The notes under the pieces are model-generated. The model was not told the origin of the DNA. It worked only from the letters and a program-made list of their open reading frames with translations, and did not search any database. DNA of 64,000 nucleotides from positions 124,001 through 188,000 of the forward strand of contig NZ_CP027295.1 in assembly GCF_005490785.1 (NCBI RefSeq), written 5' to 3'. The DNA comes from Brachybacterium sp. SGAir0954. Lineage in GTDB: Bacteria > Actinomycetota > Actinomycetes > Actinomycetales > Dermabacteraceae. Shown here piece after piece: positions 1 through 64,000 of this stretch. The position numbers were made by a program, and so were the translations under genes. Positions within the stretch are counted from its first letter, which is position 1. The number at the start of each line of letters is the position of its first letter.

Positions 1-2454
1 GAGCAGGGGCAGGATCGTGGTCCGCCATGCCCTCGCGAGGCCGTCGTCCCGGTGCACCGCATCCCGCATGAGGTAGGACGGTCCGATCTTGAAGTCCGGG
101 TCCTCGATCCTGCGGTTCAGCTCGTCGAGGAGATCTGCGACGCGCCCGGGCCTGCCCGTCGCGGCGAGCCAGGAGCGCAGGATCCCGCTGGTCGGCGTTT
201 CGGACGGGTGCAGGGGAAGGAAGGAGAAGCGTCGCCTCATCGCGGCGTCCACGAGTGCGATGGAGCGATCAGCGGTGTTCATCGTGCCGATGATGAAGAC
301 GTTCTCCGGCAGGTTGAACTCCTCGTCGGCGTAGAGCAGCTCGACGTTCTCCGTGCGGTACTCGAGGAGGAAGTAGAGCTCCCCGAACACCTTCGCGAGG
401 TTGCCGCGGTTGATCTCGTCGATGATCAGCACGTACGGATCGTTCGGGTTCTCCTTGGCCTGGGAGACGATCTTGCGCAGCGGTCCCGGCTTGAGGGCGA
501 ATCCACCGTCGGGCTGCGGCCGGTACCCCTCGAAGAAGTCCTCGTAGGAGTACGCGGGGTGGAACTGCACGAGACGCACGTTGTCCCCGGCGAGATGCTT
601 GCCGATGGCCTGCGCGAGGTAGGTCTTCCCCGTGCCGGGCGGCCCGTAGAAGATCATCTGCGGCCTGTCCGAGAGCAGGTCGACGCATTCCTGGAGCCAG
701 TCCTGCGGCACGTGCAGCGCGCGTGCGAGTTCCGGGGTGGCTCCCGGCAGCTCGAGCTCCGTGATCTCAGGGGCAGGGCGCTGTGACTCCTCGGCGTCGA
801 GTAGCGCTTCGAGGGTCTCGAGCTGCTGCGTCAGATCGACGACGTCCCGCTGGATCTTGAGCCGGGCACGGAGCCCGGGAGGGATGTCACCGAGATCGAC
901 GCCGTCGGCGTCCGCCCAGGAGACACCCCGCGTCAGGACGGTACCGCTGGCGGCCGCCGGCTGCTGCTCCACGCGTTCGGTGAGCGTGCCGATGTAGAGC
1001 CGGTTGCTGTCGACGGCCACGACCAGATGGCCCTCCTGCATGCGGGTGAGGAAGGCGTGGAAGTCATCGACCTTCTCTCCACGGAGGTCGTAGGAGGCGT
1101 GGGCATAGTCCTCATCCACGAACTGCTTCAGCTGGTCCCGGCCGATGCCAGGCGCCACCGCTCGGAGGCTGGTGGCCGCCAGAGTGATGGTGCCGCTCGC
1201 CAGCCAATCCGACACGAGGTCGCGACCGGTCCCGCTGCTACCGCGCACCATCCATGCCCGACGCGGCACCGTGGGGAGGAGGCCTCGCTGGTCCATCTCC
1301 TCCCGCAAATCCTCGAGCCGGACCTGCTTCTGGGGATCGGGGAGACCATGGTCATCGAACTGCACGCCCTCGGCCGCGAGAGCCTCGCGCAGGTCGTCGC
1401 GGTTCGGCGCGCGGCCGGCGGGCACGACGCGATGGTGGCCCTCCAGGCCCAGGGCCTCCTGGTGGACGTACTCGCTGACGGCGGAGGGGTTCGATCCGGT
1501 GACCGTGGCGATATCGCTGTAGGTGACCCACTCCCCCTCGCCGATCAGCTTCACGGCTTCGTCGATCAGGGGATACCGGTCGGTGGTGAATCTCCCCGTG
1601 CGGGCACGCTTGGCGGTACGAGCCTGCTGGTAAGCGGCCCGGGAGAGCTCCGAGAGGTCCACGGTGCTCGGCGTCTCCTCGAGGACCTGTCGCCCCGTGT
1701 CCGTCAGGCTCCAGCCATCGGGCAGCTTCTCGAGCCACCCCGCTGCGATCATGTCGACGGATCCCCACACGATGGCACTCTCGTACCGGCTCCGGCCGTT
1801 GCCCGTCGTCTTCAGCTCGGCGCCGGTGAGCTGGATCCGCTTCGGCACTTCCTCGAGGATCTCGCGGCGGCGCGTGACGCCACGATCCCGGAGCACCTCG
1901 AGCACCGTTCTCTGCAGCAGGCCGTAGCGGACGAGCTCATTGGTCGGCCGCGTCTTGGTAGACGAGTCCCGTGCGACATCGGGAACCCCGAACTCCACCG
2001 CGTCCTGGAACTCCTGCACGTTCTTTCTGACCCTGAACAGGGTCCTGATGGATCCGAGCTCATTCAATGCCGCCTGCGAGAATGCGTCCTTCGGTGCATC
2101 ACGGACGAGCCATTCGACAGGCCGACGGTGACGGTGCTCTGGCACGTCACCGTGGTACTCGTATGGTCCTGCTACACGACCGATGTTGAAGACCGACGAC
2201 TGCCTACTCGGGGCGACCACGAGGTCCCCGTCAGCCACTTCGAAGGCGAACCTGCGCAGGTTCCCCGCCCAGGCCGCGATGGACCCCGCATTCGCTTCGG
2301 GGTGGCACGCTGCGAGCGCCGACTTGATCGCCGACTGGTCATTACCAATGCCTTGCAGGTCGTCCATCTCGTCCCAGCCCATCGAGACGAACCCTCCAGC
2401 GACGAGCTCCGCGGCCGGGATCCGGTCGTTGTGGATCCCCCAGGTCACGCTCAT
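1..2454 (-). CDS. McrB-type AAA+ restriction ATPase/GTPase with modified-DNA reader modules (3' end outside window)
   Basis: At least 818 codons, open to the window edge, so the C-terminus and any McrC partner lie to the left. The start is an ATG with AGGAG five bases upstream. Residues 1-130 look like a PUA/EVE-type module (GDLVVAP, IGRVAG). Residues 175-265 resemble the Mrr N-terminal winged helix. Residues 295-365 resemble the DNA-binding half of O6-alkylguanine transferases (YSDIA, then HHRVVPAGR) with His where the reactive Cys would be. Residues 395-490 look like a second EVE-type module (FVDEDY, FLTRMQEGHLVV, YIGTL). The AAA+ domain has Walker A GPPGTGKT at 604-611, Walker B VLIIDEINRGN near 675 and TMNTADRS near 717. 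McrB family members drive cleavage of modified DNA with McrC. The restriction role is inferred from the family; the domain series is read directly. Confidence 0.9.
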   Translation of the reverse strand, partial: MSVTWGIHNDRIPAAELVAGGFVSMGWDEMDDLQGIGNDQSAIKSALAACHPEANAGSIAAWAGNLRRFAFEVADGDLVVAPSRQSSVFNIGRVAGPYEYHGDVPEHRHRRPVEWLVRDAPKDAFSQAALNELGSIRTLFRVRKNVQEFQDAVEFGVPDVARDSSTKTRPTNELVRYGLLQRTVLEVLRDRGVTRRREILEEVPKRIQLTGAELKTTGNGRSRYESAIVWGSVDMIAAGWLEKLPDGWSLTDTGRQVLEETPSTVDLSELSRAAYQQARTAKRARTGRFTTDRYPLIDEAVKLIGEGEWVTYSDIATVTGSNPSAVSEYVHQEALGLEGHHRVVPAGRAPNRDDLREALAAEGVQFDDHGLPDPQKQVRLEDLREEMDQRGLLPTVPRRAWMVRGSSGTGRDLVSDWLASGTITLAATSLRAVAPGIGRDQLKQFVDEDYAHASYDLRGEKVDDFHAFLTRMQEGHLVVAVDSNRLYIGTLTERVEQQPAAASGTVLTRGVSWADADGVDLGDIPPGLRARLKIQRDVVDLTQQLETLEALLDAEESQRPAPEITELELPGATPELARALHVPQDWLQECVDLLSDRPQMIFYGPPGTGKTYLAQAIGKHLAGDNVRLVQFHPAYSYEDFFEGYRPQPDGGFALKPGPLRKIVSQAKENPNDPYVLIIDEINRGNLAKVFGELYFLLEYRTENVELLYADEEFNLPENVFIIGTMNTADRSIALVDAAMRRRFSFLPLHPSETPTSGILRSWLAATGRPGRVADLLDELNRRIEDPDFKIGPSYLMRDAVHRDDGLARAWRTTILPLL

Positions 2455-2593
2455 CAGATCTCCTCTTTCTGCGCCGGGATCACCGGGGCATCCGGCTGTG
2501 CTCGCGATCATCATTCTCGTTCGCCGTGGTTCCCCGCGATTGCACCACGTCGAGGCCTCGGCCCGTCCCAGAAGCGGAGGGCAGAGGAGTGGC

Positions 2594-2971
2594 TCATGCG
2601 GAACGCAGGACGGCGTTCGCGATGAGGTGGTCGAGGCGGCGGACGTCGATCTGCTTGCCCACGGAGATCTTGATCTTCCCGGCGCGGGTCCACAGCTCGA
2701 TCTCGGCGCTCAGGTCCAGCGTCCCGGCGTTCTCCGAGGACCACATGTTGATCGCCGAGTACGGGAGGGAGTAGATCCCGACCTTCTTCCCTCGGATGCC
2801 CTGCGCATCGCGGACGATCAGGCGCTGCGTGGTGAAGATCGCCGAATCACGGAAGGTCTTGTAGGCCGCCACGGCCTGCTCCCCGGGCACGAGCAGCTCG
2901 GTGACGTCCTCCGGGATCGGGCACTCCGCGACGAAGTTCCACGATGTGATCGATGCTACCGATGCGTCCAT
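2594..2971 (-). CDS. PH-domain protein (bPH family, formerly DUF1696)
   Basis: A 125-residue cytosolic protein, nearly all of it one bacterial pleckstrin-homology-like domain: VPGEQAVAAYKTFRD, then FTTQRLIVRD, KKVGIYSLPYSAI and a C-terminal helix. That is the usual order and length for this family. There is no signal peptide or membrane helix. The ATG has an AAGGAA ribosome site about eight bases upstream. It lies 139 bases from the McrB start on the same strand, so joint transcription is possible but unproven. Proteins of this family occur widely as stand-alone genes of unknown role, and no specific function can be given. Confidence 0.8.
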   Translation of the reverse strand: MDASVASITSWNFVAECPIPEDVTELLVPGEQAVAAYKTFRDSAIFTTQRLIVRDAQGIRGKKVGIYSLPYSAINMWSSENAGTLDLSAEIELWTRAGKIKISVGKQIDVRRLDHLIANAVLRSA

Positions 2972-3064
2972 CGACAGTTCCTTCTCTCTCCTGCAGTTCC
3001 GCGCGCTGGTTTCGGCGCGTCCGACCAGACTGTAACGGCCAGAGAAGACAAACCATCCGCAGCG

Positions 3065-3101
3065 GCGAGGGGCGGCCGGCTGCGCGCCGACCGCCCCTCG
3101 C
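3065..3101 (-). terminator. GC-rich hairpin after the Ltp-repeat gene
   Basis: Perfect 11-bp inverted repeat (3065-3075 with 3091-3101) enclosing a second short stem, starting about 20 bases after the stop of the minus-strand gene ending at 3122. It has no U-tract, as is common for actinobacterial terminators. Confidence 0.6.
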
Positions 3102-3121
3102 CCCGCCTTCCGGAACTCGCT

Positions 3122-4393
3122 TCAGAGCCCCAGCTGATCCGCCGCGTAGTTCGCGTCGTCGACGGGGAAGCCCTCGTCCACGAGCTGGGCCACGAGCTCG
3201 TCGCGGGTCCAGCTCGGGTCCTCGTCGTAGTACTCGTGCGCGGCCGCGACGGCCTCCTCACGCCAGTCGATCTCGCCGCTGTCCTCGAGGTAGGTCAGCG
3301 CGGACTCTGCCTGGGAGACGGTGAAGCCGTCCTGCCGGAGGAAGTCGCGGAGCATGTCCCGCGAGAACGCCATGCCCTCGAGGTAGAAGTAAGCGGTCTC
3401 CAGCGCCTGCTCGTCCCAGTCGACCTCGCCCTTGCTCGCGAGGTGGTCGACGGCGTACTCGGCGTCGGCTGCCTTGGTCCCGGCGTACTCGAGCTCGCTG
3501 ATCAGGCCGCTGCGGGAGTAGTAGCCGTCGGCGAGGTAGTCGCGGGCGGCGGCGATCGCGGTGCGCTGCGCGGCCGTCGGCCCCGAGGCCTCCGCGACGC
3601 GCCGCACGCCGAGCGTGTCCTTGCGGTCGCCGTTCCAGTCACCGGCGAGAGTGGTGTCGGTGGCGCGGCCGTAGGCCTGGACGATCGCGGCGGCGCCGCC
3701 GCTGAGGCGGTTGGAGATGTAGTAGATGTTGCCGCGGCGCACCGCGAGCGTGTCCTTGGCGTCGGCGTTCCAGTCGCCCACGAGGACCTTGTCGCTCGCC
3801 TTGCCGTAGTTGATGACGGAGCTGGCCTTGCCGCCGGTGAGCGAGTTGGAGAAGTAGTACGTCTGCCCGCGGCGCACCGCGAGCGTGTCCTTCCCGTCGC
3901 CGTTCCAGTCGCCCACGAGGACGGTGTCCCCGGCGCGACCGTAGTTGAAGACGTTGCTGGCCTTGCCGCCGGAGAGGCTGTTGGTGACGTAGTACGTCTG
4001 CCCGCGGCGCACCGCGAGCGTGTCCTTCCCGTCGCCGTTCCAGTCCCCCACGAGCACGGTGTCGCTCGCCTTGCCGTAGTTGACGACGGTGCTCGCGCTG
4101 CCGCCGAGCGAGTTGGAGAAGTAGTACGTCTGCCCGCGCCGCACGGCGAGGGAGTCCTTGCCGTCGCCGTTCCAGTCGCCGGAGTAGACGCGGTCGCTCG
4201 TCTTGCCGTAGTTGAAGTCGTGGTTCGCCGTCGAGGACCACGAGTCGTTGAGGAAGTACGCCGAGCCCGAGCCACCCACCTCGCGGCCGTCCGCGAGCGC
4301 CGGCGCCTGCACCGCCATGCCCGTGCCGACCACCGCTGCGGTGGCGAGCAGCGCACCCCACGCCCGCACCGCTCCGCGCTTCACTGTGCCCAC
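3122..4393 (-). CDS. Secreted FG-GAP-like repeat protein with C-terminal Ltp (host-cell-surface-exposed) modules
   Basis: About 423 residues. The start at the GTG at 4393 is chosen because GGAG lies eight bases upstream there, exactly as in the paralogue ending at 5758; a GTG nine bases earlier is also open. Order: signal peptide (RAWGALLATAAVVGTGMAV, A-rich cleavage region); about five repeats of ~45 residues with GDWNGDGKDTLAVRRG and YYFSNSL; then three ~45-residue Ltp-type repeats (AARDYLADGYYSRSGLISEL, with KGEVDW/SGEIDW joints). The DWNGDGKD loops resemble calcium-binding FG-GAP/VCBS propeller blades. Ltp modules are known from surface and prophage proteins of Gram-positives. A cell-surface role is likely; the ligand is unknown. 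Confidence 0.82.
   Translation of the reverse strand: MGTVKRGAVRAWGALLATAAVVGTGMAVQAPALADGREVGGSGSAYFLNDSWSSTANHDFNYGKTSDRVYSGDWNGDGKDSLAVRRGQTYYFSNSLGGSASTVVNYGKASDTVLVGDWNGDGKDTLAVRRGQTYYVTNSLSGGKASNVFNYGRAGDTVLVGDWNGDGKDTLAVRRGQTYYFSNSLTGGKASSVINYGKASDKVLVGDWNADAKDTLAVRRGNIYYISNRLSGGAAAIVQAYGRATDTTLAGDWNGDRKDTLGVRRVAEASGPTAAQRTAIAAARDYLADGYYSRSGLISELEYAGTKAADAEYAVDHLASKGEVDWDEQALETAYFYLEGMAFSRDMLRDFLRQDGFTVSQAESALTYLEDSGEIDWREEAVAAAHEYYDEDPSWTRDELVAQLVDEGFPVDDANYAADQLGL
3600..4219 (-). repeat. Tandem FG-GAP-like repeats, first copy of the scaffold
   Basis: Five in-gene repeats with a period of about 135 bases; each encodes NYGK/NYGR, GDWNGDGKD, LAVRRG and YY.(S/T)N.L. Unit n here matches unit n of the neighbouring paralogue better than its own neighbours, so the array was duplicated whole rather than expanded independently. 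Confidence 0.8.
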
Positions 4394-4472
4394 TGCTGAC
4401 ACTCCGATCTGGCCGGCGCTACGCCGGTCCGCTCCGCGCCGGCTCCAGTGCCGACGTTCCAGGCGAAGCGTA
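4394..4472 (-). promoter_or_regulatory. Promoter and leader hairpin of the Ltp-repeat gene
   Basis: On the minus strand a TACGCT -10 (4467-4472) is followed by the conserved string TTCGCCTGGAACG, then a leader containing the perfect stem CCGGCG/CGCCGG (4413-4418 with 4422-4427), then GGAG and the GTG start. The same order is seen upstream of the gene ending at 5758. Confidence 0.5.
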
Positions 4473-4604
4473 CGAGGAGGAGCGAGTCAGGCGAGTCCGG
4501 AATGGGCGATTGCGGAGCACGGTTCGGTAACGGCGAATCGCGAGCTGACCAGCAGGTCCCTGGAGGATGACGTCCGACCCGACGGTCGGCGCCGCGCGGG
4601 GAGG

Positions 4605-4638
4605 GCTGAGGCGCCCGGCGTCAGCCGGCCGCCTCAGC
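4605..4638 (-). terminator. Strong hairpin after the sunset-domain gene
   Basis: Outer arms GCTGAGGCG/CGCCTCAGC (4605-4613 with 4630-4638) continue into a CCGGC/GCCGG stem with a 4-nt loop, giving about 14 paired bases and one mismatch. It sits about 50 bases past the stop at 4691. Confidence 0.65.
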
Positions 4639-4690
4639 GCGGATCATCTCCGCAGCCCCGAGAGCATCACTTCCCCGGGGGGCACGCGCC

Positions 4691-5758
4691 TCAGCGCTTC
4701 GAGGCGCGGTAGCCCGCGGCCTTCGCCGCCGACTCCGTGGAGAAACACTTCTCCGGGGTGGTGCGGGCGTAGAACGCGCCGCTGGGCACGTGGTAGATCT
4801 TCTCGCCCGAGCTGCTGTTGTTGCCCTTGATCGGCGCCGACGAGGGGCAGTTCTTGCCCGACGGCTTCGTGCTGGTCGGCTTGCTCGGCGTCGGACTCGG
4901 CTTGCTCGGCGCCGGCTTGCTGGGGGCCGGCTTGCTGGGGGCCGGGGTGCTCGCCGCAGCGCCGCGGCGCACGCCGAGCGTGTCCTTGCGGTCACCGTTC
5001 CAGTCGCCCACGAGGGTCGTGTCCGAGGTGCGGCCGTAGGCCTGGACGATCGACGCGGAGCCGCCGGAGAGCTTGTTGGAGATGTAGTAGACGTTGCCGC
5101 GGCGCACCGCGAGCGTGTCCTTGCGGTCGGCGTTCCAGTCGCCCACGAGGACCTTGTCGCTCGCCTTGCCGTAGTTGATGACGGAGCTGGCCTTGCCGCC
5201 GGTGAGCGAGTTGGAGAAGTAGTAGGTCTGCCCGCGGCGCACGGCGAGGGTGTCCTTGCCGTCGCCGTCCCAGTCGCCGACCAGGACTGTGTCCGTCGCC
5301 CGGCCGTAGTTCAGGACAGTGCTCGCGCTGCCGCCGGCGAGCTTGTTCGAGATGTAGTACGTCTGCCCGCGCCGCACGGCGAGGGTGTCCTTGCCGTCGC
5401 CGTCCCAGTCGCCGACGAGCACGGTGTCCGTCGACTTCCCGTAGTTCACGACGGTGCTCGCGCTGCCGCCCAGGGAATTGGCGAAGTAATAGGTGCTGCC
5501 GCGGCGCACGGCGAGGGAGTCCTTGCCGTCGCCGTTCCAGTCGCCGGTGTAGACGCGGTCACTCGTCTTGCCGTAGTTGAACTCATGGTTCGCCGTCGAG
5601 GACCACGAGTCGTTGAGGTAGTACTGCGAGCCCGAGCCCCCCACCTCGCGGCCTTCGGCGAGGGCCGGCGCCTGCGCCGCCATACCCGCTCCGACGACCA
5701 CGGCGATCGCGAGCATCGCACCCCATGCCCGCATCGCTCCGCGCTTCACATCGACCAC
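4691..5758 (-). CDS. Secreted FG-GAP-like repeat protein with C-terminal sunset domain
   Basis: 355 residues, paralogue of the gene at 3122-4393. Signal peptide (RAWGAMLAIAVVVGAGM), five FG-GAP-like repeats to about residue 265, a proline-rich linker with repeated APSKP units, and a C-terminal module of about 50 residues: CPSSAPIKGN, KIYHVPSGAFYARTTPEKCF, ESAAKAAGYRASKR. This last pattern matches the sunset domain found at the C-termini of many bacterial extracellular proteins. GTG start with GGAG eight bases upstream. The scaffold is nearly the same as in the neighbour, while the C-terminal module is different. Probably exported and wall- or surface-associated; no enzymatic motif is visible. 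Confidence 0.82.
   Translation of the reverse strand: MVDVKRGAMRAWGAMLAIAVVVGAGMAAQAPALAEGREVGGSGSQYYLNDSWSSTANHEFNYGKTSDRVYTGDWNGDGKDSLAVRRGSTYYFANSLGGSASTVVNYGKSTDTVLVGDWDGDGKDTLAVRRGQTYYISNKLAGGSASTVLNYGRATDTVLVGDWDGDGKDTLAVRRGQTYYFSNSLTGGKASSVINYGKASDKVLVGDWNADRKDTLAVRRGNVYYISNKLSGGSASIVQAYGRTSDTTLVGDWNGDRKDTLGVRRGAAASTPAPSKPAPSKPAPSKPSPTPSKPTSTKPSGKNCPSSAPIKGNNSSSGEKIYHVPSGAFYARTTPEKCFSTESAAKAAGYRASKR
4965..5584 (-). repeat. Tandem FG-GAP-like repeats, second copy of the scaffold
   Basis: Five repeats in the same order as the copy at 3600-4219. Two of the five carry GDWDGDGKD in place of GDWNGDGKD. The fourth unit in both copies has the degenerate GDWNAD loop, a position-specific change that supports duplication of the complete array. 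Confidence 0.8.
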
Positions 5759-5859
5759 CGTTGACGCTCCGTTCTGGCCGGCTTTCCGCCGGTCCGCTCA
5801 GCGCCGACACTCTTGCCAGCGTTTCAGGCGAAGCGTAAGAGACGGGGCAGACCTCTCAA
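5759..5859 (-). promoter_or_regulatory. Promoter and leader hairpin of the sunset-domain gene
   Basis: Minus strand: -35 TTGAGA (5854-5859), 16-nt spacer, -10 TACGCT (5832-5837), then TTCGCCTGAAACG, a CCGGC/GCCGG leader stem (5778-5782 with 5788-5792) and GGAG eight bases before GTG. It parallels the region upstream of the paralogue. Confidence 0.55.
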
Positions 5860-5955
5860 GACCGGATCAGGCGGGCGTAAAGAACGATTCGATAACGGCG
5901 GACCACGGCGCGATACCTCGGTCCCGTCACCCATCTGCTCCGACATCCTCGTCGC

Positions 5956-6618
5956 TCATGCCGACTCAGCCCCTTTGGCCAGCTCCCACAGGACGATCCC
6001 CAGCTCGTAGACCATGACGTCCGACCCCCGAGGCTCCTCCGCGAACGCCGCCTCGATCAGATGTCGAGTACTCACCGAGGACGATACGACCGCACGCCTG
6101 GCGAAGGCTTCAGGAGCAGGGCCTGGCATATATGCGGAGCCGCCGATCAGGATCTCAACGATCTCGGCGACCCGCGCGTCGCCATGCTCTCCGCACGCGA
6201 TACGCGTAGCGAGCTCCCCAGGAGCAAGAGCTTCGGCATCGGCCCGGGAGCGGAGGACGGGTCCTGTGCGCGCGAGATCTCGGGCGATGCGCTGCGTTCG
6301 GTCGGCGAGGCCACGTTCTCGCACAGCATCCACCACGCGCTCGTCCAGATCTGCTGCTTCGATTTCCGCGAACGTCTCGAGATCATCCGCCAGCCGCGGG
6401 TTCCATTTCACGACATTGGAGGCGACACCAGGGGCTTCAAGCTGATCTCGGCCATCCCCTCTAGGGGTGTCGACGAACAGCGTCGCCACGAGGTGCACAG
6501 CGCCGAGCCCGTCGCGCAGAATCTCGCCGTGGCGCAACGCGAAGTACTGCTCGGGGATCGTCGCCACGTCACGGAGGAACAGCTCCACGGTCGCGTCTCC
6601 ACTCCCGCCCAGCGCCAC
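5956..6618 (-). CDS. Hypothetical protein
   Basis: Up to 220 residues from a GTG at 6618; an in-frame GTG about ten codons later (VELFLRD) is an alternative. I do not recognise the family. It has no signal peptide or transmembrane segment. The N-terminal part is mixed alpha/beta, the middle (LADDLETFAEIEAADLDERVVDAVRE) is acidic and helical, and the C-terminus has YELGIVLWELAKG. Overlapping open frames on the plus strand look like shadows because their composition is unlike protein. It is divergent from the ABC importer operon, with about 200 bases between. Moderate confidence that it is coding; function unknown. Confidence 0.5.
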   Translation of the reverse strand: MALGGSGDATVELFLRDVATIPEQYFALRHGEILRDGLGAVHLVATLFVDTPRGDGRDQLEAPGVASNVVKWNPRLADDLETFAEIEAADLDERVVDAVRERGLADRTQRIARDLARTGPVLRSRADAEALAPGELATRIACGEHGDARVAEIVEILIGGSAYMPGPAPEAFARRAVVSSSVSTRHLIEAAFAEEPRGSDVMVYELGIVLWELAKGAESA

Positions 6619-6739
6619 AGATCATGTGACACCTACCCGCGCATCAGTCCCTGATCATCCGATGCACGGCAGAAGGCATCATCCACAGCTGTCACCCTTC
6701 TCAGTCCTGTGAACTAGTAACAGATCTGAAACATCAAGA

Positions 6740-6756
6740 GTGTGACTCTGTAACAC
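6740..6756. promoter_or_regulatory. Possible operator upstream of the BMP importer operon
   Basis: The 17-base string fits the inverted repeat GTGTNAC-NNN-GTNACAC. It lies in the divergent intergenic region 64 bases before the first permease. The operon's own DeoR protein would be the natural candidate to bind it. Inference from symmetry and position only. Confidence 0.3.
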
Positions 6757-6819
6757 CCGTCCTCCAAGCTCGACGTACGGCCGGATCCCCGACCGTCGAG
6801 CGTGACGAGAGGACGAGCG

Positions 6820-7938
6820 ATGCAGGAACGGGTCGAGCGGACGTTGCTCCGCGGCGGGCTCCCCGTCGGCGCGGTTCTGGCGGCGTTGATCGTGGGCGGC
6901 GCCCTGGTCTCGGCGCTCGGGGTCTCCCCGTGGGACGCGGCGACGACAGTCGCGACGGCCGGATTCGCCTGCGACCCGCGGTACTGCAATCTCGGCGGGA
7001 CCCTGGCCCTGGGCGCCCCGATCATGTTCTGCGCCCTCGGCGCTGTGGTGAACCTGCGCAGCGGTCTCTTCAGCATCGGCCAGGAGGGCCAGTACGCGCT
7101 CGGCGGCCTGGCCGCCGCCGTCGTCGGCTCCGCGGCCTCCGCGCCGACGGGCATCCACCCCGCACTGTGCCTCCTCGCCGCCGCGGCTGTGGGCGCCGCG
7201 TGGGGCGTGGTGCCCGCGATCCTCAAGCTGTTCCTCGGCGTGAACGAGCTGATCATCTCGATCATCCTCAACACGATGGCGGGCCTGCTGCTCAACTACC
7301 TGGTGAACTACCCGCTTCGCGCCGAGGCCTCGACGGTGGGTTACACGAGGACGATCGCGGACACCGCCAAGCTTCCCGTCTTCGACCCCTCCACCAAATT
7401 CGGCCTCGCCTTCGTCCTCGCGGTGATCGCCTGCATCGGCGTGTGGTTCTACCTGTCCCGCACGACGTTCGGCTACGAGCAGCGGATGAGTGGCGAGGCC
7501 ACCGCCTTCGCCCGGTACGCAGGGATGTCAGCCACGTCGGCCGTCCTTCGCGCCGGTCTGATCGGCGGGGCGCTCGCCGGGCTCGGCGGGGGCGTGCAGG
7601 TGCTCGGTGCGAACTACCGCGTGATCGAGGGCTTCAGCGACGGCACCGGGCTCACCGGCCTGACCGCCGCGATCCTCGGCGGCACCACGGCGATCGGCGC
7701 CGGCGTCGTCGGCATCCTGTACGCCGGCATCACGGTGGGCGCGGTGAACGGCCTGCAGATCATGCTCGGGGTCCCGCGTGAGATCGGGTCGACCGTCCTC
7801 GCCCTGATGATCGTGCTCGTCGCGATCCAGGCTCCCCTGCAGAAGCGCATCGAACGGGCTCGCGAGCGGCGACGCACGAACCGGCGTCTCGACGCCGGGA
7901 CCCGCCCCTCCACCGAGCAGGCGGAGGTGCACGCCTGA
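6820..7938 (+). CDS. ABC transporter permease, BMP/nucleoside type (first of two)
   Basis: 372 residues. The ATG at 6820 is preferred over the GTG at 6802 because AGAGGA lies at proper spacing before it. It carries about eight to ten hydrophobic segments and the signature block of the branched-chain/nucleoside permease family (NLRSGLFSIGQEGQY, GVNELIISIILNTMAGLLLNYL, GLTAAILGGTT). This fold partners BMP-type lipoproteins in nucleoside importers such as YufOPQ. It starts a run of eight closely spaced genes and shares one base with the next permease (TGATG). The C-terminal 40 residues are charged and cytosolic. Confidence 0.9.
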   Translation: MQERVERTLLRGGLPVGAVLAALIVGGALVSALGVSPWDAATTVATAGFACDPRYCNLGGTLALGAPIMFCALGAVVNLRSGLFSIGQEGQYALGGLAAAVVGSAASAPTGIHPALCLLAAAAVGAAWGVVPAILKLFLGVNELIISIILNTMAGLLLNYLVNYPLRAEASTVGYTRTIADTAKLPVFDPSTKFGLAFVLAVIACIGVWFYLSRTTFGYEQRMSGEATAFARYAGMSATSAVLRAGLIGGALAGLGGGVQVLGANYRVIEGFSDGTGLTGLTAAILGGTTAIGAGVVGILYAGITVGAVNGLQIMLGVPREIGSTVLALMIVLVAIQAPLQKRIERARERRRTNRRLDAGTRPSTEQAEVHA

Positions 7939-8954
7939 TGAACGTCGTCGCCGACTTCCTCAACTCGGGGATCCGCATGACCACCCCGATCCTCTTCGCC
8001 GCGATCGCCTCGCTGATCTCGGCCCGCGCCGGGATCCTCAACCTCGCGATCGAGTCGAAGGTGCTGCTCGGCTCGTTCACCGGGATCCTCGTCGCCGCGT
8101 GGACTGGCAGCCCTCTCGCAGGGGTGCTCGCGGCGAGTCTCTCCGGGGCGCTGATCGGCGCGATCATGGCGCTCGCCCACCGCTTCGAGGTCGACCTGGT
8201 GGTCCTCGCGATCGGCCTGAACATCCTCGTCCTGCAGCTCACGGTGTTCCTCATGCGCTCGTTCCTCGGCGGTGTGGGCACCTACAAGCCCGACGTCTCC
8301 ACGCTCACCCCGATCACCGTCCCGCTGCTCGGCGATCTCCCGTTCGTCGGGCACCTCCTGAACCGCTGGAACGTCCTCGTCTACGCCGCGTTCCTCCTCG
8401 TGGGGCTGCTCGCCCTCTGGTTCCGCACGCGGGCCGGTCGGCACCTGCTCGCCGTGGGCGAGGCCCCGGGGGCGGCGGCGAGCTCCGGTCTGCCCGTGGC
8501 CCGTACCCAAGTGCTCGCGCTCATCGTCGCCGGCGCCATCGCCGGCCTCGGCGGGTCGTTCCTCTCCGTCGGCGATCTCGGGATGTTCACCCGGAACATG
8601 AGCGCCGATCGCGGCTGGATCGGCATCACCGCGGCGCTCCTCGCCCTGAACCGACCCGGCCTCCTGATCCCCGCCGCAGGCGTGTTCGGCCTGGCGAGCG
8701 CCGCGAGCATCCGGCTCCAGCAGTTCGACGTGCCCGCGAGCCTGACCCAGTTCCTCCCCCAGGGCGCGGCCTTCGTGGCCCTCGTGCTGGTGGGTCTGCG
8801 CGCCCGCTCGCGCGGCCGGTTCCTCCAGCTGTGGAGGAGCAGCTCACGGATCCCTCTGAGCAGGCGCCGGGCGCCCGTCCCCGTCGACGAGGCCGTGTCG
8901 ACCACCGAGGTCGAGCCCGCCTCGGCAGCGACCACCCGCACCGGCCCGCCCTGA
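7938..8954 (+). CDS. ABC transporter permease, BMP/nucleoside type (second of two)
   Basis: 338 residues, ATG overlapping the preceding stop by one base, so the two permeases are probably translationally coupled. Several membrane segments, with the family pattern RAGILNLAIESKVLLGSF and a C-terminal cytoplasmic tail rich in Ser/Arg/Thr. In this transporter class two unlike permeases form the channel, and this is the smaller partner. About 55 bases separate it from the lipoprotein gene. The order permease-permease-lipoprotein-ATPase differs from the usual lipoprotein-ATPase-permease-permease arrangement. Confidence 0.9.
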   Translation: MNVVADFLNSGIRMTTPILFAAIASLISARAGILNLAIESKVLLGSFTGILVAAWTGSPLAGVLAASLSGALIGAIMALAHRFEVDLVVLAIGLNILVLQLTVFLMRSFLGGVGTYKPDVSTLTPITVPLLGDLPFVGHLLNRWNVLVYAAFLLVGLLALWFRTRAGRHLLAVGEAPGAAASSGLPVARTQVLALIVAGAIAGLGGSFLSVGDLGMFTRNMSADRGWIGITAALLALNRPGLLIPAAGVFGLASAASIRLQQFDVPASLTQFLPQGAAFVALVLVGLRARSRGRFLQLWRSSSRIPLSRRRAPVPVDEAVSTTEVEPASAATTRTGPP

Positions 8955-9009
8955 CCCCGACCGTCTCGCCCACCACCCCGTCGCCCGAACCGCACCACCG
9001 GAGGAAACC

Positions 9010-10095
9010 ATGTCCCGTCCCCGCCTCGCCCGCGCCACCGGCGCCCTCGCACTCGTCGCCATGCTCTCCCTCGCCGGCTGCGGAGGGAGCCAGGGGGCCT
9101 CAGGGTCCTCGGACGACTCCTTCACCTATGCCCTCGTCACCCCCGGTGCCGCCGGCGACGGCGGCTTCATCGACTCCGCGATCGCCGGCACGAAGCGGGC
9201 GGAGAAGGAGCTCGGCGTCACCGGCCGCGTCGTCGAGGCGGAGTCCGTCTCCCAGCAGGAGAGCGTGCTGCGCTCGACCGTGGCGACGCACCCGGACATC
9301 ATCTTGGCCCCGGGCCTGGACCCGGACTCGCTGCTCGCCGTCGCCACGGAGAACCCAGATCAGCTGTTCGGCGTCCCGAGCGACATCCTCACCGAGGATC
9401 TCCCGGACAATGTGCAGGCCTTCTCCATCGACATGCACGAGGCGAGCTTCCTCGGCGGATACATCGCCGGGTCGATGACCGAGACCCACAAGGTCGGGGC
9501 GGTGCTCGGCATCGACAACCCCGGGCTGAACCAGTTCTACTACGGCTTCAAGCAGGGCGTCCTGGAGGCCTGCCCCGAGTGCACCGTCACCCCGAGCTAC
9601 CTCAACGGGGAGTTCTCCGACCCGGCCGTCGGCCAGGAGGCTGCACTCTCCCTGTACCAGGGAGGCGCCGACATCATCTACGGCGTCGCCGGCCTCTCCG
9701 GGCAGGGAGTCCTCACGGCGGCCAAGCAGCAGGGCGCCTACGCGATCGGCGTCGACTCGGACCAGGATGCCGACGCCCCGGGCACGGTCATCACCTCGGT
9801 GATGAAGCGGGTCGACACCTCGACCTTCAACCTCATCGAGTCCGCGAAGAAGGACGAGTTCACATCCGGGTTCGTCGCAGCGGGGATGGCCGACGGCGTC
9901 AGCGGGCTCTCCTGGGACGACGGCTCCACCGTCTTCGCGGACGAAGGCCCCGAGGCGATGACGGCGAAGCTGCCGGAGACCGAGAAGGACGTCGACGCCC
10001 TCAGGAAGAAGATCCTCGACGGCGACCTGGAGGTCTGCGACGCGCTCAACGACCCCTCCTCGGCGGCCTGCTCCAACCTCGGTCTGGCCGGCTGA
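9010..10095 (+). CDS. BMP-family substrate-binding lipoprotein
   Basis: 361 residues. Lipoprotein signal: basic start, hydrophobic stretch and lipobox SLAGC (Cys near residue 24) followed by a Gly/Ser linker. The body has the basic membrane protein (BMP/Med) pattern: ALVTPGAAGDGGFIDSAIAG, FSIDMHEASFLGGYIAG, KVGAVLGIDNPGLNQFYYGFKQG, DIIYGVAGLSGQGVLTAAK and GVDSDQDADAPG. BMP proteins of known function bind nucleosides or related compounds. GGAGG lies upstream of the ATG. It delivers substrate to the two permeases before it; the ATPase gene starts three bases after its stop. Confidence 0.92.
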   Translation: MSRPRLARATGALALVAMLSLAGCGGSQGASGSSDDSFTYALVTPGAAGDGGFIDSAIAGTKRAEKELGVTGRVVEAESVSQQESVLRSTVATHPDIILAPGLDPDSLLAVATENPDQLFGVPSDILTEDLPDNVQAFSIDMHEASFLGGYIAGSMTETHKVGAVLGIDNPGLNQFYYGFKQGVLEACPECTVTPSYLNGEFSDPAVGQEAALSLYQGGADIIYGVAGLSGQGVLTAAKQQGAYAIGVDSDQDADAPGTVITSVMKRVDTSTFNLIESAKKDEFTSGFVAAGMADGVSGLSWDDGSTVFADEGPEAMTAKLPETEKDVDALRKKILDGDLEVCDALNDPSSAACSNLGLAG

Positions 10096-10097
10096 TC

Positions 10098-11648
10098 ATG
10101 CGATCAGCACGGACCCCCGTCGACGCGCCGCCGCCGGACACTCCCCGGCTCGAGCTCCGCGGCCTGCGGAAGTACTTCGCCTCCACGGGCGTGCTCGCCG
10201 TCGCCGACGTCTCGTTCGCGGTGCAGCCCGGAGAGATCGTCGCGATCATCGGGGAGAACGGCACCGGGAAGAGCACTCTGATGAACCTGCTTTTCGGGAT
10301 CCACGAGCCGGACGCGGGCGAGATCCTCGTGGACGGCTCCCCCCGCACGATCACCAACCCTCAGGACGCGATCGCGGCCGGGCTGGGCATGGTCCACCAG
10401 CACTTCGAGCTGGTGCCGAGCTTCACCGTGGCGCAGAACGTCCTGCTGGGGCGCGAGCCGGTGGGGCGCGGGCTCTACGACGACCGCGCCGCCCGCGCGT
10501 TCGTGGGTACCCTCGCGGCCCGCAGCGGGCTGTCGATCGACGTCTCCCGCCGTGCCGGGGACCTGCCGATCGGCGCCCAGCAGCGGGTGGAGATCCTCAA
10601 AGCCCTCGCCGCGGAGGCCCGCACCCTCATCTTCGACGAGCCGACGGCGGTGCTCACCCCACCCGAGGCGGAGGAGCTGCTCGTCCTGGTCCACGACCTC
10701 GCCGCCACCGGGCGGAGCATCCTATTCATCTCGCACAAGCTCCCGGAGGTGCAGGCGATCGCCGATCGGATCATCGTCATGCGCCGCGGCGAGATCGTCA
10801 CCACGCTCCAGCGCGGAGAGGCCGACCAGGCGGAGCTCGCCCGCCTCATGGTGGGTCGGGAGGTGGAGCAGCCACGCATGAGCTCCGACGCCTCGCCGCA
10901 GGGCACGGTGCTCGACCTCGAGGGCGTCCGCCTTCCGGGGCATGGCGGGACGGGCGAGGCGAGCCTCTCGCTGCGGAAGGGCGAGGTGCTCGGGATCGCC
11001 GGCGTGAGCGGCAACGGGCAGGACGAGCTCATCGAGGCCATCGCCGGGCTCACCCCGGTCGAGGCGGGCACTGTACACCTCCAGGGGCGCGACATCACCG
11101 GCGCCACCCCCGCCGCGATCCGTCGGGCAGGGCTCGCCCACATCGCGGCGGACCGCATGGCCGTGGGCCTGAACCTGCAGGCGAGCCTCGAGGAGAACGC
11201 GGCGGCGACGGCTTTCCGCTCCCCCCGGTTCGCCCGGCGGGGAGTCGTCCGACGGCGCGAGCGGCGTGCCTTCGCCCGCCGGCTCATCGAGGACTACGAG
11301 GTGCGCGGCTCCGCCCCCACCCGCGCGGTCCGCACGCTCTCCGGAGGGAACCTGCAGAAGATCGTGATCGGCCGGGAGCTCGCCGGCGATCCGGCGGTGG
11401 TGCTGGCCAACCAGCCGACGCGCGGGCTGGACGTCGGCTCGATCGAGTTCGTGCACCGGACGCTGCTGCAGGCGTGCGAGGCAGGGGTGGGGGTCCTCCT
11501 CGTCTCGACCGAGCTCGACGAGGTGCTCGCCCTCTCGCATCGCATCGCTGTCATGTACCAGGGCCGAGTCATCGGCCCTTTCGCGCACGACCAGATCGAC
11601 AGGGAACGGATCGGACGGCTGATGGCCGCCGGGGAGGAGGCCGCATGA
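10098..11648 (+). CDS. ABC transporter ATP-binding protein with two fused nucleotide-binding domains
   Basis: 516 residues. First domain: Walker A GENGTGKST, Q-loop MVHQHFELVPSFTVAQNVLLG, a degenerate signature LPIGAQQRVEILKAL and Walker B LIFDEPTAVL. Second domain: P-loop position reads GVSGNGQDEL and lacks the GKS/T, with signature TLSGGNLQKIVIGREL and ANQPTRGLDVGS. Fused ATPases with a degenerate second P-loop are typical of sugar/nucleoside importers (RbsA, YufO). ATG three bases after the lipoprotein stop; its end overlaps the amidohydrolase start by ATGA. Confidence 0.93.
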   Translation: MRSARTPVDAPPPDTPRLELRGLRKYFASTGVLAVADVSFAVQPGEIVAIIGENGTGKSTLMNLLFGIHEPDAGEILVDGSPRTITNPQDAIAAGLGMVHQHFELVPSFTVAQNVLLGREPVGRGLYDDRAARAFVGTLAARSGLSIDVSRRAGDLPIGAQQRVEILKALAAEARTLIFDEPTAVLTPPEAEELLVLVHDLAATGRSILFISHKLPEVQAIADRIIVMRRGEIVTTLQRGEADQAELARLMVGREVEQPRMSSDASPQGTVLDLEGVRLPGHGGTGEASLSLRKGEVLGIAGVSGNGQDELIEAIAGLTPVEAGTVHLQGRDITGATPAAIRRAGLAHIAADRMAVGLNLQASLEENAAATAFRSPRFARRGVVRRRERRAFARRLIEDYEVRGSAPTRAVRTLSGGNLQKIVIGRELAGDPAVVLANQPTRGLDVGSIEFVHRTLLQACEAGVGVLLVSTELDEVLALSHRIAVMYQGRVIGPFAHDQIDRERIGRLMAAGEEAA

Positions 11649-13000
11649 GCGGGCTGGAGGGAACGCGGCTCGTGGTCGCGGACGTCGTCTGGACGGGGAC
11701 CGGGGACGTTCACACCCCGGGCGTCGTCGAGATCGAGGACGGCAGGATCGCCGGTGCCGGGCCGCTCCACGGGGCCCGGCCGGCCGGACCCGACGTCGTG
11801 GACCTCGGTGCAGTCGTGGTCATGCCGGGGCTCGTCAACGCCCACGCCCACACGCCGATGTCGCTGATGCGCGGGATCGGCGAAGGGCACTCGCTGCTGA
11901 CCATGGAGGGCTTCCTCGCGGTGCTGCGCCGGGCGGAGGCGCACCTGACCGAGGAGCTGGTCCCCGCCTCCACGTCCGTGAGCTGCGCCGACTTCATCCG
12001 ACACGGGATCACCACCTTTGCGGACCAGTACTTCTTCGCGGACCGGATCGCCCCCGCTGTGATCGCCTCCGGCCTGCGGGCGGCCCTCGCCTGGGGCATC
12101 GTCGAGCTCGGCGACGACGACGCCCGAGCCCGCGAGCTCTCCGCCGCCACGCGGTTCGCGGAATCGATGCAGGGCGAATCCGAGGTGGTCCGCGGCTGGC
12201 TGGGACCCCACGCCTACTTCGTGGACAACCAGCCGGAGGCGATGATCGCCGCCCGGGACACCGCCGCCCGGCTCGGGGTGGGCCTCCACGTCCACTACTC
12301 CACCTCCGGCGAGGAGGACGCCTACTGCGCCGAGCACCACGGCACCACGTCGATCCGGCAGCTCATCGCCATGGGCATGCTCGAGGTCCCCACGATCCTC
12401 GCCCACTGCACGACGGTGGATCCCGCGGAGCTGCCGCTCCTCGCGGGGACTCGCGCGGCCATGGCCGTGGTGCCGTCGGTCGCGATGCAGTCCGGGGTGC
12501 CCGCCGCGCCGGTGCGCGCCGCCCTGGACGCCGGGGTGAACGTCGCCCTCGGCACCGACAACCCCTGCAACAACACGAACGCCGATCTCTTCGAGGAGAT
12601 GCGCACGCTCGGGAAGCTCGCCGCGTTCACCTCCCGCGTCCCGAACCAGGTGACCCCGCGGGAGATCCTCGCGATCGCGACCACCGGCGGGCATTGCGCC
12701 CTCGGCGGCGGCCCGGCGGACGGCACCCTCGCCCCCGGCGGCGTCGCGGACCTCATCGCGCTCCCGCTCGCGCAGCTGCCCCGGGGGCCCGTGGGTGCAC
12801 AGAGCCTCGAGTCGGCGCTGGTCTACGGTGCGAGCGGGGCGTCGGTCACCGCCTCGATGGTCGCCGGCCGGTGGCTGATGCGCGGCGGCGAGCTGCTCAC
12901 GGTCGATGCCGAGGCCGCCCGCGCTCAGCAGCAGAGGGATTTCGACACTCTCACGGCCAGGATGGCCGCGGCAGAAGGAGGCTCACATGGACGTGAGTGA
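11645..13000 (+). CDS. Amidohydrolase / TRZ-ATZ-type deaminase
   Basis: 451 residues from the ATG overlapping the ATPase stop. Amidohydrolase-superfamily order: beta-sandwich start (VVWTGTGDVHTPGVVEIEDGRI), metal site NAHAHTPMSLMRG, third His in LHVHYST, fourth His in ILAHCTTV, catalytic Asp in LGTDNPCNNTNADLFEEM, then GVADLIAL. Relatives deaminate or dechlorinate purine-, pyrimidine- or triazine-like rings (SAH/MTA deaminase, chlorohydrolases). Translational coupling with the importer suggests it acts on the imported compound or a derivative. Likely chemistry is hydrolytic deamination of a heterocycle; the substrate cannot be told from sequence. Confidence 0.85.
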   Translation: MSGLEGTRLVVADVVWTGTGDVHTPGVVEIEDGRIAGAGPLHGARPAGPDVVDLGAVVVMPGLVNAHAHTPMSLMRGIGEGHSLLTMEGFLAVLRRAEAHLTEELVPASTSVSCADFIRHGITTFADQYFFADRIAPAVIASGLRAALAWGIVELGDDDARARELSAATRFAESMQGESEVVRGWLGPHAYFVDNQPEAMIAARDTAARLGVGLHVHYSTSGEEDAYCAEHHGTTSIRQLIAMGMLEVPTILAHCTTVDPAELPLLAGTRAAMAVVPSVAMQSGVPAAPVRAALDAGVNVALGTDNPCNNTNADLFEEMRTLGKLAAFTSRVPNQVTPREILAIATTGGHCALGGGPADGTLAPGGVADLIALPLAQLPRGPVGAQSLESALVYGASGASVTASMVAGRWLMRGGELLTVDAEAARAQQQRDFDTLTARMAAAEGGSHGRE

Positions 13001-13769
13001 TCGGCGCAGCGCTATCGAGGAGCGGGTGATCCGTGACGGCGAGGTGCAGTTCGCGACACTGGCCGAGGAGCTGCAGGTCAGCGCCATGACCATTCGGCGC
13101 GACATCGAGGCGCTGGAGCAGGCGGGCGTGGTCCGCAGGGTCACCGGCGGGGCGATCGCGGTGACCGGCGGAGCGGCGTTCGAGCCGTCCTACGGGGCGC
13201 GGGAGATCCGCGCCGCAGGCACGAAGCGAGACATCGGTGCCGCCATCGCCTCGATGCTGGCCCCCGGCGAGGTGGTCCTGCTCGACAGCGGCTCGACCGT
13301 CGCCTCGGTCGCCGAGGCCGTGCGCGGCCGCGGTCTGGGGCTGACAGTCGTGACCCCCTCCATCAAGGTCGCCACGATCCTGGCCGACGAGCCCGGCACC
13401 ACCGTGGTCCTCGCCGGAGGCGTGGTGCGCCCGGAGGAGCTGAGCCTCATCGGGCCCGATGCCGAGAAGCTCGTCTCCCGGTACAACTGCGACACCTACG
13501 TGGCGGGAGTCGCCGGCGTGGACCCGCGCCGCGGACTCACCGAGTACCACCCCGAGGAGGCTGCGGTGAAGCGGGCCGCCGTCGAGGGGGCGCGCCGCGT
13601 GATCGTCGGCGCGGACTCCGCGAAGCTCGGCCGCGTCCACCTCGTCACCATCGCCCCGCTCTCCGCGGTCGACGTCCTCGTCACCGACGCGCCGAGCGAT
13701 CACGTGGTGGTCCTGGAAGCGCAGTCCGCCGGGACCGAGGTCGTCACCGTCCCCGGCACCCCGCACTGA
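12987..13769 (+). CDS. DeoR-family transcriptional regulator
   Basis: 260 residues from the ATG at 12987, which overlaps the amidohydrolase end by 14 bases and has AGGAGG just upstream; longer in-frame starts lie deep in the previous gene. N-terminal DeoR winged helix (ATLAEELQVSAMTIRRDIEALEQAGVV, then RRVTGGA). C-terminal sugar-phosphate isomerase-like sensor with the DSGST phosphosugar loop, LAGGVV and GADSAKLG. DeoR repressors usually respond to phosphorylated sugars, which suits the FGGY kinase encoded downstream. Being inside the operon, it probably controls its own cluster. Confidence 0.9.
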   Translation: MDVSDRRSAIEERVIRDGEVQFATLAEELQVSAMTIRRDIEALEQAGVVRRVTGGAIAVTGGAAFEPSYGAREIRAAGTKRDIGAAIASMLAPGEVVLLDSGSTVASVAEAVRGRGLGLTVVTPSIKVATILADEPGTTVVLAGGVVRPEELSLIGPDAEKLVSRYNCDTYVAGVAGVDPRRGLTEYHPEEAAVKRAAVEGARRVIVGADSAKLGRVHLVTIAPLSAVDVLVTDAPSDHVVVLEAQSAGTEVVTVPGTPH

Positions 13770-13813
13770 CGCCGTACCCATCTCCCTCTCCCTCACCGAA
13801 CTCAGGAGCACAC

Positions 13814-14617
13814 ATGACCTCCCTCTTCCGCGCCGTCTTCCCCACGGTCGACAAGCCCCTCATCGCCATGGCGCACGTGCCGGCGCTGCCCGGCACCCCG
13901 CTCTACGACGCAGCCGGCGGCGTGGACGCGCTCGTCGAGCACGTCCAGAAGGACGTGGACCTGCTGGTGGACGCCGGGTTCGACGCGGTGATGTTCTGCA
14001 ACGAGAACGACCGCCCGTACCAGCTGCACGCCGGCCCGGAGGCCTCCGCGGTGATGGCGCGCGTCGTCACCGAGTGCCGGCCCACGTCGATCCCGTTCGG
14101 GGTGGACTACCTGTGGGACCCGCGGATCGCGCTCGCGACCGCCGTCGCGACCGGGGCGAGCTTCCTGCGGGAGGTCGTCACAGGGGTGTGGGAGTCCGAC
14201 ATGGGCCTGTGGAACACCGACGCGGCCGAGACGCTGCGGGAGCGACGGCGGCTGGACGCCGGTGACACGGCGATCCTCATGAACATCTCCCCCGAATTCG
14301 CCTCCCCGATCGGCACACGCAGCTTCGCGCAGATCGCGCGTTCGACCGTCGTCTCCTCCTTGCCTGACGGCATCCTCGTCTCGGGGCCGATGGCGGGGGC
14401 GGGACCGGATCCGGCGGTGCTGCGCGAGGTGCGCGAGGTGGTGCCGGAGGAGATCCCGGTGCTGCTGAACACGGGTGCTCGTGCGGAGACGATCGCGGAG
14501 ATGCTCACCGTGGCGGACGGCTGCATCGTGGGCTCGTCACTGAAGGTGGACGGCGGCACCTGGAACCCGGTGGACGCCGATCGTGCCCGTCGCTTCGTCG
14601 ACGCCGCCAAGGGCTGA
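13814..14617 (+). CDS. BtpA/SgcQ-family TIM-barrel protein
   Basis: 267 residues, ATG with AGGAG upstream. Family marks: start KPLIAMAHVPALPGTPLY, FDAVMFCNENDRPYQ, VDYLWDPRIALATAVATGASFLREVVTGVWESDMG, SGPMAGAGPDPAVL, VLLNTGARAETIAEML and SSLKVDGGTWNPVD. The BtpA family has no firmly assigned general reaction; BtpA was linked to photosystem I in cyanobacteria, and SgcQ lies in an E. coli sugar operon. The phosphate-binding look of the C-terminal loops (NTGAR, GSSLKVDG) is consistent with a sugar-phosphate or nucleotide substrate. Four bases separate it from the kinase. Confidence 0.85.
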   Translation: MTSLFRAVFPTVDKPLIAMAHVPALPGTPLYDAAGGVDALVEHVQKDVDLLVDAGFDAVMFCNENDRPYQLHAGPEASAVMARVVTECRPTSIPFGVDYLWDPRIALATAVATGASFLREVVTGVWESDMGLWNTDAAETLRERRRLDAGDTAILMNISPEFASPIGTRSFAQIARSTVVSSLPDGILVSGPMAGAGPDPAVLREVREVVPEEIPVLLNTGARAETIAEMLTVADGCIVGSSLKVDGGTWNPVDADRARRFVDAAKG

Positions 14618-14620
14618 TCG

Positions 14621-16102
14621 ATGCGTGCGGAGACACCCGGCCTGCTGATCGGAATCGACATCGGCACCACCGGGGTGAAGGCGATCCTGGTGGACCCGGA
14701 GCGCGGCATGATCGCGCAGACGAATCGCAGCAATCGGCTGATGTCCCCGCAGCCGGGCTGGGCGGAGGCGGATCCGCGTCAGTGGGCCGAGAACGTCGAC
14801 TCCGCGCTGTCCGAGCTCGCCGGGGCCGCCGGGAGCCGATCCATCGCCGGCATCGCGACCACCGGAATGGTACCGGCAGTGCTCCTCGTCGACGCCGAAG
14901 GTTCCCCCTTGCGACCGGCGATCCTGCAGAACGACGCCCGGGCCCATGCCGAGGTGCGCGAGCTCGCGGCGGGGATCGACCAGGAGGCGCTGCTCGCCGC
15001 GACCGGTTCGGTGCTCAGCCAGCAGTCCGTCGCGCCGAAAGCGCTATGGCTCTCCCGGCACGAGCCGGAGGCGTGGAGGCGCTCCGCGGCGATCCTCGGC
15101 TCCTACGACTGGCTGCTCACGCACCTCGGCGCCGCCGTGCACGTGGAGGGGAACTGGGCGCTCGAGTCCGGTCTGTTCACCGTCCGGGGCGAGGAGCACG
15201 CCACGGTCACCAAGGCGGTGCCCGGGCTCTCGGAGCGCCTCGTGCCGGTGCGGAGCTCGGGGACGATCGTCGGCGAGCTCGATGCCGCGGCGGCGGGTCG
15301 CACCGGCATCGCCGTCGGGACGCCGCTGGTCGTGGGCGGCGCCGACCACGTGCTCTCCGCGTACAGCGCAGGCCTCGGCGACCTCGGCGACTGGCTGGTG
15401 AAGCTGGGCGGCGCCGGGGACATCCTCGCCGTCTCCCAGGAGCCCGTGGCCGATGCGCGCTTCTTCCTCGACGAGCACCCGCTGCCCGGGCTGTGGCTGC
15501 CCAACGGGTGCATGGCGACCAGCGGGAGCCTCGTCCGATGGGTGCAATCCACGCTCCGCATCGAGGGCCTCGCACAGATGGACGAGGAGGCTTCACGCCG
15601 CACCGCCGCCGAGGTGCTGTGCCTCCCGTACTTCCTGGGCGAGAAGACACCGATCAACGACCCTGATCTGCGCGGCATCTTCGCCGGCATGCACCTGGGC
15701 CATGACGCGGTGGACCTCTACCGGGCGGCGCTCGAGGGGATCGCCTTCGGCTTCCGCCACAACGCGGAGGTGCTGCGGGAGCGGGGCGTACGGCTCGAGC
15801 ACGCCACCGTCACCAACGGCGGCGCGACCTCGCTGCTGTGGAAGCAGATCCATGCCTCCGTGCTGGGCACTCCGCTCGACACGGTGGTGGACCATCCCGG
15901 GGCCTCGCTCGGCGCGGCCTTCGCGGCGGGCCAGGAGGCCGGCGTCTTCGAGGACTGGTCGGAGCCGCTCGCGCTGGTGCGCCGCGGGGACACCATCGAC
16001 CCGGATCCGGATCTGGTCCCTCGATACGACGAGGCCTACGGCCTGTGGCGCGAGCTCGCCGAGGTCTCCGGGGCGACGATGCGGGCGCTCGCGCGACGGT
16101 GA
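14621..16102 (+). CDS. FGGY-family carbohydrate kinase
   Basis: 493 residues, the usual length for xylulose/gluconate-type kinases. ATP-binding start GIDIGTTGVKAILVD, substrate region GMVPAVLLVDAEG and AILQNDARAHAE, phosphate loop GGADHVLSAYSAGLG, and FGGY-C block LEGIAFGFRHNAEVLRERG with TNGGATSLLWKQIHASVLG. It phosphorylates a sugar or polyol with ATP in the cytosol; the exact sugar is not readable. As the last gene of the operon it fits a route in which an imported nucleoside-like molecule is deaminated and cleaved and its sugar then phosphorylated. That sequence of steps is inference. Confidence 0.9.
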   Translation: MRAETPGLLIGIDIGTTGVKAILVDPERGMIAQTNRSNRLMSPQPGWAEADPRQWAENVDSALSELAGAAGSRSIAGIATTGMVPAVLLVDAEGSPLRPAILQNDARAHAEVRELAAGIDQEALLAATGSVLSQQSVAPKALWLSRHEPEAWRRSAAILGSYDWLLTHLGAAVHVEGNWALESGLFTVRGEEHATVTKAVPGLSERLVPVRSSGTIVGELDAAAAGRTGIAVGTPLVVGGADHVLSAYSAGLGDLGDWLVKLGGAGDILAVSQEPVADARFFLDEHPLPGLWLPNGCMATSGSLVRWVQSTLRIEGLAQMDEEASRRTAAEVLCLPYFLGEKTPINDPDLRGIFAGMHLGHDAVDLYRAALEGIAFGFRHNAEVLRERGVRLEHATVTNGGATSLLWKQIHASVLGTPLDTVVDHPGASLGAAFAAGQEAGVFEDWSEPLALVRRGDTIDPDPDLVPRYDEAYGLWRELAEVSGATMRALARR

Positions 16103-16159
16103 ATGGACACCCTCGGGCTCATCGGTGTTCAGGACGACGACGTCAGGGCTTCCGACGTC

Positions 16160-17437
16160 TCATCGCGCCCAGCTCGCGGCATAGCTCGGTGCCGAAGGTC
16201 GATCGATCCCTTGATCCGACCATGCCTTCTTCGCAGCACGCTTCAGCCCGTCGTTGCACTCCGGCGAACACATCCACCGTTCCCGGAACATCCAGTAGAC
16301 GTCCGGGCCGATCGCCCCCTCGCAGCGCAGACACTGGTCGCCGGCGCCCGGGTGTCCGGCCGGGCGACGCAGCGCCTGACGGAGCCACGTGGAGTAATTG
16401 AGATCTTCACCTGTGAGCGCCCTGGCTTGCTCGACGACATGCAGGGGCAACCACCCCGTCCTGCCCACGGCACGCTGCTCACGCGTCGCCGCTTCCAGCG
16501 CTTCTTGGCCGATGTCGAGCCGGTCGATCAGATCCTGTTCGGTCAGGATCTCGAGCGGCTGCCCCTTCTCGGCGAGGTCCATCGCCTTCTGCAGCTTGCG
16601 GCTGAACTCGGCGCCGGGTCTGAAGGTGCGAGGGTCGAGATCCCCGCTGACGAAGATGGTGGTCGCCTTTGTCACGCTCTTCTGCCAGGTGCCACCGTAG
16701 TGCTCAACCAGTGCATGGGCCTCGGCACGGGTGTGTAGAGACAGGGTGCCAGTGAAGACGACGCTCTCCCCCGCCAGCACGTCCGTCGCCGCCAGCGAGG
16801 AGAAGTCCCCAGCAGCCCGTGAACCGTCGCCGACAGGACGTGAGAGCGATCCTGGCCTCGTCGGGACCGAATGGATGCCCGATGGGTTAGCGAGTTCCGC
16901 GATCGAGTCGACCCCCGACCGGCCGGCGAGGGCGAGGAGGATCCGGGCGGCTTGGACTGCGTCGGCCTCGGCCTCGTGATGGGTGAGGTCCGGAAGATCC
17001 AGTGCGTTGGCGACGAAAGGCAAGGAGTACGAACCGAGCGTCAACAGTCGACGAGCGATCGGCAACGTGTCATACCAGACCGTGTCCGGGACCTCGAGGT
17101 CGAACGCGACGCTCGCCTTCCGGAACACCGAGCGATCGAAGGACGCATTGTGCGCGACGAACGGATCACCGCCGGCGAAGCTCAGCACTTCGGGGAGAAC
17201 CTTCGCCCAGGAAGGCGCACCGTCTACCTCCTTCGCGGTGATGCCGTGGATGGCCACGTTCCGAGGCGCGAAATGGTCCAGACCTTCAGGGGGCGCGATC
17301 AGCCACGAGGCGGTCTCAACGATGCCTCCATCGCGGATCTTCGCCAGCCCCACCGCGCAAGCGGATGCGTGAACCGAGTTCGCCGTCTCGAAGTCGATGG
17401 CGGTCGCGTTGAGGCCCTGCCCAGGGGCGATGTGCAT
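16160..17437 (-). CDS. DnaQ-like 3'-5' exonuclease with BRCT domain and C-terminal zinc-binding motif
   Basis: 425 residues, ATG at 17437. Exonuclease domain 10-190: ExoI AIDFETAN, ExoII VAHNASFDRSVF, ExoIII HHEAEADAVQAA, giving a complete DEDDh set. BRCT domain about 220-310 (VVFTGTLSLHTRAEAHALVE, GGTWQKSVTKATTIFV). C-terminal region has CLRCEGAIGPD and CSPECNDG, a CxxC/CxxxC pair suggesting a zinc knuckle. Exonuclease-BRCT fusions are common in Actinobacteria as repair-type proteins distinct from the polymerase III epsilon subunit; the zinc end is less usual. It is divergent from the MazG/GIY-YIG pair by 125 bases. Confidence 0.88.
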   Translation of the reverse strand: MHIAPGQGLNATAIDFETANSVHASACAVGLAKIRDGGIVETASWLIAPPEGLDHFAPRNVAIHGITAKEVDGAPSWAKVLPEVLSFAGGDPFVAHNASFDRSVFRKASVAFDLEVPDTVWYDTLPIARRLLTLGSYSLPFVANALDLPDLTHHEAEADAVQAARILLALAGRSGVDSIAELANPSGIHSVPTRPGSLSRPVGDGSRAAGDFSSLAATDVLAGESVVFTGTLSLHTRAEAHALVEHYGGTWQKSVTKATTIFVSGDLDPRTFRPGAEFSRKLQKAMDLAEKGQPLEILTEQDLIDRLDIGQEALEAATREQRAVGRTGWLPLHVVEQARALTGEDLNYSTWLRQALRRPAGHPGAGDQCLRCEGAIGPDVYWMFRERWMCSPECNDGLKRAAKKAWSDQGIDRPSAPSYAASWAR

Positions 17438-17550
17438 GGCCGGACGATACCGCCCACATGCGACATTCTGTTCTCGCGAGGTCGTTGGTGGACGGCGAAC
17501 GGCTCGAGCGATCGGCTTCGATCCTCAGCCCTGGCCATCCACACGATTGC

Positions 17551-17556
17551 TAGGTT
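17551..17556 (+). promoter_or_regulatory. -10 element of a probably leaderless MazG operon
   Basis: TAGGTT ends six bases before the ATG at 17563, and no ribosome-binding sequence lies between. This spacing puts the transcription start at or next to the start codon. Confidence 0.5.
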
Positions 17557-17562
17557 GAAGCC

Positions 17563-17883
17563 ATGACCGGCGAAGACCTGCTCGAGACCCTGCGATCCTT
17601 CATGGCCGAGCGCGACTGGGGCCAGTTCCACTCCCCGGAGAACCTCGCCAAGTCGATCTCCATCGAGGCCGCCGAGCTGCTCGAGTGCTACCAGTGGAAC
17701 GGCGACGCCGACCGCGACGAGGTGGCCGGGGAGCTCGCCGACGTGCTGACCTACGCACTCCTCCTCGCGGACAAGCTCGACCTCGACCCGGAGCAGATCG
17801 TCCGCGCGAAGCTCGAACGCACCGGGCAGAAGTACCCCGTCGAGAAGGCGAAGGGACGGAGCACGAAGTATGACCGCCTTTGA
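17563..17883 (+). CDS. MazG-like nucleotide pyrophosphohydrolase
   Basis: 106 residues, one complete all-alpha MazG/dCTPase-type domain: FHSPENLAKSISIEAAELLECYQW carries the first acidic set, EVAGELADVLTYALLLADKLDLD the second (ExxD), and the C-terminus ends KYPVEKAKGRSTKYDRL. These enzymes hydrolyse (d)NTPs or related nucleotides to monophosphate and pyrophosphate using magnesium held by the acidic residues. It overlaps the next gene by 14 bases and shares the probable leaderless promoter, so the two products are likely made together. Substrate unknown. Confidence 0.87.
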   Translation: MTGEDLLETLRSFMAERDWGQFHSPENLAKSISIEAAELLECYQWNGDADRDEVAGELADVLTYALLLADKLDLDPEQIVRAKLERTGQKYPVEKAKGRSTKYDRL

Positions 17884-19591
17884 GATCGAGGAGCTCCGCT
17901 TCACTCCGGAGTCGGTGGAGGAGACGAGGGGACGACTCCCCCGCTTCACCAATTGGCCCGTCGTCTACCTCATCGAGGACGGGCACGACATCTACGTCGG
18001 GGAGACCGGCAGTGCGGACCGCCGGATGCGGCAGCACCTCAAGTCGAAGCAGAAGGAGCACCTCAAGGAGGTGCGGATCGTCTTCGATGAGCGCTTCAAC
18101 GGCTCCGCCTGCCTGGATCTCGAGTCACTGCTGATCCGCCTGCTCGGCGGCGACGGCAAGTTCGACGTCCTGAACCGCAACGAGGGCATCACCAACCATG
18201 ACTACTTCCAGCGCAGCGAGTACAACGACACCTTCAAGGAGATCTTCGACGAGCTCCGCTCGCGCGGCTACTTCGAGCGGTCGATCCCCGAGATCGAGAA
18301 CTCGGACCTCTTCAAGCTCTCCCCGTACAAGGCGCTCAACACGGAGCAGGGCGTCGCCGTCCTCGACATCATGGAGGGCCTCGTCGAGGACCTCCGTCGT
18401 CCCGAGGTGCGCACGATCGCCGCGATCCAGGGTGATCCCGGCACCGGGAAGACGATCGTCGGCATCTACCTCATGAAGCTGATGCGGGACCTCTCCGTCT
18501 TCGACCCCACCGACGAGGTCGAGGGTGACTCGATGTTCTCCGACCTCTTCGTCGAGGGGAACCGCGAGCTGTTCCAGGGACTGCGGATCGGCCTCGTCGT
18601 CCCACAGAAGTCACTCCGCAAGTCCATCAGCAAGGTGTTCCGGAAGGTGCCCGCGCTGAACTCCACCCAGGTTCTCACCCCGTACGACGTCGCCGACGCG
18701 GAAGAGGACTTCGACGTCATCGTGGTTGACGAAGCCCACCGCCTCACCCAGCGCGGCGCCCAGGCCCACGGCACGCTCACCAAGCGGTACGGGGAGACGA
18801 CGCGCAGGCTCTTCGGGGTGGACGACCTCTCGATCAACCAGCTCGACTGGATCCGCAAGCGCTCGCGCCACACGATCCTTCTGCTCGACACTGCCCAGAG
18901 CGTCCGCCCGATCGACATCGAGCCCGAGGTGTTCGAGAAGGTCCTCGCCGAGACCCGCGAGCAGAAGCGGCTCTATCCGCTGGACACCCAGATGCGGGTG
19001 AAGGGCGGGAAGGAGTATCTCGAGTTCGCTCGCGCCCTGATCTCCGACGACCCACCCACGTCAATGCCTGACCTCGGCGACTACGAGTTCGAGCTGTTCG
19101 ACGACCTCGGCGCGATGCACCAGCGGATCCGGGAGCGCGACGCCGAGCACGGCCTCGCCCGGCTCGTCGCCGGCTACGCCTGGAAGTGGCGCAGCAAAGG
19201 CAAGAGCGGACTGCACGACATCGAGCTCGACGGCGTCGCCCTGGACTGGAACGTCTCCGACGTCGACTGGATCGCCTCGAAGACCTCCCTCGAGGAGGTC
19301 GGCTCGATCCACACCGTCCAGGGCTACGACCTCAACTACGCCGGCGTCATCATCGGCGGCGACCTCCGCATCGATCTCGACACCGGCAAGCTCGTCGCCG
19401 ACCGCAAGAACTACTTCGACGCCAAGGGCAAGGCCAACAACACCATGCGCGGCCGAACCACCTCCGACGAGGACCTGCTGCGCTACATCACCAACGTCTA
19501 CCGGGTGCTGCTGACGCGAGGGATGCGGGGGACGTATGTGTACGTCGCGGATCCATCATTGCGGACTCGAATCCGCTCCATTCTAATTTAG
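17870..19591 (+). CDS. GIY-YIG nuclease fused to DUF2075 superfamily-1 helicase
   Basis: 573 residues, start overlapping the MazG gene. Residues 25-110: GIY-YIG-type fold (VVYLIEDGHDIYVGETGSA, RRMRQHL, then E in the CLDLESLLIRLLGG helix). From about residue 185: Walker A GDPGTGKTIVG, Walker B VIVVDEAHRL, LLDTAQSVRPID, QMRVKGGKEYLEFA and the DUF2075 C-terminal part SIHTVQGYDLNYAGVIIGGDL and YRVLLTRGMRGTYVYV. DUF2075 proteins are SF1 helicase-like ATPases. Nuclease plus helicase in one chain, coupled to MazG, suggests an invader-DNA or damaged-DNA processing role; this is inference. The last codons and the bases after them are AT-richer than the surroundings. Confidence 0.9.
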   Translation: MTAFEIEELRFTPESVEETRGRLPRFTNWPVVYLIEDGHDIYVGETGSADRRMRQHLKSKQKEHLKEVRIVFDERFNGSACLDLESLLIRLLGGDGKFDVLNRNEGITNHDYFQRSEYNDTFKEIFDELRSRGYFERSIPEIENSDLFKLSPYKALNTEQGVAVLDIMEGLVEDLRRPEVRTIAAIQGDPGTGKTIVGIYLMKLMRDLSVFDPTDEVEGDSMFSDLFVEGNRELFQGLRIGLVVPQKSLRKSISKVFRKVPALNSTQVLTPYDVADAEEDFDVIVVDEAHRLTQRGAQAHGTLTKRYGETTRRLFGVDDLSINQLDWIRKRSRHTILLLDTAQSVRPIDIEPEVFEKVLAETREQKRLYPLDTQMRVKGGKEYLEFARALISDDPPTSMPDLGDYEFELFDDLGAMHQRIRERDAEHGLARLVAGYAWKWRSKGKSGLHDIELDGVALDWNVSDVDWIASKTSLEEVGSIHTVQGYDLNYAGVIIGGDLRIDLDTGKLVADRKNYFDAKGKANNTMRGRTTSDEDLLRYITNVYRVLLTRGMRGTYVYVADPSLRTRIRSILI

Positions 19592-19681
19592 ACCGAGGGT
19601 ACAAACAGACTCCTCCTTTGAATAGCTGAACACCTATTAAGTCGAGTCCAGATCGTATTGCCCACCCGCGGAGGAGCCCCC
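19592..19681. other. AT-rich junction between the two pyrophosphohydrolase/helicase pairs
   Basis: About 90 bases that are clearly poorer in GC than the flanks, with no coding potential and no convincing terminator. An 8-bp inverted repeat (19563-19570 with 19642-19649) flanks most of it. It marks a boundary between two modules and probably contains the promoter of the second. Confidence 0.35.
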
Positions 19682-20116
19682 GTGAACGCCACCCCTATCG
19701 TGCGCGTCGTCGGCGCCGTCATCGTGCGCGAAAACATGGTCTTCGCGGCCCGCCGCAACCCCGAGCGGAGCGCTGGCGGGCTGTGGGAGTTCCCCGGCGG
19801 CAAGGTGGAACCGGGAGAGACGCCGGAACAGGCGCTCGCGCGCGAACTCGACGAGGAGCTGTCCGTGACGGTCGTGGTCGGCCCTATCGTGGATCGCAGC
19901 GTGGCTTCGGTGGGCGAGAAGACCATCGAGCTCTCCTGCTACCTCGCAACACTCGCAGGAGCCGAACCCGCCGCGAGTACTGACCACGACGCGATGCAAT
20001 GGATTCCCCTCACGGAGTTGGACCAATGGGACTGGGCGCCCGGCGACGTTCCCATCATCCGCGGGCTGCCGCAGAGGATCCGCGACCTCCGCGATCACGA
20101 GAGTGAGGCGCAGTGA
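19682..20116 (+). CDS. Nudix (MutT-type) nucleotide pyrophosphohydrolase
   Basis: 144 residues from GTG at 19682, chosen because GGAGGAG lies just before it; a TTG 24 bases earlier is also open. Opens VVGAVIVRENMVFAARRNPE, then GGLWEFPGGKVE and the complete Nudix box (G, five residues, E, seven residues, REL.EEL) within about residues 34-56. Ends WIPLTELDQWDW. The pattern matches (deoxy)nucleoside triphosphate pyrophosphohydrolases of the MutT/NudG type. The stop overlaps the GTG start of the helicase gene (GTGA), giving tight coupling to the PLD/DUF3427 protein. Confidence 0.9.
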   Translation: MNATPIVRVVGAVIVRENMVFAARRNPERSAGGLWEFPGGKVEPGETPEQALARELDEELSVTVVVGPIVDRSVASVGEKTIELSCYLATLAGAEPAASTDHDAMQWIPLTELDQWDWAPGDVPIIRGLPQRIRDLRDHESEAQ

Positions 20117-23100
20117 TCCCAGCCGACCGACTCGACCCAGGCCTGTACGAACTCCTCGTCACCACCGGCCTCGCCGATCTCATCACGACCGCCGAGGCCA
20201 ATGGCTTCACCGCGTCCACGACGGACGTGGACGCGGCCGAGGTCACCCACGTCCTCACGCAGCACATCAGCACCGTCGTCGAACAAGCACTCCGCGAGGC
20301 TTCGCCGGAGCAACGCATTGACCTTGCCAACTCGGTGCTGAACGCGCTGCCACTCGCGGGGCAGCAGGGACAGGTCTCGCCCGGGCCGCGTCTGCTGACG
20401 GAAGTGTCCCGGCCAGGCGCAGTTCCGCTGGATCGGCCGGCGACGCGTCTCAGCGACGTGGCGCTCATGACCAACGCCCGCAATGACCCGCAGCTCGGCT
20501 CGGAGCTGCGCCGGGAGATGGCAAGCGCCGATCGCATCGACTTGCTGTGTGCCTTTGTGCAGTGGAGCGGGATCCGGGTGCTCGAAGCTTCCCTCAAGGC
20601 TGCTGCCGACCGCGGCGTGCCGATCCGAGTCCTCACCACTACGTACATCGGGGCGACGGACCGCCGCGCGCTGGATTACTTTGTGCGCGCGCTGGGCTCC
20701 GAGGTGCGGATCAACTACGACGCGCAGTCCACGCACCTCCATGCGAAGGCGTGGATGTTTCACCGCCACAGCGGATACACCACGGCCTACGTCGGCAGTT
20801 CGAACATGAGCCGTGCCGCGCTCGTGGACGGCCTCGAGTGGAACGTGAAGCTCTCGCGCCAGGTGACCTCGACACTGCTCGACAAGTTCGCGTCCACCTT
20901 TGACACCTATTGGGACAGTAGAGAGTTCGCCTCTTACGATCCCGACACGGACGCCGAGTACCTCGACGCGCTCCTCGCCAAGAACGGAGGCCGCGGCCGC
21001 AGCACGCTGTTCGGTATCAGCAGCCTCGATGTGCGCCCCTACCCGCATCAACAGGAGATCCTCGACGATCTCCAGTCCGAGCGCGAGACTCGTGGGCGGC
21101 ATAAGAACCTCGTCATCGCTGCGACGGGGACCGGGAAGACAGTCGTCGCTGCCCTGGACTACAAGCGGTTACGTCCGTCCGCGCACCAGCAGCCGCGGCT
21201 CCTGTTCCTCGCGCACCGCAAGGAGATCCTCGAGCAGTCACTGCGCACGTACCGTGACGTCCTCAAGGAAGAGGCGTTCGGCGAGCTCATGGTGGATGGG
21301 CATCGCCCACTGAAGGGGACACACGTCTTCGCGTCGATCCAGTCAATGGCGCGTACGCAGGAGCTCGAGCGATGGGACCCTGCCCACTTCGACATCGTCG
21401 TGATCGACGAGTTCCACCATGCCGATGCGAACTCCTACCGGCGCGTGCTGGACCACTTCACCCCGGCGGAGCTGCTCGGCCTCACTGCGACACCCGAACG
21501 GGCCGACGGCGTGAACGTCACCCAGGCATTCTTTGACGGCCGGGCCGCGAGCGAGCTCCGACTCTGGGACGCCCTCGAAGCCGATCTTCTGGTGCCCTTC
21601 CACTACTTCGGTATCGGCGACGGTGTGGACCTCCGCTCCCTGCGCTTCTCCCGCGGCCGCTATGACACCGGCCAACTGGCGCGGGCCCTCACCGGAAATG
21701 ACGCACGCGCCGCGAAGATCCTCGCGGCTGTCGAGGACAAGGTCACCGATCCACCGAGCATGCGCGCGTTGGGGTTCTGCGTCAGCGTGGAGCATGCGCG
21801 CTACATGGCACGGGTGTTCAACGACGCGGGCCTCCCGGCGCTCGCCCTCTCCGGGGAATCACACCCTGAGGAACGACGACGTGGTCTGGAAAGCCTGCGC
21901 AACGGCGACGTGACCTGCCTGTTCGCAGTCGACCTGTTCAACGAAGGCCTCGACATCCCCATGATCGACACGGTCCTCATGCTGCGACCCACGCAGTCCT
22001 CCACGATCTTCCTGCAGCAACTGGGCCGCGGCCTGCGCCGCGCGGAGGGCAAGTCCGTGCTCACCGTGCTCGACTTTGTGGGCCTACAGAACGAGGCCTT
22101 CCGCTTTGATCTGAAGTACCGCGCGCTGACCGGACTCTCCCGGAACCAGCTCCAACGCAACATCGACGAGGGATTCCCCTTCCTTCCGCCCGGCTGCCAG
22201 ATCGTCTTTGATGCGGTCGCCCAGGACATCGTGCTGAGCAACGTGAAGAAGCAGCTCAAGCTCTCCACCAAGGACCTCGTCGCGGATGTGCGCCAGCATC
22301 TGCCCGAGGATGTCGCCCCGGAGGACTACAACCTCGGCACGTATCTCGAGACCGCTGAGCGTTCCCTCGCAGATGTCTACGCCCCGCCAACGCGTACGTT
22401 CGGTGGGAGCCAGCGGGCATCGTCGTGGTCGGCGCTCGTGGACTGGGCCTTCCCCAACGCTGAGGTGCAGGGGGAACTGTCCGTCGAGGATGACGTCTTG
22501 CTCCGGCGCGTCAGGACGCTCACACACGTGGACGACGCCGACCGGATCGCCGCCTACCGTTCGCTCCTCGACGCGCCCGAGCTTCCCGCTGACGTCGACA
22601 CGAACCTGTATGCCGCGATGCTCTATTTCTCGATCTGGCCGACCGGCACACGGGGCGTACGCGCCGGCTTGGAAGAGCTGCGCTCACGACCGCCCGTCGT
22701 GCGGGAACTCCTGAACCTGCTGGAGTACAAAGCCCAAGTGGGCCGTGTGCGCCCAGAGCCCCTCGGTGGCCGCGCCTCGGCAACGCCGCTGCGCTCCCAC
22801 GCCACCTACTCGCGCGAAGAGCTACTTGCTGGGCTGGGCCTCGGAACGCGAGACACCGGGACGCCGGGCGCCATCCGCGAGGGCGTGAAGTGGCTCCCCA
22901 CCCTCCAGGCGGACGCCCTCCTCGTCACGCTCAAGAAGTCAGAGACCGACTACTCCCCCACCACGATGTATCGCGACTACGCGATCAACCAGGACCACTT
23001 CCACTGGGAATCGCAAAGCACCACCGGCACCCACAGCGCCACCGGTCAGCGCTACATCAATCACGCCTCCCGTGGCTCCGACGTCATCCTCTTCGTGCGC

Positions 23101-23256
23101 CGTGCGAAGACCGGTGACCTCGGCACGGAGCCGTACACGTGCCTCGGAACGCTCCAGTTCCAGCAAGCGACAGGGTCGAAGCCGATGCAGATCGTCTGGA
23201 AGCTCGATCGGGAGATGCCGATGGATCTGTTCTTGGAGGCAAAGGCGGCCGTGTAG
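20113..23256 (+). CDS. PLD nuclease-DEAD/DEAH helicase-DUF3427 protein
   Basis: 1047 residues. Residues 150-290: phospholipase D-type nuclease with HLHAKAWMF (HxK) near 206 and GSSNMSRAAL after it. Residues 320-660: SF2 helicase with ATGTGKTVV near 337, VVIDEFHHAD near 432, TATPERADG near 458 and QLGRGLRRAEG near 636. About 700-1047: DUF3427-type C-terminus (ALVDWAFPNAEVQGEL, GVKWLPTLQADALLVTLKKSE, TGTHSATGQRYINH). The GTG start overlaps the Nudix stop. Such proteins occur with restriction or defence genes, and the C-terminus has been suggested to read DNA. Codon use is a little less GC-extreme than in neighbouring operons, which is compatible with transfer. Confidence 0.93.
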   Translation: MIPADRLDPGLYELLVTTGLADLITTAEANGFTASTTDVDAAEVTHVLTQHISTVVEQALREASPEQRIDLANSVLNALPLAGQQGQVSPGPRLLTEVSRPGAVPLDRPATRLSDVALMTNARNDPQLGSELRREMASADRIDLLCAFVQWSGIRVLEASLKAAADRGVPIRVLTTTYIGATDRRALDYFVRALGSEVRINYDAQSTHLHAKAWMFHRHSGYTTAYVGSSNMSRAALVDGLEWNVKLSRQVTSTLLDKFASTFDTYWDSREFASYDPDTDAEYLDALLAKNGGRGRSTLFGISSLDVRPYPHQQEILDDLQSERETRGRHKNLVIAATGTGKTVVAALDYKRLRPSAHQQPRLLFLAHRKEILEQSLRTYRDVLKEEAFGELMVDGHRPLKGTHVFASIQSMARTQELERWDPAHFDIVVIDEFHHADANSYRRVLDHFTPAELLGLTATPERADGVNVTQAFFDGRAASELRLWDALEADLLVPFHYFGIGDGVDLRSLRFSRGRYDTGQLARALTGNDARAAKILAAVEDKVTDPPSMRALGFCVSVEHARYMARVFNDAGLPALALSGESHPEERRRGLESLRNGDVTCLFAVDLFNEGLDIPMIDTVLMLRPTQSSTIFLQQLGRGLRRAEGKSVLTVLDFVGLQNEAFRFDLKYRALTGLSRNQLQRNIDEGFPFLPPGCQIVFDAVAQDIVLSNVKKQLKLSTKDLVADVRQHLPEDVAPEDYNLGTYLETAERSLADVYAPPTRTFGGSQRASSWSALVDWAFPNAEVQGELSVEDDVLLRRVRTLTHVDDADRIAAYRSLLDAPELPADVDTNLYAAMLYFSIWPTGTRGVRAGLEELRSRPPVVRELLNLLEYKAQVGRVRPEPLGGRASATPLRSHATYSREELLAGLGLGTRDTGTPGAIREGVKWLPTLQADALLVTLKKSETDYSPTTMYRDYAINQDHFHWESQSTTGTHSATGQRYINHASRGSDVILFVRRAKTGDLGTEPYTCLGTLQFQQATGSKPMQIVWKLDREMPMDLFLEAKAAV

Positions 23257-23294
23257 GCCGCAGCCCCGTCGGCCGCACGCAGTGAGGGTGGACG

Positions 23295-23413
23295 TCAGTC
23301 CTCCTCGATCACGAACTTCCCCGAGGCATCGGTGAACAGCGCCGTCTACCCCGGAGTCGCGCCCTGCCGAGGGCGTCGAAGACGTGGTGCGGGAATGCGT
23401 CGAGGTCTGCCAT
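23295..23413 (-). pseudogene. Possible remnant of a small gene
   Basis: On the minus strand ATG at 23413 opens MADLDAFPHHVFDALGRAR; the frame then becomes implausible, and a different frame reads ALFTDASGKFVIEED and stops at 23295. Two plausible halves in different frames suggest a decayed short gene. I recognise no family. The rest of the interval 23257-23537 holds a weak GCGGCC/GGCCGC stem at 23245-23261 over the helicase stop and nothing else I can support. Confidence 0.25.
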
Positions 23414-23537
23414 GCGCCGAGTCTGGCTGTGGGTCGCCGACGCGGCGCCGGAACAGGGGACGTCGGCCGCCCCTGCCTGCGCGAGTACGTTGGCCGTAGA
23501 CGCAAGCACCGCGCATCACCCGAGAGAGGACACCCCC

Positions 23538-24086
23538 ATGCCCGAGTCCCCCGCTCCCACCCCTGGCCCGCTGCCCCGCGGCATCCAGCACATCGGGGTG
23601 ACGGTCCCCGATCTCGACGCCGCCACCACGTTCTTCGTCGACGGGCTTGGCGCGAAGGTCGCCTACGACGGCCTCACGCCCGAGGACGAGCCGCGCGAGG
23701 GCGAGGAGGTCGAGCGACAGCTCGGACTGCCCTCCGGGGCGGCGATCCACCGCCAGCGAATGATCGTCATCGGCGAGGGGCCGGGCCTGGAGGTGTTCGA
23801 GATCAGCGGGGAGCAGCGGGCGGCGTCGGGCCTCGCCGACTTCGGCCTGAACCACATCTCGCTGTACTGCGACGACATCGAGGGCAGCCTCGCCCGGCTC
23901 GTCGCGGCCGGCGGCACGGCCCTGTCCGAGGTGCACGGCAACAGCCGCCACGAGGACTCGCCGGGCAACGGCAGCGTCTACGTGAAGGCGCCGTGGGGGA
24001 TGCTCATCGAGCTGCAGACCATCCCCTCCGGCCACTACTACGACGAGGACTCGCAGGCCGAGGTCTGGATGCCCTCCCCGCGCTGA
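23538..24086 (+). CDS. VOC-superfamily (glyoxalase/dioxygenase fold) protein
   Basis: 182 residues from the ATG at 23538, which has GAGAGGA eight bases upstream; the frame stays open further upstream but without such a site. Two beta-alpha-beta-beta-beta halves: GIQHIGVTVPDLDAATTFFVDGLGAKVAYD and LADFGLNHISLYCDDIEGSLARLVAAGGTAL, ending VYVKAPWGMLIELQTIPSG. The HIG and E of IEL are at the usual metal-ligand positions. VOC enzymes include glyoxalases, extradiol dioxygenases and epimerases; the substrate is not evident. It stands alone between the helicase island and the dipeptidase gene. Confidence 0.85.
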   Translation: MPESPAPTPGPLPRGIQHIGVTVPDLDAATTFFVDGLGAKVAYDGLTPEDEPREGEEVERQLGLPSGAAIHRQRMIVIGEGPGLEVFEISGEQRAASGLADFGLNHISLYCDDIEGSLARLVAAGGTALSEVHGNSRHEDSPGNGSVYVKAPWGMLIELQTIPSGHYYDEDSQAEVWMPSPR

Positions 24087-24157
24087 CCGCGGCCGGCCCT
24101 CTCCGCGCCCGGTCGTAGAGTGGCAGGACCCTCCCCTCGCACCAGGAGCCCTCGCCC

Positions 24158-25651
24158 ATGCCCTGCACCACCCTGCTCGTCGGCCGCAACGCGAGCGCCG
24201 ACGGGTCGCCGATCGTCGCTCGGAACGAGGACTCCGGCAATGGCACCTTCGACCCGAAGAAGGTCGTCGTGGTGCAGCCGGCCGATCAGCCGCGCACCTA
24301 TACCTCGGTGATCGGCAAGCGCACGATCGAGCTGCCCGGCGATCCCCTGCGGTACACCGCGATCCCGAATGCCCTTCCGGACGAGGGGGTCTGGGCCTGT
24401 GCCGGGATCAACGCCGCGAACGTCGCCATGAGCGCCACGGAGACGATCACGAGCAATCCCCGGGTGCTCGGCGCGGATCCGCTCGTCGCACACGACCCGG
24501 CGACGGGGACACCGGGCGGGTTCGGCGAGGAGGACTTCGTGACCCTCGTCCTGCCCTACATCCGCACCGCGCGCGAGGGCGTGGAGCGCCTCGGCGCGCT
24601 GCTCGCCGAGCACGGCACCTACGAGATGAACGGGGTGGCGTTCAGCGACGAGCACGACATCTGGTGGCTCGAGACGGTGGGCGGGCACCACTGGATCGCG
24701 CGGCGCGTGCCGGAGGACCACTACGTGACGATGCCGAACCAGCTGGGCATCGACTCCTTCGACCTGGCCGACGCCGGGGGCCCCGGCCGCGACCACCTCG
24801 CGAGCCCGGACCTGCGCGCGTTCCTCGCCGAGCACCGCCTGGACCTCACGCAGCGCGATGCGGAGGATGCGGCGCCGTCGGTGTTCAACCCCCGCGAGGC
24901 GTTCGGCTCCCACAGCGACGCCGACCACGTCTACAACACGCCCCGTGCCTGGTTCATGCAGCGCACCCTGAACCCGCGGGCCGAGGACTGGGACGCCGGC
25001 CGTCCCGGTGCGAGCCCGGACTCGGACCGCCTGCCGTGGAGCCGGCGCCCCGAGCGGCTGCTCACCGTGGACGACGTGAAGGACGTGCTCAGCTCCCACT
25101 ACCAGGGCACCGTGTTCGACCCGTACTCCTTCCGCGGCACCGACGCCGAGCGTCGCGCGTTCCGGCCCGTCGGCATCAACCGGCACAACGCCCTCGCGAT
25201 CCTGCAGATCCGCTCGGACCTGCCGGAGTCGCATCGTGCGCTGCAGTGGGTCGCCTACGCCTCGAACCCCTTCAACACTCTGATCCCGATGTTCACGAAC
25301 GTCGAGGAGGCGCCCGCGTACCTGAGGACCACCGAGGCGACCGTGAGCACGGACAGCTTCTACTGGGCCTCCCGCATGATCGCCGCCCTTGCGGATGCCC
25401 ACTTCCACGAGGTGATCCCCGCGATCGAGCGCTACCAGCAGCGCACCCTCGCGCTCGGCCACGCCGCCGTGCACGCCGCGGACCAGGAGGCCGCCGGGGC
25501 CGACGAGCCGTCGGCCGTGCCGGCGCTGCTCGCCGCGGCGAACACGGCCGTCGCCGAGAAGATCCGCACGGCGACCGACGCGCTGCTCGGCGAGGTTCTG
25601 TTCACCGCGAGCAATCACATGACGAACCGGTTCTCGCGGTCGGACGGCTGA
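24158..25651 (+). CDS. C69-family dipeptidase (PepD-like Ntn hydrolase)
   Basis: 497 residues. Starts MPCTTLLVGRNASADGSPIVARNED; Cys3 would become the N-terminal nucleophile after removal of the first residues, as in the C69 family. Further marks: EGVWACAGINAANVAMSATETI, GEEDFVTLVLPYIRTAREGVE, WWLETVGGHHWIARRVPEDHY and MPNQLGID. These peptidases cut dipeptides with broad specificity in the cytosol. Length is normal for the family. A TAGAGT -10 element lies near 24115 and CAGGAG precedes the ATG. The DUF429 gene begins six bases after its stop. Confidence 0.92.
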   Translation: MPCTTLLVGRNASADGSPIVARNEDSGNGTFDPKKVVVVQPADQPRTYTSVIGKRTIELPGDPLRYTAIPNALPDEGVWACAGINAANVAMSATETITSNPRVLGADPLVAHDPATGTPGGFGEEDFVTLVLPYIRTAREGVERLGALLAEHGTYEMNGVAFSDEHDIWWLETVGGHHWIARRVPEDHYVTMPNQLGIDSFDLADAGGPGRDHLASPDLRAFLAEHRLDLTQRDAEDAAPSVFNPREAFGSHSDADHVYNTPRAWFMQRTLNPRAEDWDAGRPGASPDSDRLPWSRRPERLLTVDDVKDVLSSHYQGTVFDPYSFRGTDAERRAFRPVGINRHNALAILQIRSDLPESHRALQWVAYASNPFNTLIPMFTNVEEAPAYLRTTEATVSTDSFYWASRMIAALADAHFHEVIPAIERYQQRTLALGHAAVHAADQEAAGADEPSAVPALLAAANTAVAEKIRTATDALLGEVLFTASNHMTNRFSRSDG

Positions 25652-25656
25652 ACGCG

Positions 25657-26391
25657 GTGGCGACGCGCCTGTTCGTCGGCGTCGACCTCGCGGCGGATCC
25701 CCGCCGGACCGGCCTCGCCACGCTCTACGAGGACGGGGAGGCGGTCCGTATCGATGACGTTCGTGTGGGGGCGAGCGACGACGACGTGCTCGCTGCCGTG
25801 GTCCCCTCAGCGAAAGCCGGGGTCGATGTCCCCTTCGGCTGGCCTCGGCAGTTCGTCGACCTCGTCGGCGGGCACCATTCCGGCGACCTGGCCGTCCCCG
25901 GGGACACCGGTCCGGGCTGGCGCCGTGACGTGCTCTATCGGAGGACCGATCTCGAGGTGCGCCGCCTGGTCGGCAAGACGCCGCTCAGCGTCGCCGCGGA
26001 CAAGATCGCGTACCCGGCGATCCGCTGGACGGTCATCGCGGCGCGGCTGCGCGAGCAGGGCATTCCCACCCCGCTCGACGGCACGGGCGTGACCTGCGAG
26101 GTCTACCCGGGCGCTGCTCTGGCCGCGTGGGGTTTCGGGGCCGTGCGCTACAAGAAGGCCACGGGAGCACAGGTGCGCGGCGAGCTCGTGGAAGCGCTCG
26201 GCGCGCTCTGGCCGTGGCTCGACTGGGCCGGACACGAGGGGCTGTGCGCAACCACCGATGATGCGCTGGACGCGGTGATCGCCGCAGTCGTCGCGCGCGA
26301 GGTGTTCCACGGCCGGGCCGTCTCTCCGCCTGTCGAGCTCACCGCTGCCGCGGCGGACGAGGGGTGGATCTGGCTGCCGACGCCGACTTGA
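25657..26391 (+). CDS. DUF429 protein (predicted RNase H-like fold)
   Basis: 244 residues from GTG at 25657, six bases after the dipeptidase stop. DUF429 pattern: FVGVDLAADPRRTGLA at the start, an AGVDVPFGWPRQFVDLV motif, WRRDVLYRRTDLEVR, a SVAADKI block, CEVYPGAALAAWGF and a C-terminal DDALDAVIAAVVARE. The family is predicted to have an RNase H/resolvase-like fold with the early Asp and late acidic pair as possible metal ligands; its function is not established. Neighbours give no clear hint beyond probable cotranscription with the dipeptidase. Confidence 0.82.
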   Translation: MATRLFVGVDLAADPRRTGLATLYEDGEAVRIDDVRVGASDDDVLAAVVPSAKAGVDVPFGWPRQFVDLVGGHHSGDLAVPGDTGPGWRRDVLYRRTDLEVRRLVGKTPLSVAADKIAYPAIRWTVIAARLREQGIPTPLDGTGVTCEVYPGAALAAWGFGAVRYKKATGAQVRGELVEALGALWPWLDWAGHEGLCATTDDALDAVIAAVVAREVFHGRAVSPPVELTAAAADEGWIWLPTPT

Positions 26392-26515
26392 TCTTCCCTC
26401 GGGTCCCGCGACCGTCGGGCGGCCGGGCGCAGCACCTCCGCGGAACGCGAGGAGAATGACCCACCAGCGGATGCGCGATCCGCCCACTGCCATCTCGTTC
26501 GCGCCAGGAGCATGC

Positions 26516-27466
26516 ATGACGATCAGGCGACGGGACATCTCGCTCACCCAGCTGGCCTACTTCGTGGAGTCCGCGGAGCGCGGCAGCATGACGGCTGCCG
26601 CGGAGGAGCTGTTCATCGCGCAGTCCGCTATCTCGACGGCGATCTCGCATCTCGAGCAGCAGCTGGGGGTGCGGCTGCTGATCCGCCAGCGCGCCAAGGG
26701 CCTCCAGCTGACCGCCGCGGGCGAGGACTTCCTCCAGCGTGCCCGGCAGATCCTCGCGGAGCTCGACGACGCCGTCGCGTCCGTGCACTCCGAGTCCCTC
26801 AGCGGGCGGGTCAGCGTCGGCTGCTTCCGCACCCTGGCGCCGTTCTTCCTCCCCACCCTCGTCCGGGACCTGGGCGAGCGGGCGCCGGGGCTGCACGTGG
26901 ACGTCACCGAGCTGACGGCGGACGAGGTCGCCCCCGCCCTCGCCGCGCATCGGATCGAGGTGGCGCTGACGTACGACCTCGGGCTGGACGCAACGGTGCG
27001 TCTCGAGACGCTCGCTCAGGTGCCGCTGTACGCGGCGGTCGCCCAGGACCATCCGCTCGCGGGGCGCGAGGCGGTGAGTCTCGCCGAGCTCGCCACCGAG
27101 CCGCTGGTGCTGCTGGACCTTCCGCTCAGCCGCGACTACTTCCTGCGGACCTTCACCGATCACGGGCTCCAACCGACGGTCCGCTACCGCTTCGAGAGCT
27201 ACGAGGCGGTGCGGGCGATGGTCGCCATGGGGCACGGCTTCACGCTGCTGAACCAGCAGCCGAAGATCGAATCGACTTATTCCGGCGGGAGCCTTTACCA
27301 CATTCCGATCATCGAGCAGACGCGTTCTCTCGACATCGTGCTGGCGTGGAATGACGACGGCGCACTGCCCACGCGCCGGGCGCGCGCCTTCGCGGAGGCG
27401 TGCCGTGCGGTGATCGCCGGCAGCACAGCATCCGAGGAGCCCAGTTCACCCACTTCACCTGTGTGA
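26516..27466 (+). CDS. LysR-family transcriptional regulator
   Basis: 316 residues from the ATG at 26516, preceded by CCAGGAG five bases away; upstream in-frame starts lack a ribosome site. N-terminal helix-turn-helix SLTQLAYFVESAERGSMTAAAEELFIAQSAISTAISHLE, followed by a periplasmic-binding-like effector domain (VSVGCFRTLAPFFLP; VALTYDLGLD; MVAMGHGFTLLNQQP). It lies directly before, and in the same direction as, the MHS transporter/monooxygenase operon with a 214-base gap holding an inverted repeat, so it most likely activates that operon in response to the substrate or a breakdown product. Confidence 0.9.
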   Translation: MTIRRRDISLTQLAYFVESAERGSMTAAAEELFIAQSAISTAISHLEQQLGVRLLIRQRAKGLQLTAAGEDFLQRARQILAELDDAVASVHSESLSGRVSVGCFRTLAPFFLPTLVRDLGERAPGLHVDVTELTADEVAPALAAHRIEVALTYDLGLDATVRLETLAQVPLYAAVAQDHPLAGREAVSLAELATEPLVLLDLPLSRDYFLRTFTDHGLQPTVRYRFESYEAVRAMVAMGHGFTLLNQQPKIESTYSGGSLYHIPIIEQTRSLDIVLAWNDDGALPTRRARAFAEACRAVIAGSTASEEPSSPTSPV

Positions 27467-27529
27467 ACGGCCGATCCGTCGCCCTCTCCCCAGGCTCCCG
27501 GCAGCCCCGGGGCGAGCGCGGACCGCGAC

Positions 27530-27582
27530 TGATGAGACCGCTCATCACGCTTTGATCACGGCGAAAAACGCCTGGCTATATC
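27530..27582 (+). promoter_or_regulatory. LysR-type palindrome and candidate promoter of the catabolic operon
   Basis: Perfect inverted repeat TGATGAG-ACCG-CTCATCA (27530-27547), immediately followed by a -35-like TTGATC (27552-27557) and a TATATC (27577-27582) 19 bases on. A palindrome just upstream of a weak -35 is the normal layout for LysR activation. Confidence 0.45.
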
Positions 27583-27680
27583 TCGAGAACAGAAGAACTT
27601 CCCCGCATTCCACTATTTGCACGAATCCTCGGCGGTCCCGATTCTGGTCGGACCCATCACCCCCGAGGAGGGGATTCACC

Positions 27681-29075
27681 ATGACCGCCCCCGCCGTCCC
27701 GGACCCCCGCAGCGCCCAGGTGGACCGCCGCGCCGTCCGCACCAGCACCATTGCCGGCTCGATCGGCGTGCTCGTCCACTGGTTCGACTGGGCGGTCTAC
27801 GCCTACATGGCGACCACGATCTCCGCCGTCTTCTTCCCCGACGCCAGCAGGCCCGCCGGCCTGCTCGCCACCTTCGGGGTCTTCGCGATCTCGTTCCTGG
27901 TCCGCCCGATCGGCGCGGTCGTCTTCGGCCGCCTCGGCGACAAGCTCGGCCGCACCACGACCCTCACGGTCGTCATCCTCTCGATGGCCCTATCCACGCT
28001 CGTGCTCGGCGTCCTCCCCGGCTACGCGACCATCGGCATCCTCGCGCCGATCCTGCTCATCGCCACCCGCGTGGTGCAGGGCCTCGCCGCCGGCGGCGAG
28101 TTCGGCAGCGCCGCCGCGTTCCTCGGCGAGTTCTCCCCCGCGCACCGCCGCGGGTTCGGCTGCAGCTGGCTCGAGTTCGGCAGCCTGCTCGGCTTCCTGC
28201 TCGCCTCCTTCATCGTGCTCGTCCTCGAGACCGTGTTCACCGGCGACCAGATCACCGGCTGGGCCTGGCGCATCCCGTTCCTCGTCACCGTTCCGCTGGG
28301 CCTCATCGGGTTCTACATCCGCCGACGCATCGAGGACACCCCCGAATTCCGTGCCCTGCAGGAGCTCGAGACCGTCTCCTCCTCCCCCGTGCGCGAGGTG
28401 TTCCGCTCCAACTGGCGCGAGTTCCTCAAGACCTGCGGCATGGAGATCTTCATGAACGTGACCTTCTACGTCGTGCTGGTCTACCTGCTGACCTACCAGG
28501 AGGTGAACCTCGGCTTCGACGCCGGCCGCGCCGCGCTCCTGTCCACCCTCGGCTCCGCGCTCGCGCTCGTCGTCGTCCCGCTCGCCGGCGCCGCCTCGGA
28601 CCGTGTGGGCCGCCGGCCGGTGCTGTTCACCGCCGCGATCGCGCTCACGGTCCTCTCGGTGCCGCTGTTCGCCCTGATGCGCGTCGGCACCACCTGGGCC
28701 GCGCTCACCTCGACCATGGGGCTCGCGCTGATCCTCGCGATCATCCTCGGCACGCACGCCGTGACCGTCGTCGAGCTGTTCCCCACCCGTACCCGGCAGA
28801 CAGGCCTCTCCATCGCCTACGCGCTCACCGCGGCGCTCTTCGCCGGCACGGCCCCGTACGTGCTGACCTGGCTCATCGACACGACCGGCAGCACGATGAT
28901 GCCCGGCTACTTCCTTGCGGCCGTCGGCGTGGTCGGCATCATCACGGTCGCCACGATCCGCGAGTCCCGCGGCATCGACCTCATGAAGGACGAGGACCTC
29001 GGCCCCGCCGCGACCGCCCCCGCGCCGGCGGCCGTGACGGTCCCCCCGTCCCCGCCCGCGGCGCCGCTCGTCTGA
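27681..29075 (+). CDS. MFS transporter, metabolite:H+ symporter (MHS) family
   Basis: 464 residues with about 12 hydrophobic segments. Family marks: IGVLVHWFDWAVYAYMATTISAVFFP, VRPIGAVVFGRLGDKLGRTTTL, a RVVQGLAAGGEFGSAAAFLGEF block, RRRIEDTPEF and ASDRVGRRPVLF. MHS carriers import organic acids, betaines or dicarboxylates together with protons. ATG with GAGGAGGGG upstream. The C-terminal tail is Ala/Pro-rich. As first gene of a five-gene run it probably brings in the compound processed by the enzymes that follow. Confidence 0.9.
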   Translation: MTAPAVPDPRSAQVDRRAVRTSTIAGSIGVLVHWFDWAVYAYMATTISAVFFPDASRPAGLLATFGVFAISFLVRPIGAVVFGRLGDKLGRTTTLTVVILSMALSTLVLGVLPGYATIGILAPILLIATRVVQGLAAGGEFGSAAAFLGEFSPAHRRGFGCSWLEFGSLLGFLLASFIVLVLETVFTGDQITGWAWRIPFLVTVPLGLIGFYIRRRIEDTPEFRALQELETVSSSPVREVFRSNWREFLKTCGMEIFMNVTFYVVLVYLLTYQEVNLGFDAGRAALLSTLGSALALVVVPLAGAASDRVGRRPVLFTAAIALTVLSVPLFALMRVGTTWAALTSTMGLALILAIILGTHAVTVVELFPTRTRQTGLSIAYALTAALFAGTAPYVLTWLIDTTGSTMMPGYFLAAVGVVGIITVATIRESRGIDLMKDEDLGPAATAPAPAAVTVPPSPPAAPLV

Positions 29076-29128
29076 GTCCCGACGACGGACCGCCCCCACC
29101 GCACTCCCCCACCAGGAAGGTCAGCACC

Positions 29129-30457
29129 ATGCTCGCCTCACCCCACCCCACCGAGACCACCGAGGTCGTGGTCGTCGGCGCCGGGCAGTCCGGCATCGCC
29201 GCGAGCGCCCACCTCACCCGCCTCGGCATCCCCCACCTCGTCCTCGAGAAGGCCGACGTCGCCGACCGCTGGCGGCACGGCCGCTGGGACTCCCTCGTCG
29301 CCAACGGCCCCGCCTGGCACGACCGCTTCCCCGACATGGAGATCCCCGGCATCGGCCCCGACGAGTTCGCCACCAAGGACCAGATGGCCGACTACTTCGG
29401 CGCCTTCGCCCGCAGCGTCGACGCCCCCGTCCGCACCGGCGTCGAGGTGCTCTCGGTGTCGAGGCGGGAGGGCGCCTCCGGGTTCCTCGTGGAGACGAGC
29501 GAGGGCACCATCGCCGCGGGCAACGTGATCGCGGCGACCGGTCCGTTCCAGGTGCCCGTCTTCCCCCGCATCATCGGTGGGGACCTCGTCCCGCATCAGA
29601 TCCACTCCGCGGAGTACCGCAACCCCGACCAGCTCCCCGACGGGGGCGTGCTCGTGGTGGGTGCCGGATCCTCCGGCGCCCAGATCGCCGAGGAGCTCCG
29701 CGCGGCCGGGCGACAGGTGCACCTCTCCGTGGGCCCCCACGACCGCCCGCCGCGCAGCTACCGTGGCCGCGACTTCGTCTGGTGGCTGGGAGTGCTCGGC
29801 AAGTGGGACGCCACCGCACCGGACTCGGATCATGTCACCATCGCGGTGAGCGGCGCCCGCGGCGGCCACACCATCGACTTCCGCGAGCTCGCCGCCGCCG
29901 GCATCACGCTCGTGGGACGCACCGAGGCGTCGGCGGGCGGCGCGCTCCGCTTCGCGGACGACCTGCAGCGCAACATCACCGCCGGCGACGCCAACCTCCT
30001 CGAGCTCCTGGCGGAGGCCGACGCCTACGTCGAGGCGAACGGGCTCGATCTTCCCGAGGAGCACGAGCTGCACGAGCTCGGCCCCCTGCCGGACTGCGTC
30101 ACCGACCCGGTGCGCTCGCTCGATCCGCGCGCAGCGGGCATCACCTCGATCATCTGGGCCACCGGCTACGTCCAGGACTTCAGCTGGCTCCGGGTCGATG
30201 CCTTCGACGGGGCCGGCCGGCCCGCGCACCTGCGCGGCGTCTCCACGGAGTCCGGCATCTACTTCCTGGGCCTGCCCTGGCTGTCGCGTCGCGGTTCCAG
30301 CTTCATCTGGGGCACCTGGCACGACGCGATGCACGTCGCCGATCACATCGCCACCCGCCGCCGGTACGCGCAGTACGCGCCCTCGGCGCAGACCTCACCG
30401 CCCTCACAGGCCCCGTCCCGTCCCGCTCAGCAGCTCCTGGAGGAGATCTCCCGATGA
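29129..30457 (+). CDS. Flavin-dependent (FMO-like) NAD(P)H monooxygenase
   Basis: 442 residues, AGGAAGG upstream of the ATG. FAD site VVVVGAGQSGIAASAHLTR near the N-terminus, W.hGRWDSL motif, NAD(P)H site VLVVGAGSSGAQIAEEL near residue 180 and late IIWATGYVQDFSWL. This is the two-dinucleotide layout of class B flavoprotein monooxygenases, which oxidise N or S atoms or insert oxygen. The start codon of the RidA gene overlaps its stop (ATGA). It probably performs the first oxidative step on the imported compound; substrate unknown. Confidence 0.88.
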   Translation: MLASPHPTETTEVVVVGAGQSGIAASAHLTRLGIPHLVLEKADVADRWRHGRWDSLVANGPAWHDRFPDMEIPGIGPDEFATKDQMADYFGAFARSVDAPVRTGVEVLSVSRREGASGFLVETSEGTIAAGNVIAATGPFQVPVFPRIIGGDLVPHQIHSAEYRNPDQLPDGGVLVVGAGSSGAQIAEELRAAGRQVHLSVGPHDRPPRSYRGRDFVWWLGVLGKWDATAPDSDHVTIAVSGARGGHTIDFRELAAAGITLVGRTEASAGGALRFADDLQRNITAGDANLLELLAEADAYVEANGLDLPEEHELHELGPLPDCVTDPVRSLDPRAAGITSIIWATGYVQDFSWLRVDAFDGAGRPAHLRGVSTESGIYFLGLPWLSRRGSSFIWGTWHDAMHVADHIATRRRYAQYAPSAQTSPPSQAPSRPAQQLLEEISR

Positions 30458-30897
30458 CCACGCACACGCGCATCCGCCCCTTCAACACGAAGGACACCTA
30501 CCCCGAGCAGAACCTCGACAACGACCTGTGCCAGGCCGTGGTCGCCGGCGGCGTCGTCTACCTCCGCGGGCAGATCGGCCAGGACCTCGAGACCCGCGAG
30601 TCCGTCGGCATCGGCGACGTGGAGGCCCAGGCGGAGAAGGCCATGGCGAACATCGACATGCTCCTGCGCGAGGCCGGCAGCCGCCTCGCGGACGTCGTCA
30701 AGGTGACCGTCTACCTCACCGACATCCGTTACCGGGAGACGGTGTACCGGGTGATGGGACGCTGGCTGAAGGGCGTGCACCCCGTCTCCACCGGCCTCGT
30801 CGTCGAGGCCCTCGCCCGCCCCGAGTGGCTCGTCGAGATCGACGCGACCGCCGTGATCAGCGACCCGAAGGACGACCACGAGGTGGCGAGCGCATGA
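30454..30897 (+). CDS. RidA-family protein (reactive imine/enamine deaminase)
   Basis: 147 residues, coupled to the monooxygenase by ATGA. Rid-family pattern: FNTKDTYPEQNLDNDLCQAVVAGGVVYLRGQIGQDLETRE, AQAEKAMANIDMLLREAGSRLADVVKVTVYLTDIRY and an ending VEALARPEWLVEIDATAVI with the conserved late acidic residue. RidA proteins hydrolyse enamine/imine or aminoacrylate-type intermediates. In an operon with a monooxygenase and an amidohydrolase it probably clears an unstable nitrogen intermediate, as has been described in pyrimidine breakdown. Confidence 0.9.
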   Translation: MTTHTRIRPFNTKDTYPEQNLDNDLCQAVVAGGVVYLRGQIGQDLETRESVGIGDVEAQAEKAMANIDMLLREAGSRLADVVKVTVYLTDIRYRETVYRVMGRWLKGVHPVSTGLVVEALARPEWLVEIDATAVISDPKDDHEVASA

Positions 30898-31568
30898 CCT
30901 TCTCGATCGTCGCCCGCGACGCCCGCACCGGCGCCCTCGGCATGGTGGTCAGCTCGTCCAGCCCCGCCGTCGCCTCACGCTGCCTGCACCTGCGCGCCGG
31001 CGTCGGCGCCGTCGCCTCCCAGAACGTCACCAACCCCGCCCTGGGCCCGGCCGTCCTGGACCGTCTCGAGGCCGGGCTCCCGGCGAGCGCGGCGCTGACC
31101 GCCGTGCTCGAGGACGAGCAGCACCCCGCCTATCGGCAGCTCACCGTCGTCGACGCGCAGGGCAGGACCGCCGAGCACTCCGGCGAGAACGCCCTGGGCA
31201 CGCGCGCGAGTGCCACCGGCGACCAGTGCGTCGCCGCCGGCAACCTGCTGGCCGACGAGGCCGTGATCCCCGCGATGGTCGCCGCTTTCGAGGCGAGCGC
31301 CGGCGAGGAGCTCGAGCGTCGCCTGCTCGCTGCGTTCCGCGCCGCCGTCGAGGCGGGCGGCGAGGCCGGGCCGATCCGCTCCGCCGGTCTCGCCGTCGTC
31401 GACGACGTGCCCTGGCGGACCACGGACCTGCGCGTGGACGACGCCGAGAACCCCCTCGGCGAGATCGCCCGGCTGCTCGAGCTGTGGCTGCCGCAGAAGG
31501 CGGACTACCGCGTCCGCGCGCTCGACCCGACCGCGGCCCCGTCATACGGCGTGCCGGGGGACGAGTGA
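30894..31568 (+). CDS. DUF1028 protein (putative Ntn-hydrolase superfamily)
   Basis: 224 residues, ATGA overlap with RidA. DUF1028 marks: TFSIVARDARTGALGMVVSSSSPAVASRCLHLRAGVGAVASQN at the start, LEDEQHPAYRQLTVVDAQGRTAEHSGEN, GDQCVAAGNLLA, and the ending RLLELWLPQKADYRVRALDP. Family proteins are predicted Ntn-type amidohydrolases without a settled substrate. Frequent location beside amidases and Rid proteins suggests hydrolysis of a small amide; here it shares one base with the M20 gene. Confidence 0.85.
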   Translation: MTFSIVARDARTGALGMVVSSSSPAVASRCLHLRAGVGAVASQNVTNPALGPAVLDRLEAGLPASAALTAVLEDEQHPAYRQLTVVDAQGRTAEHSGENALGTRASATGDQCVAAGNLLADEAVIPAMVAAFEASAGEELERRLLAAFRAAVEAGGEAGPIRSAGLAVVDDVPWRTTDLRVDDAENPLGEIARLLELWLPQKADYRVRALDPTAAPSYGVPGDE

Positions 31569-32701
31569 TGACGGCGGCGCTGCTCCGCACGGTCGAGGAC
31601 GACGTCGAGGCCCGGCGGGAGGAGCTCGTGGGGATCAGCCACCACCTCCACGCGCACCCGGAGACCGCGTGGACCGAGCACGCCTCCGCCGCCTTCCTCT
31701 CCGAGCGCCTGGAAGCCTGGGGCTTCGGCGTGGAGCGGAGCGCGGCCGGTCTGCCCACGGCGTTCGTCGCCGAGCACGGCACGGGCTCGCGGACGGTCGG
31801 CGTCGTCGCCGAGTACGACGCCCTCCCGGGGCTCGGCCACGCCTGCGGCCACAACGTCATCGCCGCCGCCGCGCTCGGTGCCGCGCACGCCCTGCAGGCC
31901 GTCGCGAGCGAGCTCGACCTGAGGATCCGCGTGATCGGCGCGCCCGCCGAGGAGGGCGGCGGCGGCAAGATCCCCCTGCTCGAGGCCGGAGTCTTCGACG
32001 GCCTCGAGGCCGCGCTGATGATCCATCCCGGGCCGGCCGACGCCGTCCTCGCCCGGCCGCGCGCCGTGGCGCATTTTGACGTGGAGTACCAGGGCATGGC
32101 CTCCCACGCCGGTGCCTACCCGCACCTCGGCGTCAACGCCGCCGACGCCTTCACCGTCGCCCAGGTCGCCATCGGGCTGCTGCGCCAGCAGCTCCCCGAC
32201 ACGATCCGCGTCCACGGCATCGTCCAGGAGGCGGGCACCGCACCGAACGCGATCCCCGGCAGCGCCCGCGGCTCCTGGTACGTCCGCGCGGACACGCTGG
32301 ACGAGCTCGACGTGGCCTTCGAGCGGGTGCGCACCTGCTTCGAGGCCGGGGCGACCGCGACGGGCTGCACGTGGGAGCTCACGGAGACGAGCCCCCGCTA
32401 CGCCGAGTTCCGCAACGACCTCGAGCTCGCCAGGATCTTCACCCGCCTCGCGGCCGACCAGGGGCGGGACATGGACCTCGCCGAGGACGGCCCCCGCGGT
32501 ATGGCGACCGCCTCGACGGACATGGGCAACGTGTCCCAGCACGTCCGCGCGATCCACCCCTACCTCGGCATCGACTCCCTGCCTGCGGTGAACCATCAGC
32601 CCGAGTTCGCCGACGCCGCCGCCACGCCCGCCGCGGACCGGGCCGTGCGGGACGGGGCGGTGCTGCTCGCGCAGACCGTCGTCGAGCTGCTCTCCCGCTG
32701 A
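31568..32701 (+). CDS. M20-family amidohydrolase / peptidase
   Basis: 377 residues, overlapping DUF1028 by one base. M20D/AbgB-like: start LVGISHHLHAHPETAWTEHAS, then VVAEYDALPGLGHACGHNVIAAAALGA with the metal-binding HACGHN, catalytic Glu pair in GAPAEEGGGGK, dimerisation-domain HAGAYPHLGVNAADAF and late TDMGNVSQHVRAIHPYLG with a further His ligand. Such enzymes hydrolyse N-acyl amino acids, aminobenzoyl-glutamate or small peptides. Last gene of the operon; it probably carries out an amide cleavage in the same pathway. Confidence 0.92.
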   Translation: MTAALLRTVEDDVEARREELVGISHHLHAHPETAWTEHASAAFLSERLEAWGFGVERSAAGLPTAFVAEHGTGSRTVGVVAEYDALPGLGHACGHNVIAAAALGAAHALQAVASELDLRIRVIGAPAEEGGGGKIPLLEAGVFDGLEAALMIHPGPADAVLARPRAVAHFDVEYQGMASHAGAYPHLGVNAADAFTVAQVAIGLLRQQLPDTIRVHGIVQEAGTAPNAIPGSARGSWYVRADTLDELDVAFERVRTCFEAGATATGCTWELTETSPRYAEFRNDLELARIFTRLAADQGRDMDLAEDGPRGMATASTDMGNVSQHVRAIHPYLGIDSLPAVNHQPEFADAAATPAADRAVRDGAVLLAQTVVELLSR

Positions 32702-32725
32702 CCCGTCCCCGCTACCCTCGTCCCC

Positions 32726-33142
32726 ATGGGGGCGACGAGGACGCACACGGGGATCATCACGCTGCTGCTGGGCACACTGCTGCTCAGCAGCTGCACGGAG
32801 CACGTGAAGGAACACTGCAGCGGGAAGGACGAGACCACCTCCTGCACCGTCACCTTCGAGACCTCGGACGGCCAGTGGTCCACCCAGCTCGAGGGCGACA
32901 ACTGGGACGAGAACGCCCGGATCAGCGGCACGTTCACGATCGAGTCGGGCAGCGGAACGCTGCTCATCGAAGGAGCGGACTCCTCCCAGGAGTACCCCCT
33001 CACCCCGGAGGAGCCCGTGGTGGTCGAGGACCTGCCGCTGGAGCTCAAGCGGGACGATGAGGACACCTGGATCTACCTCAAGGTCACCTCCGATCCGCAG
33101 ATCGACGGCTTCTCCGCGCAGTACGAGTTCACCCCCAGCTGA
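32726..33142 (+). CDS. Small lipoprotein of unknown function
   Basis: 138 residues. Lipoprotein signal with lipobox LLSSC (Cys near 23), then an acidic Ser/Thr-rich domain: CTVTFETSDGQWSTQLEGDNWDENARISGTF, GTLLIEGADSS and IYLKVTSDPQIDGFSAQYEF, read as a single beta-sandwich-like region. I do not recognise the family. TACCCT (32713-32718) lies seven bases before the ATG without a ribosome site, so it is probably leaderless and not part of the preceding operon. It converges on ligD with a 22-base gap. Confidence 0.75.
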   Translation: MGATRTHTGIITLLLGTLLLSSCTEHVKEHCSGKDETTSCTVTFETSDGQWSTQLEGDNWDENARISGTFTIESGSGTLLIEGADSSQEYPLTPEEPVVVEDLPLELKRDDEDTWIYLKVTSDPQIDGFSAQYEFTPS

Positions 33143-33164
33143 GGCGTGGGCCGCACGCCCCGTC

Positions 33165-35678
33165 TCACTCCTCCCAGCGCACCTCGTTCGCCGCCTTGTC
33201 CTGCCGCCACCCGCGCCAGACGGGGTGGCGGAGGCGGCCGTCGGCCGTGCGCTCGGTGTGCTGGACCTCGGCCACGAGGTCCGCGCGCACCCACTCGGCG
33301 TCGCGACGGTCCGCGGAGGGCACGTCATCGACCGGGGGCGTCTTCCGGGTGCGGGAGGAGAGCGTGGCGGCGATCTGCTCGAGGTCGCGATCGCTGAATC
33401 CGGTGCCCACGCGTCCGGCGTAGCGCAGCTCGCCGTCCGAGTCGGGGACGGCCAGCAGCAGGGAGCCGATGCCCCCCGCGCGGCCGCCCTTCCCGTGCCG
33501 CCAGCCGATGACGACCACCTCCTGGTGCCGGGCGTTCTTGATCTTGATCCAGGTGCGGCTGCGCTTGCCGGGCCGGTACACGCTCGTCTCCCTCTTCGCC
33601 ATGACACCTTCGAGCTGCAGCTCCTTCGAGAGCGCGATCGCATGGTCGACGTCGCCGTGGTCCGCGTGCGGCAGCTGCACGTGCCCGCTCGGCGCGACCA
33701 CGTCGAACAGGGCGTCCCGGCGCTCGCGGTACGGGGTGCGCAGCAGCGAGTCCCCGCCGCGCACGAGCAGGTCGAACAGCATCACATGGACCTCCACGTC
33801 CTGGCGGGCCCGCTCGACGTCCCGCGGACGGCTCAGTCCCAGCCGCCGCTGGAGGCGGGGGAAGGACGGCCGGTCGCGGTCGTCGAGCGCGACGATCTCC
33901 CCGTCGAGCACGGTCTCGCCGGCCGTGAGGACCTGCGGGTCGATCGCGTCCTCCAGCTCGGCGAGCTCGGGGAAGGTGGCGGTCAGGTCCCTGCCGGTGC
34001 GGCTGGTGAGGCGCACGGCGCCGGCCGTGACGGTCGCGATGACGCGCACGCCGTCCCACTTCATCTCGAAGGCCCAGTCGTCCTGGTCGCGGATGTCCTC
34101 GCGGCTGCCCAGGGTGGCGAGCATCGGGGAGATCGGCTCCCCCATCGTCTCCGCATCGGCCCCCTCGTCGGATGCCGGATCGGCGGACTTGGCGCGGGCG
34201 GGTTCGGCTTCGGGCTGGTCCTTCATGAGGTGCATCAGCCAGTGGGCGCGGGCCTTCTCCTTCGCCGCCCGGCTCGCTCGCTTCCCGCCCATGCCGCCGG
34301 TGTGTACGAACGCGTAGCGGCGCGGCACCCCGCCGAGCCCGCCGTCCTCACGGCCGTGGCAGACGGCGATGATCTCCTTCCCCTCGCGCCATTTCTCGAT
34401 CTCGACGGAGCCGGTGTCCCAGATGGTGACGTCGCCGCCGCCGTACTCGTCCTTCGGGATGCTGCCCTCGAAGGTGCCGTACTCGAGCGGATGGTCCTCC
34501 GTCCGCACGGCCAGGCGGTTCACGTCCACATCCAGCGGCGGCCCCTTGGGCACGGCCCAGGAGACCAGCACGCCGTCGTGCTCGAGGCGCACGTCCCAGT
34601 GCAGGCTCGAGGCGTGATGCTCCTGGATCACGAACATCGGCTCCTCCGCATCGAGCGCGTGCTGCGCGGCCTCGGTGCCCGGCCCGTGCTCGGGGACGGG
34701 CTCGGGAGTCCGAGCGGCGTCGCGCTTGGAGCGGTAGACCTCCAGGCGGTCCCGCGTGCCACGATCCTCGTCGGCGTGCGAGCCGTCGCCGGCCAGTCCC
34801 AGGCCGGAGATCGGATCGACGCCGTCCTCGACGCGCCGCAGGACCTCCTCGAGCTCCAGCTGCTCGAGCTCCGGGTCCTCGATCTCCTCCCAGCTGCGGG
34901 GCGCGGCGACCGTGGGCCGCAGGCGCCCCCGCAGCGAGTACGGGCACACGGTGGTCTTGTGGCCGTTGTTCTGGGACCAGTCCACGAGCACCTTGCCCGC
35001 GCGCCTCGATCTCTTCATGTCGCTGATGACCTCGTCGGGGTGGTCCTCCTCGAGGGACCGGGCCAGCTCGTGGGCCACCTGGGCGATCTCCTGGGCCGCG
35101 GCGGTGCCGTCCAGGGGTGCGTAGAGGTGGATGCCCTTGGAGCCGGAGGTGACCGGGAAGGACGCCATCCCCATGCCGTCGAGGATCTCGCGGCACCAGC
35201 CGGCCACACGGGCGCAGTCCGCCAACCCCGCACCCTCGCCCGGGTCGAGGTCCAGCACGAGCCGGTCGGGGCCAGACGGTGCGAGGTCCGCGTCGAAGCG
35301 CCACTGCGGGGTGTGGATCTCGAGGGATGCCAGCTGGGCGAGCCACACGAGCACGGCCGGCTCGTCGACCAGGGGGTAGGTCGAGGTGCCGTCCCGGTGC
35401 TCGATGTCCGCGCGCGGCACCCAGTCCGGGGCGTGGTCCTCGAGGTCCTTGCGGAAGAAGGCCTTCCCGGGATGCTCGGCGGTGCCCACGCCGTCGACCC
35501 AGCGCTTGCGGGTGGCGGGGCGGCGGGCGGCCTGCGGGATCATCACCCCGGCGACGCGCCGGTAGTAGTCCAGCACCTCGCCCTTGGTGGTGCCCGTGGA
35601 GGGGTAGTAGACCTTCTCGAGGTGCGAGACCCTCAGCGTGCGGCCGTCGACCTCGACCTTCTGCTCACCGGTAGCCAT
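33165..35678 (-). CDS. ligD: Multifunctional ATP-dependent DNA ligase D
   Basis: 837 residues from the ATG at 35678 (MATGEQKVEVDG); the open frame extends 47 codons upstream into the ku region but that part does not look coding. Domain order polymerase, phosphoesterase, ligase as in mycobacterial LigD: DLDPGEGAG near 143 for the primase-polymerase; FVIQEHHASSLHWDVRLEHDG near 348 for the 3'-phosphoesterase; EMKWDGVRV (adenylated Lys in KWDG) near 539 for the ligase, with LQLEGVMAKRE and RTWIKIKN following. It works with Ku in non-homologous end joining. Divergent from ku by 97 bases, so both can share a promoter region. Confidence 0.96.
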   Translation of the reverse strand: MATGEQKVEVDGRTLRVSHLEKVYYPSTGTTKGEVLDYYRRVAGVMIPQAARRPATRKRWVDGVGTAEHPGKAFFRKDLEDHAPDWVPRADIEHRDGTSTYPLVDEPAVLVWLAQLASLEIHTPQWRFDADLAPSGPDRLVLDLDPGEGAGLADCARVAGWCREILDGMGMASFPVTSGSKGIHLYAPLDGTAAAQEIAQVAHELARSLEEDHPDEVISDMKRSRRAGKVLVDWSQNNGHKTTVCPYSLRGRLRPTVAAPRSWEEIEDPELEQLELEEVLRRVEDGVDPISGLGLAGDGSHADEDRGTRDRLEVYRSKRDAARTPEPVPEHGPGTEAAQHALDAEEPMFVIQEHHASSLHWDVRLEHDGVLVSWAVPKGPPLDVDVNRLAVRTEDHPLEYGTFEGSIPKDEYGGGDVTIWDTGSVEIEKWREGKEIIAVCHGREDGGLGGVPRRYAFVHTGGMGGKRASRAAKEKARAHWLMHLMKDQPEAEPARAKSADPASDEGADAETMGEPISPMLATLGSREDIRDQDDWAFEMKWDGVRVIATVTAGAVRLTSRTGRDLTATFPELAELEDAIDPQVLTAGETVLDGEIVALDDRDRPSFPRLQRRLGLSRPRDVERARQDVEVHVMLFDLLVRGGDSLLRTPYRERRDALFDVVAPSGHVQLPHADHGDVDHAIALSKELQLEGVMAKRETSVYRPGKRSRTWIKIKNARHQEVVVIGWRHGKGGRAGGIGSLLLAVPDSDGELRYAGRVGTGFSDRDLEQIAATLSSRTRKTPPVDDVPSADRRDAEWVRADLVAEVQHTERTADGRLRHPVWRGWRQDKAANEVRWEE

Positions 35679-35775
35679 GTAACCACTGTGCCCCTCCTCC
35701 CGCGATCCGTCACGGGCCCGCCACGTCCCGGGTCCGGGCACTGGCCAAGCGACGGCAGTCGTGATGCCATGGGGC

Positions 35776-36696
35776 ATGCGCGCGATATGGAGCGGTGAGA
35801 TCACGTTCGGCCTCGTCAACGTGCCGGTGAAGCTCTACGGGGCGACCCGGTCGCACGACCTGTCCTTCCACCAGGTCCACGACGAGGACCAGGGGCGCAT
35901 CCGGTACCAGCGCACCTGCGAGGTCTGCGGGCGCGAGATCGACTACGAGCACATCGACAAGGCCTACGACGACGGGGACAAGACCGTCGTGCTCACCGAC
36001 GAGGAGCTCGCGGACCTGCCGGCTGAGGACAACGACGAGATCGACGTCGTCCAGTTCGTCCCCGGGGACCAGGTGGACCCCATCCTGCTGGGGACCTCCT
36101 ACTTCCTCGAGCCCGTGGGCCGCTCCTCGAAGGCGTACGTGCTGCTGCGCCGCACCCTCGAGGACACCGAGCGCACGGCCGTCGTCACCTTCACCCTGCG
36201 CTCCAAGACCCGCCTGGGGGTGCTGCGGGTGCACGAGGACCTGCTCGCCCTGCAGACCCTCCGCTGGCCCGCTGACCTCAAGGACGTCGACTTCGGCCCG
36301 TCGAGGACCACGATCAGCGCGAAGGAGCGGAAGATGTCCGCCGCATTGGTCGAGCAGTTCAGCGGCGACTTCGACCCGGAGCAGTTCACCGACGAGTACC
36401 AGGAGCAGCTGCGCGAGCTGGTCGACGCCAAGCTCGAGGAGGGGGACTCCGTCGACACCGAAGCGACCTTCGGCAAGGACACCTCGAAGGGCGAGGGCGG
36501 GGGTGACGGGAAGGTCATCAGCCTGATGGATGCCCTCGAGCGGAGCGTGCAGAAGCGGCGGGGTGCGACGGAGAGGAAGGGTTCCGCGACGACCAAGAAG
36601 AGCTCGACGACCAAGAAGAGCTCGTCGAGGAAGAAGAGCTCGTCGAGGAAGAAGGGCTCGTCGACGACCTCCCGCTCCTCGAAGAGATCCGGTTAG
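35776..36696 (+). CDS. ku: Ku homodimeric end-binding protein
   Basis: 306 residues from the ATG giving MRAIWSGEITFGLVNVPVKLY, the standard Ku start; GTG/ATG codons 15 and 12 bases earlier are in frame but outside the conserved region. Core marks: SFHQVHDEDQGRIRYQR, CEVCGREI, FLEPVGRSSKAYVLL and WPADLKDVDF. After about residue 255 the chain becomes a low-complexity Lys/Ser tail (KKSS units) comparable with the extended tails of mycobacterial Ku, which help binding and recruitment of LigD. Adjacent, divergent ligD completes the bacterial end-joining pair. Confidence 0.96.
   Translation: MRAIWSGEITFGLVNVPVKLYGATRSHDLSFHQVHDEDQGRIRYQRTCEVCGREIDYEHIDKAYDDGDKTVVLTDEELADLPAEDNDEIDVVQFVPGDQVDPILLGTSYFLEPVGRSSKAYVLLRRTLEDTERTAVVTFTLRSKTRLGVLRVHEDLLALQTLRWPADLKDVDFGPSRTTISAKERKMSAALVEQFSGDFDPEQFTDEYQEQLRELVDAKLEEGDSVDTEATFGKDTSKGEGGGDGKVISLMDALERSVQKRRGATERKGSATTKKSSTTKKSSSRKKSSSRKKGSSTTSRSSKRSG
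36595..36666 (+). repeat. 18-bp tandem repeat encoding the Ku tail
   Basis: Four units of 18 bases (starts 36595, 36613, 36631, 36649); the second and third are identical and the others differ by two to four bases. Each codes for KKSSxx. The array can change length by slippage without shifting frame. Confidence 0.85.
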
Positions 36697-36809
36697 GCCA
36701 CGCCGGAGAGACCCCCGCGGAGCTGCGGTACCGACCGGTAGGGCGCACCCCTGGCTCCCCCGAGTGATCCCCGCTACGTTGGGCAAACGCCGACCAGGAG
36801 GTATCACCC

Positions 36810-37994
36810 GTGAGAGCAGTGACATGGCAGAAGCCCGGCGACGTGAGCGTCGAGGACGTTCCTGATCCTGTGCTCCAGGCGCCGGGCGATGCGATCGTCA
36901 GGATCACGTCGACCGCGATCTGCGGTTCGGATCTGCACCTGTACGAGGTTCTCGGCCCCTACATGACGGCGGGCGACGTCCTCGGGCACGAGGCGATGGG
37001 GATCGTCGAGCAGGTCGGCCCGGGAGTGACGCGCGTGCGCCCCGGCGATCGCGTCGTCGTGCCGTTCAACATCTCGTGCGGGGAGTGCTGGATGTGCACC
37101 CGCGGGCTCCAGTCGCAGTGCGAGACCACTCAGGTCACCGACCAGGGAATGGGCGCAGCCCTGTTCGGGTTCTCGAAGCTCTACGGGCAGGTCCCCGGCG
37201 GCCAGGCCGAGTACCTGAGGGTTCCCCATGCGGATTACGGCCTGATCACCGTCGGCGCCGACCTCCCCGACGAGCGGTATCTCTTCCTCAGCGACATCCT
37301 GCCCACCGCCTGGCAGGGGGTGATGTACGCCGATGTGCCCGAGGGAGGGACGCTCGCCGTTCTCGGCCTCGGCCCCGTGGGACAGTTCGCCGCGCGGATC
37401 GGAGTGCACCGCGGGTACCGCGTGTTCGCCATCGACCCTGTCCCCGAACGCCGCGCCATGGCGGCGCGGCACGGGGTGGAGGTCTTCGATGAAGGCCCGG
37501 AGGGGATCGAGGCCATCAAGGAGGCCACCGCGGGACGAGGGCCGGACGCCGTGGTCGACGCCGTCGGGATGGAGGCCCATGGCAGCCCGATCGCACGTAC
37601 CGCACACCAGATCGTGGGCCACCTGCCGAAGGCGGCGGGACGCAAGGCGATGGAGACCGTCGGGGTGGACCGTCTCGCGGCGCTGCATACGAGCATCGAG
37701 CTGGTGCGCCGCGGCGGGACGGTGTCGCTCAGCGGCGTGTACGGGGGCACCGCGAGCCCGATGCCTCTGCTGACGATGTTCGACAAGCAGATCCAGTTCC
37801 GGATGGGCCAGTGCAACGTCCGCTCGTGGACCGAGGACCTCCTCCCCCTCGTGGAGGACGCCGCTGATCCGCTGGGAGTGACGGACCTCGTCACCCATCG
37901 CCTGCCGCTCGAGGAGGCATCTGCTGCGTACGCGCTGTTCCAGAAGAAGCACGACGGCTGCATCAAGGTCGTGCTGGAGCCCAGCCGTCGCTGA
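36810..37994 (+). CDS. Zinc-dependent alcohol/formaldehyde dehydrogenase family protein
   Basis: 394 residues, GTG with AGGAGG upstream. MDR-family marks: STAICGSDLHLYEVLGPYM with the catalytic zinc Cys, LGHEAMGIVEQVG, four-Cys structural zinc loop CGECWMCTRGLQSQC, Rossmann VLGLGPVGQFAARIG and DAVGMEAHG. Length and the long inserts resemble glutathione-independent formaldehyde dehydrogenase-type proteins. The reaction is probably NAD(P)-dependent oxidation of an alcohol or aldehyde. The SDR gene follows at 39 bases in the same direction. Confidence 0.88.
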   Translation: MRAVTWQKPGDVSVEDVPDPVLQAPGDAIVRITSTAICGSDLHLYEVLGPYMTAGDVLGHEAMGIVEQVGPGVTRVRPGDRVVVPFNISCGECWMCTRGLQSQCETTQVTDQGMGAALFGFSKLYGQVPGGQAEYLRVPHADYGLITVGADLPDERYLFLSDILPTAWQGVMYADVPEGGTLAVLGLGPVGQFAARIGVHRGYRVFAIDPVPERRAMAARHGVEVFDEGPEGIEAIKEATAGRGPDAVVDAVGMEAHGSPIARTAHQIVGHLPKAAGRKAMETVGVDRLAALHTSIELVRRGGTVSLSGVYGGTASPMPLLTMFDKQIQFRMGQCNVRSWTEDLLPLVEDAADPLGVTDLVTHRLPLEEASAAYALFQKKHDGCIKVVLEPSRR

Positions 37995-38033
37995 CCACCG
38001 CTCGTGGACCCACAGGAATCGTCGAAGAGAGCA

Positions 38034-38936
38034 ATGACCATGACATCAGACCAGCTGACCTTCCAGAACCCGGTCGAGCGCTTCCCCGCGATCACTCCTC
38101 CGGAGCAGGACCAGCCCGAGCCGGGCCTCGATGCGGCGCTCGTGCCCCAGACCGATCGCGGGGAGCACTCCTACCGCGGTACGGGACGTCTCGAGGGCCG
38201 GCGTGCGCTGATCACGGGGGCGGACTCCGGCATCGGGGCAGCGGTCGCCATCGCCTTCGCCCGCGAAGGTGCTGACGTCGCCCTGTCCTACCTGCCTGCG
38301 GAAGAGGAGGACGCGCAGTACATCAGTCGTGTCATCGAGGAGAGCGGCCGCACGGCTCTCCGGCTGCCCGGCGACCTCGCGGACCCCGAGTACTGCCGAG
38401 CGGTGGTCGACGAGGCGGCCGCCGGGCTCGGCGGCCTCGACGCACTCGTGAACAACGCGGGCCGACAGATCTCGGTCGAGCACGTCGAGGATCTCGACGA
38501 CGAGCAGTGGACGTCGACCTTCGACGTGAACATCCGGGCGATCTACCGGGTCTCGAAAGCGGCGCTGCGACACCTGGAACCGGGATCGACGATCGTCAAC
38601 TCGACCTCGATCCAGGCCTACAACCCCTCACCTCATCTTCTCGACTACGCCTCGACCAAGGCGGCGATCAACAACTTCACCAAGGGCCTCGGGCAGCAGC
38701 TCGCACCTCGGGGGATCCGGGTCAACGCCGTCGCCCCCGGACCCATCTGGACCCCTCTGCAGGTCTCTGACGGCCAGCCCAAGGACGCACTTCCCGACTT
38801 CGGGAAGAGCACCCCCCTGGGCCGGGCCGGACAGCCCACCGAGCTCGCGCCCGCCTACGTCTTCCTCACCTCGCCGGAGTCCAGCTACGTCATCGGCGAG
38901 ACGCTCCATGTAAACGGGGGAACCCCGAGCCCCTGA
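38034..38936 (+). CDS. Short-chain dehydrogenase/reductase (YghA/YhdF-like)
   Basis: 300 residues from ATG at 38034; ATG at 38040 is equally possible. The N-terminal extension FPAITPPEQDQPEPGLDAAL is typical of the long, general-stress-associated SDR group. NAD(P) site ALITGADSGIGAAVAIAFAREGADV, NNAG, active-site YASTK with Ser in NSTS, and end YVIGETLHVNGG. It probably reduces or oxidises aldehydes or quinone-like compounds. With the preceding dehydrogenase and following acidic protein it forms a stress-type group next to ku. Confidence 0.9.
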   Translation: MTMTSDQLTFQNPVERFPAITPPEQDQPEPGLDAALVPQTDRGEHSYRGTGRLEGRRALITGADSGIGAAVAIAFAREGADVALSYLPAEEEDAQYISRVIEESGRTALRLPGDLADPEYCRAVVDEAAAGLGGLDALVNNAGRQISVEHVEDLDDEQWTSTFDVNIRAIYRVSKAALRHLEPGSTIVNSTSIQAYNPSPHLLDYASTKAAINNFTKGLGQQLAPRGIRVNAVAPGPIWTPLQVSDGQPKDALPDFGKSTPLGRAGQPTELAPAYVFLTSPESSYVIGETLHVNGGTPSP

Positions 38937-39059
38937 GCACGCCGGGCGACACGGTTCTCTTCGCACGTCGAGGACGCGGGCGGGCTCGCTCGCTCACTGC
39001 GGATCCGGCCGCGACGAGGGCTCGCAGGCCCATGACGAACCCACCACAGGAGGATCACC

Positions 39060-39266
39060 ATGACCAGCACCCCCATGCATCACCCCGATGACGACACCCG
39101 CCCCGTCCCGGAGGACCAGGGCACAGCCCACCGCGATGAGCACGGCACCGCCGATCCGGTGGACGAGGAGACCAAGCGTCTCTCCGAGGCCGAAGCCGCC
39201 CAGCACGACGGGCCCGCCGAAGCACAGGACACCGATGCCGGCGAGAGCGGCGGCTACGGCCACTGA
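39060..39266 (+). CDS. Small acidic, probably disordered protein
   Basis: 68 residues with GGAGG nine bases before the ATG. Rich in Asp, Glu, His, Thr and Pro, with no hydrophobic core: HHPDDDTRPVPEDQGTAHRDEH, then EETKRLSEAEAAQHDGPAEAQD, ending GGYGH. I do not recognise a family. Its position after two stress-type dehydrogenases, the strong ribosome site and the strong terminator at 39335-39370 support a real gene. Confidence 0.65.
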   Translation: MTSTPMHHPDDDTRPVPEDQGTAHRDEHGTADPVDEETKRLSEAEAAQHDGPAEAQDTDAGESGGYGH

Positions 39267-39334
39267 GCTGTCCCCACGCCTCGCCGGATAGGGACCCAGA
39301 CCTTCGCGCGGTCCAGCTCCCCGATGCTGACCAT

Positions 39335-39370
39335 CCGGCGGCGCCGGGCGCTCATGCCCGGCGCCGCCGG
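39335..39370 (+). terminator. Very strong intrinsic hairpin
   Basis: Perfect 15-bp inverted repeat (39335-39349 with 39356-39370), arms of almost pure G/C, loop GCTCAT. It lies about 70 bases after the small acidic gene and insulates it from the helicase gene. Confidence 0.75.
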
Positions 39371-39465
39371 GCGGTGGTGTGGTGCGCGAAGGCCATGCGG
39401 TCTCCCGGATGCGGGGTCAGAGAGGCGCTCGCAGTCGAGGGAGCGTGCCCGGGTAACCTCGCACG

Positions 39466-41196
39466 GTGCCTCCTTCCCGCCGTTCCAGCACCCGCCGCCG
39501 TCGGTCCTCCCGTCGCGGGGGATCGAGCTCCTCGACCCGGCCGCTGCCCTTCGCGGGCCCCGGCGAGCGCCTGTGGGTGCTCGACGTCCCCTACGGCACG
39601 CAGGTCGAGGGCGCCACCTGGCATCCCGCGGTGAAGATGCACCTGCACGTGGGCCGCACCCTGCCCGCGCACCTCGCGCCCTATGCACCGGGCCCGCACA
39701 CCCTGGGCCGCTTCCTCGAGAACCAGCTCAACCCCGACTCCCCCGCGCCGATGCCGGAGCCGGAGGAGGACTTCGAGCCGCGGCTGAACCAGTACGAGGC
39801 GGCCGATGCGATGGCGGAGCGCGCCGCGGCGGGCGGGCGGCAGTTCCTGCTGGCGGACGAGCCGGGCGTCGGCAAGACGATCTCCGCGGTGCTCGGCGCG
39901 AGCGCGGTGGGCGACCTGTGGGGCGCGGAGCGGGTGCTCGTCGTCGCGGACCGTCCGGCGGCGATCACCATCGGCCACTGGTGCCGCACGATCACGGCGC
40001 TCGGCGACAGCGGCCTGGAGTGGGTGGTGATCACCTGGGACCGGCTGGAGAAGGTCGCCGGATACGACTGGGACGTGATCATCGCCGACGAGGCGCACGC
40101 CCTGCGCCGCACCACGACGAAGCGCTGGAAGCTGTGGGCGAGGATCTCGGGGCACGGCGTCGCGCACGAGAAGGCGCCGTTCGTCATCGTCACGACGGCG
40201 ACGCCCGGCCACACGCCGCTCGAGCTGCCCTACCTCGCCCCCGCCTACGCGCAGGTGCACGGGGAGACCATGAAGGAGTGGACCTCGGTGAAGCAGCCGG
40301 CGGCGGATTTCGCCGATGCGCTCGAGCGGCACGGCATCGCGCTGGAGAAGGGCCGCTACGGGGCGACGTGGACGGCCGACGCGACCCGTCGCGCGGAGGA
40401 CCTCGCCCGGGTGCGCGGCTGGCTCGCCGACGCCCGGCCGACGGCGATGCTGCACCGCGCGGCGCCCTGGGGGCCGGTGCCGATCTCCGGTATGCCGGTG
40501 ACGCTCACGCCCGCGGAGCGCTCCGCCTACGAGGCGGAGTGGGGCGAGTTCTGCCGTGAGATGGACGTGGCTCGGCGCGGCCGGAACACGGCGAAGGGGC
40601 GGGCGGCGCTGCTGCGGTTCCGGCAGAAGGCGGGCCTGATCCGTGTGGACTCGACCGTCGCGTGGATCGGCCAGCAGGTCGAGGCGGGACGGCAGGTGGC
40701 GTGCTCGGTCGAGTTCGTGACGACGGCCGCGGATCCGATCGCGGACCGGCTGCGGGACGCGGGCCTCGAGGTCGCCCCGATCTACGGCCGGGACCGCTTC
40801 GACGTCGAGGCGGAGCGGCTGCGCTTCCAGCGGGGCGAGGCGAGCGTCTGCGTGTTCACGACGGTCGCCTCGATCAGCCTGCACGCCGGGGAGACGCTGC
40901 CCCGCGGGGAGAGGGCGAGCACCGATCCGCGCGTGGGCGTGTTCCACCAGGCGCGGTTCTCCGGCATCGCGGGGCGGCAGGTCACCGGCCGCACGCACCG
41001 CGACCACCAGGTCTCCCCCTGGCACATCGCCTACGCGCAGGGCACCGTCGAGGAGCAGGTCAGCAAGGTAATGGTGGAGCGGATCGCCGCGGCCTCGGAC
41101 ACCGTGGGTGGGGACACCGAGAGCCTCGAGGACGTCGCCCAGCTGCTCGGCGCGGACTGGCTGCCCTCGGCGAGCCTCACCGAGGGCAGCGCCTGA
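39466..41196 (+). CDS. SNF2/DEAD-like superfamily-2 helicase
   Basis: 576 residues, GTG start. The first 35 residues are Arg/Ser-rich and probably disordered. Helicase marks: NQYEAADAMAERA (Q-like), LADEPGVGKTIS near 128, VIIADEAHAL near 205, VTTATPGHT, and a second domain with CSVEFVTTAADPIADRL, VFTTVASISLHAGE and QVTGRTHRDHQ near 505, then AQGTVEEQVSKVMVERIAAAS. The arrangement is closest to SNF2-like remodelling ATPases of phage and plasmid type. No nuclease domain is seen. TAACCT (39453-39458) ends seven bases before GTG with no ribosome site: probably leaderless. Partner unknown. Confidence 0.85.
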   Translation: MPPSRRSSTRRRRSSRRGGSSSSTRPLPFAGPGERLWVLDVPYGTQVEGATWHPAVKMHLHVGRTLPAHLAPYAPGPHTLGRFLENQLNPDSPAPMPEPEEDFEPRLNQYEAADAMAERAAAGGRQFLLADEPGVGKTISAVLGASAVGDLWGAERVLVVADRPAAITIGHWCRTITALGDSGLEWVVITWDRLEKVAGYDWDVIIADEAHALRRTTTKRWKLWARISGHGVAHEKAPFVIVTTATPGHTPLELPYLAPAYAQVHGETMKEWTSVKQPAADFADALERHGIALEKGRYGATWTADATRRAEDLARVRGWLADARPTAMLHRAAPWGPVPISGMPVTLTPAERSAYEAEWGEFCREMDVARRGRNTAKGRAALLRFRQKAGLIRVDSTVAWIGQQVEAGRQVACSVEFVTTAADPIADRLRDAGLEVAPIYGRDRFDVEAERLRFQRGEASVCVFTTVASISLHAGETLPRGERASTDPRVGVFHQARFSGIAGRQVTGRTHRDHQVSPWHIAYAQGTVEEQVSKVMVERIAAASDTVGGDTESLEDVAQLLGADWLPSASLTEGSA

Positions 41197-41317
41197 GGTC
41201 GACCAGCGACCGGGCCTGCGTGTCCCGATCAACGTCCGCCCGCTCCTTGACACATGGTCACGAAAGGGCAAAGAGTAGGTCAACGGAAGCCATGGACGCT
41301 TCGAGCGACTGGCGGAC

Positions 41318-41833
41318 GTGGGGGGTGCTGCTGCGTGCGCCGACGGGTCCGGGGCACTGAGGAAGGACCGATCGTCCAAGACCCGCATCCGCATCCGTCA
41401 TCTCGCCGCCGTCGCCGCCATCGGCCGGGCCGGGACCGTCGTCGCCCCGTCGGCCCTCGCCCTCGACCCGGCTGCCGCGCCCGCCGCGAGCCGGAGCGCC
41501 GCCGCCCCGAGCACGGCCGCCGCTGCCACGGCCACCGCCACCACCGCGAGCACCGCCACCGCGATCACCCCCGTCGGCTACGCCGATCGCACGATCCGCG
41601 CGTTCGGCGCCCGCGACGACATCGACCTCGCGAGGTACACGACGGCCGACGCCCGCCGCGCGATCATCGCCCACGAGGGCGCCGCCAAGCACTGGCAGCG
41701 CATTGGCGCCGAGGGCGCGGCCGGCGACGTCCATGTGAGCTACGTGAACACCGAGACGGGCGACGAGCTCACCATCGGCGTGGACATCTCCGACGGCACG
41801 GGCCACGACCACCTCGTCGACACCGCCCGCTGA
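41318..41833 (+). CDS. Secreted protein of unknown function
   Basis: 171 residues as drawn from GTG at 41318, the only in-frame candidate start; it has no ribosome site. A positively charged stretch and hydrophobic segment (TRIRIRHLAAVAAIGRAGTVVAPSALA) form an export signal, followed by an Ala/Thr-rich spacer and a compact domain of about 85 residues (YADRTIRAFGARDDIDLARYTT, HEGAAKHWQRIGAEGAAGDVHVSYVN, LTIGVDIS). The domain resembles a class of small actinobacterial secreted proteins with GAAG and YVN motifs but no assigned role. TTGACA at 41247-41252 may be its -35. Start uncertain. Confidence 0.6.
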   Translation: MGGAAACADGSGALRKDRSSKTRIRIRHLAAVAAIGRAGTVVAPSALALDPAAAPAASRSAAAPSTAAAATATATTASTATAITPVGYADRTIRAFGARDDIDLARYTTADARRAIIAHEGAAKHWQRIGAEGAAGDVHVSYVNTETGDELTIGVDISDGTGHDHLVDTAR

Positions 41834-41996
41834 CCCCGCGCGGGGGTTTCACCGGCCCCGTCCGCCGACCCCGCGACGGCGGATCTCACCGACGTCGCCC
41901 GCCGGCACCTCGACGGCCGAGTTCAGCGGCACGCTCCACCGGCCTCGGCCGGCCGAGCGCCTCGACATCCCCCGCCGCGCCTCCGTCGGCCCTGCC

Positions 41997-42060
41997 AGGG
42001 CCTCCCCCAAAAACGCCTCACATCATGTACATGATGACGCGCGTTTTCACGGGAGGCCCT
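41997..42060. repeat. 64-nt near-perfect inverted repeat
   Basis: One centre of symmetry (between 42028 and 42029) with three nested matching blocks: 10-bp outer arms AGGGCCTCCC/GGGAGGCCCT (41997-42006 with 42051-42060), 7-bp AAAACGC/GCGTTTT (42010-42016 with 42041-42047), and a perfect 16-bp palindrome CATCATGTACATGATG (42021-42036). Seven positions per arm are mostly unpaired. It lies in a 445-base gene-free interval (41834-42278). Confidence 0.85.
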
Positions 42061-42110
42061 CGCCGTCCCACGCTCACGATGCCGGAGCGGCGCACCCCAC
42101 GAGGGTCGCG

Positions 42111-42198
42111 CTCCGGGCGCAACCCTGACTCCGAGAAAACAACGATCCCGGGCACACCCCTGACGCCGAGCACACCCTTGACCCCCGGAGCACCCCTG
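42111..42198. repeat. Degenerate short tandem repeats
   Basis: Three to four related units of about 18-20 bases (42111-42129, 42147-42164, 42166-42182, 42185-42198) around the core GGGCACACCCCTGAC. A 17-base AT-rich insert separates the first two. No open frame in this interval looks coding. With the inverted repeat at 41997-42060 it fills the gene-free interval 41834-42278. Confidence 0.5.
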
Positions 42199-42278
42199 CG
42201 CAGCCCACCGCGGGCCGGCGCCCCGCATGACACCCCCTGAACGGCGCCCCTCGGCGATCGCCCGTCAGGACCGCGGCG

Positions 42279-42596
42279 TCAGCGCGCGGGGCCGCCCCGC
42301 TGGGCCAGCTTGTCCTTGATACCGCGGATGGTCTTCCCGAGGCCCGTCGGCTCCGCCTCGTCCTCCGCGGGGAGCTCCACGTAGTCGACGATCGCGCGCA
42401 TCGTCGCGACGTCGATGCTGGGCGTGCCGTTCGCGAGGAGGGTGCCGATCCGGGCGCCGACGAGCTTCTCGAGCTTGTCCGCAGCGGCGTCGCCGCGCTC
42501 GTCGCGCACGGAGTCCAAGCGCTGCCGGAGAAGCCGCGCGGCCACCTCGGAGGCGGGCACGGGCTCGGGATGTCCGGCGACGGTGATCTGTTCCAA
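42279..42596 (-). CDS. Small hypothetical protein
   Basis: 105 residues from TTG at 42596, with GGGGA upstream. Mostly helical and charged: VPASEVAARLLRQRLDSVRDERG, KLEKLVGARIGTLLANGT, ATMRAIVDYVELPAED, then GLGKTIRGIKDKLAQRGG. I do not recognise a family. It has no signal peptide or membrane segment. The TTG start and lack of family lower certainty, but the residue distribution is protein-like and alternative frames over the same DNA are not. Confidence 0.5.
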   Translation of the reverse strand: MEQITVAGHPEPVPASEVAARLLRQRLDSVRDERGDAAADKLEKLVGARIGTLLANGTPSIDVATMRAIVDYVELPAEDEAEPTGLGKTIRGIKDKLAQRGGPAR

Positions 42597-42758
42597 CTTC
42601 AGTCCCCACGGATCGAGATCGGGAGCGCGCCGCTGGCCGGGCGCACCCGCCGGGCGGCTGCGACCGGCTCTTCCACAGTACCGGGAGCAGGCGGAATCCG
42701 GCAGATCAACCGGCGGCGAGCATCCCGGCGACGACGACCGGGGCCAGGAGGGACCCGA

Positions 42759-44078
42759 TCACGGCCGCTCGGCGCGCGAGCGCAGGTGCAGCACCACGGT
42801 CAGCACGCTCAGCAGCACGATCACCGCGACGACGCCGATCTGGAGCTCGCGGAACGCCTCGGCGTACCACCCGGGGTGCTCCCCCGCACCGGTCGCGACC
42901 CGTGCCGCCGCGCCGTCGTCGTCCCCCGCCGCATGCACCGCCGCGGCGAGGAGCGTGCCGTACAGCGCGACGGCCGCGGCCTCGGAGCTGATCCGCACGG
43001 CGTTCAGCACGCCCGCGGCCCACCCCTGTCGGGACGGCTCCGCACAGGCCAGCGCCTCCCCGTCCACCAGACCCAGCGGCAGCCCGAACGAGGCGCCGAC
43101 CAGCACCATCCCGACGAGCAGGGGGACGAGGCCGCCACCCGGCCGCATCGCGCCGAGCAGCACGACGTTGCCGAGCACGACGCACGCCAGGGACACGTGG
43201 ACCACCGTGAACGCCGTGATCCGGGCCCGCCGCGCCATGACCCGCGCGGCGAGGGCCGGGAGCACGAGCACCGGAGCGGTCATGACGAGCATGACGAGGC
43301 CCGAGCTCCCCTCGTCGAGCCGCCGGACCGCGCTGAGCGCCGTCGGCATGTAGGTGAGCATCGCGATGAAGCCGACGGACTGGATCACGGTGACCACGCA
43401 GAGGGCGAGGAAGCGCGGGTCGCGCAGCTCGCTCCGTCCCGGTGGGGCCGACGGCCCTGCGGCCGACGACGCCGCCCGATCGACGTCCGAAGCCGCTGCG
43501 GCGGAGGGCAGGTGCCGGCGCAGGACGAGGACGACCGCGAGCGGCAGGAGCGGGAGCAGGAAGACCCCGCGCCATCCCACCTGGTCCGCGACGAGGCCGG
43601 AGACCGTAGGGCCGAAGGCGAGCCCCACGCCCAGGACAGTGCCGAGCAGCGCGAAGGCCCGCGCCCGCGCGGCGCCCGTGAACGCGGTGCTGAGCAGCGA
43701 CGCCGCGGCGACCTGGATCGCGCCCGCCCCCGCCCCGGCGACCACGCGCATCACGTCGAGGACCACGAGGCCGGGCGCGAGGGCGCTCGCCACGGCTCCA
43801 GCCGCGAGGACCAGGACGTTGACGAGGAAGATGCGGCGCAACCCGACCCTGTCCGCGGCCAGGCCCCAGGCGAGCGTCGAGAGCGCGAAGCTCACGTTGA
43901 ACCCGTTGACGACCCCCTGCAGCAGGACCGGCGCCGCCCCGAGGTCCCGGGCGATCCCCGGCAGCAGCACGGAGGTGCCGGCGACGGACAGCGGCAGCAC
44001 GATGACACCGCTCAGGACGGCGACCAGCAACAGCAGGGGGCGGGTCCGCGTGCTCGGGGGCGCGGGGGCGGTGGGCAT
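42759..44078 (-). CDS. MFS transporter (drug/metabolite exporter type)
   Basis: 439 residues, ATG at 44078 with GGAG upstream. Twelve or so membrane segments: LLLLVAVLSGVIVLPLSVAGTSVLLPGIA, the loop GLAADRVGLRRIF, VVDVMRVVAGAGAGAI-like second helix region, VADQVGWRGVFLLPLLPLAVV and a central loop rich in Ala/Ser. It belongs to the 12-TM DHA-type efflux group. It lies behind the P450 gene on the same strand, but a strong hairpin separates the two, so it may be transcribed by read-through only. It may export the oxidised product or the toxic substrate. Confidence 0.85.
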   Translation of the reverse strand: MPTAPAPPSTRTRPLLLLVAVLSGVIVLPLSVAGTSVLLPGIARDLGAAPVLLQGVVNGFNVSFALSTLAWGLAADRVGLRRIFLVNVLVLAAGAVASALAPGLVVLDVMRVVAGAGAGAIQVAAASLLSTAFTGAARARAFALLGTVLGVGLAFGPTVSGLVADQVGWRGVFLLPLLPLAVVLVLRRHLPSAAAASDVDRAASSAAGPSAPPGRSELRDPRFLALCVVTVIQSVGFIAMLTYMPTALSAVRRLDEGSSGLVMLVMTAPVLVLPALAARVMARRARITAFTVVHVSLACVVLGNVVLLGAMRPGGGLVPLLVGMVLVGASFGLPLGLVDGEALACAEPSRQGWAAGVLNAVRISSEAAAVALYGTLLAAAVHAAGDDDGAAARVATGAGEHPGWYAEAFRELQIGVVAVIVLLSVLTVVLHLRSRAERP

Positions 44079-44122
44079 CGGGGCTCTTCTCCGGCCGGAG
44101 CCTGGGTGATGGGCATGCGGAC

Positions 44123-44151
44123 GGGGCGGCCGCCGGGTGGGCGGCCGCCCC
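44123..44151 (-). terminator. Strong hairpin after the P450 gene
   Basis: Perfect 12-bp inverted repeat GGGGCGGCCGCC/GGCGGCCGCCCC (44123-44134 with 44140-44151), 5-nt loop, 22 bases after the P450 stop. Confidence 0.75.
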
Positions 44152-44173
44152 GCGGGGCAGGGACGGTCGGCGA

Positions 44174-45532
44174 TCAGTGCAGGATGATCGGCTGCGACTT
44201 GTAGGCGACGAGCCGGTCGGTGATGACGCGCACGGGCTCCTCGGCGATGGTGACCGCCTCGTAGTTCTCCGCGACGCGACCCAAGATCGCCTGCGCCTCG
44301 GCGCGGGCGATCATCTGGCCCGCGCAGCTGTGGGTGCCGAGGCCGAAGGTGAGGTGACGACTCGCCTCGAGCGGCCGGTCGAAGTCGAAGGCGTCCGGGT
44401 TCTCGAACACGTCCGGGTCGCGGTTGACCGCGCCGATCGGGAACTTGATGCACGAGCCGGCGGGGATCTCCACGCCACCGATCGTCACATCCTCGGTCGG
44501 GAAGCGGGTGAGCAGGAGCTCGACCGGGTTCAGACGCGCGACCTCCTCGACGATTCTTGCCCGCGTCTCGGGACGGTCGCGGAACGCGGCCATCACCTCG
44601 GGGTGCTGGGCGAACACCTCGAGCGCCGAGCCGATGAGGTAGGCGGGGTTCGGGGCGCCGGACATGTAGAAGTTGACGGTGTTCTGGACGACCTCGTTCC
44701 AGGTGATCTCCCCGCGCTGGTGGGTCGCGATGAGTTCGTCGGCCAGGCCGGTCCCGGGGTCGGCGACCTTCTCCTTCAGGAGGGCCTCGGTGCGGGCGAA
44801 CATGTAGTCCACGCCGGCCTGGGACCGCTCCCAGGTGCCGGGCAGTGGGTCCGTGGCCTGGATGAGCATGCCGTCCCAGAGCGCCCAGAACAGCGGCTCC
44901 GCGGTGCCCGCCTCGAGGCCGAGCACACGAGCCATCGTGCGGTGGGTGGGCTCGACGCCGAGGGTGAAGTGCCCGTCCATGACGGTGCCTCGCTCGTAGG
45001 AGCCGAGGATGTCGTCGAGGGCCTCCTCGGTGAACTGGACCCACTGCTTGATGAGCTTCGGGGTGAACCAGCGACTGAAGAGCCGGCGACTGCGCGCGTG
45101 CTCCGGCGGGTCCATGCTCAGCACCGTTTCGTCGAAGGCCGACTCGAAGGGGTTGTGCTCGAGGTGCCCGGGGAACTTGATGCTCATGATCGGGAGCTTG
45201 AAGCTCGACATGACGTCGTCGTAGCGGGTGACGACGTAGGTCTGGTCGCCGGCGTAGTGCACGGGCGAGGTCCGGCGGGCCCGCGCGTAGTAGGGGTACG
45301 GGTTGCGCTGGAACTCCTTGTCGTTCCACTGGAACAGCTCGCCCTCGGCGGGGCCGTCGGAGACGGCGCTGAGGCCGCGGATCTCGTGGGCCGAGTCGTC
45401 GCGCTCGCGCATCCCGACGTACTCGGCCTGCGCGGCGGCGCGGATCCGCTCCTCGGCGGGCACGGCGGCGGGCGTCGCGGTGAGGATGTCGACGTCGGTG
45501 GCCGGCGTATCGTCCAGAAGGTTCTCGGTCAT
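44174..45532 (-). CDS. Cytochrome P450 with Asn/Pro I-helix, P450cin-like system
   Basis: 452 residues from ATG at 45532, with AGGAACGG upstream. Marks: MDPPEHARSRRLFSRWFTP, K-helix EEVARLN (ExxR), heme loop FGLGTHSCAGQMIARAEA with Cys403. The I-helix reads SGAPNP at 291-296: where most P450s have an acid-Thr pair, this one has Pro294-Asn295. Replacement of that Thr by Asn is known from P450cin, whose redox partners are a flavodoxin and an FAD reductase; both types are encoded nearby. It probably hydroxylates a terpenoid or other small hydrophobic molecule; the substrate is inferred only by this analogy. The operator CTAACGCTCGTTAG lies 37 bases before the start. Confidence 0.92.
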   Translation of the reverse strand: MTENLLDDTPATDVDILTATPAAVPAEERIRAAAQAEYVGMRERDDSAHEIRGLSAVSDGPAEGELFQWNDKEFQRNPYPYYARARRTSPVHYAGDQTYVVTRYDDVMSSFKLPIMSIKFPGHLEHNPFESAFDETVLSMDPPEHARSRRLFSRWFTPKLIKQWVQFTEEALDDILGSYERGTVMDGHFTLGVEPTHRTMARVLGLEAGTAEPLFWALWDGMLIQATDPLPGTWERSQAGVDYMFARTEALLKEKVADPGTGLADELIATHQRGEITWNEVVQNTVNFYMSGAPNPAYLIGSALEVFAQHPEVMAAFRDRPETRARIVEEVARLNPVELLLTRFPTEDVTIGGVEIPAGSCIKFPIGAVNRDPDVFENPDAFDFDRPLEASRHLTFGLGTHSCAGQMIARAEAQAILGRVAENYEAVTIAEEPVRVITDRLVAYKSQPIILH

Positions 45533-45569
45533 GGTTCCGTTCCTTGTCTCGTCAGGGACTGAAGACTTA

Positions 45570-45583
45570 CTAACGCTCGTTAG
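45570..45583. promoter_or_regulatory. TetR-type operator at the P450 promoter
   Basis: CTAACGCTCGTTAG, three bases downstream of a minus-strand -10 TACGCT (45587-45592). A protein bound here would cover the transcription start. Confidence 0.75.
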
Positions 45584-45614
45584 GTGAGCGTAGCCGGGAA
45601 ATGTTTCCGGCATG

Positions 45615-46928
45615 TCAACGCAGGGCGCCGACCTCCGCCGCGGGCTCCTCGCGAGCAGGCTCCTCGCCCGCCGAGCGGAACGACGGCGCCGCGGCGATGA
45701 GGATCGGGCCGGCGATCGCGATCGCGATGAGCAGCACGAGCGGGAGCAGCGGCATCCATGCGATGCCCAGCTCGCTCACGAGGAGCGTGATCCCGGCGGG
45801 TCCCACGAACATCCCGGCGACGCCGATCGAGTTCACGAGGCCGATGTTGCGACCGGAGTTCTCCGGGTCCAGGCGACCGGCCGCCGAGAGCATGAGCGGG
45901 ACGATGCACGAGACGCCGAGGCCCACGAAGCCGAAGCCGATGAGCGCCTGCGCCGGGACCGCTGCGGTGAGCATGAGCGTCGCGCCGATCGCGCCGATCA
46001 CGCCGCTCGCCGCCATGACCGCGCGCTGCCCGAACCGGGCGCTCAGGGCGTCGCCCAGCACGCGGCCGGCGAACTGCGCACCGGAGAACACGGTCACGGC
46101 GAGCGCGGCCACGCCCGGGGTGGTCTCGAGCGTGCGGCGCACGAACTCCTGACCCCAGTCGAAGGTCGCGCTCTCGGCGAGGTAGGAGACGAAGGCGAGG
46201 ACGCCGAAGCCGATCATGACCGCGAGGGCCGCGGCCGCAGGGGCCCGCAGGCCGCCGCGGGCGTCGGCGCCGTCGGCGGCGGCGAGCTCGACCGGGGCGA
46301 GGTGCTCCTCGGGGCTCAGGTAGAGCCGACCGAACAGGAGCCCGAGCACGGACATCGTCACGCCGATCACGAGATAGGGCACGAGCGGGCTCTCGGTGAA
46401 GTGCTGGGCGAACGCGCTGCCCACGAAGCCGAAGACGAAGCCGCTCGCGGGGTAGGCGGCATGGAACATCGACATGATGGGGCGGCCGTAGTGCCGCTCC
46501 ACCTGCACGCCGTTGACGTTGGCGACGACGTCGACGGAGCCGCGCGCCGCACCGATGAGGATGCCCGTGGCGAGCAGGCCCACCATCGAGCCCAGCAGCG
46601 AGAGCGGCAGGTACAGCAGCGGGTAGAGCACGAGCGAAGGGATCGCGACGCGGCGGGCTCCGAAGCGGTCGACGAGCGGGCCGGAGACGGCGCAGCCGAT
46701 CGCGTTGCCGATGCCGATCGCGAGGGCGAGGGATCCGAAGGTCGCGTCGCCTGCGGCCCCCTCCCAGCCCTGCTCGGCCCGGAGGGAGGACGTGCTCGTG
46801 GACCACATGAGCATCACGGCGCCCATCTGGGCGAAGGCGAAGAAGGTCGCCCATCGTGACCATCTCATCCTGCGGGAGACCTGCTTCTTGGGGATTCTGA
46901 TCTTCGACATGGCGGGCGTGTTCGACAT
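45615..46928 (-). CDS. MFS transporter (fucose permease/YbjJ-like type)
   Basis: 437 residues, ATG at 46928. About 12 membrane segments starting at WATFFAFAQMGAVMLMWSTSTSSLR; loop SGPLVDRFGARRVAIPSL; GAARGSVDVVANVNGVQVERHYGRPIMSMFHAAYPASGFVFGF, a motif typical of this sugar/fucose-permease-like subgroup; then VFSGAQFAGRVLGDALSARFGQRAV. The CTAACG operator lies 110 bases upstream, so it belongs to the P450 regulon and probably takes up the P450 substrate. The P450 gene begins 80 bases beyond its stop. Confidence 0.88.
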   Translation of the reverse strand: MSNTPAMSKIRIPKKQVSRRMRWSRWATFFAFAQMGAVMLMWSTSTSSLRAEQGWEGAAGDATFGSLALAIGIGNAIGCAVSGPLVDRFGARRVAIPSLVLYPLLYLPLSLLGSMVGLLATGILIGAARGSVDVVANVNGVQVERHYGRPIMSMFHAAYPASGFVFGFVGSAFAQHFTESPLVPYLVIGVTMSVLGLLFGRLYLSPEEHLAPVELAAADGADARGGLRAPAAAALAVMIGFGVLAFVSYLAESATFDWGQEFVRRTLETTPGVAALAVTVFSGAQFAGRVLGDALSARFGQRAVMAASGVIGAIGATLMLTAAVPAQALIGFGFVGLGVSCIVPLMLSAAGRLDPENSGRNIGLVNSIGVAGMFVGPAGITLLVSELGIAWMPLLPLVLLIAIAIAGPILIAAAPSFRSAGEEPAREEPAAEVGALR

Positions 46929-47037
46929 CGGGGTTCCTCGTCTCAGTCGTGCGGCATCCGTGATCCGGAGCGCCGATGCCCGAGGAGCGGGGCGTCACCG
47001 CCGATGACCGGAGGGGATGCCGCGGTGGAGAGCTGAA

Positions 47038-47051
47038 CTAACGCTCGTTAG
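47038..47051. promoter_or_regulatory. TetR-type operator at the transporter promoter
   Basis: CTAACGCTCGTTAG, identical to the copy at 45570-45583. It overlaps a minus-strand -10 candidate TAGGCT (47050-47055). Confidence 0.7.
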
Positions 47052-47160
47052 CCTAAGGACGCCATGTTGCAGTCATGTTTCGAGCGAGGCCCCGGGAGGT
47101 AAATCCTCCGGGGGCGCCGAGCTGCGTCGACCCCGTAACCCGCCCGAAACACAGGGCCGC

Positions 47161-47184
47161 TAGCGTGGGACTAACGAACGTTAG
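47161..47184 (+). promoter_or_regulatory. Promoter and TetR-type operator of the reductase/flavodoxin operon
   Basis: -10 TAGCGT (47161-47166), then CTAACGAACGTTAG (47171-47184) over the expected start site. It fits CTAACGNNCGTTAG, the pattern shared with the two other sites. Confidence 0.75.
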
Positions 47185-47197
47185 GAAGGAGTCCCCG

Positions 47198-48409
47198 ATG
47201 ACAGCCACCACCGCTCCCACGGCACCGCCGCACCGCGTCGCGATCATCGGTGCCGGACCGACCGGGTGCTACACCGCCCAGGCCCTGCGCAAGATGATGC
47301 CGACGGCAGAGATCACGGTCCTCGACGCCAGCCCGCTCCCATACGGTCTCCTGCGCAACGGCATCGCCCCGGACCACCAGGGCATGAAGAGCGTGTCCCG
47401 CCAGTACGACCGGGTCTTCACCGCCGGCGGCGTGCGCTTCGTCGGCGGGGTCCGGCTCGGCGAGCACCTCATGCCGCAGGACCTCGCCGCCTTCGACGGC
47501 GTCGTCCTCGCGACGGGCCTCGAGCGGGACCGGATGCCCGCGGTGCCGATCGACCCGGCAGCCCGGGTCATCGGCGCCGGGCGGATCCTGCGCCTGCTCA
47601 ACGGCGACCCCCGCCTCGCCGGCGACCCCCTCGGCGCGCTCGGCGAGGACCTCGTCGTCACCGGCACCGGGAACGTCGCCGTGGACCTGCTGCGCCTGGT
47701 CGCGAAGACCGACGCGGAGCTCGCCGGCTCCGACATCGTCGACGACGCCCGCGACCGCCTCGCCCTCGGCGCGGTCCGCAGCGTCACGGTGCTGGGCCGC
47801 GGGGCCCGGAGCGCGGCGCGCTGGGACGAGGCGATGATGACGGAGCTGTGCGCGCTGTCGAGCGTGCACGTCACGATCGACGGCGAGGTCGTCGCGGGAG
47901 ACCCCTCCGCCCGGGTCCGCATCGACATCCGCTTCGACCAGCCCCTCGCGGCCGTCGAGGCGGAGGGCGGGAGCACCGTCGTCCGCACCACCACGGGCTC
48001 CACCTTCCGCGGCGACGCGCTGATCACCGCGCTCGGCTTCGTCTCCGCCGTCGACGACCTCATCGAGGAGACGGAGCGCGTGCTGCCCGTCGTCGTCCGC
48101 GCCGGCGGCAGCTCCACCGGGGCGCTCGGCAACCTCGCCCAGAACCGGATCGCTGCGAAGGACGCCGCCGCGCGGATCGTCGCGCTGCTCGCGAGCGACG
48201 ACCGCCTGCCGCGGGACCTCCCCTCGCCCGCCGCCGCCCTCGCCCGCGGATGGACCTGCTTCGAGGACTGGCAGTCGCTGGACCGGATCGAGCGCGAGCG
48301 CGCCGGGGCCCACCGCTGCCGCCGGAAGCTCACCTCCGAGTCCGAGATCCGCAGCGCCCTGGCCACCTCGGGCGCCGTCCTCCCCCAGCTCGACGTCCGC
48401 ACCGCCTGA
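47198..48409 (+). CDS. FAD/NADPH ferredoxin (adrenodoxin)-reductase-type protein, probable flavodoxin reductase
   Basis: 403 residues from ATG at 47198 with AAGGAG upstream. FprA/adrenodoxin-reductase marks: VAIIGAGPTGCYTAQALRK, LPYGLLRNGIAPDHQGMKSVSRQYDRVF, VVLATGLERDR, NADPH site VVTGTGNVAVDLLRL and SSTGALGNLAQNRIAAKDAA. Somewhat shorter than typical FprA. It would pass electrons from NADPH to the flavodoxin encoded 24 bases downstream and from there to the P450. The promoter is under the CTAACG operator. Confidence 0.9.
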   Translation: MTATTAPTAPPHRVAIIGAGPTGCYTAQALRKMMPTAEITVLDASPLPYGLLRNGIAPDHQGMKSVSRQYDRVFTAGGVRFVGGVRLGEHLMPQDLAAFDGVVLATGLERDRMPAVPIDPAARVIGAGRILRLLNGDPRLAGDPLGALGEDLVVTGTGNVAVDLLRLVAKTDAELAGSDIVDDARDRLALGAVRSVTVLGRGARSAARWDEAMMTELCALSSVHVTIDGEVVAGDPSARVRIDIRFDQPLAAVEAEGGSTVVRTTTGSTFRGDALITALGFVSAVDDLIEETERVLPVVVRAGGSSTGALGNLAQNRIAAKDAAARIVALLASDDRLPRDLPSPAAALARGWTCFEDWQSLDRIERERAGAHRCRRKLTSESEIRSALATSGAVLPQLDVRTA

Positions 48410-48433
48410 TCCCCACCCACCGAAGGAGACATC

Positions 48434-48898
48434 ATGTTCACTGCACGCGTCCTGTACGGCACGGAATCCGGCAACGCGGAGATGGTCGCCGACGACGTCG
48501 CGGCCCTGCTCGTCGAGCGCGGCTTCGAGGTCGAGCCGGAGGAACTCTCCGACGTCGACCCCGCCACCCTCGAGCCCGGCCAGTTCGTCTTCCTCATCAG
48601 CTCCACCTACGAGGAGGGCGAGCTCCCCGCCTCCGCGCAGCCGTTCCACGAGGCCCTACTGGCCTCCCAGCCGGACCTCGGCGGCCTGCACGTCTTCGGC
48701 TTCGGCCTGGGCGACTCGAGCTACGAGCACTACGCCCGCGGGATCGACACCCTCACGGCCGCGCTCGCGAGCGCGGGGGCCATCGTCATGGGGGACAACG
48801 TCAAGCACGACGCCCTCACCGGGACCGACCCAGCGGAGGCGGGCGTCGTCTGGGCCGGCCAGGCGCTCGACGCGGTGCTCTCCTCGGCCATCGTCTGA
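48434..48898 (+). CDS. Flavodoxin (cindoxin-like P450 redox partner)
   Basis: 154 residues. FMN phosphate loop YGTESGNAEMVADDVA, then FVFLISSTYEEGELPASAQPFHEAL and FGFGLGDSSYEHYARGID, the pattern of short-chain flavodoxins/FMN domains related to P450 reductase. AAGGAG seven bases before ATG. In the cineole P450 system a flavodoxin replaces ferredoxin as electron carrier; the same arrangement is seen here with reductase, flavodoxin and P450 under one operator type. Confidence 0.92.
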   Translation: MFTARVLYGTESGNAEMVADDVAALLVERGFEVEPEELSDVDPATLEPGQFVFLISSTYEEGELPASAQPFHEALLASQPDLGGLHVFGFGLGDSSYEHYARGIDTLTAALASAGAIVMGDNVKHDALTGTDPAEAGVVWAGQALDAVLSSAIV

Positions 48899-48927
48899 CG
48901 CGGCTCGGAGCGCGCCGTCGCCGGAGC

Positions 48928-49584
48928 TCAGACCCCGAGGAGCAGTCGGGACACGGCCACGGCGCGCCCGGCCTCGGCCTCGGGCGCCGCATCGGGCTCC
49001 GCCCAGCGGGTGGAGGCCTCGAGCAGCGCGACGACCTGGCGCACGGCGCGCTCCGGCTCCTCCACACCAAGGTCCGTCGCGGCGGCGAGGTAGAGCGCCT
49101 CGTGCAGGCCGGTCGAGAAGCGGACCTCCTCGCGCAGAGCCTCGGGGAAGATCGCAGACATGCGGTCGATCTGCACGAGGATGTCCCAGAGGTTGCTCTC
49201 GGGCAGGTTCGTCTGGCGGGTGAAGTGGAGGCGGACCATCGCGTCCCAGAACGCGTCCGCGTCCTGGTCGTCGTCGACGACCTCGAGCAGCGCCGTGCCG
49301 AAGCGATGGAAGTGCCAGCGCAGGGACTCTGCGACGATCTCGTCCTTGCCGCCGGGGAAGTGCGCGTAGAGGCTCGGCGCCTTCACCTCGACCTCACGGC
49401 CGATCATTCGCATGGTCACGGCGTCGAATCCGCGGGTCGTGGCGAGCGAGAGAAAGGCGTCGAGGATCCGCGCGCGGGAGGCGGACTGCCGGGACCAGTC
49501 CTGCGTGGCCAGGTGCTCCTCGAGCGCCGCTCGCGCGGAGTGGCGCCTGACGTCCTTCTGTGCTCGCGGGGTCGTCGCCGTCAC
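48928..49584 (-). CDS. TetR-family transcriptional regulator of the P450 cluster
   Basis: 218 residues from GTG at 49584. Helix-turn-helix ARILDAFLSLATTRGFDAVTMRMIGREVEVKAPSLYAHFPGGKDEIV, preceded by a longer than usual charged N-terminus of about 35 residues; the C-terminal ligand domain is helical (FWDAMVRLHFTRQTNLPESNLWDIL). It is convergent with the flavodoxin gene and is the only TetR in the neighbourhood, so it is the natural candidate for binding CTAACGNNCGTTAG. Its own start has no such site but an inverted repeat at 49626-49647. Confidence 0.88.
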   Translation of the reverse strand: MTATTPRAQKDVRRHSARAALEEHLATQDWSRQSASRARILDAFLSLATTRGFDAVTMRMIGREVEVKAPSLYAHFPGGKDEIVAESLRWHFHRFGTALLEVVDDDQDADAFWDAMVRLHFTRQTNLPESNLWDILVQIDRMSAIFPEALREEVRFSTGLHEALYLAAATDLGVEEPERAVRQVVALLEASTRWAEPDAAPEAEAGRAVAVSRLLLGV

Positions 49585-49625
49585 GCAGGTTCCCTGTTCG
49601 TCGAGATCGGTGGAGTTCTGTGCGA

Positions 49626-49647
49626 CCCGAACGAACGCGTGTTCGGG
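49626..49647. promoter_or_regulatory. Inverted repeat between the exporter and TetR genes
   Basis: CCCGAAC/GTTCGGG arms (49626-49632 with 49641-49647), 8-nt spacer. It lies between the lysE stop and the TetR start, both on the minus strand: either an autoregulatory operator or a terminator for lysE. Confidence 0.4.
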
Positions 49648-49684
49648 CCGCTCCGAGTCTACCGGCGGTCGGGAACGACGGCGG

Positions 49685-50290
49685 TCAGCCGGCCGCGAGC
49701 ATCCCCGCGACCACGACCATCGTCACGGCGACGACCCCGTCGAGCACCCGCCACGAGCGCGGGCTCGAGAACAGCCGGCCCAGGCGCCGCGCGCCCACGC
49801 CGAGCGCCGTGAACCAGACGGTGCTGCCGGCCACGGCGCCGATCGCGAAGAGCCACGCCTGCCCGCCGTGGGTCGCGGCGATCGAGCCGAGCAGGAGCAC
49901 GGTGTCGAGGTAGACGTGCGGGTTCAGCCAGGTCAGCGCCAGGGTCGTCGCGAGCACGGGGGCGAGGGCGCCGCGGTGGCCCCCGCCCGCCTCGATCTGC
50001 ATCGACTCCCCACCGCGGATCGCACGGCGGGCGGCGAGGGCGGCGTAGGCGAGCAGGAACACGACCCCGGCCCAGCGGGCCACGACGACGACCTCCGGTG
50101 CGGCGCACACGAGGGCGCCGAGGCCGCCCGCGCCGGCGCTGATGAGCACCGCGTCGGAGACGATGCAGACGAGCACCACGGCGAGCACGTGCTCACGTCG
50201 GATGCCCTGGCGCAGCACGAAGACGTTCTGGGAGCCGATGGCGAGGATGAGGGAGAGGCCGGAGAGGAAGCCGTGGAGCGCGGGGGTCAT
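49685..50290 (-). CDS. lysE: LysE/ArgO-family amino-acid exporter
   Basis: 201 residues from ATG at 50290; six membrane segments. Family marks: start GFLSGLSLILAIGSQNVFVLRQGIRREHV, VCIVSDAVLISAGAGGLG, TLALTWLNPHVYLDTVLLLGSIA, and an ending VVAVTMVVVAGMLAAG. LysE proteins export lysine and arginine when they build up, for example from peptides. Divergent from a LysG-type regulator with 85 bases between, as in Corynebacterium. Confidence 0.93.
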   Translation of the reverse strand: MTPALHGFLSGLSLILAIGSQNVFVLRQGIRREHVLAVVLVCIVSDAVLISAGAGGLGALVCAAPEVVVVARWAGVVFLLAYAALAARRAIRGGESMQIEAGGGHRGALAPVLATTLALTWLNPHVYLDTVLLLGSIAATHGGQAWLFAIGAVAGSTVWFTALGVGARRLGRLFSSPRSWRVLDGVVAVTMVVVAGMLAAG

Positions 50291-50375
50291 CTGCTCGACG
50301 CTAGGGCCACTCGATCTGAAGCACCAGCGAGGATTCCTCACCCTCCTGAAGCAGCACTTCATTTAGGCTCGGCCC

Positions 50376-51278
50376 ATGTCGATCGACCCGTCCCTCGCCC
50401 GGACCCTGCGGATCGTCGCAGAGGAGGGCACCCTCGAGGCCGCCGCCCGCCGCCAGCACATGACGCCGTCGGCCGTGAGCCAGCGGGTGAAGCAGCTCGA
50501 GCGGTCCGTGGGGCAGCGGCTGCTCGTGCGCGCGAAGCCCGTGCGGCTCACCGCGCCCGGCGAGGTGGTGGTGCGCCTCGCCCGCGCGCAGGCGCTCATG
50601 GAGGACGAGGCCCTCGCGGAGCTGGGCCTCGACGCGCAGGGCGAGCACCCGCGCATCGGGATCGCCGTCAGCTCCGACTCGCTCGCCACCTGGTTCGTCC
50701 CCGCGCTCGCCGCCTTCACCCGCGAGCACGACGCGCAGCTCGAGCTGCAGCGCGAGGACCAGGACGTCACCGCGCGACTGCTCACGAGCGGCGCGGCCCT
50801 CGCCGCCGTCACCTCCGCGCCCGTGGCCCCGCCCGGCTACCGCTCCCTGCCGCTCGGGAGCCTCGTCTACCGGGCCGTCGCCGCTCCCGTCTGGATCCGG
50901 CGCTGGGCCGGGGCCGACGGCGGCGCCGCCGTGACGCCCGAGGTGCTCGCCCGCGCCCCGCGCATCGACTACGACGGCTCCGACGACCTCCAGGCCGGCT
51001 GGCTGCGCGCCCGCGGCGTGGACCCGGCCCTCGCGCCGCGGCACCTCGTGCCCTCCACCCATGAGCTCGCGGACGCCGTCGTCGAGGGCCTCGGCTGGGC
51101 GATGCTGCTGACCATGCAGGCGGAGCCCCTGCTCACGAGCGGCGACCTCGTGGACCTCGGCGGGGAGCCCGTCACCACTCCCCTGTTCTGGCAGGTCGCG
51201 AAGGCGCCGTCGGCCCTGCTCGACGCGCTCACCGAGGCGGTGCTGCGCACGGCGCGGGACGAGCTGGCCCAGGGCTGA
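50376..51278 (+). CDS. lysG: LysG/ArgP-type LysR regulator
   Basis: 300 residues. Helix-turn-helix LRIVAEEGTLEAAARRQHMTPSAVSQRVKQLERSVGQRLLVR, then an effector domain beginning IGIAVSSDSLATWFVPALAAF, the typical ArgP/LysG start of that domain, and LPLGSLVYRAVAAP. Ends VLRTARDELAQG. LysG activates lysE when lysine, arginine or histidine accumulates. The shared 85-base intergenic region would hold the binding site. Confidence 0.93.
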   Translation: MSIDPSLARTLRIVAEEGTLEAAARRQHMTPSAVSQRVKQLERSVGQRLLVRAKPVRLTAPGEVVVRLARAQALMEDEALAELGLDAQGEHPRIGIAVSSDSLATWFVPALAAFTREHDAQLELQREDQDVTARLLTSGAALAAVTSAPVAPPGYRSLPLGSLVYRAVAAPVWIRRWAGADGGAAVTPEVLARAPRIDYDGSDDLQAGWLRARGVDPALAPRHLVPSTHELADAVVEGLGWAMLLTMQAEPLLTSGDLVDLGGEPVTTPLFWQVAKAPSALLDALTEAVLRTARDELAQG

Positions 51279-51402
51279 GCCGGGTGGTCGGGAGTCGGTG
51301 AGATCCGGGAGCCGACCGGAGGCAGGACGCCCCCGTCGGCTCCGTCCACATCGGGCCGTGCTCCGCGGCGCCGCCCTGCACCACCGGGCTACCGTCGACC
51401 TC

Positions 51403-51873
51403 GTGAACCGTCGCAGCGCCCTCCTGCTCACCGCCGCCGCGCTCCCCGCCCTGCTCCTCGCCGGCTGCGACGGCGCACCGGGGGAGGACGCCGCCCCGGC
51501 CGACGCCGCGGGGATCCTCGAGGCCGCGGGGCTCGCGGCACCGGGGGCCGGGGCGTCCGACGGCGCCCCGCCGACCGAGGCGACGGTCGAGGACGGGGTC
51601 CTCAAGGACGACGAGGCGTGGAGCAAGGTCGTCACCTTCTCCGGCAGTGCCGAGCAGATCGAGGCATGGGTCGAGGCGAGCTTCCCCGGCGGCATCGAGT
51701 CGATGGCGTACAAGGATGACCTCGCCGTGGCGGTCGAGCGACTCGGCGAGGGTGTGCAGAAGAAGGGCGATCGCCTGGCCGAGGGGGTCGAGGGCTCCAC
51801 CGCCTTCGTCGTCGTGGTCGGCCAGGAGGCGGAGCCCGTGGTCCACGCGGCCGTCCGCCGCACCGGTCGCTGA
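51403..51873 (+). CDS. Small lipoprotein of unknown function
   Basis: 156 residues from GTG at 51403: NRRSALLLTAAALPALLLAGC gives a complete lipoprotein signal with Cys near 21. An Ala/Asp/Gly-rich spacer follows, then a domain VEDGVLKDDEAWSKVVTFSGSAEQIEAWVEASFPGGIESM. I recognise no family. TACCGT (51390-51395) ends seven bases before the start with no ribosome site, so it is probably leaderless. A longer frame upstream is Arg-rich and unlikely to be translated. Confidence 0.72.
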   Translation: MNRRSALLLTAAALPALLLAGCDGAPGEDAAPADAAGILEAAGLAAPGAGASDGAPPTEATVEDGVLKDDEAWSKVVTFSGSAEQIEAWVEASFPGGIESMAYKDDLAVAVERLGEGVQKKGDRLAEGVEGSTAFVVVVGQEAEPVVHAAVRRTGR

Positions 51874-51966
51874 CCAGCACCGTTCTCTCCTCCGCAGCGC
51901 CCGCACGCCCTGCGGCGTCCGCGGCCGCGGTCTCCCCCGGGCGCCAACCTTCCTGACCGTCGCCTC

Positions 51967-52017
51967 TTGACACACTCTCTGCAAACCGGTTTGATGTCGT
52001 CTCGTCAAACCGGTTTG
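51967..52017 (+). promoter_or_regulatory. Promoter with two LacI operators
   Basis: -35 TTGACA (51967-51972), 17-base spacer, -10-like TTTGAT (51990-51995). Two perfect CAAACCGGTTTG palindromes (51982-51993 and 52006-52017) centred 24 bases apart, the first over the -10 and the second over the start. The LacI gene begins 47 bases on, so autoregulation is likely. Confidence 0.8.
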
Positions 52018-52063
52018 CGCCCGTCGGCCCCTCCGGGAACACCCACGAGGAGGAGGTGCCGCG

Positions 52064-53098
52064 ATGACGCAGCATCGCAAGGCCACCATCGGTGACGTCG
52101 CCGAGCGCGCCGGCGTCACCAAGGCGACCGTCTCCCTCGCCTACTCCGGCAAGCGCCCGGTCTCCGAGGAGACCCGGCAGCGGATCTTCGCCGCCGCCGA
52201 GGAGCTGCAGTGGACCGCGAGCCACCGCGCCCGCGCCCTCGCCACCTCCCGCACCGGCGCGATCGGCCTGGTCGTCGCCCGTGACCCGGAGGTCCTCGCG
52301 ACGGACGCGTTCTTCTCGAAGTTCATCTCCGGCTGCGAGCGCGTGCTCGCCGAGCACGACATGGGCCTGATGCTCCACGCCGTCACCACCCGTGTGGCCG
52401 AGCAGGGCGTCTACGAGCGGCTCGCCGCCGGCCGGGCCGACGGCGCGATCCTGCTCGACGTGCGCCAGGAGGATCCGCGCTTCGCCCTGGTCCGGCGCCT
52501 GGGCCTGCCCGCCGTGGTGCTCAGCGCGGAGGAGCCCACCGACGGCGAGACCGGTGGACTGCCCACCGTCTACTCCGACGACTCCCCCGCGATCGCCGAG
52601 ATCGTGCGACTCATGGCCGAGGCCGGGCACACCCGGATCGCGCACGTCGCCGGGCCCTCCCCTTACATCCACGCCCGCATCCGCCGCGAGACGTTCACCG
52701 CCGCGATGGCCGAGCACGGGCTGGACGGCTCGCTCGTCGTGGAGGGCGCCTTCACCGCGGCCTCCGGCCGTGACGCGACCGCGCAGCTGCTCGACCTCGC
52801 CGAGCCGCCCACCGCGATCGTCTACGCGAACGACACGATGGCGATCTCCGGCCTCTCCCTCGCGCACAGCCGCGGTATCCGCGTGCCGGAGGAGCTGTCG
52901 ATCTCCGGCTACGACGACTCCGAGCTCTCCGCCCATCTCTCCCCCGCCCTCACCACGGTGAGCACCGGGGCCGTGCAGCGCGGCGAGATCGCCGTGCGCA
53001 CCCTGCTCGCCGCGCTCGACGGTGAGGAGCCCGGCGCCGTCCTCGCGGACCACACCGTCGTCGTCCCCCGCGGGAGCATCGCCGCCCCGCGACGCTGA
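52064..53098 (+). CDS. LacI-family transcriptional regulator
   Basis: 344 residues, GAGGAGG upstream of ATG. DNA-binding domain ATIGDVAERAGVTKATVSLAYSGKRPVSEETRQRI; the hinge region ALATSRTGAIGLVV leads to a sugar-binding domain (DGAILLDVRQEDPRF, IVYANDTMAISGLSL, SISGYDDSELSAHLSPALTTV). It most likely controls itself and the following ABC importer/GH130 genes. The exact palindromes at 51982-52017 match the general LacI consensus with central CG. No third copy was seen before the importer. Confidence 0.92.
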   Translation: MTQHRKATIGDVAERAGVTKATVSLAYSGKRPVSEETRQRIFAAAEELQWTASHRARALATSRTGAIGLVVARDPEVLATDAFFSKFISGCERVLAEHDMGLMLHAVTTRVAEQGVYERLAAGRADGAILLDVRQEDPRFALVRRLGLPAVVLSAEEPTDGETGGLPTVYSDDSPAIAEIVRLMAEAGHTRIAHVAGPSPYIHARIRRETFTAAMAEHGLDGSLVVEGAFTAASGRDATAQLLDLAEPPTAIVYANDTMAISGLSLAHSRGIRVPEELSISGYDDSELSAHLSPALTTVSTGAVQRGEIAVRTLLAALDGEEPGAVLADHTVVVPRGSIAAPRR

Positions 53099-53115
53099 CC
53101 CCACTGCACTTTCCG

Positions 53116-53145
53116 CACCGCACCGCACCGCACCGCACCGCACCG
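53116..53145. repeat. CACCG pentanucleotide repeat
   Basis: Six exact tandem copies of CACCG between the LacI stop and the substrate-binding protein gene. Slippage here would alter the spacing of the intergenic region without affecting a coding frame. Confidence 0.85.
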
Positions 53146-53233
53146 ACCACCTCAGCCGTATCCCGCCGGACAGAATCATCCCTGTTCAGCACCTCTATTT
53201 CAGCACCGCACCGTCGCACGTCTGGAGCCCACG

Positions 53234-54535
53234 ATGACCCTCTCCCGCCGCACCTTCGCCACCGCCGCGCTCGCCACCCCGATCGCCGCCACCGCCCTCG
53301 CCGCCTGCGGCAACGGTGGCGGCGGTGGCGGGGCCGAGGCTCAGTCCTCCCGCGGCCCCGTGACGATCTGGCTGTCCAACAACGAGCAGGAGCTCGCCTG
53401 GGGCAAGGCCGCCGTCGAGGCCTGGAACAAGGACCACGCCGACGAGCAGGTCACCGCCCAGGAGATCCCCGCCGGGCAGAGCTCCGAGGAGGCCATCACC
53501 GCCGCGATCACCGCGGGCACCACCCCCGACCTCATCTTCAACATCTCCACCGCCGCCGCTCCCGCCTGGGTGCAGCAGGGCGGCCTCGTGGACCTCTCCA
53601 CGTTCGAGGACGGCGCGAGCTACATCGAGGAGCGCACCGGCGCGGACGTCGCGAAGGGCTTCGCCGACGCGGACGGCAAGTACTACCTGCTGCCGTGGAA
53701 GTCGAACCCCGTCATGGTCATGTACAACAAGGACCTCTTCGAGAAGGCCGGCCTCGATCCGGAGAAGCCCGGCATGGACACCTTCGAGGGGTTCCTCGCC
53801 GGTTGCCGGAAGATCGTCGAGTCCGGCGCCGCGAAGTCCGCGATCTGGCCCGCGCCCACGAGCGAGTTCTTCCAGAGCTGGTTCGACTTCTACCCGCTCT
53901 ACCTCGCCCAGACCGGCGGCACCCAGCTCGTCGAGGACGGCAAGGCCACCTTCGCCGACGAGGACGGCCTCGCCGTCGCGAACTTCTGGGCGCAGATCTA
54001 CTCCGAGGGCCTCGCCCCGCAGGAGGCCTCCACCGACGACGCGATGGCGAAGCAGGCGACGGCGATGCAGGCCGCGGGCCCCTGGGCGATCGCCTCCTAC
54101 AAGGACTCCTTCGCGCTGGGCCTGATGCCCGTCCCCACCGCGGAGGCGAAGGACCCCTCCGAGATCACGACCTACGCGGACTCCAAGAACGTCTCGATGT
54201 TCACCACCTCGAAGAACCAGGCGACCGCCTGGGACTTCCTGAAGTTCGCGACCTCCGAGGAGCAGGACGGCGCCTTCCTCGAGACGAGCGGGCAGATGCC
54301 GCTGCGCACCGACCTGGTGACCACCTACGCGGACTACTTCACGGATCACCCGGAGTACGCGGACTTCGCCGATCAGGCCTCCCGGGTGGTCGACGTCCCC
54401 AACGTGCCCAACTCGATCGAGGTGTGGCAGGCCTTCCGTGACCAGTACTCCTCCTCCGTCATCTTCGCGAAGTCCGACGTGGAGTCCGCCCTGCAGGCCG
54501 CGGCGGAGAAGATCGACCAGCTCGTCGCCGAATGA
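53234..54535 (+). CDS. Sugar ABC transporter substrate-binding lipoprotein
   Basis: 433 residues. Tat-like/lipoprotein signal SRRTFATAALATPIAATALAAC with Cys near 25 and a Gly-rich linker, then a family-1 solute-binding body (VTIWLSNNEQELAWGKAAVEAWNK, TTPDLIFNISTAAAPAWVQQGGLVDLS, YYLLPWKSNPVMVMYNKDLFEKAGLDP, AMQAAGPWAIASYKDS, TSKNQATAWDFLKFATSEEQ). It captures an oligosaccharide outside the cell. Its stop overlaps the first permease start (ATGA). GH130 downstream suggests a mannose-containing ligand. Confidence 0.93.
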   Translation: MTLSRRTFATAALATPIAATALAACGNGGGGGGAEAQSSRGPVTIWLSNNEQELAWGKAAVEAWNKDHADEQVTAQEIPAGQSSEEAITAAITAGTTPDLIFNISTAAAPAWVQQGGLVDLSTFEDGASYIEERTGADVAKGFADADGKYYLLPWKSNPVMVMYNKDLFEKAGLDPEKPGMDTFEGFLAGCRKIVESGAAKSAIWPAPTSEFFQSWFDFYPLYLAQTGGTQLVEDGKATFADEDGLAVANFWAQIYSEGLAPQEASTDDAMAKQATAMQAAGPWAIASYKDSFALGLMPVPTAEAKDPSEITTYADSKNVSMFTTSKNQATAWDFLKFATSEEQDGAFLETSGQMPLRTDLVTTYADYFTDHPEYADFADQASRVVDVPNVPNSIEVWQAFRDQYSSSVIFAKSDVESALQAAAEKIDQLVAE

Positions 54536-55467
54536 GCACCGCGACCACCCCCACGCCCGCCCGTCGGCCCGCCTCCCGCTCCCGGCTGCCGCTGGGTGGG
54601 AAGCTCGGCCCGCAGCCTCTGGGCCTGCTGCTCGCCGCGCCGTACGTCCTGTTCCTCGCCGCGGTGATGGCCTGGCCGCTGCTGCAGGCCGTCTGGATCT
54701 CCTTCCACGACTACTTCTTCACCGCCCCCACGGCGGTCGTGGAGCACCCTTTCGTGGGGTTCGAGAACTACGTGACCGCGGTGACGGACCCGCAGGTGCG
54801 GCAGTCGTTCGTGAACATCGCCGTCTTCCTCGTGATCAACGTGCCGCTCACCGCGATCCTCTCGCTCGTGCTCGCGAGCGCCCTGAACCGCGTGGTGCGC
54901 TTCGCCTCGGTGTTCCGGGTCGCGTTCTACGTCCCCTACGTCACCGCGAGCGTCTCGCTGATCGGCGTGTGGATGCTGCTGTTCTCCTCCGACGGGCTCG
55001 TCAACACGATCCTGGGCCCCCTCGCCCCGGACCCGTCGTGGCTGGTCAACAGCAGCCTCGCCATGCCGTCGATCGCGCTGTACGTGACGTGGAAGCAGCT
55101 GGGCTTCTACATCCTGCTGTACCTCGCGGCCCTGCAGAACATCCCGAAGGAGCTCTACGAGTCCGCGTCGATGGACGGCGCCGGCGCCATCGCCCGGTTC
55201 CGCCATGTGACCGTGCCCGGGGTGCGCTCCGTGACCGCCCTGGTGTTGATCCTCGCGATCATCACCGGCGCGAATCTCTTCACCGAGCCGTACCTGCTCA
55301 CCAACGGCGGCGGGCCTGACGGCGCCTCCACGAGCCCGGTGCTGCTGATCTACCAGAAGGGCATCCAGCAGACGAACCCCGATGTGGCCTCCGCGATCGG
55401 AGTGCTCCTCGTGATCGGGATCGGACTGCTCTCGATGCTCGCCGCCCGCGCCGGGAAGGAGGACTGA
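54532..55467 (+). CDS. Sugar ABC transporter permease (MalF type)
   Basis: 311 residues, coupled to the binding protein by ATGA. Six membrane segments; QPLGLLLAAPYVLFLAAVMAWPLLQAVWISFHDYF opens the chain, and the EAA loop reads NIPKELYESASMDGAGAIARFRHVTVPGV. Typical carbohydrate permease of the CUT1 class, partner of the next gene, which starts two bases after its stop. No ATPase gene is present in this locus, so a shared MsiK-type ATPase encoded elsewhere is expected, as is common in Actinobacteria. Confidence 0.93.
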   Translation: MSTATTPTPARRPASRSRLPLGGKLGPQPLGLLLAAPYVLFLAAVMAWPLLQAVWISFHDYFFTAPTAVVEHPFVGFENYVTAVTDPQVRQSFVNIAVFLVINVPLTAILSLVLASALNRVVRFASVFRVAFYVPYVTASVSLIGVWMLLFSSDGLVNTILGPLAPDPSWLVNSSLAMPSIALYVTWKQLGFYILLYLAALQNIPKELYESASMDGAGAIARFRHVTVPGVRSVTALVLILAIITGANLFTEPYLLTNGGGPDGASTSPVLLIYQKGIQQTNPDVASAIGVLLVIGIGLLSMLAARAGKED

Positions 55468-55468
55468 C

Positions 55469-56392
55469 ATGCCCGGCCAGAAGACATCCGACGGTCCCGT
55501 CGACGCCAGGTCGGGAGCGGTGGCCGAGGTTGCCGAGCCGTCGGCCGCGCAGGCCCGCTCCGGCGCCCGCCGTTCGCGGATCGCCCTGTACGCGGTGCTC
55601 GCGCTCGTGGCCCTCGCCTTCGTGTTCCCGTTCTGGTTCATGGCCGTGGGCGCGTTCCAGGAGAACCCCACCTCCTCCCCGGCGGACCTGTTCCCCACCG
55701 GCGGCTGGACCACGCAGAACTTCACCGAGATCAACTCCAGGGTGAGCCTGCTGCGGTCCCTGCTGAACTCGCTGATATTCACCCTCGGTGTGCTCGCGGG
55801 GACGCTGACCTTCGGTCTGCTCGCCGGCTACGCGCTCTCTCGGCTGCGCTGGCGCGGCCGGGGCGCACTCTTCGCGATCATGCTGGGCGTCCAGGCGATC
55901 CCCTTCCAGCTCCTCATGATCCCGCTGTACGTGCAGGTCACCCGCACCTACGGACTGGGGGACACCTATCTGGGGATGATCCTGCCGTTCCTCATCAACA
56001 CGACGGCCGTGTTCATCTTCAGGCAGTTCTTCCTGTCCCTGCCGGAGTCGCTGTTCGAGGCGGCGCGGATCGACGGCGCCTCCGAGCTGCGGATCCTGTT
56101 CTCGATCGCGGTGCCGCTCGTGAAGCCCGCGATCGCGACGGTCGCTCTGATCACCTTCATCGGTCCCTGGAACGAGTTCCTCTGGCCCTTCCTCATCACG
56201 AAGCAGGCGACGATGCAGCCGCTCGCCGTGGCGCTCGCGAACTACATCTCCAACGTCGCCCAGACGGCCGCGAACCCCAACGGCGCGATCCTCGCCGGGG
56301 CCGCGACCCTCGCCTTCCCCGTGGTGCTGCTGTTCGTCGTCTTCCAGCGGTTCTTCCGCGCCTCCGACGTCAGCTCCGGCATCAAGGGCTGA
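55469..56392 (+). CDS. Sugar ABC transporter permease (MalG type)
   Basis: 307 residues. An N-terminal hydrophilic stretch of about 35 residues precedes six membrane segments (ALVALAFVFPFWFMAVGAF; FTLGVLAGTLTFGLLAGYALSRLRW), with the EAA loop SLPESLFEAARIDGASELRILFSIAVPL and the ending PVVLLFVVFQRFFRASDVSSGIKG, as in MalG-type CUT1 permeases. It forms the membrane channel with the preceding gene. GH130 follows after 57 bases. Confidence 0.93.
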   Translation: MPGQKTSDGPVDARSGAVAEVAEPSAAQARSGARRSRIALYAVLALVALAFVFPFWFMAVGAFQENPTSSPADLFPTGGWTTQNFTEINSRVSLLRSLLNSLIFTLGVLAGTLTFGLLAGYALSRLRWRGRGALFAIMLGVQAIPFQLLMIPLYVQVTRTYGLGDTYLGMILPFLINTTAVFIFRQFFLSLPESLFEAARIDGASELRILFSIAVPLVKPAIATVALITFIGPWNEFLWPFLITKQATMQPLAVALANYISNVAQTAANPNGAILAGAATLAFPVVLLFVVFQRFFRASDVSSGIKG

Positions 56393-56449
56393 CGCCCCCG
56401 CCCACCCGCACCACCGATCCATCCTCGACGCCCTACCCCTAGGAGAACC

Positions 56450-57445
56450 ATGTCCACCGTGTCCCTCTTCGGCGGCGCCAGCTTCCCCCTCGGCCCGTTC
56501 GTCCCCCACGAGAGCAACCCGATCCTGCGCCCCAAGGGCGACTCGTGGGAGTCCGCGAACCTCTACAACCCGGCCGCGCTCGTCGTCGACGACCGGGTGG
56601 TGCTGCTCTACCGCGCCCATGCGGAGGACATCGTGTCCCACATCGGCATCGCGTTCTCCGACGACGGCGTCACCTTCGAGCGGGAGGACGCCCCGATCCT
56701 CTCCCCCGAGCACGACTACGAGCGGTTCGGCTGCGAGGACCCGCGGATCGCGTACATCGAGGGCACCTACTACCTCACCTACACCGGCTGGGACCGCACG
56801 AGCGCCCAGCTGTGCCTCGCCACCTCAACCGACCTGCGCTCCTGGACCAAGCACGGCCCGCTCTTCGAGGACTTCGACACCTTCGCGACCACGACGAACC
56901 CGCGCGGGCGCACCTGGTCCAAGGCCGGCGTCATCGTCCCCCGGCAGATCCAGGGGAAGTGGTGGATGTACTTCGGTGAGGGATCGATCTACTGGGCGAC
57001 CAGCGATGACCTGATCCACTGGACGCCCGGGACGAGCGACCGCGAGCCGATGTACTCGCCCACGCCCGGCACCTTCGACGAGGCGCTCGTGGAGATCGGC
57101 ACCTCCCCCGTGCTCACGGACAACGGGCTGCTCGTCATGCTCACCAACGGCGCGACCCGCACCGTCCACGAGGACGGCACCGTCGAGGTCGACTACCGCT
57201 GCGGCCAGATCGCGATCGACCCCGCCGAGCCCACCAAGGTCCTCGCCCGCCTGCAGGATCCGTGGCTGCGCCCGCAGACCTACGAGGACACCCACGGCCT
57301 GGTCTCCAACGTCACCTTCGTCGAGGGGCTCGTGAAGTTCCGCGACAGGTGGTTCGCCTACTACGGGCAGTCGGACACGACCCTCGCCGTCGCCATCGCA
57401 GATCCCGCGGTGCCCTTCGGCACGGGCCTGCAGGCCGACGGCTGA
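56450..57445 (+). CDS. GH130-family mannoside phosphorylase or hydrolase
   Basis: 331 residues, AGGAGA before ATG. Five-bladed beta-propeller marks: NPILRPKGDSWESANLYNPAALVVDDRVVLLYRA, HIGIAFSDDGVTFERE, RFGCEDPRIAYIEGTYYLTYTGW, TWSKAGVIVP and YFGEGSIYWATSDDLIHW. GH130 enzymes phosphorolyse or hydrolyse beta-mannosides (beta-1,4- or beta-1,2-linked). No signal peptide, so it acts on oligosaccharide imported by the preceding ABC system. Which reaction it uses cannot be decided by eye. Confidence 0.87.
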   Translation: MSTVSLFGGASFPLGPFVPHESNPILRPKGDSWESANLYNPAALVVDDRVVLLYRAHAEDIVSHIGIAFSDDGVTFEREDAPILSPEHDYERFGCEDPRIAYIEGTYYLTYTGWDRTSAQLCLATSTDLRSWTKHGPLFEDFDTFATTTNPRGRTWSKAGVIVPRQIQGKWWMYFGEGSIYWATSDDLIHWTPGTSDREPMYSPTPGTFDEALVEIGTSPVLTDNGLLVMLTNGATRTVHEDGTVEVDYRCGQIAIDPAEPTKVLARLQDPWLRPQTYEDTHGLVSNVTFVEGLVKFRDRWFAYYGQSDTTLAVAIADPAVPFGTGLQADG

Positions 57446-57459
57446 CGGCGCACCGCCTC

Positions 57460-58365
57460 TCACCACATCCCCGCCTCGACCTCCGCGATCGCGGCGCGCA
57501 GCACGAGCGGCGCCCGGTAGCGGGTGGCGATGCCGGCCCGCACGGAGCGCTCGAGCTCGGGGTCGCCGCCCTCCGCGCTGAGCACGCCCCAGCGCACGAG
57601 GTCCTCGAGGACCGCGCCGAGGTGCGCGAGCTCCCGCAGCGCGGCCGGGTGGGGGTGCCCCGTGTACGGATCCAGCGGCACGGAGCGGATGGCGGGGTGC
57701 TGGAGCAGCCCGGCGAGGTACTCACACACCTGGCGGCAGTGGTCGAGGTCGCCGTCCATCGGCGCCCACGGCAGCAGCAGCCCCTCGGGCCGGGTGGCGA
57801 GGAGCAGCGCCTCGGTGAGGGGCTCGCGCGGGGAGTCCTCGGCGCGCAGCCACAGGTCGTGGCCCTGGCGCTGCAGGCGCTGGGCGAGGATCGCGGCGAG
57901 TCCGTCCCGCATCGCCTGGAGCATGGCCGTCCCGGCCGCGTCGCGGAGCGCCTCCCGGTCGGGGCAGAGGGCGGTGGGCTGCAGGACGTGGTCGACGATC
58001 TCCACCCAGCCGAGGCCCCGCAGCATCCGGGCCCGCTCGTCGAGCCCCGGCGCGGGGTCCCAGGTGCTCCAGCGGTCGCGGCGACGGGCCGGGCACCTGC
58101 CGCCGCGGCGGTAGGCACGGACGTCCGCGACGTAGAAGGTGCCGGTGCGGGTGACGCGGCGCCCCTCCCCCACGAAGTCGAGCAGGTCCTGCAGGTGACC
58201 GGGCCAGTCGAAGGCGGGGAGCTGACTGCGCAGGAGCGCCCGCCCCTCGGGGTCGTCGGGGTCGACGGCCTCGGGGACCGGCACGTCACCCAGGAACCAG
58301 GGGCGCGGGGCGGGACGGGGGGCGTCGGCGGCGGGGGCGCCGTCGGAGTGGTCGATGAGTGTCAT
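57460..58365 (-). CDS. Hypothetical protein of about 300 residues
   Basis: 301 residues from ATG at 58365. I do not recognise the family. N-terminus PRPWFLGDVPVPEAVDPDDPEGRALLRSQLPAFDWPGHLQDLLDFVGEG, then TRTGTFYVADVRAY, a conserved-looking GLGWVEIVDHVLQPTALCP segment, the Leu-rich helix AMRDGLAAILAQRLQRQGHDLWL and a C-terminus DLVRWGVLSAEGGDPELERSVR resembling a winged-helix-like end. No signal peptide or membrane segment. Tail-to-tail with GH130 (14 bases) and downstream of GH2 with a hairpin between. No functional clue beyond the sugar context. Confidence 0.65.
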   Translation of the reverse strand: MTLIDHSDGAPAADAPRPAPRPWFLGDVPVPEAVDPDDPEGRALLRSQLPAFDWPGHLQDLLDFVGEGRRVTRTGTFYVADVRAYRRGGRCPARRRDRWSTWDPAPGLDERARMLRGLGWVEIVDHVLQPTALCPDREALRDAAGTAMLQAMRDGLAAILAQRLQRQGHDLWLRAEDSPREPLTEALLLATRPEGLLLPWAPMDGDLDHCRQVCEYLAGLLQHPAIRSVPLDPYTGHPHPAALRELAHLGAVLEDLVRWGVLSAEGGDPELERSVRAGIATRYRAPLVLRAAIAEVEAGMW

Positions 58366-58445
58366 GCCCAGACCCTCGTCCCGCCCGCACCGGCGGGCCA
58401 GCGGGCACCGAGAGTTGTGGACCCCGCCCCGCTGGGGAGGAACGA

Positions 58446-58468
58446 CCGCGGGGCCCGGGGCCCCGCGG
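58446..58468 (-). terminator. Hairpin after GH2
   Basis: 10-bp perfect arms CCGCGGGGCC/GGCCCCGCGG (58446-58455 with 58459-58468), 3-nt loop, 25 bases beyond the GH2 stop. Confidence 0.6.
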
Positions 58469-58493
58469 CTCGGTGGGCCCCGGCCCGCTCTTC

Positions 58494-60275
58494 TCAGCCC
58501 TCCTGGCGACCCATCACGAACGCCCTGATCACGGCCGGGTCGAGCTTCGGGTTGCGGTCGGCGTCGGCGAGGCCGTTCGCCTCCTGCAGGGTGTCGGTGA
58601 GCTGGGTGTAGCAGAACCCGGTGACGACCTCGCTCGCATGGAGCGCATCGAAGAGCGAGGCGACCTTCTCCCGGTACTCCTCCGGCGACGAGACCGTCGC
58701 GTAGCCCCAGGTGCCCTGGGCGGCGTAGGCGATGCCGCCGAACTCGGTGACCATGACCGGGGCGCCCTCGTGGACGTCCACGGCGGCGTCGTCGATCGGT
58801 CGGCGACGCTGCGGGCCGCGGCCGGCGATCAGCGCGGAGGCGGAGTCCGCGCTCGCCCAGGAGCGGCGCAGGGCGTCGGCGTCCGTCGTGTAGTCGTGCA
58901 GGGCGATGACGTCCCCGCCCATGAGCTCGTACCCGTCGTTGGAGACGACGGGCCGGCTCGGGTCCAGGGCCTTCGTGAGCGCGGTCAGGGCGATGGTGAG
59001 CTGGCGCTGCGGGAGCGAGCCGGCGAGATCGCGCACGCCCCAGGACTCGTTGACGGGCACCCAGGTGACGACGCTCGGGTGCGGCCGGCACTGTTCCACG
59101 ATCTCCGACCACTCCGCGGTGATCAGGGACGCCGCGCGAGGGCTGTAGGCATAGGCGTTCGCAGTCTCGCCCCAGATCAGCAGGCCCAGCTCGTCCGCCC
59201 AGCGCAGGAACCGCGGGTCCTCGACCTTCTGGTGGATGCGGGCGGCGTTGAAGCCGAGCTCCTTGATGAGCTCCACCTCGCGGCGCCGGGCGTCCTCGCT
59301 GGGCGCGGTGAGGTGGGAGGTGGGCCAGTAGCCCTGCTCGAGCACGGAGCGCACGTAGTACGGCTCGCCGTTGAGCAGGAAGTGCCCGCGGTCGATCCCC
59401 GTGGTGCGCAGGCCCAGGTAACTCGCGGCTTCGTCGCGCACCTTGCCGCCCTCGAGCACCTGCAGGTCCACGTCCACGAGCGCCGGATGCTCGGGGCTCC
59501 ACAGCAGGCGGTCGCGGTCCTGCGTGTTGCGCACGGCGGGCACGTCGACCACGAGCTCGACGCGGGTCTCGTGCGCGCTCACCTCGACGCTCCCGAGCGT
59601 CTCCTCCCCCGCGCGGAGCGACGCCCGCACGGTCGTGCCCGGGGCGGGGCGGCGGGCGAGGCGCACGCTCAGCTCGACGCGGGCGCGCGGCATGTCGAAG
59701 GTGCTGTGCACGGCGGTGACGTGCTGCTCGGCGACCTCCTCGAGCCACACGGAGCGCCAGATGCCGGTGGAGCGGTGATACCAGATGCCGTGCGGCTCCT
59801 CGCGCCAGTCCTGCTTGCCGCGCGGCTGCTCGGGGTCGAGCGGGTCGTCGAGCGCGCGCACCACGAGCACGTGCTCCTCCCCCGCATCGAGCAGGTCGGT
59901 GAGGTCGAGGGTGAAGGTCGTCTGCCCGCCGACGTGGCGGCCCACGTGGTGGCCGTCGACCCAGACGTCCGCCTCGTGGTCGACCGCGCCGAGGTGGAGG
60001 AGGGTGCGGTGCCCGGGCTGCGGGGCGGCGGTGATCGTGCGGCGGTACCAGAGCACGGGGTGGAAGGCCGTGTCGTGGATGCCGGAGGCCTCGCTCTCCG
60101 GCACGAAGGGCACGGTGATCTCGCGGTCGAAGCGGCCCGCGGCCTCGGGGGCGTACCAGCGCTCGGCGAGGCCGCGGTCCTCGTCGTCATGGGCGAAGCC
60201 CCACGCGCCGTCGAGGTCCGTCCAGGCCTCGCGGCGCAGGGTGGGGCGGGGATGGGCGGCGGCGGGCGTCGTCAT
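58494..60275 (-). CDS. GH2-family glycoside hydrolase (beta-galactosidase/glucuronidase/mannosidase type)
   Basis: 593 residues, ATG at 60275. GH2 order: jelly-roll start (PTLRREAWTDLDGAWGFAHDDED, HPVLWYRRTITA, HLGAVDHEADVWVDGHHVGRHVGGQTTFTLDLT), an immunoglobulin-like middle, then a TIM barrel with RSVLEQGYWPTSHLTAPS, acid/base Glu in VTWVPVNESWGV, HDYTTDADAL and nucleophile Glu in VMVTEFGGIAYA. Shorter than LacZ. No signal peptide: cytosolic. The gene is divergent from a second LacI gene, which probably controls it. Specificity is not readable. Confidence 0.92.
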   Translation of the reverse strand: MTTPAAAHPRPTLRREAWTDLDGAWGFAHDDEDRGLAERWYAPEAAGRFDREITVPFVPESEASGIHDTAFHPVLWYRRTITAAPQPGHRTLLHLGAVDHEADVWVDGHHVGRHVGGQTTFTLDLTDLLDAGEEHVLVVRALDDPLDPEQPRGKQDWREEPHGIWYHRSTGIWRSVWLEEVAEQHVTAVHSTFDMPRARVELSVRLARRPAPGTTVRASLRAGEETLGSVEVSAHETRVELVVDVPAVRNTQDRDRLLWSPEHPALVDVDLQVLEGGKVRDEAASYLGLRTTGIDRGHFLLNGEPYYVRSVLEQGYWPTSHLTAPSEDARRREVELIKELGFNAARIHQKVEDPRFLRWADELGLLIWGETANAYAYSPRAASLITAEWSEIVEQCRPHPSVVTWVPVNESWGVRDLAGSLPQRQLTIALTALTKALDPSRPVVSNDGYELMGGDVIALHDYTTDADALRRSWASADSASALIAGRGPQRRRPIDDAAVDVHEGAPVMVTEFGGIAYAAQGTWGYATVSSPEEYREKVASLFDALHASEVVTGFCYTQLTDTLQEANGLADADRNPKLDPAVIRAFVMGRQEG

Positions 60276-60534
60276 GGCGGAGCATCCTTAGCACGTGGGA
60301 ATCGACGGTCGCTCCAGCGTAGCGGTCACACCTCCGAAGCGCTGGACGGGACCTGCACGGCGGGCGGCGGATCCGCCCGGGAGCGACGGGACCACATCCG
60401 GCCCCCAGCGACGGCCCGGCCCGCGACCGGATCGCGACCGGACCGCTCGACCCGGGACCCGCGGGCGCAGGGTCAGGTACGGTGCCCTAGCCCGACCCGT
60501 GCCCCTCCCCCGTGCGGCTCCTCAGCGAAAGGCG

Positions 60535-61773
60535 ATGCCCGGCGTGCCCGAGAGCAAGTCCCCGACCGTCTACGACGTCGCGCGCCAGGCCGAGGTCTCG
60601 ATCGCGACGGTCTCCCGCGTGCTGCGGCGGCCGGACAAGGTCGCCGCCGCGACCCGCGAGCGCGTGATGGCCGCGGTGCAGCAGCTGGGCTACGTCCCCA
60701 ATGCGAGCGCGCGCGGTCTCGCGGGTCGCCGCACCGGCGTGCTCGGCCTGCTCATCCCGGGCCACGACCTGCCCACCACGAGCGACCGGGAGGACGCCCG
60801 CTCCGCCACCGGCGAGGTCGCCTTCATCGACGACCGGGACGGCTCGGCCGCGGATCCGTTCCGCAACCGTTACTTCGAGCAGCTCGTGCGCGGGGCCGAG
60901 GCCGCCGCCTGGCGCGAGGGCTACGCACTCATGGTCGCCGCCGGCCGGGACATGGGCCGCGAGGTGGTCATGCACGACCTCGCAGGGCGGGTCGACGGAC
61001 TCGCCGCCGTCTCCCGCACCGTGCCGGACGAGCTGCTGCGCACGAGCATCGGCCGCACGCCGCTCGTGCTGGTGGCGGGGCACAGCACGGCCGACGGCGA
61101 CGGGGCCGACGGCGGCGGCGAGGGAGCAGACAGAGCCGAGGGGGCCGACGTAACCGACGGCACCGTGGACGGGGTGGGGCCCCGGGGCGCCATCGGCACC
61201 ACGGCCGACGCCGTGCGGGTGGACAACCGGGGCGGCATGCGCGCGCTCGTGGAGCACGTGCTGACTGTGAAGCCGCCGGGGCCGGTGCTCTACCTCGCCG
61301 GCCCGCCCGACTCCCCCGACGCCGCCGGCCGCGCCGCGGGGTTCCGGGACGCGATCGGCGGGGACGGCGCCGGCGGCGACGGCGGTACCGGCCGGGACGG
61401 CACCGCCTGGACCGAGCTCCTCGGCGACTTCACCTGGCAGGGCGGACATGACGCCGTCGCCGCTCACCTCGAGCAGGACACCCCCGCCGCGGTGATCGCC
61501 GCGAACGACCAGAGCGCCCTGGGCGCGCTCGCCGCGCTGCGCGAGGGCGGGGTGGACGTGCCCGGCACCTGCGTGGTGACGGGCTTCGACGGCATCGACG
61601 AGTCGCGGTGGAGCACGCCCGCGCTCACCACGGTGCGCCAGCCGATGCTCGACCTGGGCGTGCGGGCGGTGGAGCTGCTGCTGCGCCGCATCGCCGATCC
61701 AGGAGCGCCGGCGACGGAGCTCCTGCTGCCGGTGGACGTGCTGCTGCGCCACAGCTGCGGCCCGCACCGCTGA
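60535..61773 (+). CDS. LacI-family regulator with low-complexity insertions
   Basis: 412 residues from ATG at 60535; the frame is open further upstream but Arg/Pro-rich there. Helix-turn-helix PTVYDVARQAEVSIATVSRVLRRPDKVAAATRERV and sugar-binding domain (FEQLVRGAEAAAWREGYALMVAAG, AVIAANDQSALGALAAL, VVTGFDGIDESRWSTPALTTVRQP). Longer than usual (about 340) because of two Gly/Asp/Ala-rich inserts, near 185-218 and 276-291. Divergent from GH2, with a 259-base gap in which I see no clear operator. A TGTAAGCGCATACA site downstream (61917) may be its target. Confidence 0.88.
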   Translation: MPGVPESKSPTVYDVARQAEVSIATVSRVLRRPDKVAAATRERVMAAVQQLGYVPNASARGLAGRRTGVLGLLIPGHDLPTTSDREDARSATGEVAFIDDRDGSAADPFRNRYFEQLVRGAEAAAWREGYALMVAAGRDMGREVVMHDLAGRVDGLAAVSRTVPDELLRTSIGRTPLVLVAGHSTADGDGADGGGEGADRAEGADVTDGTVDGVGPRGAIGTTADAVRVDNRGGMRALVEHVLTVKPPGPVLYLAGPPDSPDAAGRAAGFRDAIGGDGAGGDGGTGRDGTAWTELLGDFTWQGGHDAVAAHLEQDTPAAVIAANDQSALGALAALREGGVDVPGTCVVTGFDGIDESRWSTPALTTVRQPMLDLGVRAVELLLRRIADPGAPATELLLPVDVLLRHSCGPHR

Positions 61774-61916
61774 GCCCAGCAGCGCCGGACCTCACACCGG
61801 TGAGCCCTGCCCGTTCCGCAGGATCCGCAGGCCCGTCGCGTGAACGCTCCCCCGGCGCGCGACCTCGTCGTCGATACGTCTCGTCCACGCCTCGGTTCCC
61901 TGAGTTGCGCTCTCGA

Positions 61917-61930
61917 TGTAAGCGCATACA
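61917..61930. promoter_or_regulatory. LacI-type operator upstream of the binding-protein gene
   Basis: TGTAAGCGCATACA fits the palindrome TGTANGCGCNTACA, with the central CG usual for LacI family sites. It lies 109 bases before the next transporter gene and 144 bases after the LacI stop. Confidence 0.5.
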
Positions 61931-62038
61931 CTCGTCGGGCGCCGTGCGCCGGACCCCGATCCCGGGAGCCCGCGACACCGGCGCCTCGGCCGCCGACCGG
62001 CGGCATGTTCGTACGACGGCGTGAGGACGTGACACCCC

Positions 62039-63745
62039 GTGGCTTCCACACCACCACCCCGGCCGGGCCTGCCGGGAACCCTCGACCACGCGGCGCCGCT
62101 GCGCCGCCGCACCCTCCTGGGCGGCACCGCGCTCGCGGCCGGGCTCCTCGCGAGCGGCTGCAGCCTGCAGATCACCAGCAAGCCCGATCCCACGATCGGT
62201 GACGACACCCTGCTGATCGCCGGGGACAAGGGCACGCCCACGTTCACCGCGAACTTCAACCCCTTCAACGCGAACGCCCGCAAGGCCGCCGCGATCGTCT
62301 ACGAGCCCCTGATCTGGATCAACCCCCTGGACGGCACGCTCGTGCCGTGGCTCGCCGAGAGCTGGGAGCAGCCGGACCCGCAGAAGATCGTGCTGACGCT
62401 GCGCAGCGGCGCCACCTGGCACGACGGCACCCCGCTCACCACCGGGGACGTGGACTACACCTTCCGGATGCTCAAGGAGCACCCCGCCAACGACACCGGC
62501 GGCGTCTGGAGCCGCGTCGACACCGTCGAGACGACGGACTCCACCATCGAGATCACGCTGCTCGCCCCGGACTCCCCCGCCCTGCCCGTCATCGGCGCGA
62601 TGCTCATCGTCCCCGAGCACATCTGGGCCGACGTCGAGGACCCCTCGACCTGGCGCAACGAGGAGCCCGTCGGCTCCGGCCCGTTCCAGCTCGGCAACTT
62701 CACCTCCCTCCAGTACACGCTCGACCGCTACGCGGGCTACTGGCAGGCGGACCAGATCGACGTCGAGCACCTCGTCTACCCCGCCGCGAGCGAGGAGATG
62801 GACCTGGTCACGAAGGGCTACGACTGGGCGTACGCCTACATGAGCGACGTCGAGAACACCTGGATGGCCGCGAACCCGCACAACAGGTACTGGTTCCCGC
62901 CGGGCGGCATCATCGGCCTCCACCTCAACCACGACGTCGCCCCCTTCGACGACCTCGACGTGCGGCGCGGCCTGTCCCTCGCGCTCGACGGCAAGCAGGT
63001 GGGCGAGGTCGCCGCGGAGGGCTACATGGACGAGGCCAGCCAGTCCGGCCTGCTCCTGCCCAACCAGGAGGACCTCCTGAACCCGGAGATCCCGGACCGC
63101 GGCATCATCGCCCGGGACGCCGACGCCGCGATCGCCGCCTTCGAGAAGGCCGGCTTCCAGCACGACGGCACGACCCTGCGCACGGCCGACGGCGAGCCCT
63201 TCACCTTCGCCATCACGACCGCGAACGGCTACACCGACTGGCTGCGCGCGGCCCAGGAGGTCCAGCGCCAGCTGCGCGGCGTGGGCATCGAGGCGACCAT
63301 CGAGACGCCGCAGCCCGCGGCCTACGAGGCGAACCTGACCAGCGGCGACTTCGCCGTCGCGATGGGCTCCTCCAACGGGTCCGACGCCTTCCAGGGCTAC
63401 TCCAACCTCCTGTGGGGCGAGTACTACGCGCCCGTCGGCGAGGCGAGCCAGAACAACCGGATCCGCTACCGCAACGACGAGGTCGACCAGCTCATCGGCG
63501 ACTACCGCGCGAGCGTCGACGAGGACGAGCAGGCCCGCATCCTGCAGCAGCTCGAGAAGATCTTCTACGACGACCTCCCCGTCATCGCCCTCTACTACGG
63601 CGGCCTCTGGGGCCTGTACAACGACGGCCGCTTCACCGGCTGGCCCAGCGCGGAGGACCCCTACGCGCCCCTGCAGACCTACCAGTCCTCTCCGCTGCGC
63701 GTCCTCACCCGGGTGCGCCGCGTCCGGAACGGAGGCGCCTCATGA
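62039..63745 (+). CDS. Family-5 (oligopeptide/oligosaccharide) ABC substrate-binding lipoprotein
   Basis: 568 residues from GTG at 62039. Twin-arginine-like lipoprotein signal RRRTLLGGTALAAGLLASGC with Cys near 41, longer than usual at the N-terminus. SBP_bac_5 body: IVYEPLIWINPLDGTLVPWLAESWE, LRSGATWHDGTPLTTGDVDYTF, EEPVGSGPFQLGNF, DVRRGLSLALDGKQVGEVA and YDDLPVIALYYGGLWGLYND. Binds peptides or, in some actinobacterial loci, oligosaccharides. Next to GH2 and LacI genes the latter is likely; this is inference. It overlaps the permease start by ATGA. Confidence 0.92.
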   Translation: MASTPPPRPGLPGTLDHAAPLRRRTLLGGTALAAGLLASGCSLQITSKPDPTIGDDTLLIAGDKGTPTFTANFNPFNANARKAAAIVYEPLIWINPLDGTLVPWLAESWEQPDPQKIVLTLRSGATWHDGTPLTTGDVDYTFRMLKEHPANDTGGVWSRVDTVETTDSTIEITLLAPDSPALPVIGAMLIVPEHIWADVEDPSTWRNEEPVGSGPFQLGNFTSLQYTLDRYAGYWQADQIDVEHLVYPAASEEMDLVTKGYDWAYAYMSDVENTWMAANPHNRYWFPPGGIIGLHLNHDVAPFDDLDVRRGLSLALDGKQVGEVAAEGYMDEASQSGLLLPNQEDLLNPEIPDRGIIARDADAAIAAFEKAGFQHDGTTLRTADGEPFTFAITTANGYTDWLRAAQEVQRQLRGVGIEATIETPQPAAYEANLTSGDFAVAMGSSNGSDAFQGYSNLLWGEYYAPVGEASQNNRIRYRNDEVDQLIGDYRASVDEDEQARILQQLEKIFYDDLPVIALYYGGLWGLYNDGRFTGWPSAEDPYAPLQTYQSSPLRVLTRVRRVRNGGAS

Positions 63746-64000
63746 GGTACATGCTCCAGCGCGCGGGGTGGTTCCTGCTGACCCTCTGGGCGGCGATCAC
63801 CCTAAACTTCCTGCTGCCGCGCATGATGCCCGGCTCCCCGGCGGACGCCGCCCTCGCGAAGCTCGCGCAGAACGGCCCCGTCACCGAACAGACCCGCAAG
63901 GCCGTCGAGGCGCAGCTCGGCGTGCCCGACGGCAACCTGCTCCAGCAGTACCTCGACTACCTCCACCAGGTCGTCACGCTCGACTTCGGCGTCTCCTACG
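63742..64000 (+). CDS. ABC transporter permease, DppB/OppB type (3' end outside window)
   Basis: The first 86 residues only: MRYMLQRAGWFLLTLWAAITLNFLLPRMMPGSPAD, followed by QTRKAVEAQLGVPDGNLLQQYLDYL and DFGVSY, the regular start of DppB-type permeases (first membrane helix, PGxPAD and the DFG.SY motif). Its ATG overlaps the binding-protein stop. A second permease and ATPase genes would be expected to the right of the window. Confidence 0.9.
   Translation, partial: MRYMLQRAGWFLLTLWAAITLNFLLPRMMPGSPADAALAKLAQNGPVTEQTRKAVEAQLGVPDGNLLQQYLDYLHQVVTLDFGVSY

Follow-up and report, generated by a model that had tools for sequence, protein, structure and literature searches.

A predicted SauUSI-type restriction enzyme with a NudG-like Nudix partner beside a MazG and GIY-YIG helicase pair in Brachybacterium

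INTRODUCTION

SauUSI of Staphylococcus aureus (PDB 7clg) carries a PLD nuclease, an SF2 motor, a coupler and an SRA reader in a single chain. According to PMC3874153, the enzyme restricts by itself, both in vitro and as an Escherichia coli clone, and PMC7913695 describes it as strongly limiting gene transfer in S. aureus. In an S. aureus record a Nudix gene lies directly upstream of SauUSI, and the structure deposited for this neighbour, 5x1x, bears a generic mutator name. Since SauUSI restricts alone, the Nudix protein is not needed for cutting, and it goes unmentioned in the SauUSI literature that we searched. Neither a SauUSI-Nudix nor a MazG-helicase pairing was reported in the literature searched.

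Two enzymes, Orf135/NudG and RS21-C6/DCTPP1, are named as specific 5-methyl-dCTP hydrolases in PMC10742078. NudG also acts on CTP, dCTP and 2-OH-dATP. Here we describe a locus of Brachybacterium sp. SGAir0954 in which the nearest characterised relatives of a Nudix protein and a MazG protein are NudG and DCTPP1, respectively, and in which both genes overlap a gene for a nuclease fused to a motor. The window analysed is a 64,000-nucleotide stretch of contig NZ_CP027295.1.

RESULTS

The locus spans positions 17563–23256 of the window, and a first-pass annotation had described it as two modules, each pairing a nucleotide hydrolase with a nuclease-helicase. All four predicted ORFs are open, lie on the (+) strand and follow the order given there. 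Module 1 comprises a gene for a MazG-like (DCTPP1/RS21-C6-type) nucleotide pyrophosphohydrolase (17563–17883; 106 aa; Pfam MazG-like, 64.9 bits) and a gene that joins a GIY-YIG nuclease to an SF1 helicase of the Schlafen-group-3 type, from the DUF2075 family (17870–19591; 573 aa; Pfam SLFN-g3_helicase, 234.7 bits). Module 2 comprises a gene for a NudG-like Nudix hydrolase (19682–20116), which matches the PADLOC candidate PDC-S07 at 142.9 bits, and a SauUSI-like PLD/SF2/DUF3427 gene, hereafter gene 4 (20113–23256; 1047 aa). The gap between the modules is present as annotated, at 90 bases rather than 91 (19592–19681, (+) strand, 54% GC), and the overlaps are exactly those described, 14 bases in module 1 and GTGA in module 2. 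Pfam agrees with the domain calls, the GIY-YIG domain (approximately residues 1–105; 17870–18184) scoring just under the cut-off (20.2 versus 22.6 bits). We took GTG at 19682 as the Nudix start, the ORF listing beginning upstream at TTG 19658. No sigma-70-like promoter was found in the gap by a scan that is weak for a high-GC organism.

Gene 4 is predicted to be a modified-cytosine-dependent (Type IV) restriction enzyme of the SauUSI type, and its DUF3427 to be an SRA-type reader, the type that reads 5mC/5hmC. Its product matches PADLOC mREase_IV at 1047 bits over residues 95–1042 and SauUSI (7clg) at 1e-86, and its parts follow SauUSI's order: a PLD nuclease (20464–20982, (+) strand; placed by Pfam, comparison with 7clg and alignment), an SF2 ATPase motor (21034–22104, (+) strand; Pfam and 7clg) and a coupler with a C-terminal SRA/DUF3427 reader (22105–23253, (+) strand). 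A profile search matched this C-terminal part to residues 569–952 of 7clg at 7e-57, and its predicted model (pLDDT 91.2) resembles SauUSI, with weaker matches to SUVH6, AbaSI, KRYPTONITE, LpnPI and PvuRts1I. As in SauUSI, the HxK and GSSN motifs are complete in the nuclease (H210, K212, G228–N231); across the 52 aligned rows of class A, the close relatives, the H is kept in 51, the K in 50 and GSSN in all. Asp858 and Trp868 of SauUSI, which belong to the modelled 5mC pocket, align with D955 and W965 of the window protein, each present in 51 of the 52 class A rows. The window protein differs from SauUSI in having His217 in place of the acidic residue of H(X)K(X)4E. Of the 52 class A rows, 45 have H or R here, and since E occurs in 7 of the 20 rows of the distant class B, the acidic residue is not universal in the wider family. 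Further differences are an identity to the S. aureus copy of ~33% over 540 residues and membership of PADLOC class PDLC03659, not PDLC03658. The first-pass annotation had proposed an undescribed system; given the sequence and fold of gene 4, the locus can no longer be regarded as wholly so.

Genomes that carry a SauUSI-like gene avoid C5-methyltransferases: as genome counts without phylogeny correction, 19 of 74 carriers have one versus 127 of 223 others (P=3.7e-6), or 21 of 78 versus 125 of 219 with fragments kept (P=5.7e-6). None was found in the window's genome. This avoidance fits, indirectly, the predicted ATP-dependent cutting of only 5mC/5hmC DNA. Carriers of the GIY-YIG helicase show no such avoidance (13/29 versus 133/268, P=0.70), and the DNA target of module 1 is probably not plain 5mC.

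Of 71 neighbourhoods from the taxonomic order, 33 have a Nudix gene directly adjoining the SauUSI-like one, comprising 20/20 of class B and 13/51 of class A; the SauUSI-like rows without an adjoining Nudix (38/72) are all class A. Among the 80 best-scoring named SauUSI loci, a favourable set because these are the best matches to a class B protein, 77 have a Nudix gene. It lies upstream in 62 and elsewhere in the locus in 15, 12 of which place it at most 90 bases downstream (8 of these on the opposite strand); it is absent in 2, and in 1 there is no room. Just 3 of the 11 SauUSI-like loci fetched from plasmids or phage files have it (L248, L249 and L264). A common replacement gene in Nudix-less loci was considered and rejected, as the largest upstream family shared among the 34 of 38 loci examined covered 3 loci and consisted entirely of helicases. 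Module 2 joins a restriction enzyme of a known kind to a partner that had apparently escaped notice.

By sequence, the window Nudix is NudG-like. A profile of the linked Nudix proteins scored 181 bits against 5x1x, 126 against NudG (2rrk), 124 against 3gwy, 117 against mycobacterial MutT2 (5zrc) and 77 against MutT (1mut), so that NudG/Orf135 and MutT2, both dCTP-type Nudix enzymes, are its second and fourth best solved relatives. The invariant Asp122 of the linked proteins aligns with an Asp in the APADIP stretch of NudG. Nudix box residues G40, E46, R54, E55, E58 and E59 are kept in 34/34 rows, and in the window protein Ser61 takes the place of the last consensus G. Unlike NudG and MutT2, the window Nudix, whose activity is predicted, sits in an operon with a restriction enzyme gene; the genome also encodes a second NudG-like Nudix (135.8 bits). 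PDC-S07, like PDC-S41 and PDC-S48, is a candidate model that has no description in PADLOC.

Related Nudix genes were also found at 29 places without an adjoining SauUSI gene, of which 18 were fetched, the neighbour scan covering loci other than L302–L306. Lacking an intact SauUSI, such genes adjoin NaeI-type nucleases and C5-methyltransferases (L299, L300), HNH nucleases (L292, L295, L297) and a homologue of CMP-hydroxymethylase (L298). For the HNH protein of L295, no solved structure matched at E-values of 0.01 or below. As a weak lead, the proteins adjoining the Nudix genes of L291 and L294 may be SRA-PD-(D/E)XK fusions: their SRA part matches ScoMcrA (5zmn) at E=0.0096, and their nuclease part is presumably PD-(D/E)XK, judged from its motifs.

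In module 1, MazG adjoins the helicase in 29 of the 29 loci fetched from the order sample, 23 with an overlap of exactly 14 bases, which is more than chance would give. Distant plasmid relatives of the helicase have MazG alongside in just 2 of 9 loci. The best solved relatives of MazG are 4qgp and then human/mouse dCTP pyrophosphatase. With DCTPP1/RS21-C6 the window MazG shares the MazG-like family, the ERDW-QFH and QW motifs and the paired Glu and Glu/Asp metal residues. Of the DCTPP1 pocket (His38, Trp47, Glu63, Glu66, Trp73, Glu95, Asp98 and Tyr102), 7 of 8 positions are kept in 29 or 30 of 30 paired MazG rows; the base-contacting His38 is not kept, being replaced by Leu, Ile, Val or Ala (Leu10 in the window). 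The bacterial protein is also shorter, and its gene overlaps a nuclease-helicase gene. Despite the sub-threshold Pfam score of the GIY-YIG domain, its catalytic positions Y33, Y42, G44, R52 and E85 are invariant in 29 rows. The helicase model (pLDDT 89.4) gave Foldseek matches to Upf1, SLFN11, Dna2 and a RecBCD chain at TM ~0.3. Schlafen proteins have a Schlafen nuclease core alongside the helicase; the window protein instead joins its SLFN group 3 helicase to GIY-YIG, and Pfam finds no Schlafen core in it.

PADLOC gave no match for MazG, and for the helicase its best was PDC-S41 at 55 bits. The expectation that this pair would lie beside known defence genes was not borne out: among 105 of 127 neighbour proteins scanned (21 of 26 loci), 11 PADLOC families each occurred in one protein; the control set, 105 proteins out of 151 from 17 of 20 stretches, gave 19 families (17 in one protein, 2 in two). 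Phages were rejected as the main carriers of module 1, since viral contigs gave one distant relative and then none, and phage records 4 of 50,697. A divergent DEDDh-BRCT exonuclease (16160–17437) was likewise rejected as a partner, with homologues at 30–32% identity in 2 of 97 loci.

The two modules are separate cassettes and not one fixed unit, because most sampled genomes with one pair lack the other and the DNA shared with congeners stops at each pair. The widest DNA common with congeners bearing module 1 (blastn against L121–L126) is 17542–19564, and that common with congeners having module 2 elsewhere (L061–L065, L070) is 19703–23255, both on the (+) strand; the flanks had no blastn match of at least 80 bases to the compared congener loci. 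The modules share a genome no more often than by chance (9/297, P=0.50). Three congeners carry module 1 at distances of 17, 37 and 44 kb from the same C69 peptidase gene, with no module 2 there, so this region may be a hotspot. In an empty-site comparison the downstream C69 peptidase had relatives in 11 of 18 congeners, and the upstream kinase just distant ones. Separate boundaries, chance-level co-occurrence, module 1 alone near the peptidase and the absence of defence-gene enrichment around the MazG pair would all suit an accidental meeting of two unrelated mobile cassettes in one variable region, with module 2 alone serving defence. We consider this somewhat unlikely, as 3 of the 9 order-sample genomes with both modules have them within 100 bases and one within ~7 kb, and they are adjacent in Cytobacillus praedii (arranged as in the window), on a Lactiplantibacillus plasmid (arranged differently) and, side by side, in contig MT836409.1. 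Bacteria that are not related thus share this adjacency, in more than one arrangement, and the modules came together repeatedly. What stands of the original proposal is the conservation of either pair within its lineage and the recurrence of both together.

DISCUSSION

We favour, with a probability of roughly 0.55, the reading that module 2 is a SauUSI-like Type IV restriction system to which a Nudix partner belongs and that module 1, a separate cassette, repeats its logic. The nuclease-motor would destroy incoming DNA bearing 5-methyl- or 5-hydroxymethylcytosine, and the Nudix enzyme would hydrolyse 5-methyl-dCTP, probably 5-hydroxymethyl-dCTP too, to the monophosphate. Host polymerases could then not insert salvaged modified cytosine, which would make host DNA a target, and a phage would be unable to accumulate its modified precursor. 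With 5-modified dCTP excluded from DNA by the hydrolases, the nuclease could rely on the cytosine mark that it reads. Module 1 would follow the same principle with a DCTPP1-like MazG and a GIY-YIG nuclease-helicase, whose folds are unrelated to those of module 2. Bacteria may in this way keep methylated cytosine in check at two levels, DNA and its precursors.

Two other roles for the hydrolases were weighed. On the model of the dCTP deaminase and dGTPase defences, they could drain dCTP/CTP upon infection and stop phage replication while the nuclease-helicases cut DNA. NudG and DCTPP1 do also act on dCTP or CTP, and PMC13092281 includes MazG among predicted, unvalidated defence domains. Such starvation strikes us as quite improbable, however, as the nearest characterised relatives favour 5-methyl-dCTP, an activation switch is not visible, and starvation does not predict the modification-reading or C5-methylation-linked restriction partners seen for some Nudix genes. 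The broad nucleotide depletion first suggested found no support, nor was evidence found for a role in DNA damage; control of modified cytosine fits better, because, for both hydrolases, the nearest relatives with a characterised activity use dCTP and 5-methyl-dCTP as substrates. Least probable is a general clean-up of oxidised or damaged nucleotides from nuclease-shredded DNA, with cytosine modification incidental: MutT and MTH1 are Nudix proteins, mutation rises in E. coli that has lost NudG (PMC5158307) and NCBIfam separates NudG from MutT narrowly for the window Nudix (93 versus 80 bits, both under cut-off), but the linked-Nudix profile lies nearer NudG and MutT2 than MutT, the genome has another NudG-like copy, and the Nudix is often linked to restriction genes.

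If, as in the reading that we favour, the Nudix enzyme removes 5-methyl- or 5-hydroxymethyl-dCTP, restriction would hit the precursor pool as well as DNA. This would explain how a cell that kills 5mC-DNA can salvage degraded foreign DNA without poisoning itself, and phages that make modified precursors would face a second front. More tentatively, and at rather less than even odds, restriction may have a layer of mark fidelity, in which hydrolases of 5-modified dCTP, taken up on at least two occasions from the unrelated Nudix and MazG folds, accompany restriction enzymes that either recognise cytosine modification or are blocked by it. The enzyme partners would then be Type IV SauUSI together with Type II NaeI-like and HNH enzymes, cytosine marks would come only from methyltransferases or an invader and never from salvaged precursors, and the SauUSI of S. 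aureus would make up half of a system of this sort. Two unexplained gene pairs also gain a substrate hypothesis.

Organization of the two modules

Four genes follow one another on the (+) strand of the window, and their reading frames and Pfam domains agree with the first-pass annotation: a MazG-like gene (17563–17883; MazG-like), a GIY-YIG/SF1 helicase gene (17870–19591; SLFN-g3_helicase, with GIY-YIG below threshold), a Nudix gene (19682–20116; NUDIX) and a PLD/SF2/DUF3427 gene, hereafter gene 4 (20113–23256; PLDc_2, ResIII, Helicase_C and DUF3427). The MazG and helicase genes (module 1) overlap by 14 bases and the Nudix gene and gene 4 (module 2) by GTGA, as had been read by eye, and the spacing between the pairs, previously put at 91 bases, is 90. 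The GC content of the four genes is 64–68%, against 71% for the window; the genome is one contig of 3.41 Mb. A divergent gene for a DEDDh exonuclease with a BRCT domain (16160–17437, (−) strand) has a GC content below the window mean and partially matches PADLOC PDC-S48 (89.6 bits). It is not conserved with the four genes, and we rejected it as their partner.

Gene 4 as a predicted SauUSI-type enzyme

The best solved relative of gene 4 is SauUSI (7clg, 1e-86), and the PADLOC mREase_IV model matches residues 95–1042 at 1047 bits. A profile of 50 C-terminal regions matched 7clg residues 569–952 (7e-57) and no other solved protein at E up to 0.01. When the predicted C-terminal fold (pLDDT 91.2) was used for structure search, two SauUSI chains and nothing else were found at E up to 0.001; the next matches, at E 0.006 to 0.1, were SUVH6 and KRYPTONITE, which read 5mC, and AbaSI, LpnPI and PvuRts1I, which are modification-dependent enzymes. 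Asp858 and Trp868, listed among the residues of the modelled SauUSI 5mC pocket in an excerpt of PMC7913695, align with D955 and W965 of gene 4, each kept in 51 of 52 rows of class A, the SauUSI-like genes close to that of the window. Where SauUSI has the acidic residue of its HxK(X)4E motif, gene 4 has His, and this position varies across the family. Homology and the predicted fold together place gene 4 among the SauUSI-type IV restriction enzymes. SauUSI is described as cutting 5mC and 5hmC DNA in an ATP-dependent manner (excerpts of PMC3874153 and PMC7913695).

Matches to gene 4 at 1e-30 occur in 78 of the 297 genomes sampled from the window's order. C5-methyltransferases are rarer in these carriers than in the other genomes, as expected for a 5mC-dependent enzyme: with four small fragments removed, 19/74 carriers have one vs 127/223 other genomes (P=3.7e-6), and with all 78 kept, 21 vs 125/219 (P=5.7e-6), kinship being ignored in both tests. 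PF00145 C5-methyltransferases are absent from the window genome.

The Nudix gene is linked to SauUSI-like genes

In the order sample, Nudix directly adjoins the SauUSI-like gene in 33 of 71 neighbourhoods, a count that excludes the window itself and six partial-match genomes (G011, G012, G042, G048, G159 and G163). The linkage holds for 20/20 loci of class B, the distant genes, and for 13/51 of class A; one locus (L066) was scored as lacking Nudix, although its contig ends inside the SauUSI-like gene. We also took a class B protein as query for a scan of named genomes, and among the best 80 of 562 relatives, from Actinobacteria and Bacillota (two, L158 and L163, look like members of the order sample too), Nudix was immediately upstream in 62, at another position of the locus in 15 and absent in 2, with no room in 1. 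Of those 15, twelve lie downstream at a distance of no more than 90 bases, 4 of them sharing the strand of the SauUSI-like gene and 8 on the opposite strand, and this change of gene order with adjacency kept speaks for a function. Among SauUSI-like plasmid loci, a set with less selection, Nudix adjoins only 3/11: L248, L249 and L264, the last from Hymenobacter canadensis (Bacteroidota). In L249, an S. aureus record, a gene annotated '(deoxy)nucleoside triphosphate pyrophosphohydrolase' lies directly upstream of SauUSI. Its translation is identical to the 5x1x chain across 128 compared residues, so this structure, named mutator MutT protein, appears to be that of a SauUSI neighbour. Nudix presence requires 8 changes on the SauUSI tree, and the divergence of Nudix proteins correlates with that of SauUSI-like proteins (r=0.63 over 31 rows, permutation P=2e-4), a result that common descent by itself would also produce.

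Nudix genes beside other restriction enzymes

The window Nudix matches the PADLOC candidate model PDC-S07, which at E up to 1e-30 has matches in 57/297 genomes at 64 listed places, 29 of them with no intact SauUSI-like gene adjoining. We fetched 18 of these 29, including a second Nudix copy of the window genome, and scanned 20 neighbouring proteins from 13 places with Pfam. Nudix, a NaeI-type nuclease and a C5-methyltransferase are consecutive in L300, and L299 has the same series with one unscanned ORF after Nudix. An HNH_2 nuclease is next to Nudix in L292, L295 and L297; the L292 protein matches VcaM4I (6yex, 2e-13), which restricts 5hmC and 5mC, mainly across the HNH half, and for that of L295 a search up to E 0.01 found no solved relative. 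L301 encodes an AbiEi-like protein whose REase domain scores below threshold. At L298:4989-6434 a homologue of CMP 5-hydroxymethylase (5b6d, 2e-43) lies beside the Nudix gene in divergent orientation, which would fit Nudix substrates of the 5-substituted cytidine nucleotide kind. A link between Nudix and restriction gains no direct support from L289 and L290 (guaA and a pseudouridine synthase), L293 (a DUF6119 gene, with a C5-methyltransferase ~2.7 kb off) or L296 (an AbiH gene ~1 kb away), and weak support from L291 and L294.

In L300 the series (L300:4035-7931) ends, just after the C5-methyltransferase, with a C-terminal SauUSI-like relic (residues 960-1046), which looks like a swap of nucleases that spared the Nudix. 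Separately, a plasmid island (L258:3690-9734) encodes a NudG-like Nudix, a DUF262 protein that we take to be GmrSD-like, a restriction endonuclease and a DUF2075 helicase.

MazG accompanies the GIY-YIG helicase

The module 1 helicase is present in 29/297 genomes of the order, and MazG accompanies it in all 29 fetched loci, upstream on the same strand in 26 (23 with exactly the 14-base overlap), downstream in 2 and on the opposite strand in 1. In a phylum sample the helicase occurs in 9/346 genomes, 3 of them shared with the order sample, and MazG adjoins it in 8/9, the exception being L242. Among distant plasmid relatives MazG adjoins only 2/9 (L248 and L259, downstream in the latter). Neither the GIY-YIG catalytic positions nor the helicase motifs vary over 29 rows, and the helicase model (pLDDT 89.4) resembles Upf1, SLFN11, Dna2 and a RecBCD chain with TM-scores of ~0.3.

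Neither Pfam nor a structure search of the model found a modified-base reader in this helicase, and its carriers do not avoid C5-methyltransferases (13/29 vs 133/268, P=0.70). The company of known defence genes, proposed as a check on the pairs, is not evident here: PADLOC matches are no commoner around module 1 than in controls (105 proteins compared on each side, out of 127 neighbours and 151 control proteins). Module 1 is therefore unlikely to target 5mC, and a role in defence is suggested through its partners only.

The modules are separate cassettes

Congeners share either 17542–19564 or 19703–23255 with the window, with no flank match of 80 bases or more; since shared DNA stops at each module, these are two separate cassettes. 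A C69 peptidase gene lies downstream in the window, at 4.6 kb; in three congeners 17, 37 and 44 kb separate module 1 from a homologue of this gene, so the region may be a hotspot. Co-occurrence of the modules, a check suggested earlier, is not above chance by genome (9/297, P=0.50), but genomes with both often have them side by side: three of the nine have the modules within 100 bases (the window, L081 and L096) and L100 within ~7 kb, with one other ~535 kb apart and four on different contigs. Outside the order, Cytobacillus praedii (L192) has the arrangement of the window, MazG-helicase-Nudix-SauUSI, a mobilizable plasmid of Lactiplantibacillus plantarum (L248) carries all four genes consecutively as Nudix-SauUSI-MazG-helicase, and SauUSI-MazG-helicase is the order on contig MT836409.1, which is unverified. 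Among the best 80 class B named loci, L192 alone has a GIY-YIG-type helicase within the fetched flanks (up to 4 kb); L168, L212 and L221 have a Schlafen-type helicase there, with no GIY-YIG by Pfam in L168 and L212.

Larger Schlafen-group-3 helicases lie near SauUSI-like genes in six loci (L073, L074, L080, L091, L098 and L168), five without Nudix; that of L073 has no GIY-YIG by Pfam. Downstream of the four genes of L248, at L248:352-5282, a DUF2357/PDDEXK_7 protein and two proteins that match no Pfam family are reminiscent of an McrBC-like locus. Decaying copies in L143, L138 and L070 (a helicase with an in-frame stop, a MazG in two pieces and a split SauUSI-like gene) suggest turnover of both cassettes.

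A shared candidate substrate

The linked-Nudix profile scored 181 bits against 5x1x, 126 against E. coli NudG (2rrk), 124 against 3gwy, 117 against MutT2 (5zrc) and 77 against MutT (1mut). The window Nudix is likely NudG-like, a likelihood short of certainty because its NCBIfam scores (NudG 93, MutT 80) are both below cut-off. 2RRK is a 5-methyl-dCTP pyrophosphatase in the list excerpted from PMC5389931, and NudG has a kcat/Km of 1,300 on 5-methyl-dCTP vs 47 on CTP, in the units of the table excerpted from PMC5158307. The best solved match of the module 1 MazG is 4qgp, followed by human and mouse dCTP pyrophosphatase. Of eight residues of the dCTP pyrophosphatase DCTPP1 placed in the 5-methyl-dCTP/dCTP pocket (excerpt of PMC4491611), seven are retained in paired MazG (29 or 30 of 30 rows); His38 differs, being Leu, Ile, Val or Ala in 29/30 rows, with one gap. 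The proposed reading centres on this convergence: judged from sequence, the modules would direct two unrelated folds at one reported substrate, with a nuclease-motor tied to either fold.

In the partial texts found by literature search, neither the SauUSI-Nudix nor the MazG-GIY-YIG helicase pairing is described, and priority is unproven; SauUSI and Nudix are mentioned together in one paper, yet unrelated. Searches taking MazG, GIY-YIG, DUF2075, Schlafen and Nudix three together found nothing. According to an excerpt of PMC3874153, SauUSI alone restricts in E. coli, which fits Nudix as an auxiliary partner. E. coli's own NudG could replace it there.

Most likely, the hydrolases would block entry of 5-modified cytosine into DNA through the dNTP pool, the precursor coming from salvage of degraded foreign DNA or being phage-made. 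A cytosine mark in DNA would thereby become a trustworthy sign for the nuclease. With NaeI-type enzymes, the hydrolase would keep invader DNA from being masked; with SauUSI, it would spare the host from its own enzyme and deprive phages of modified precursor.
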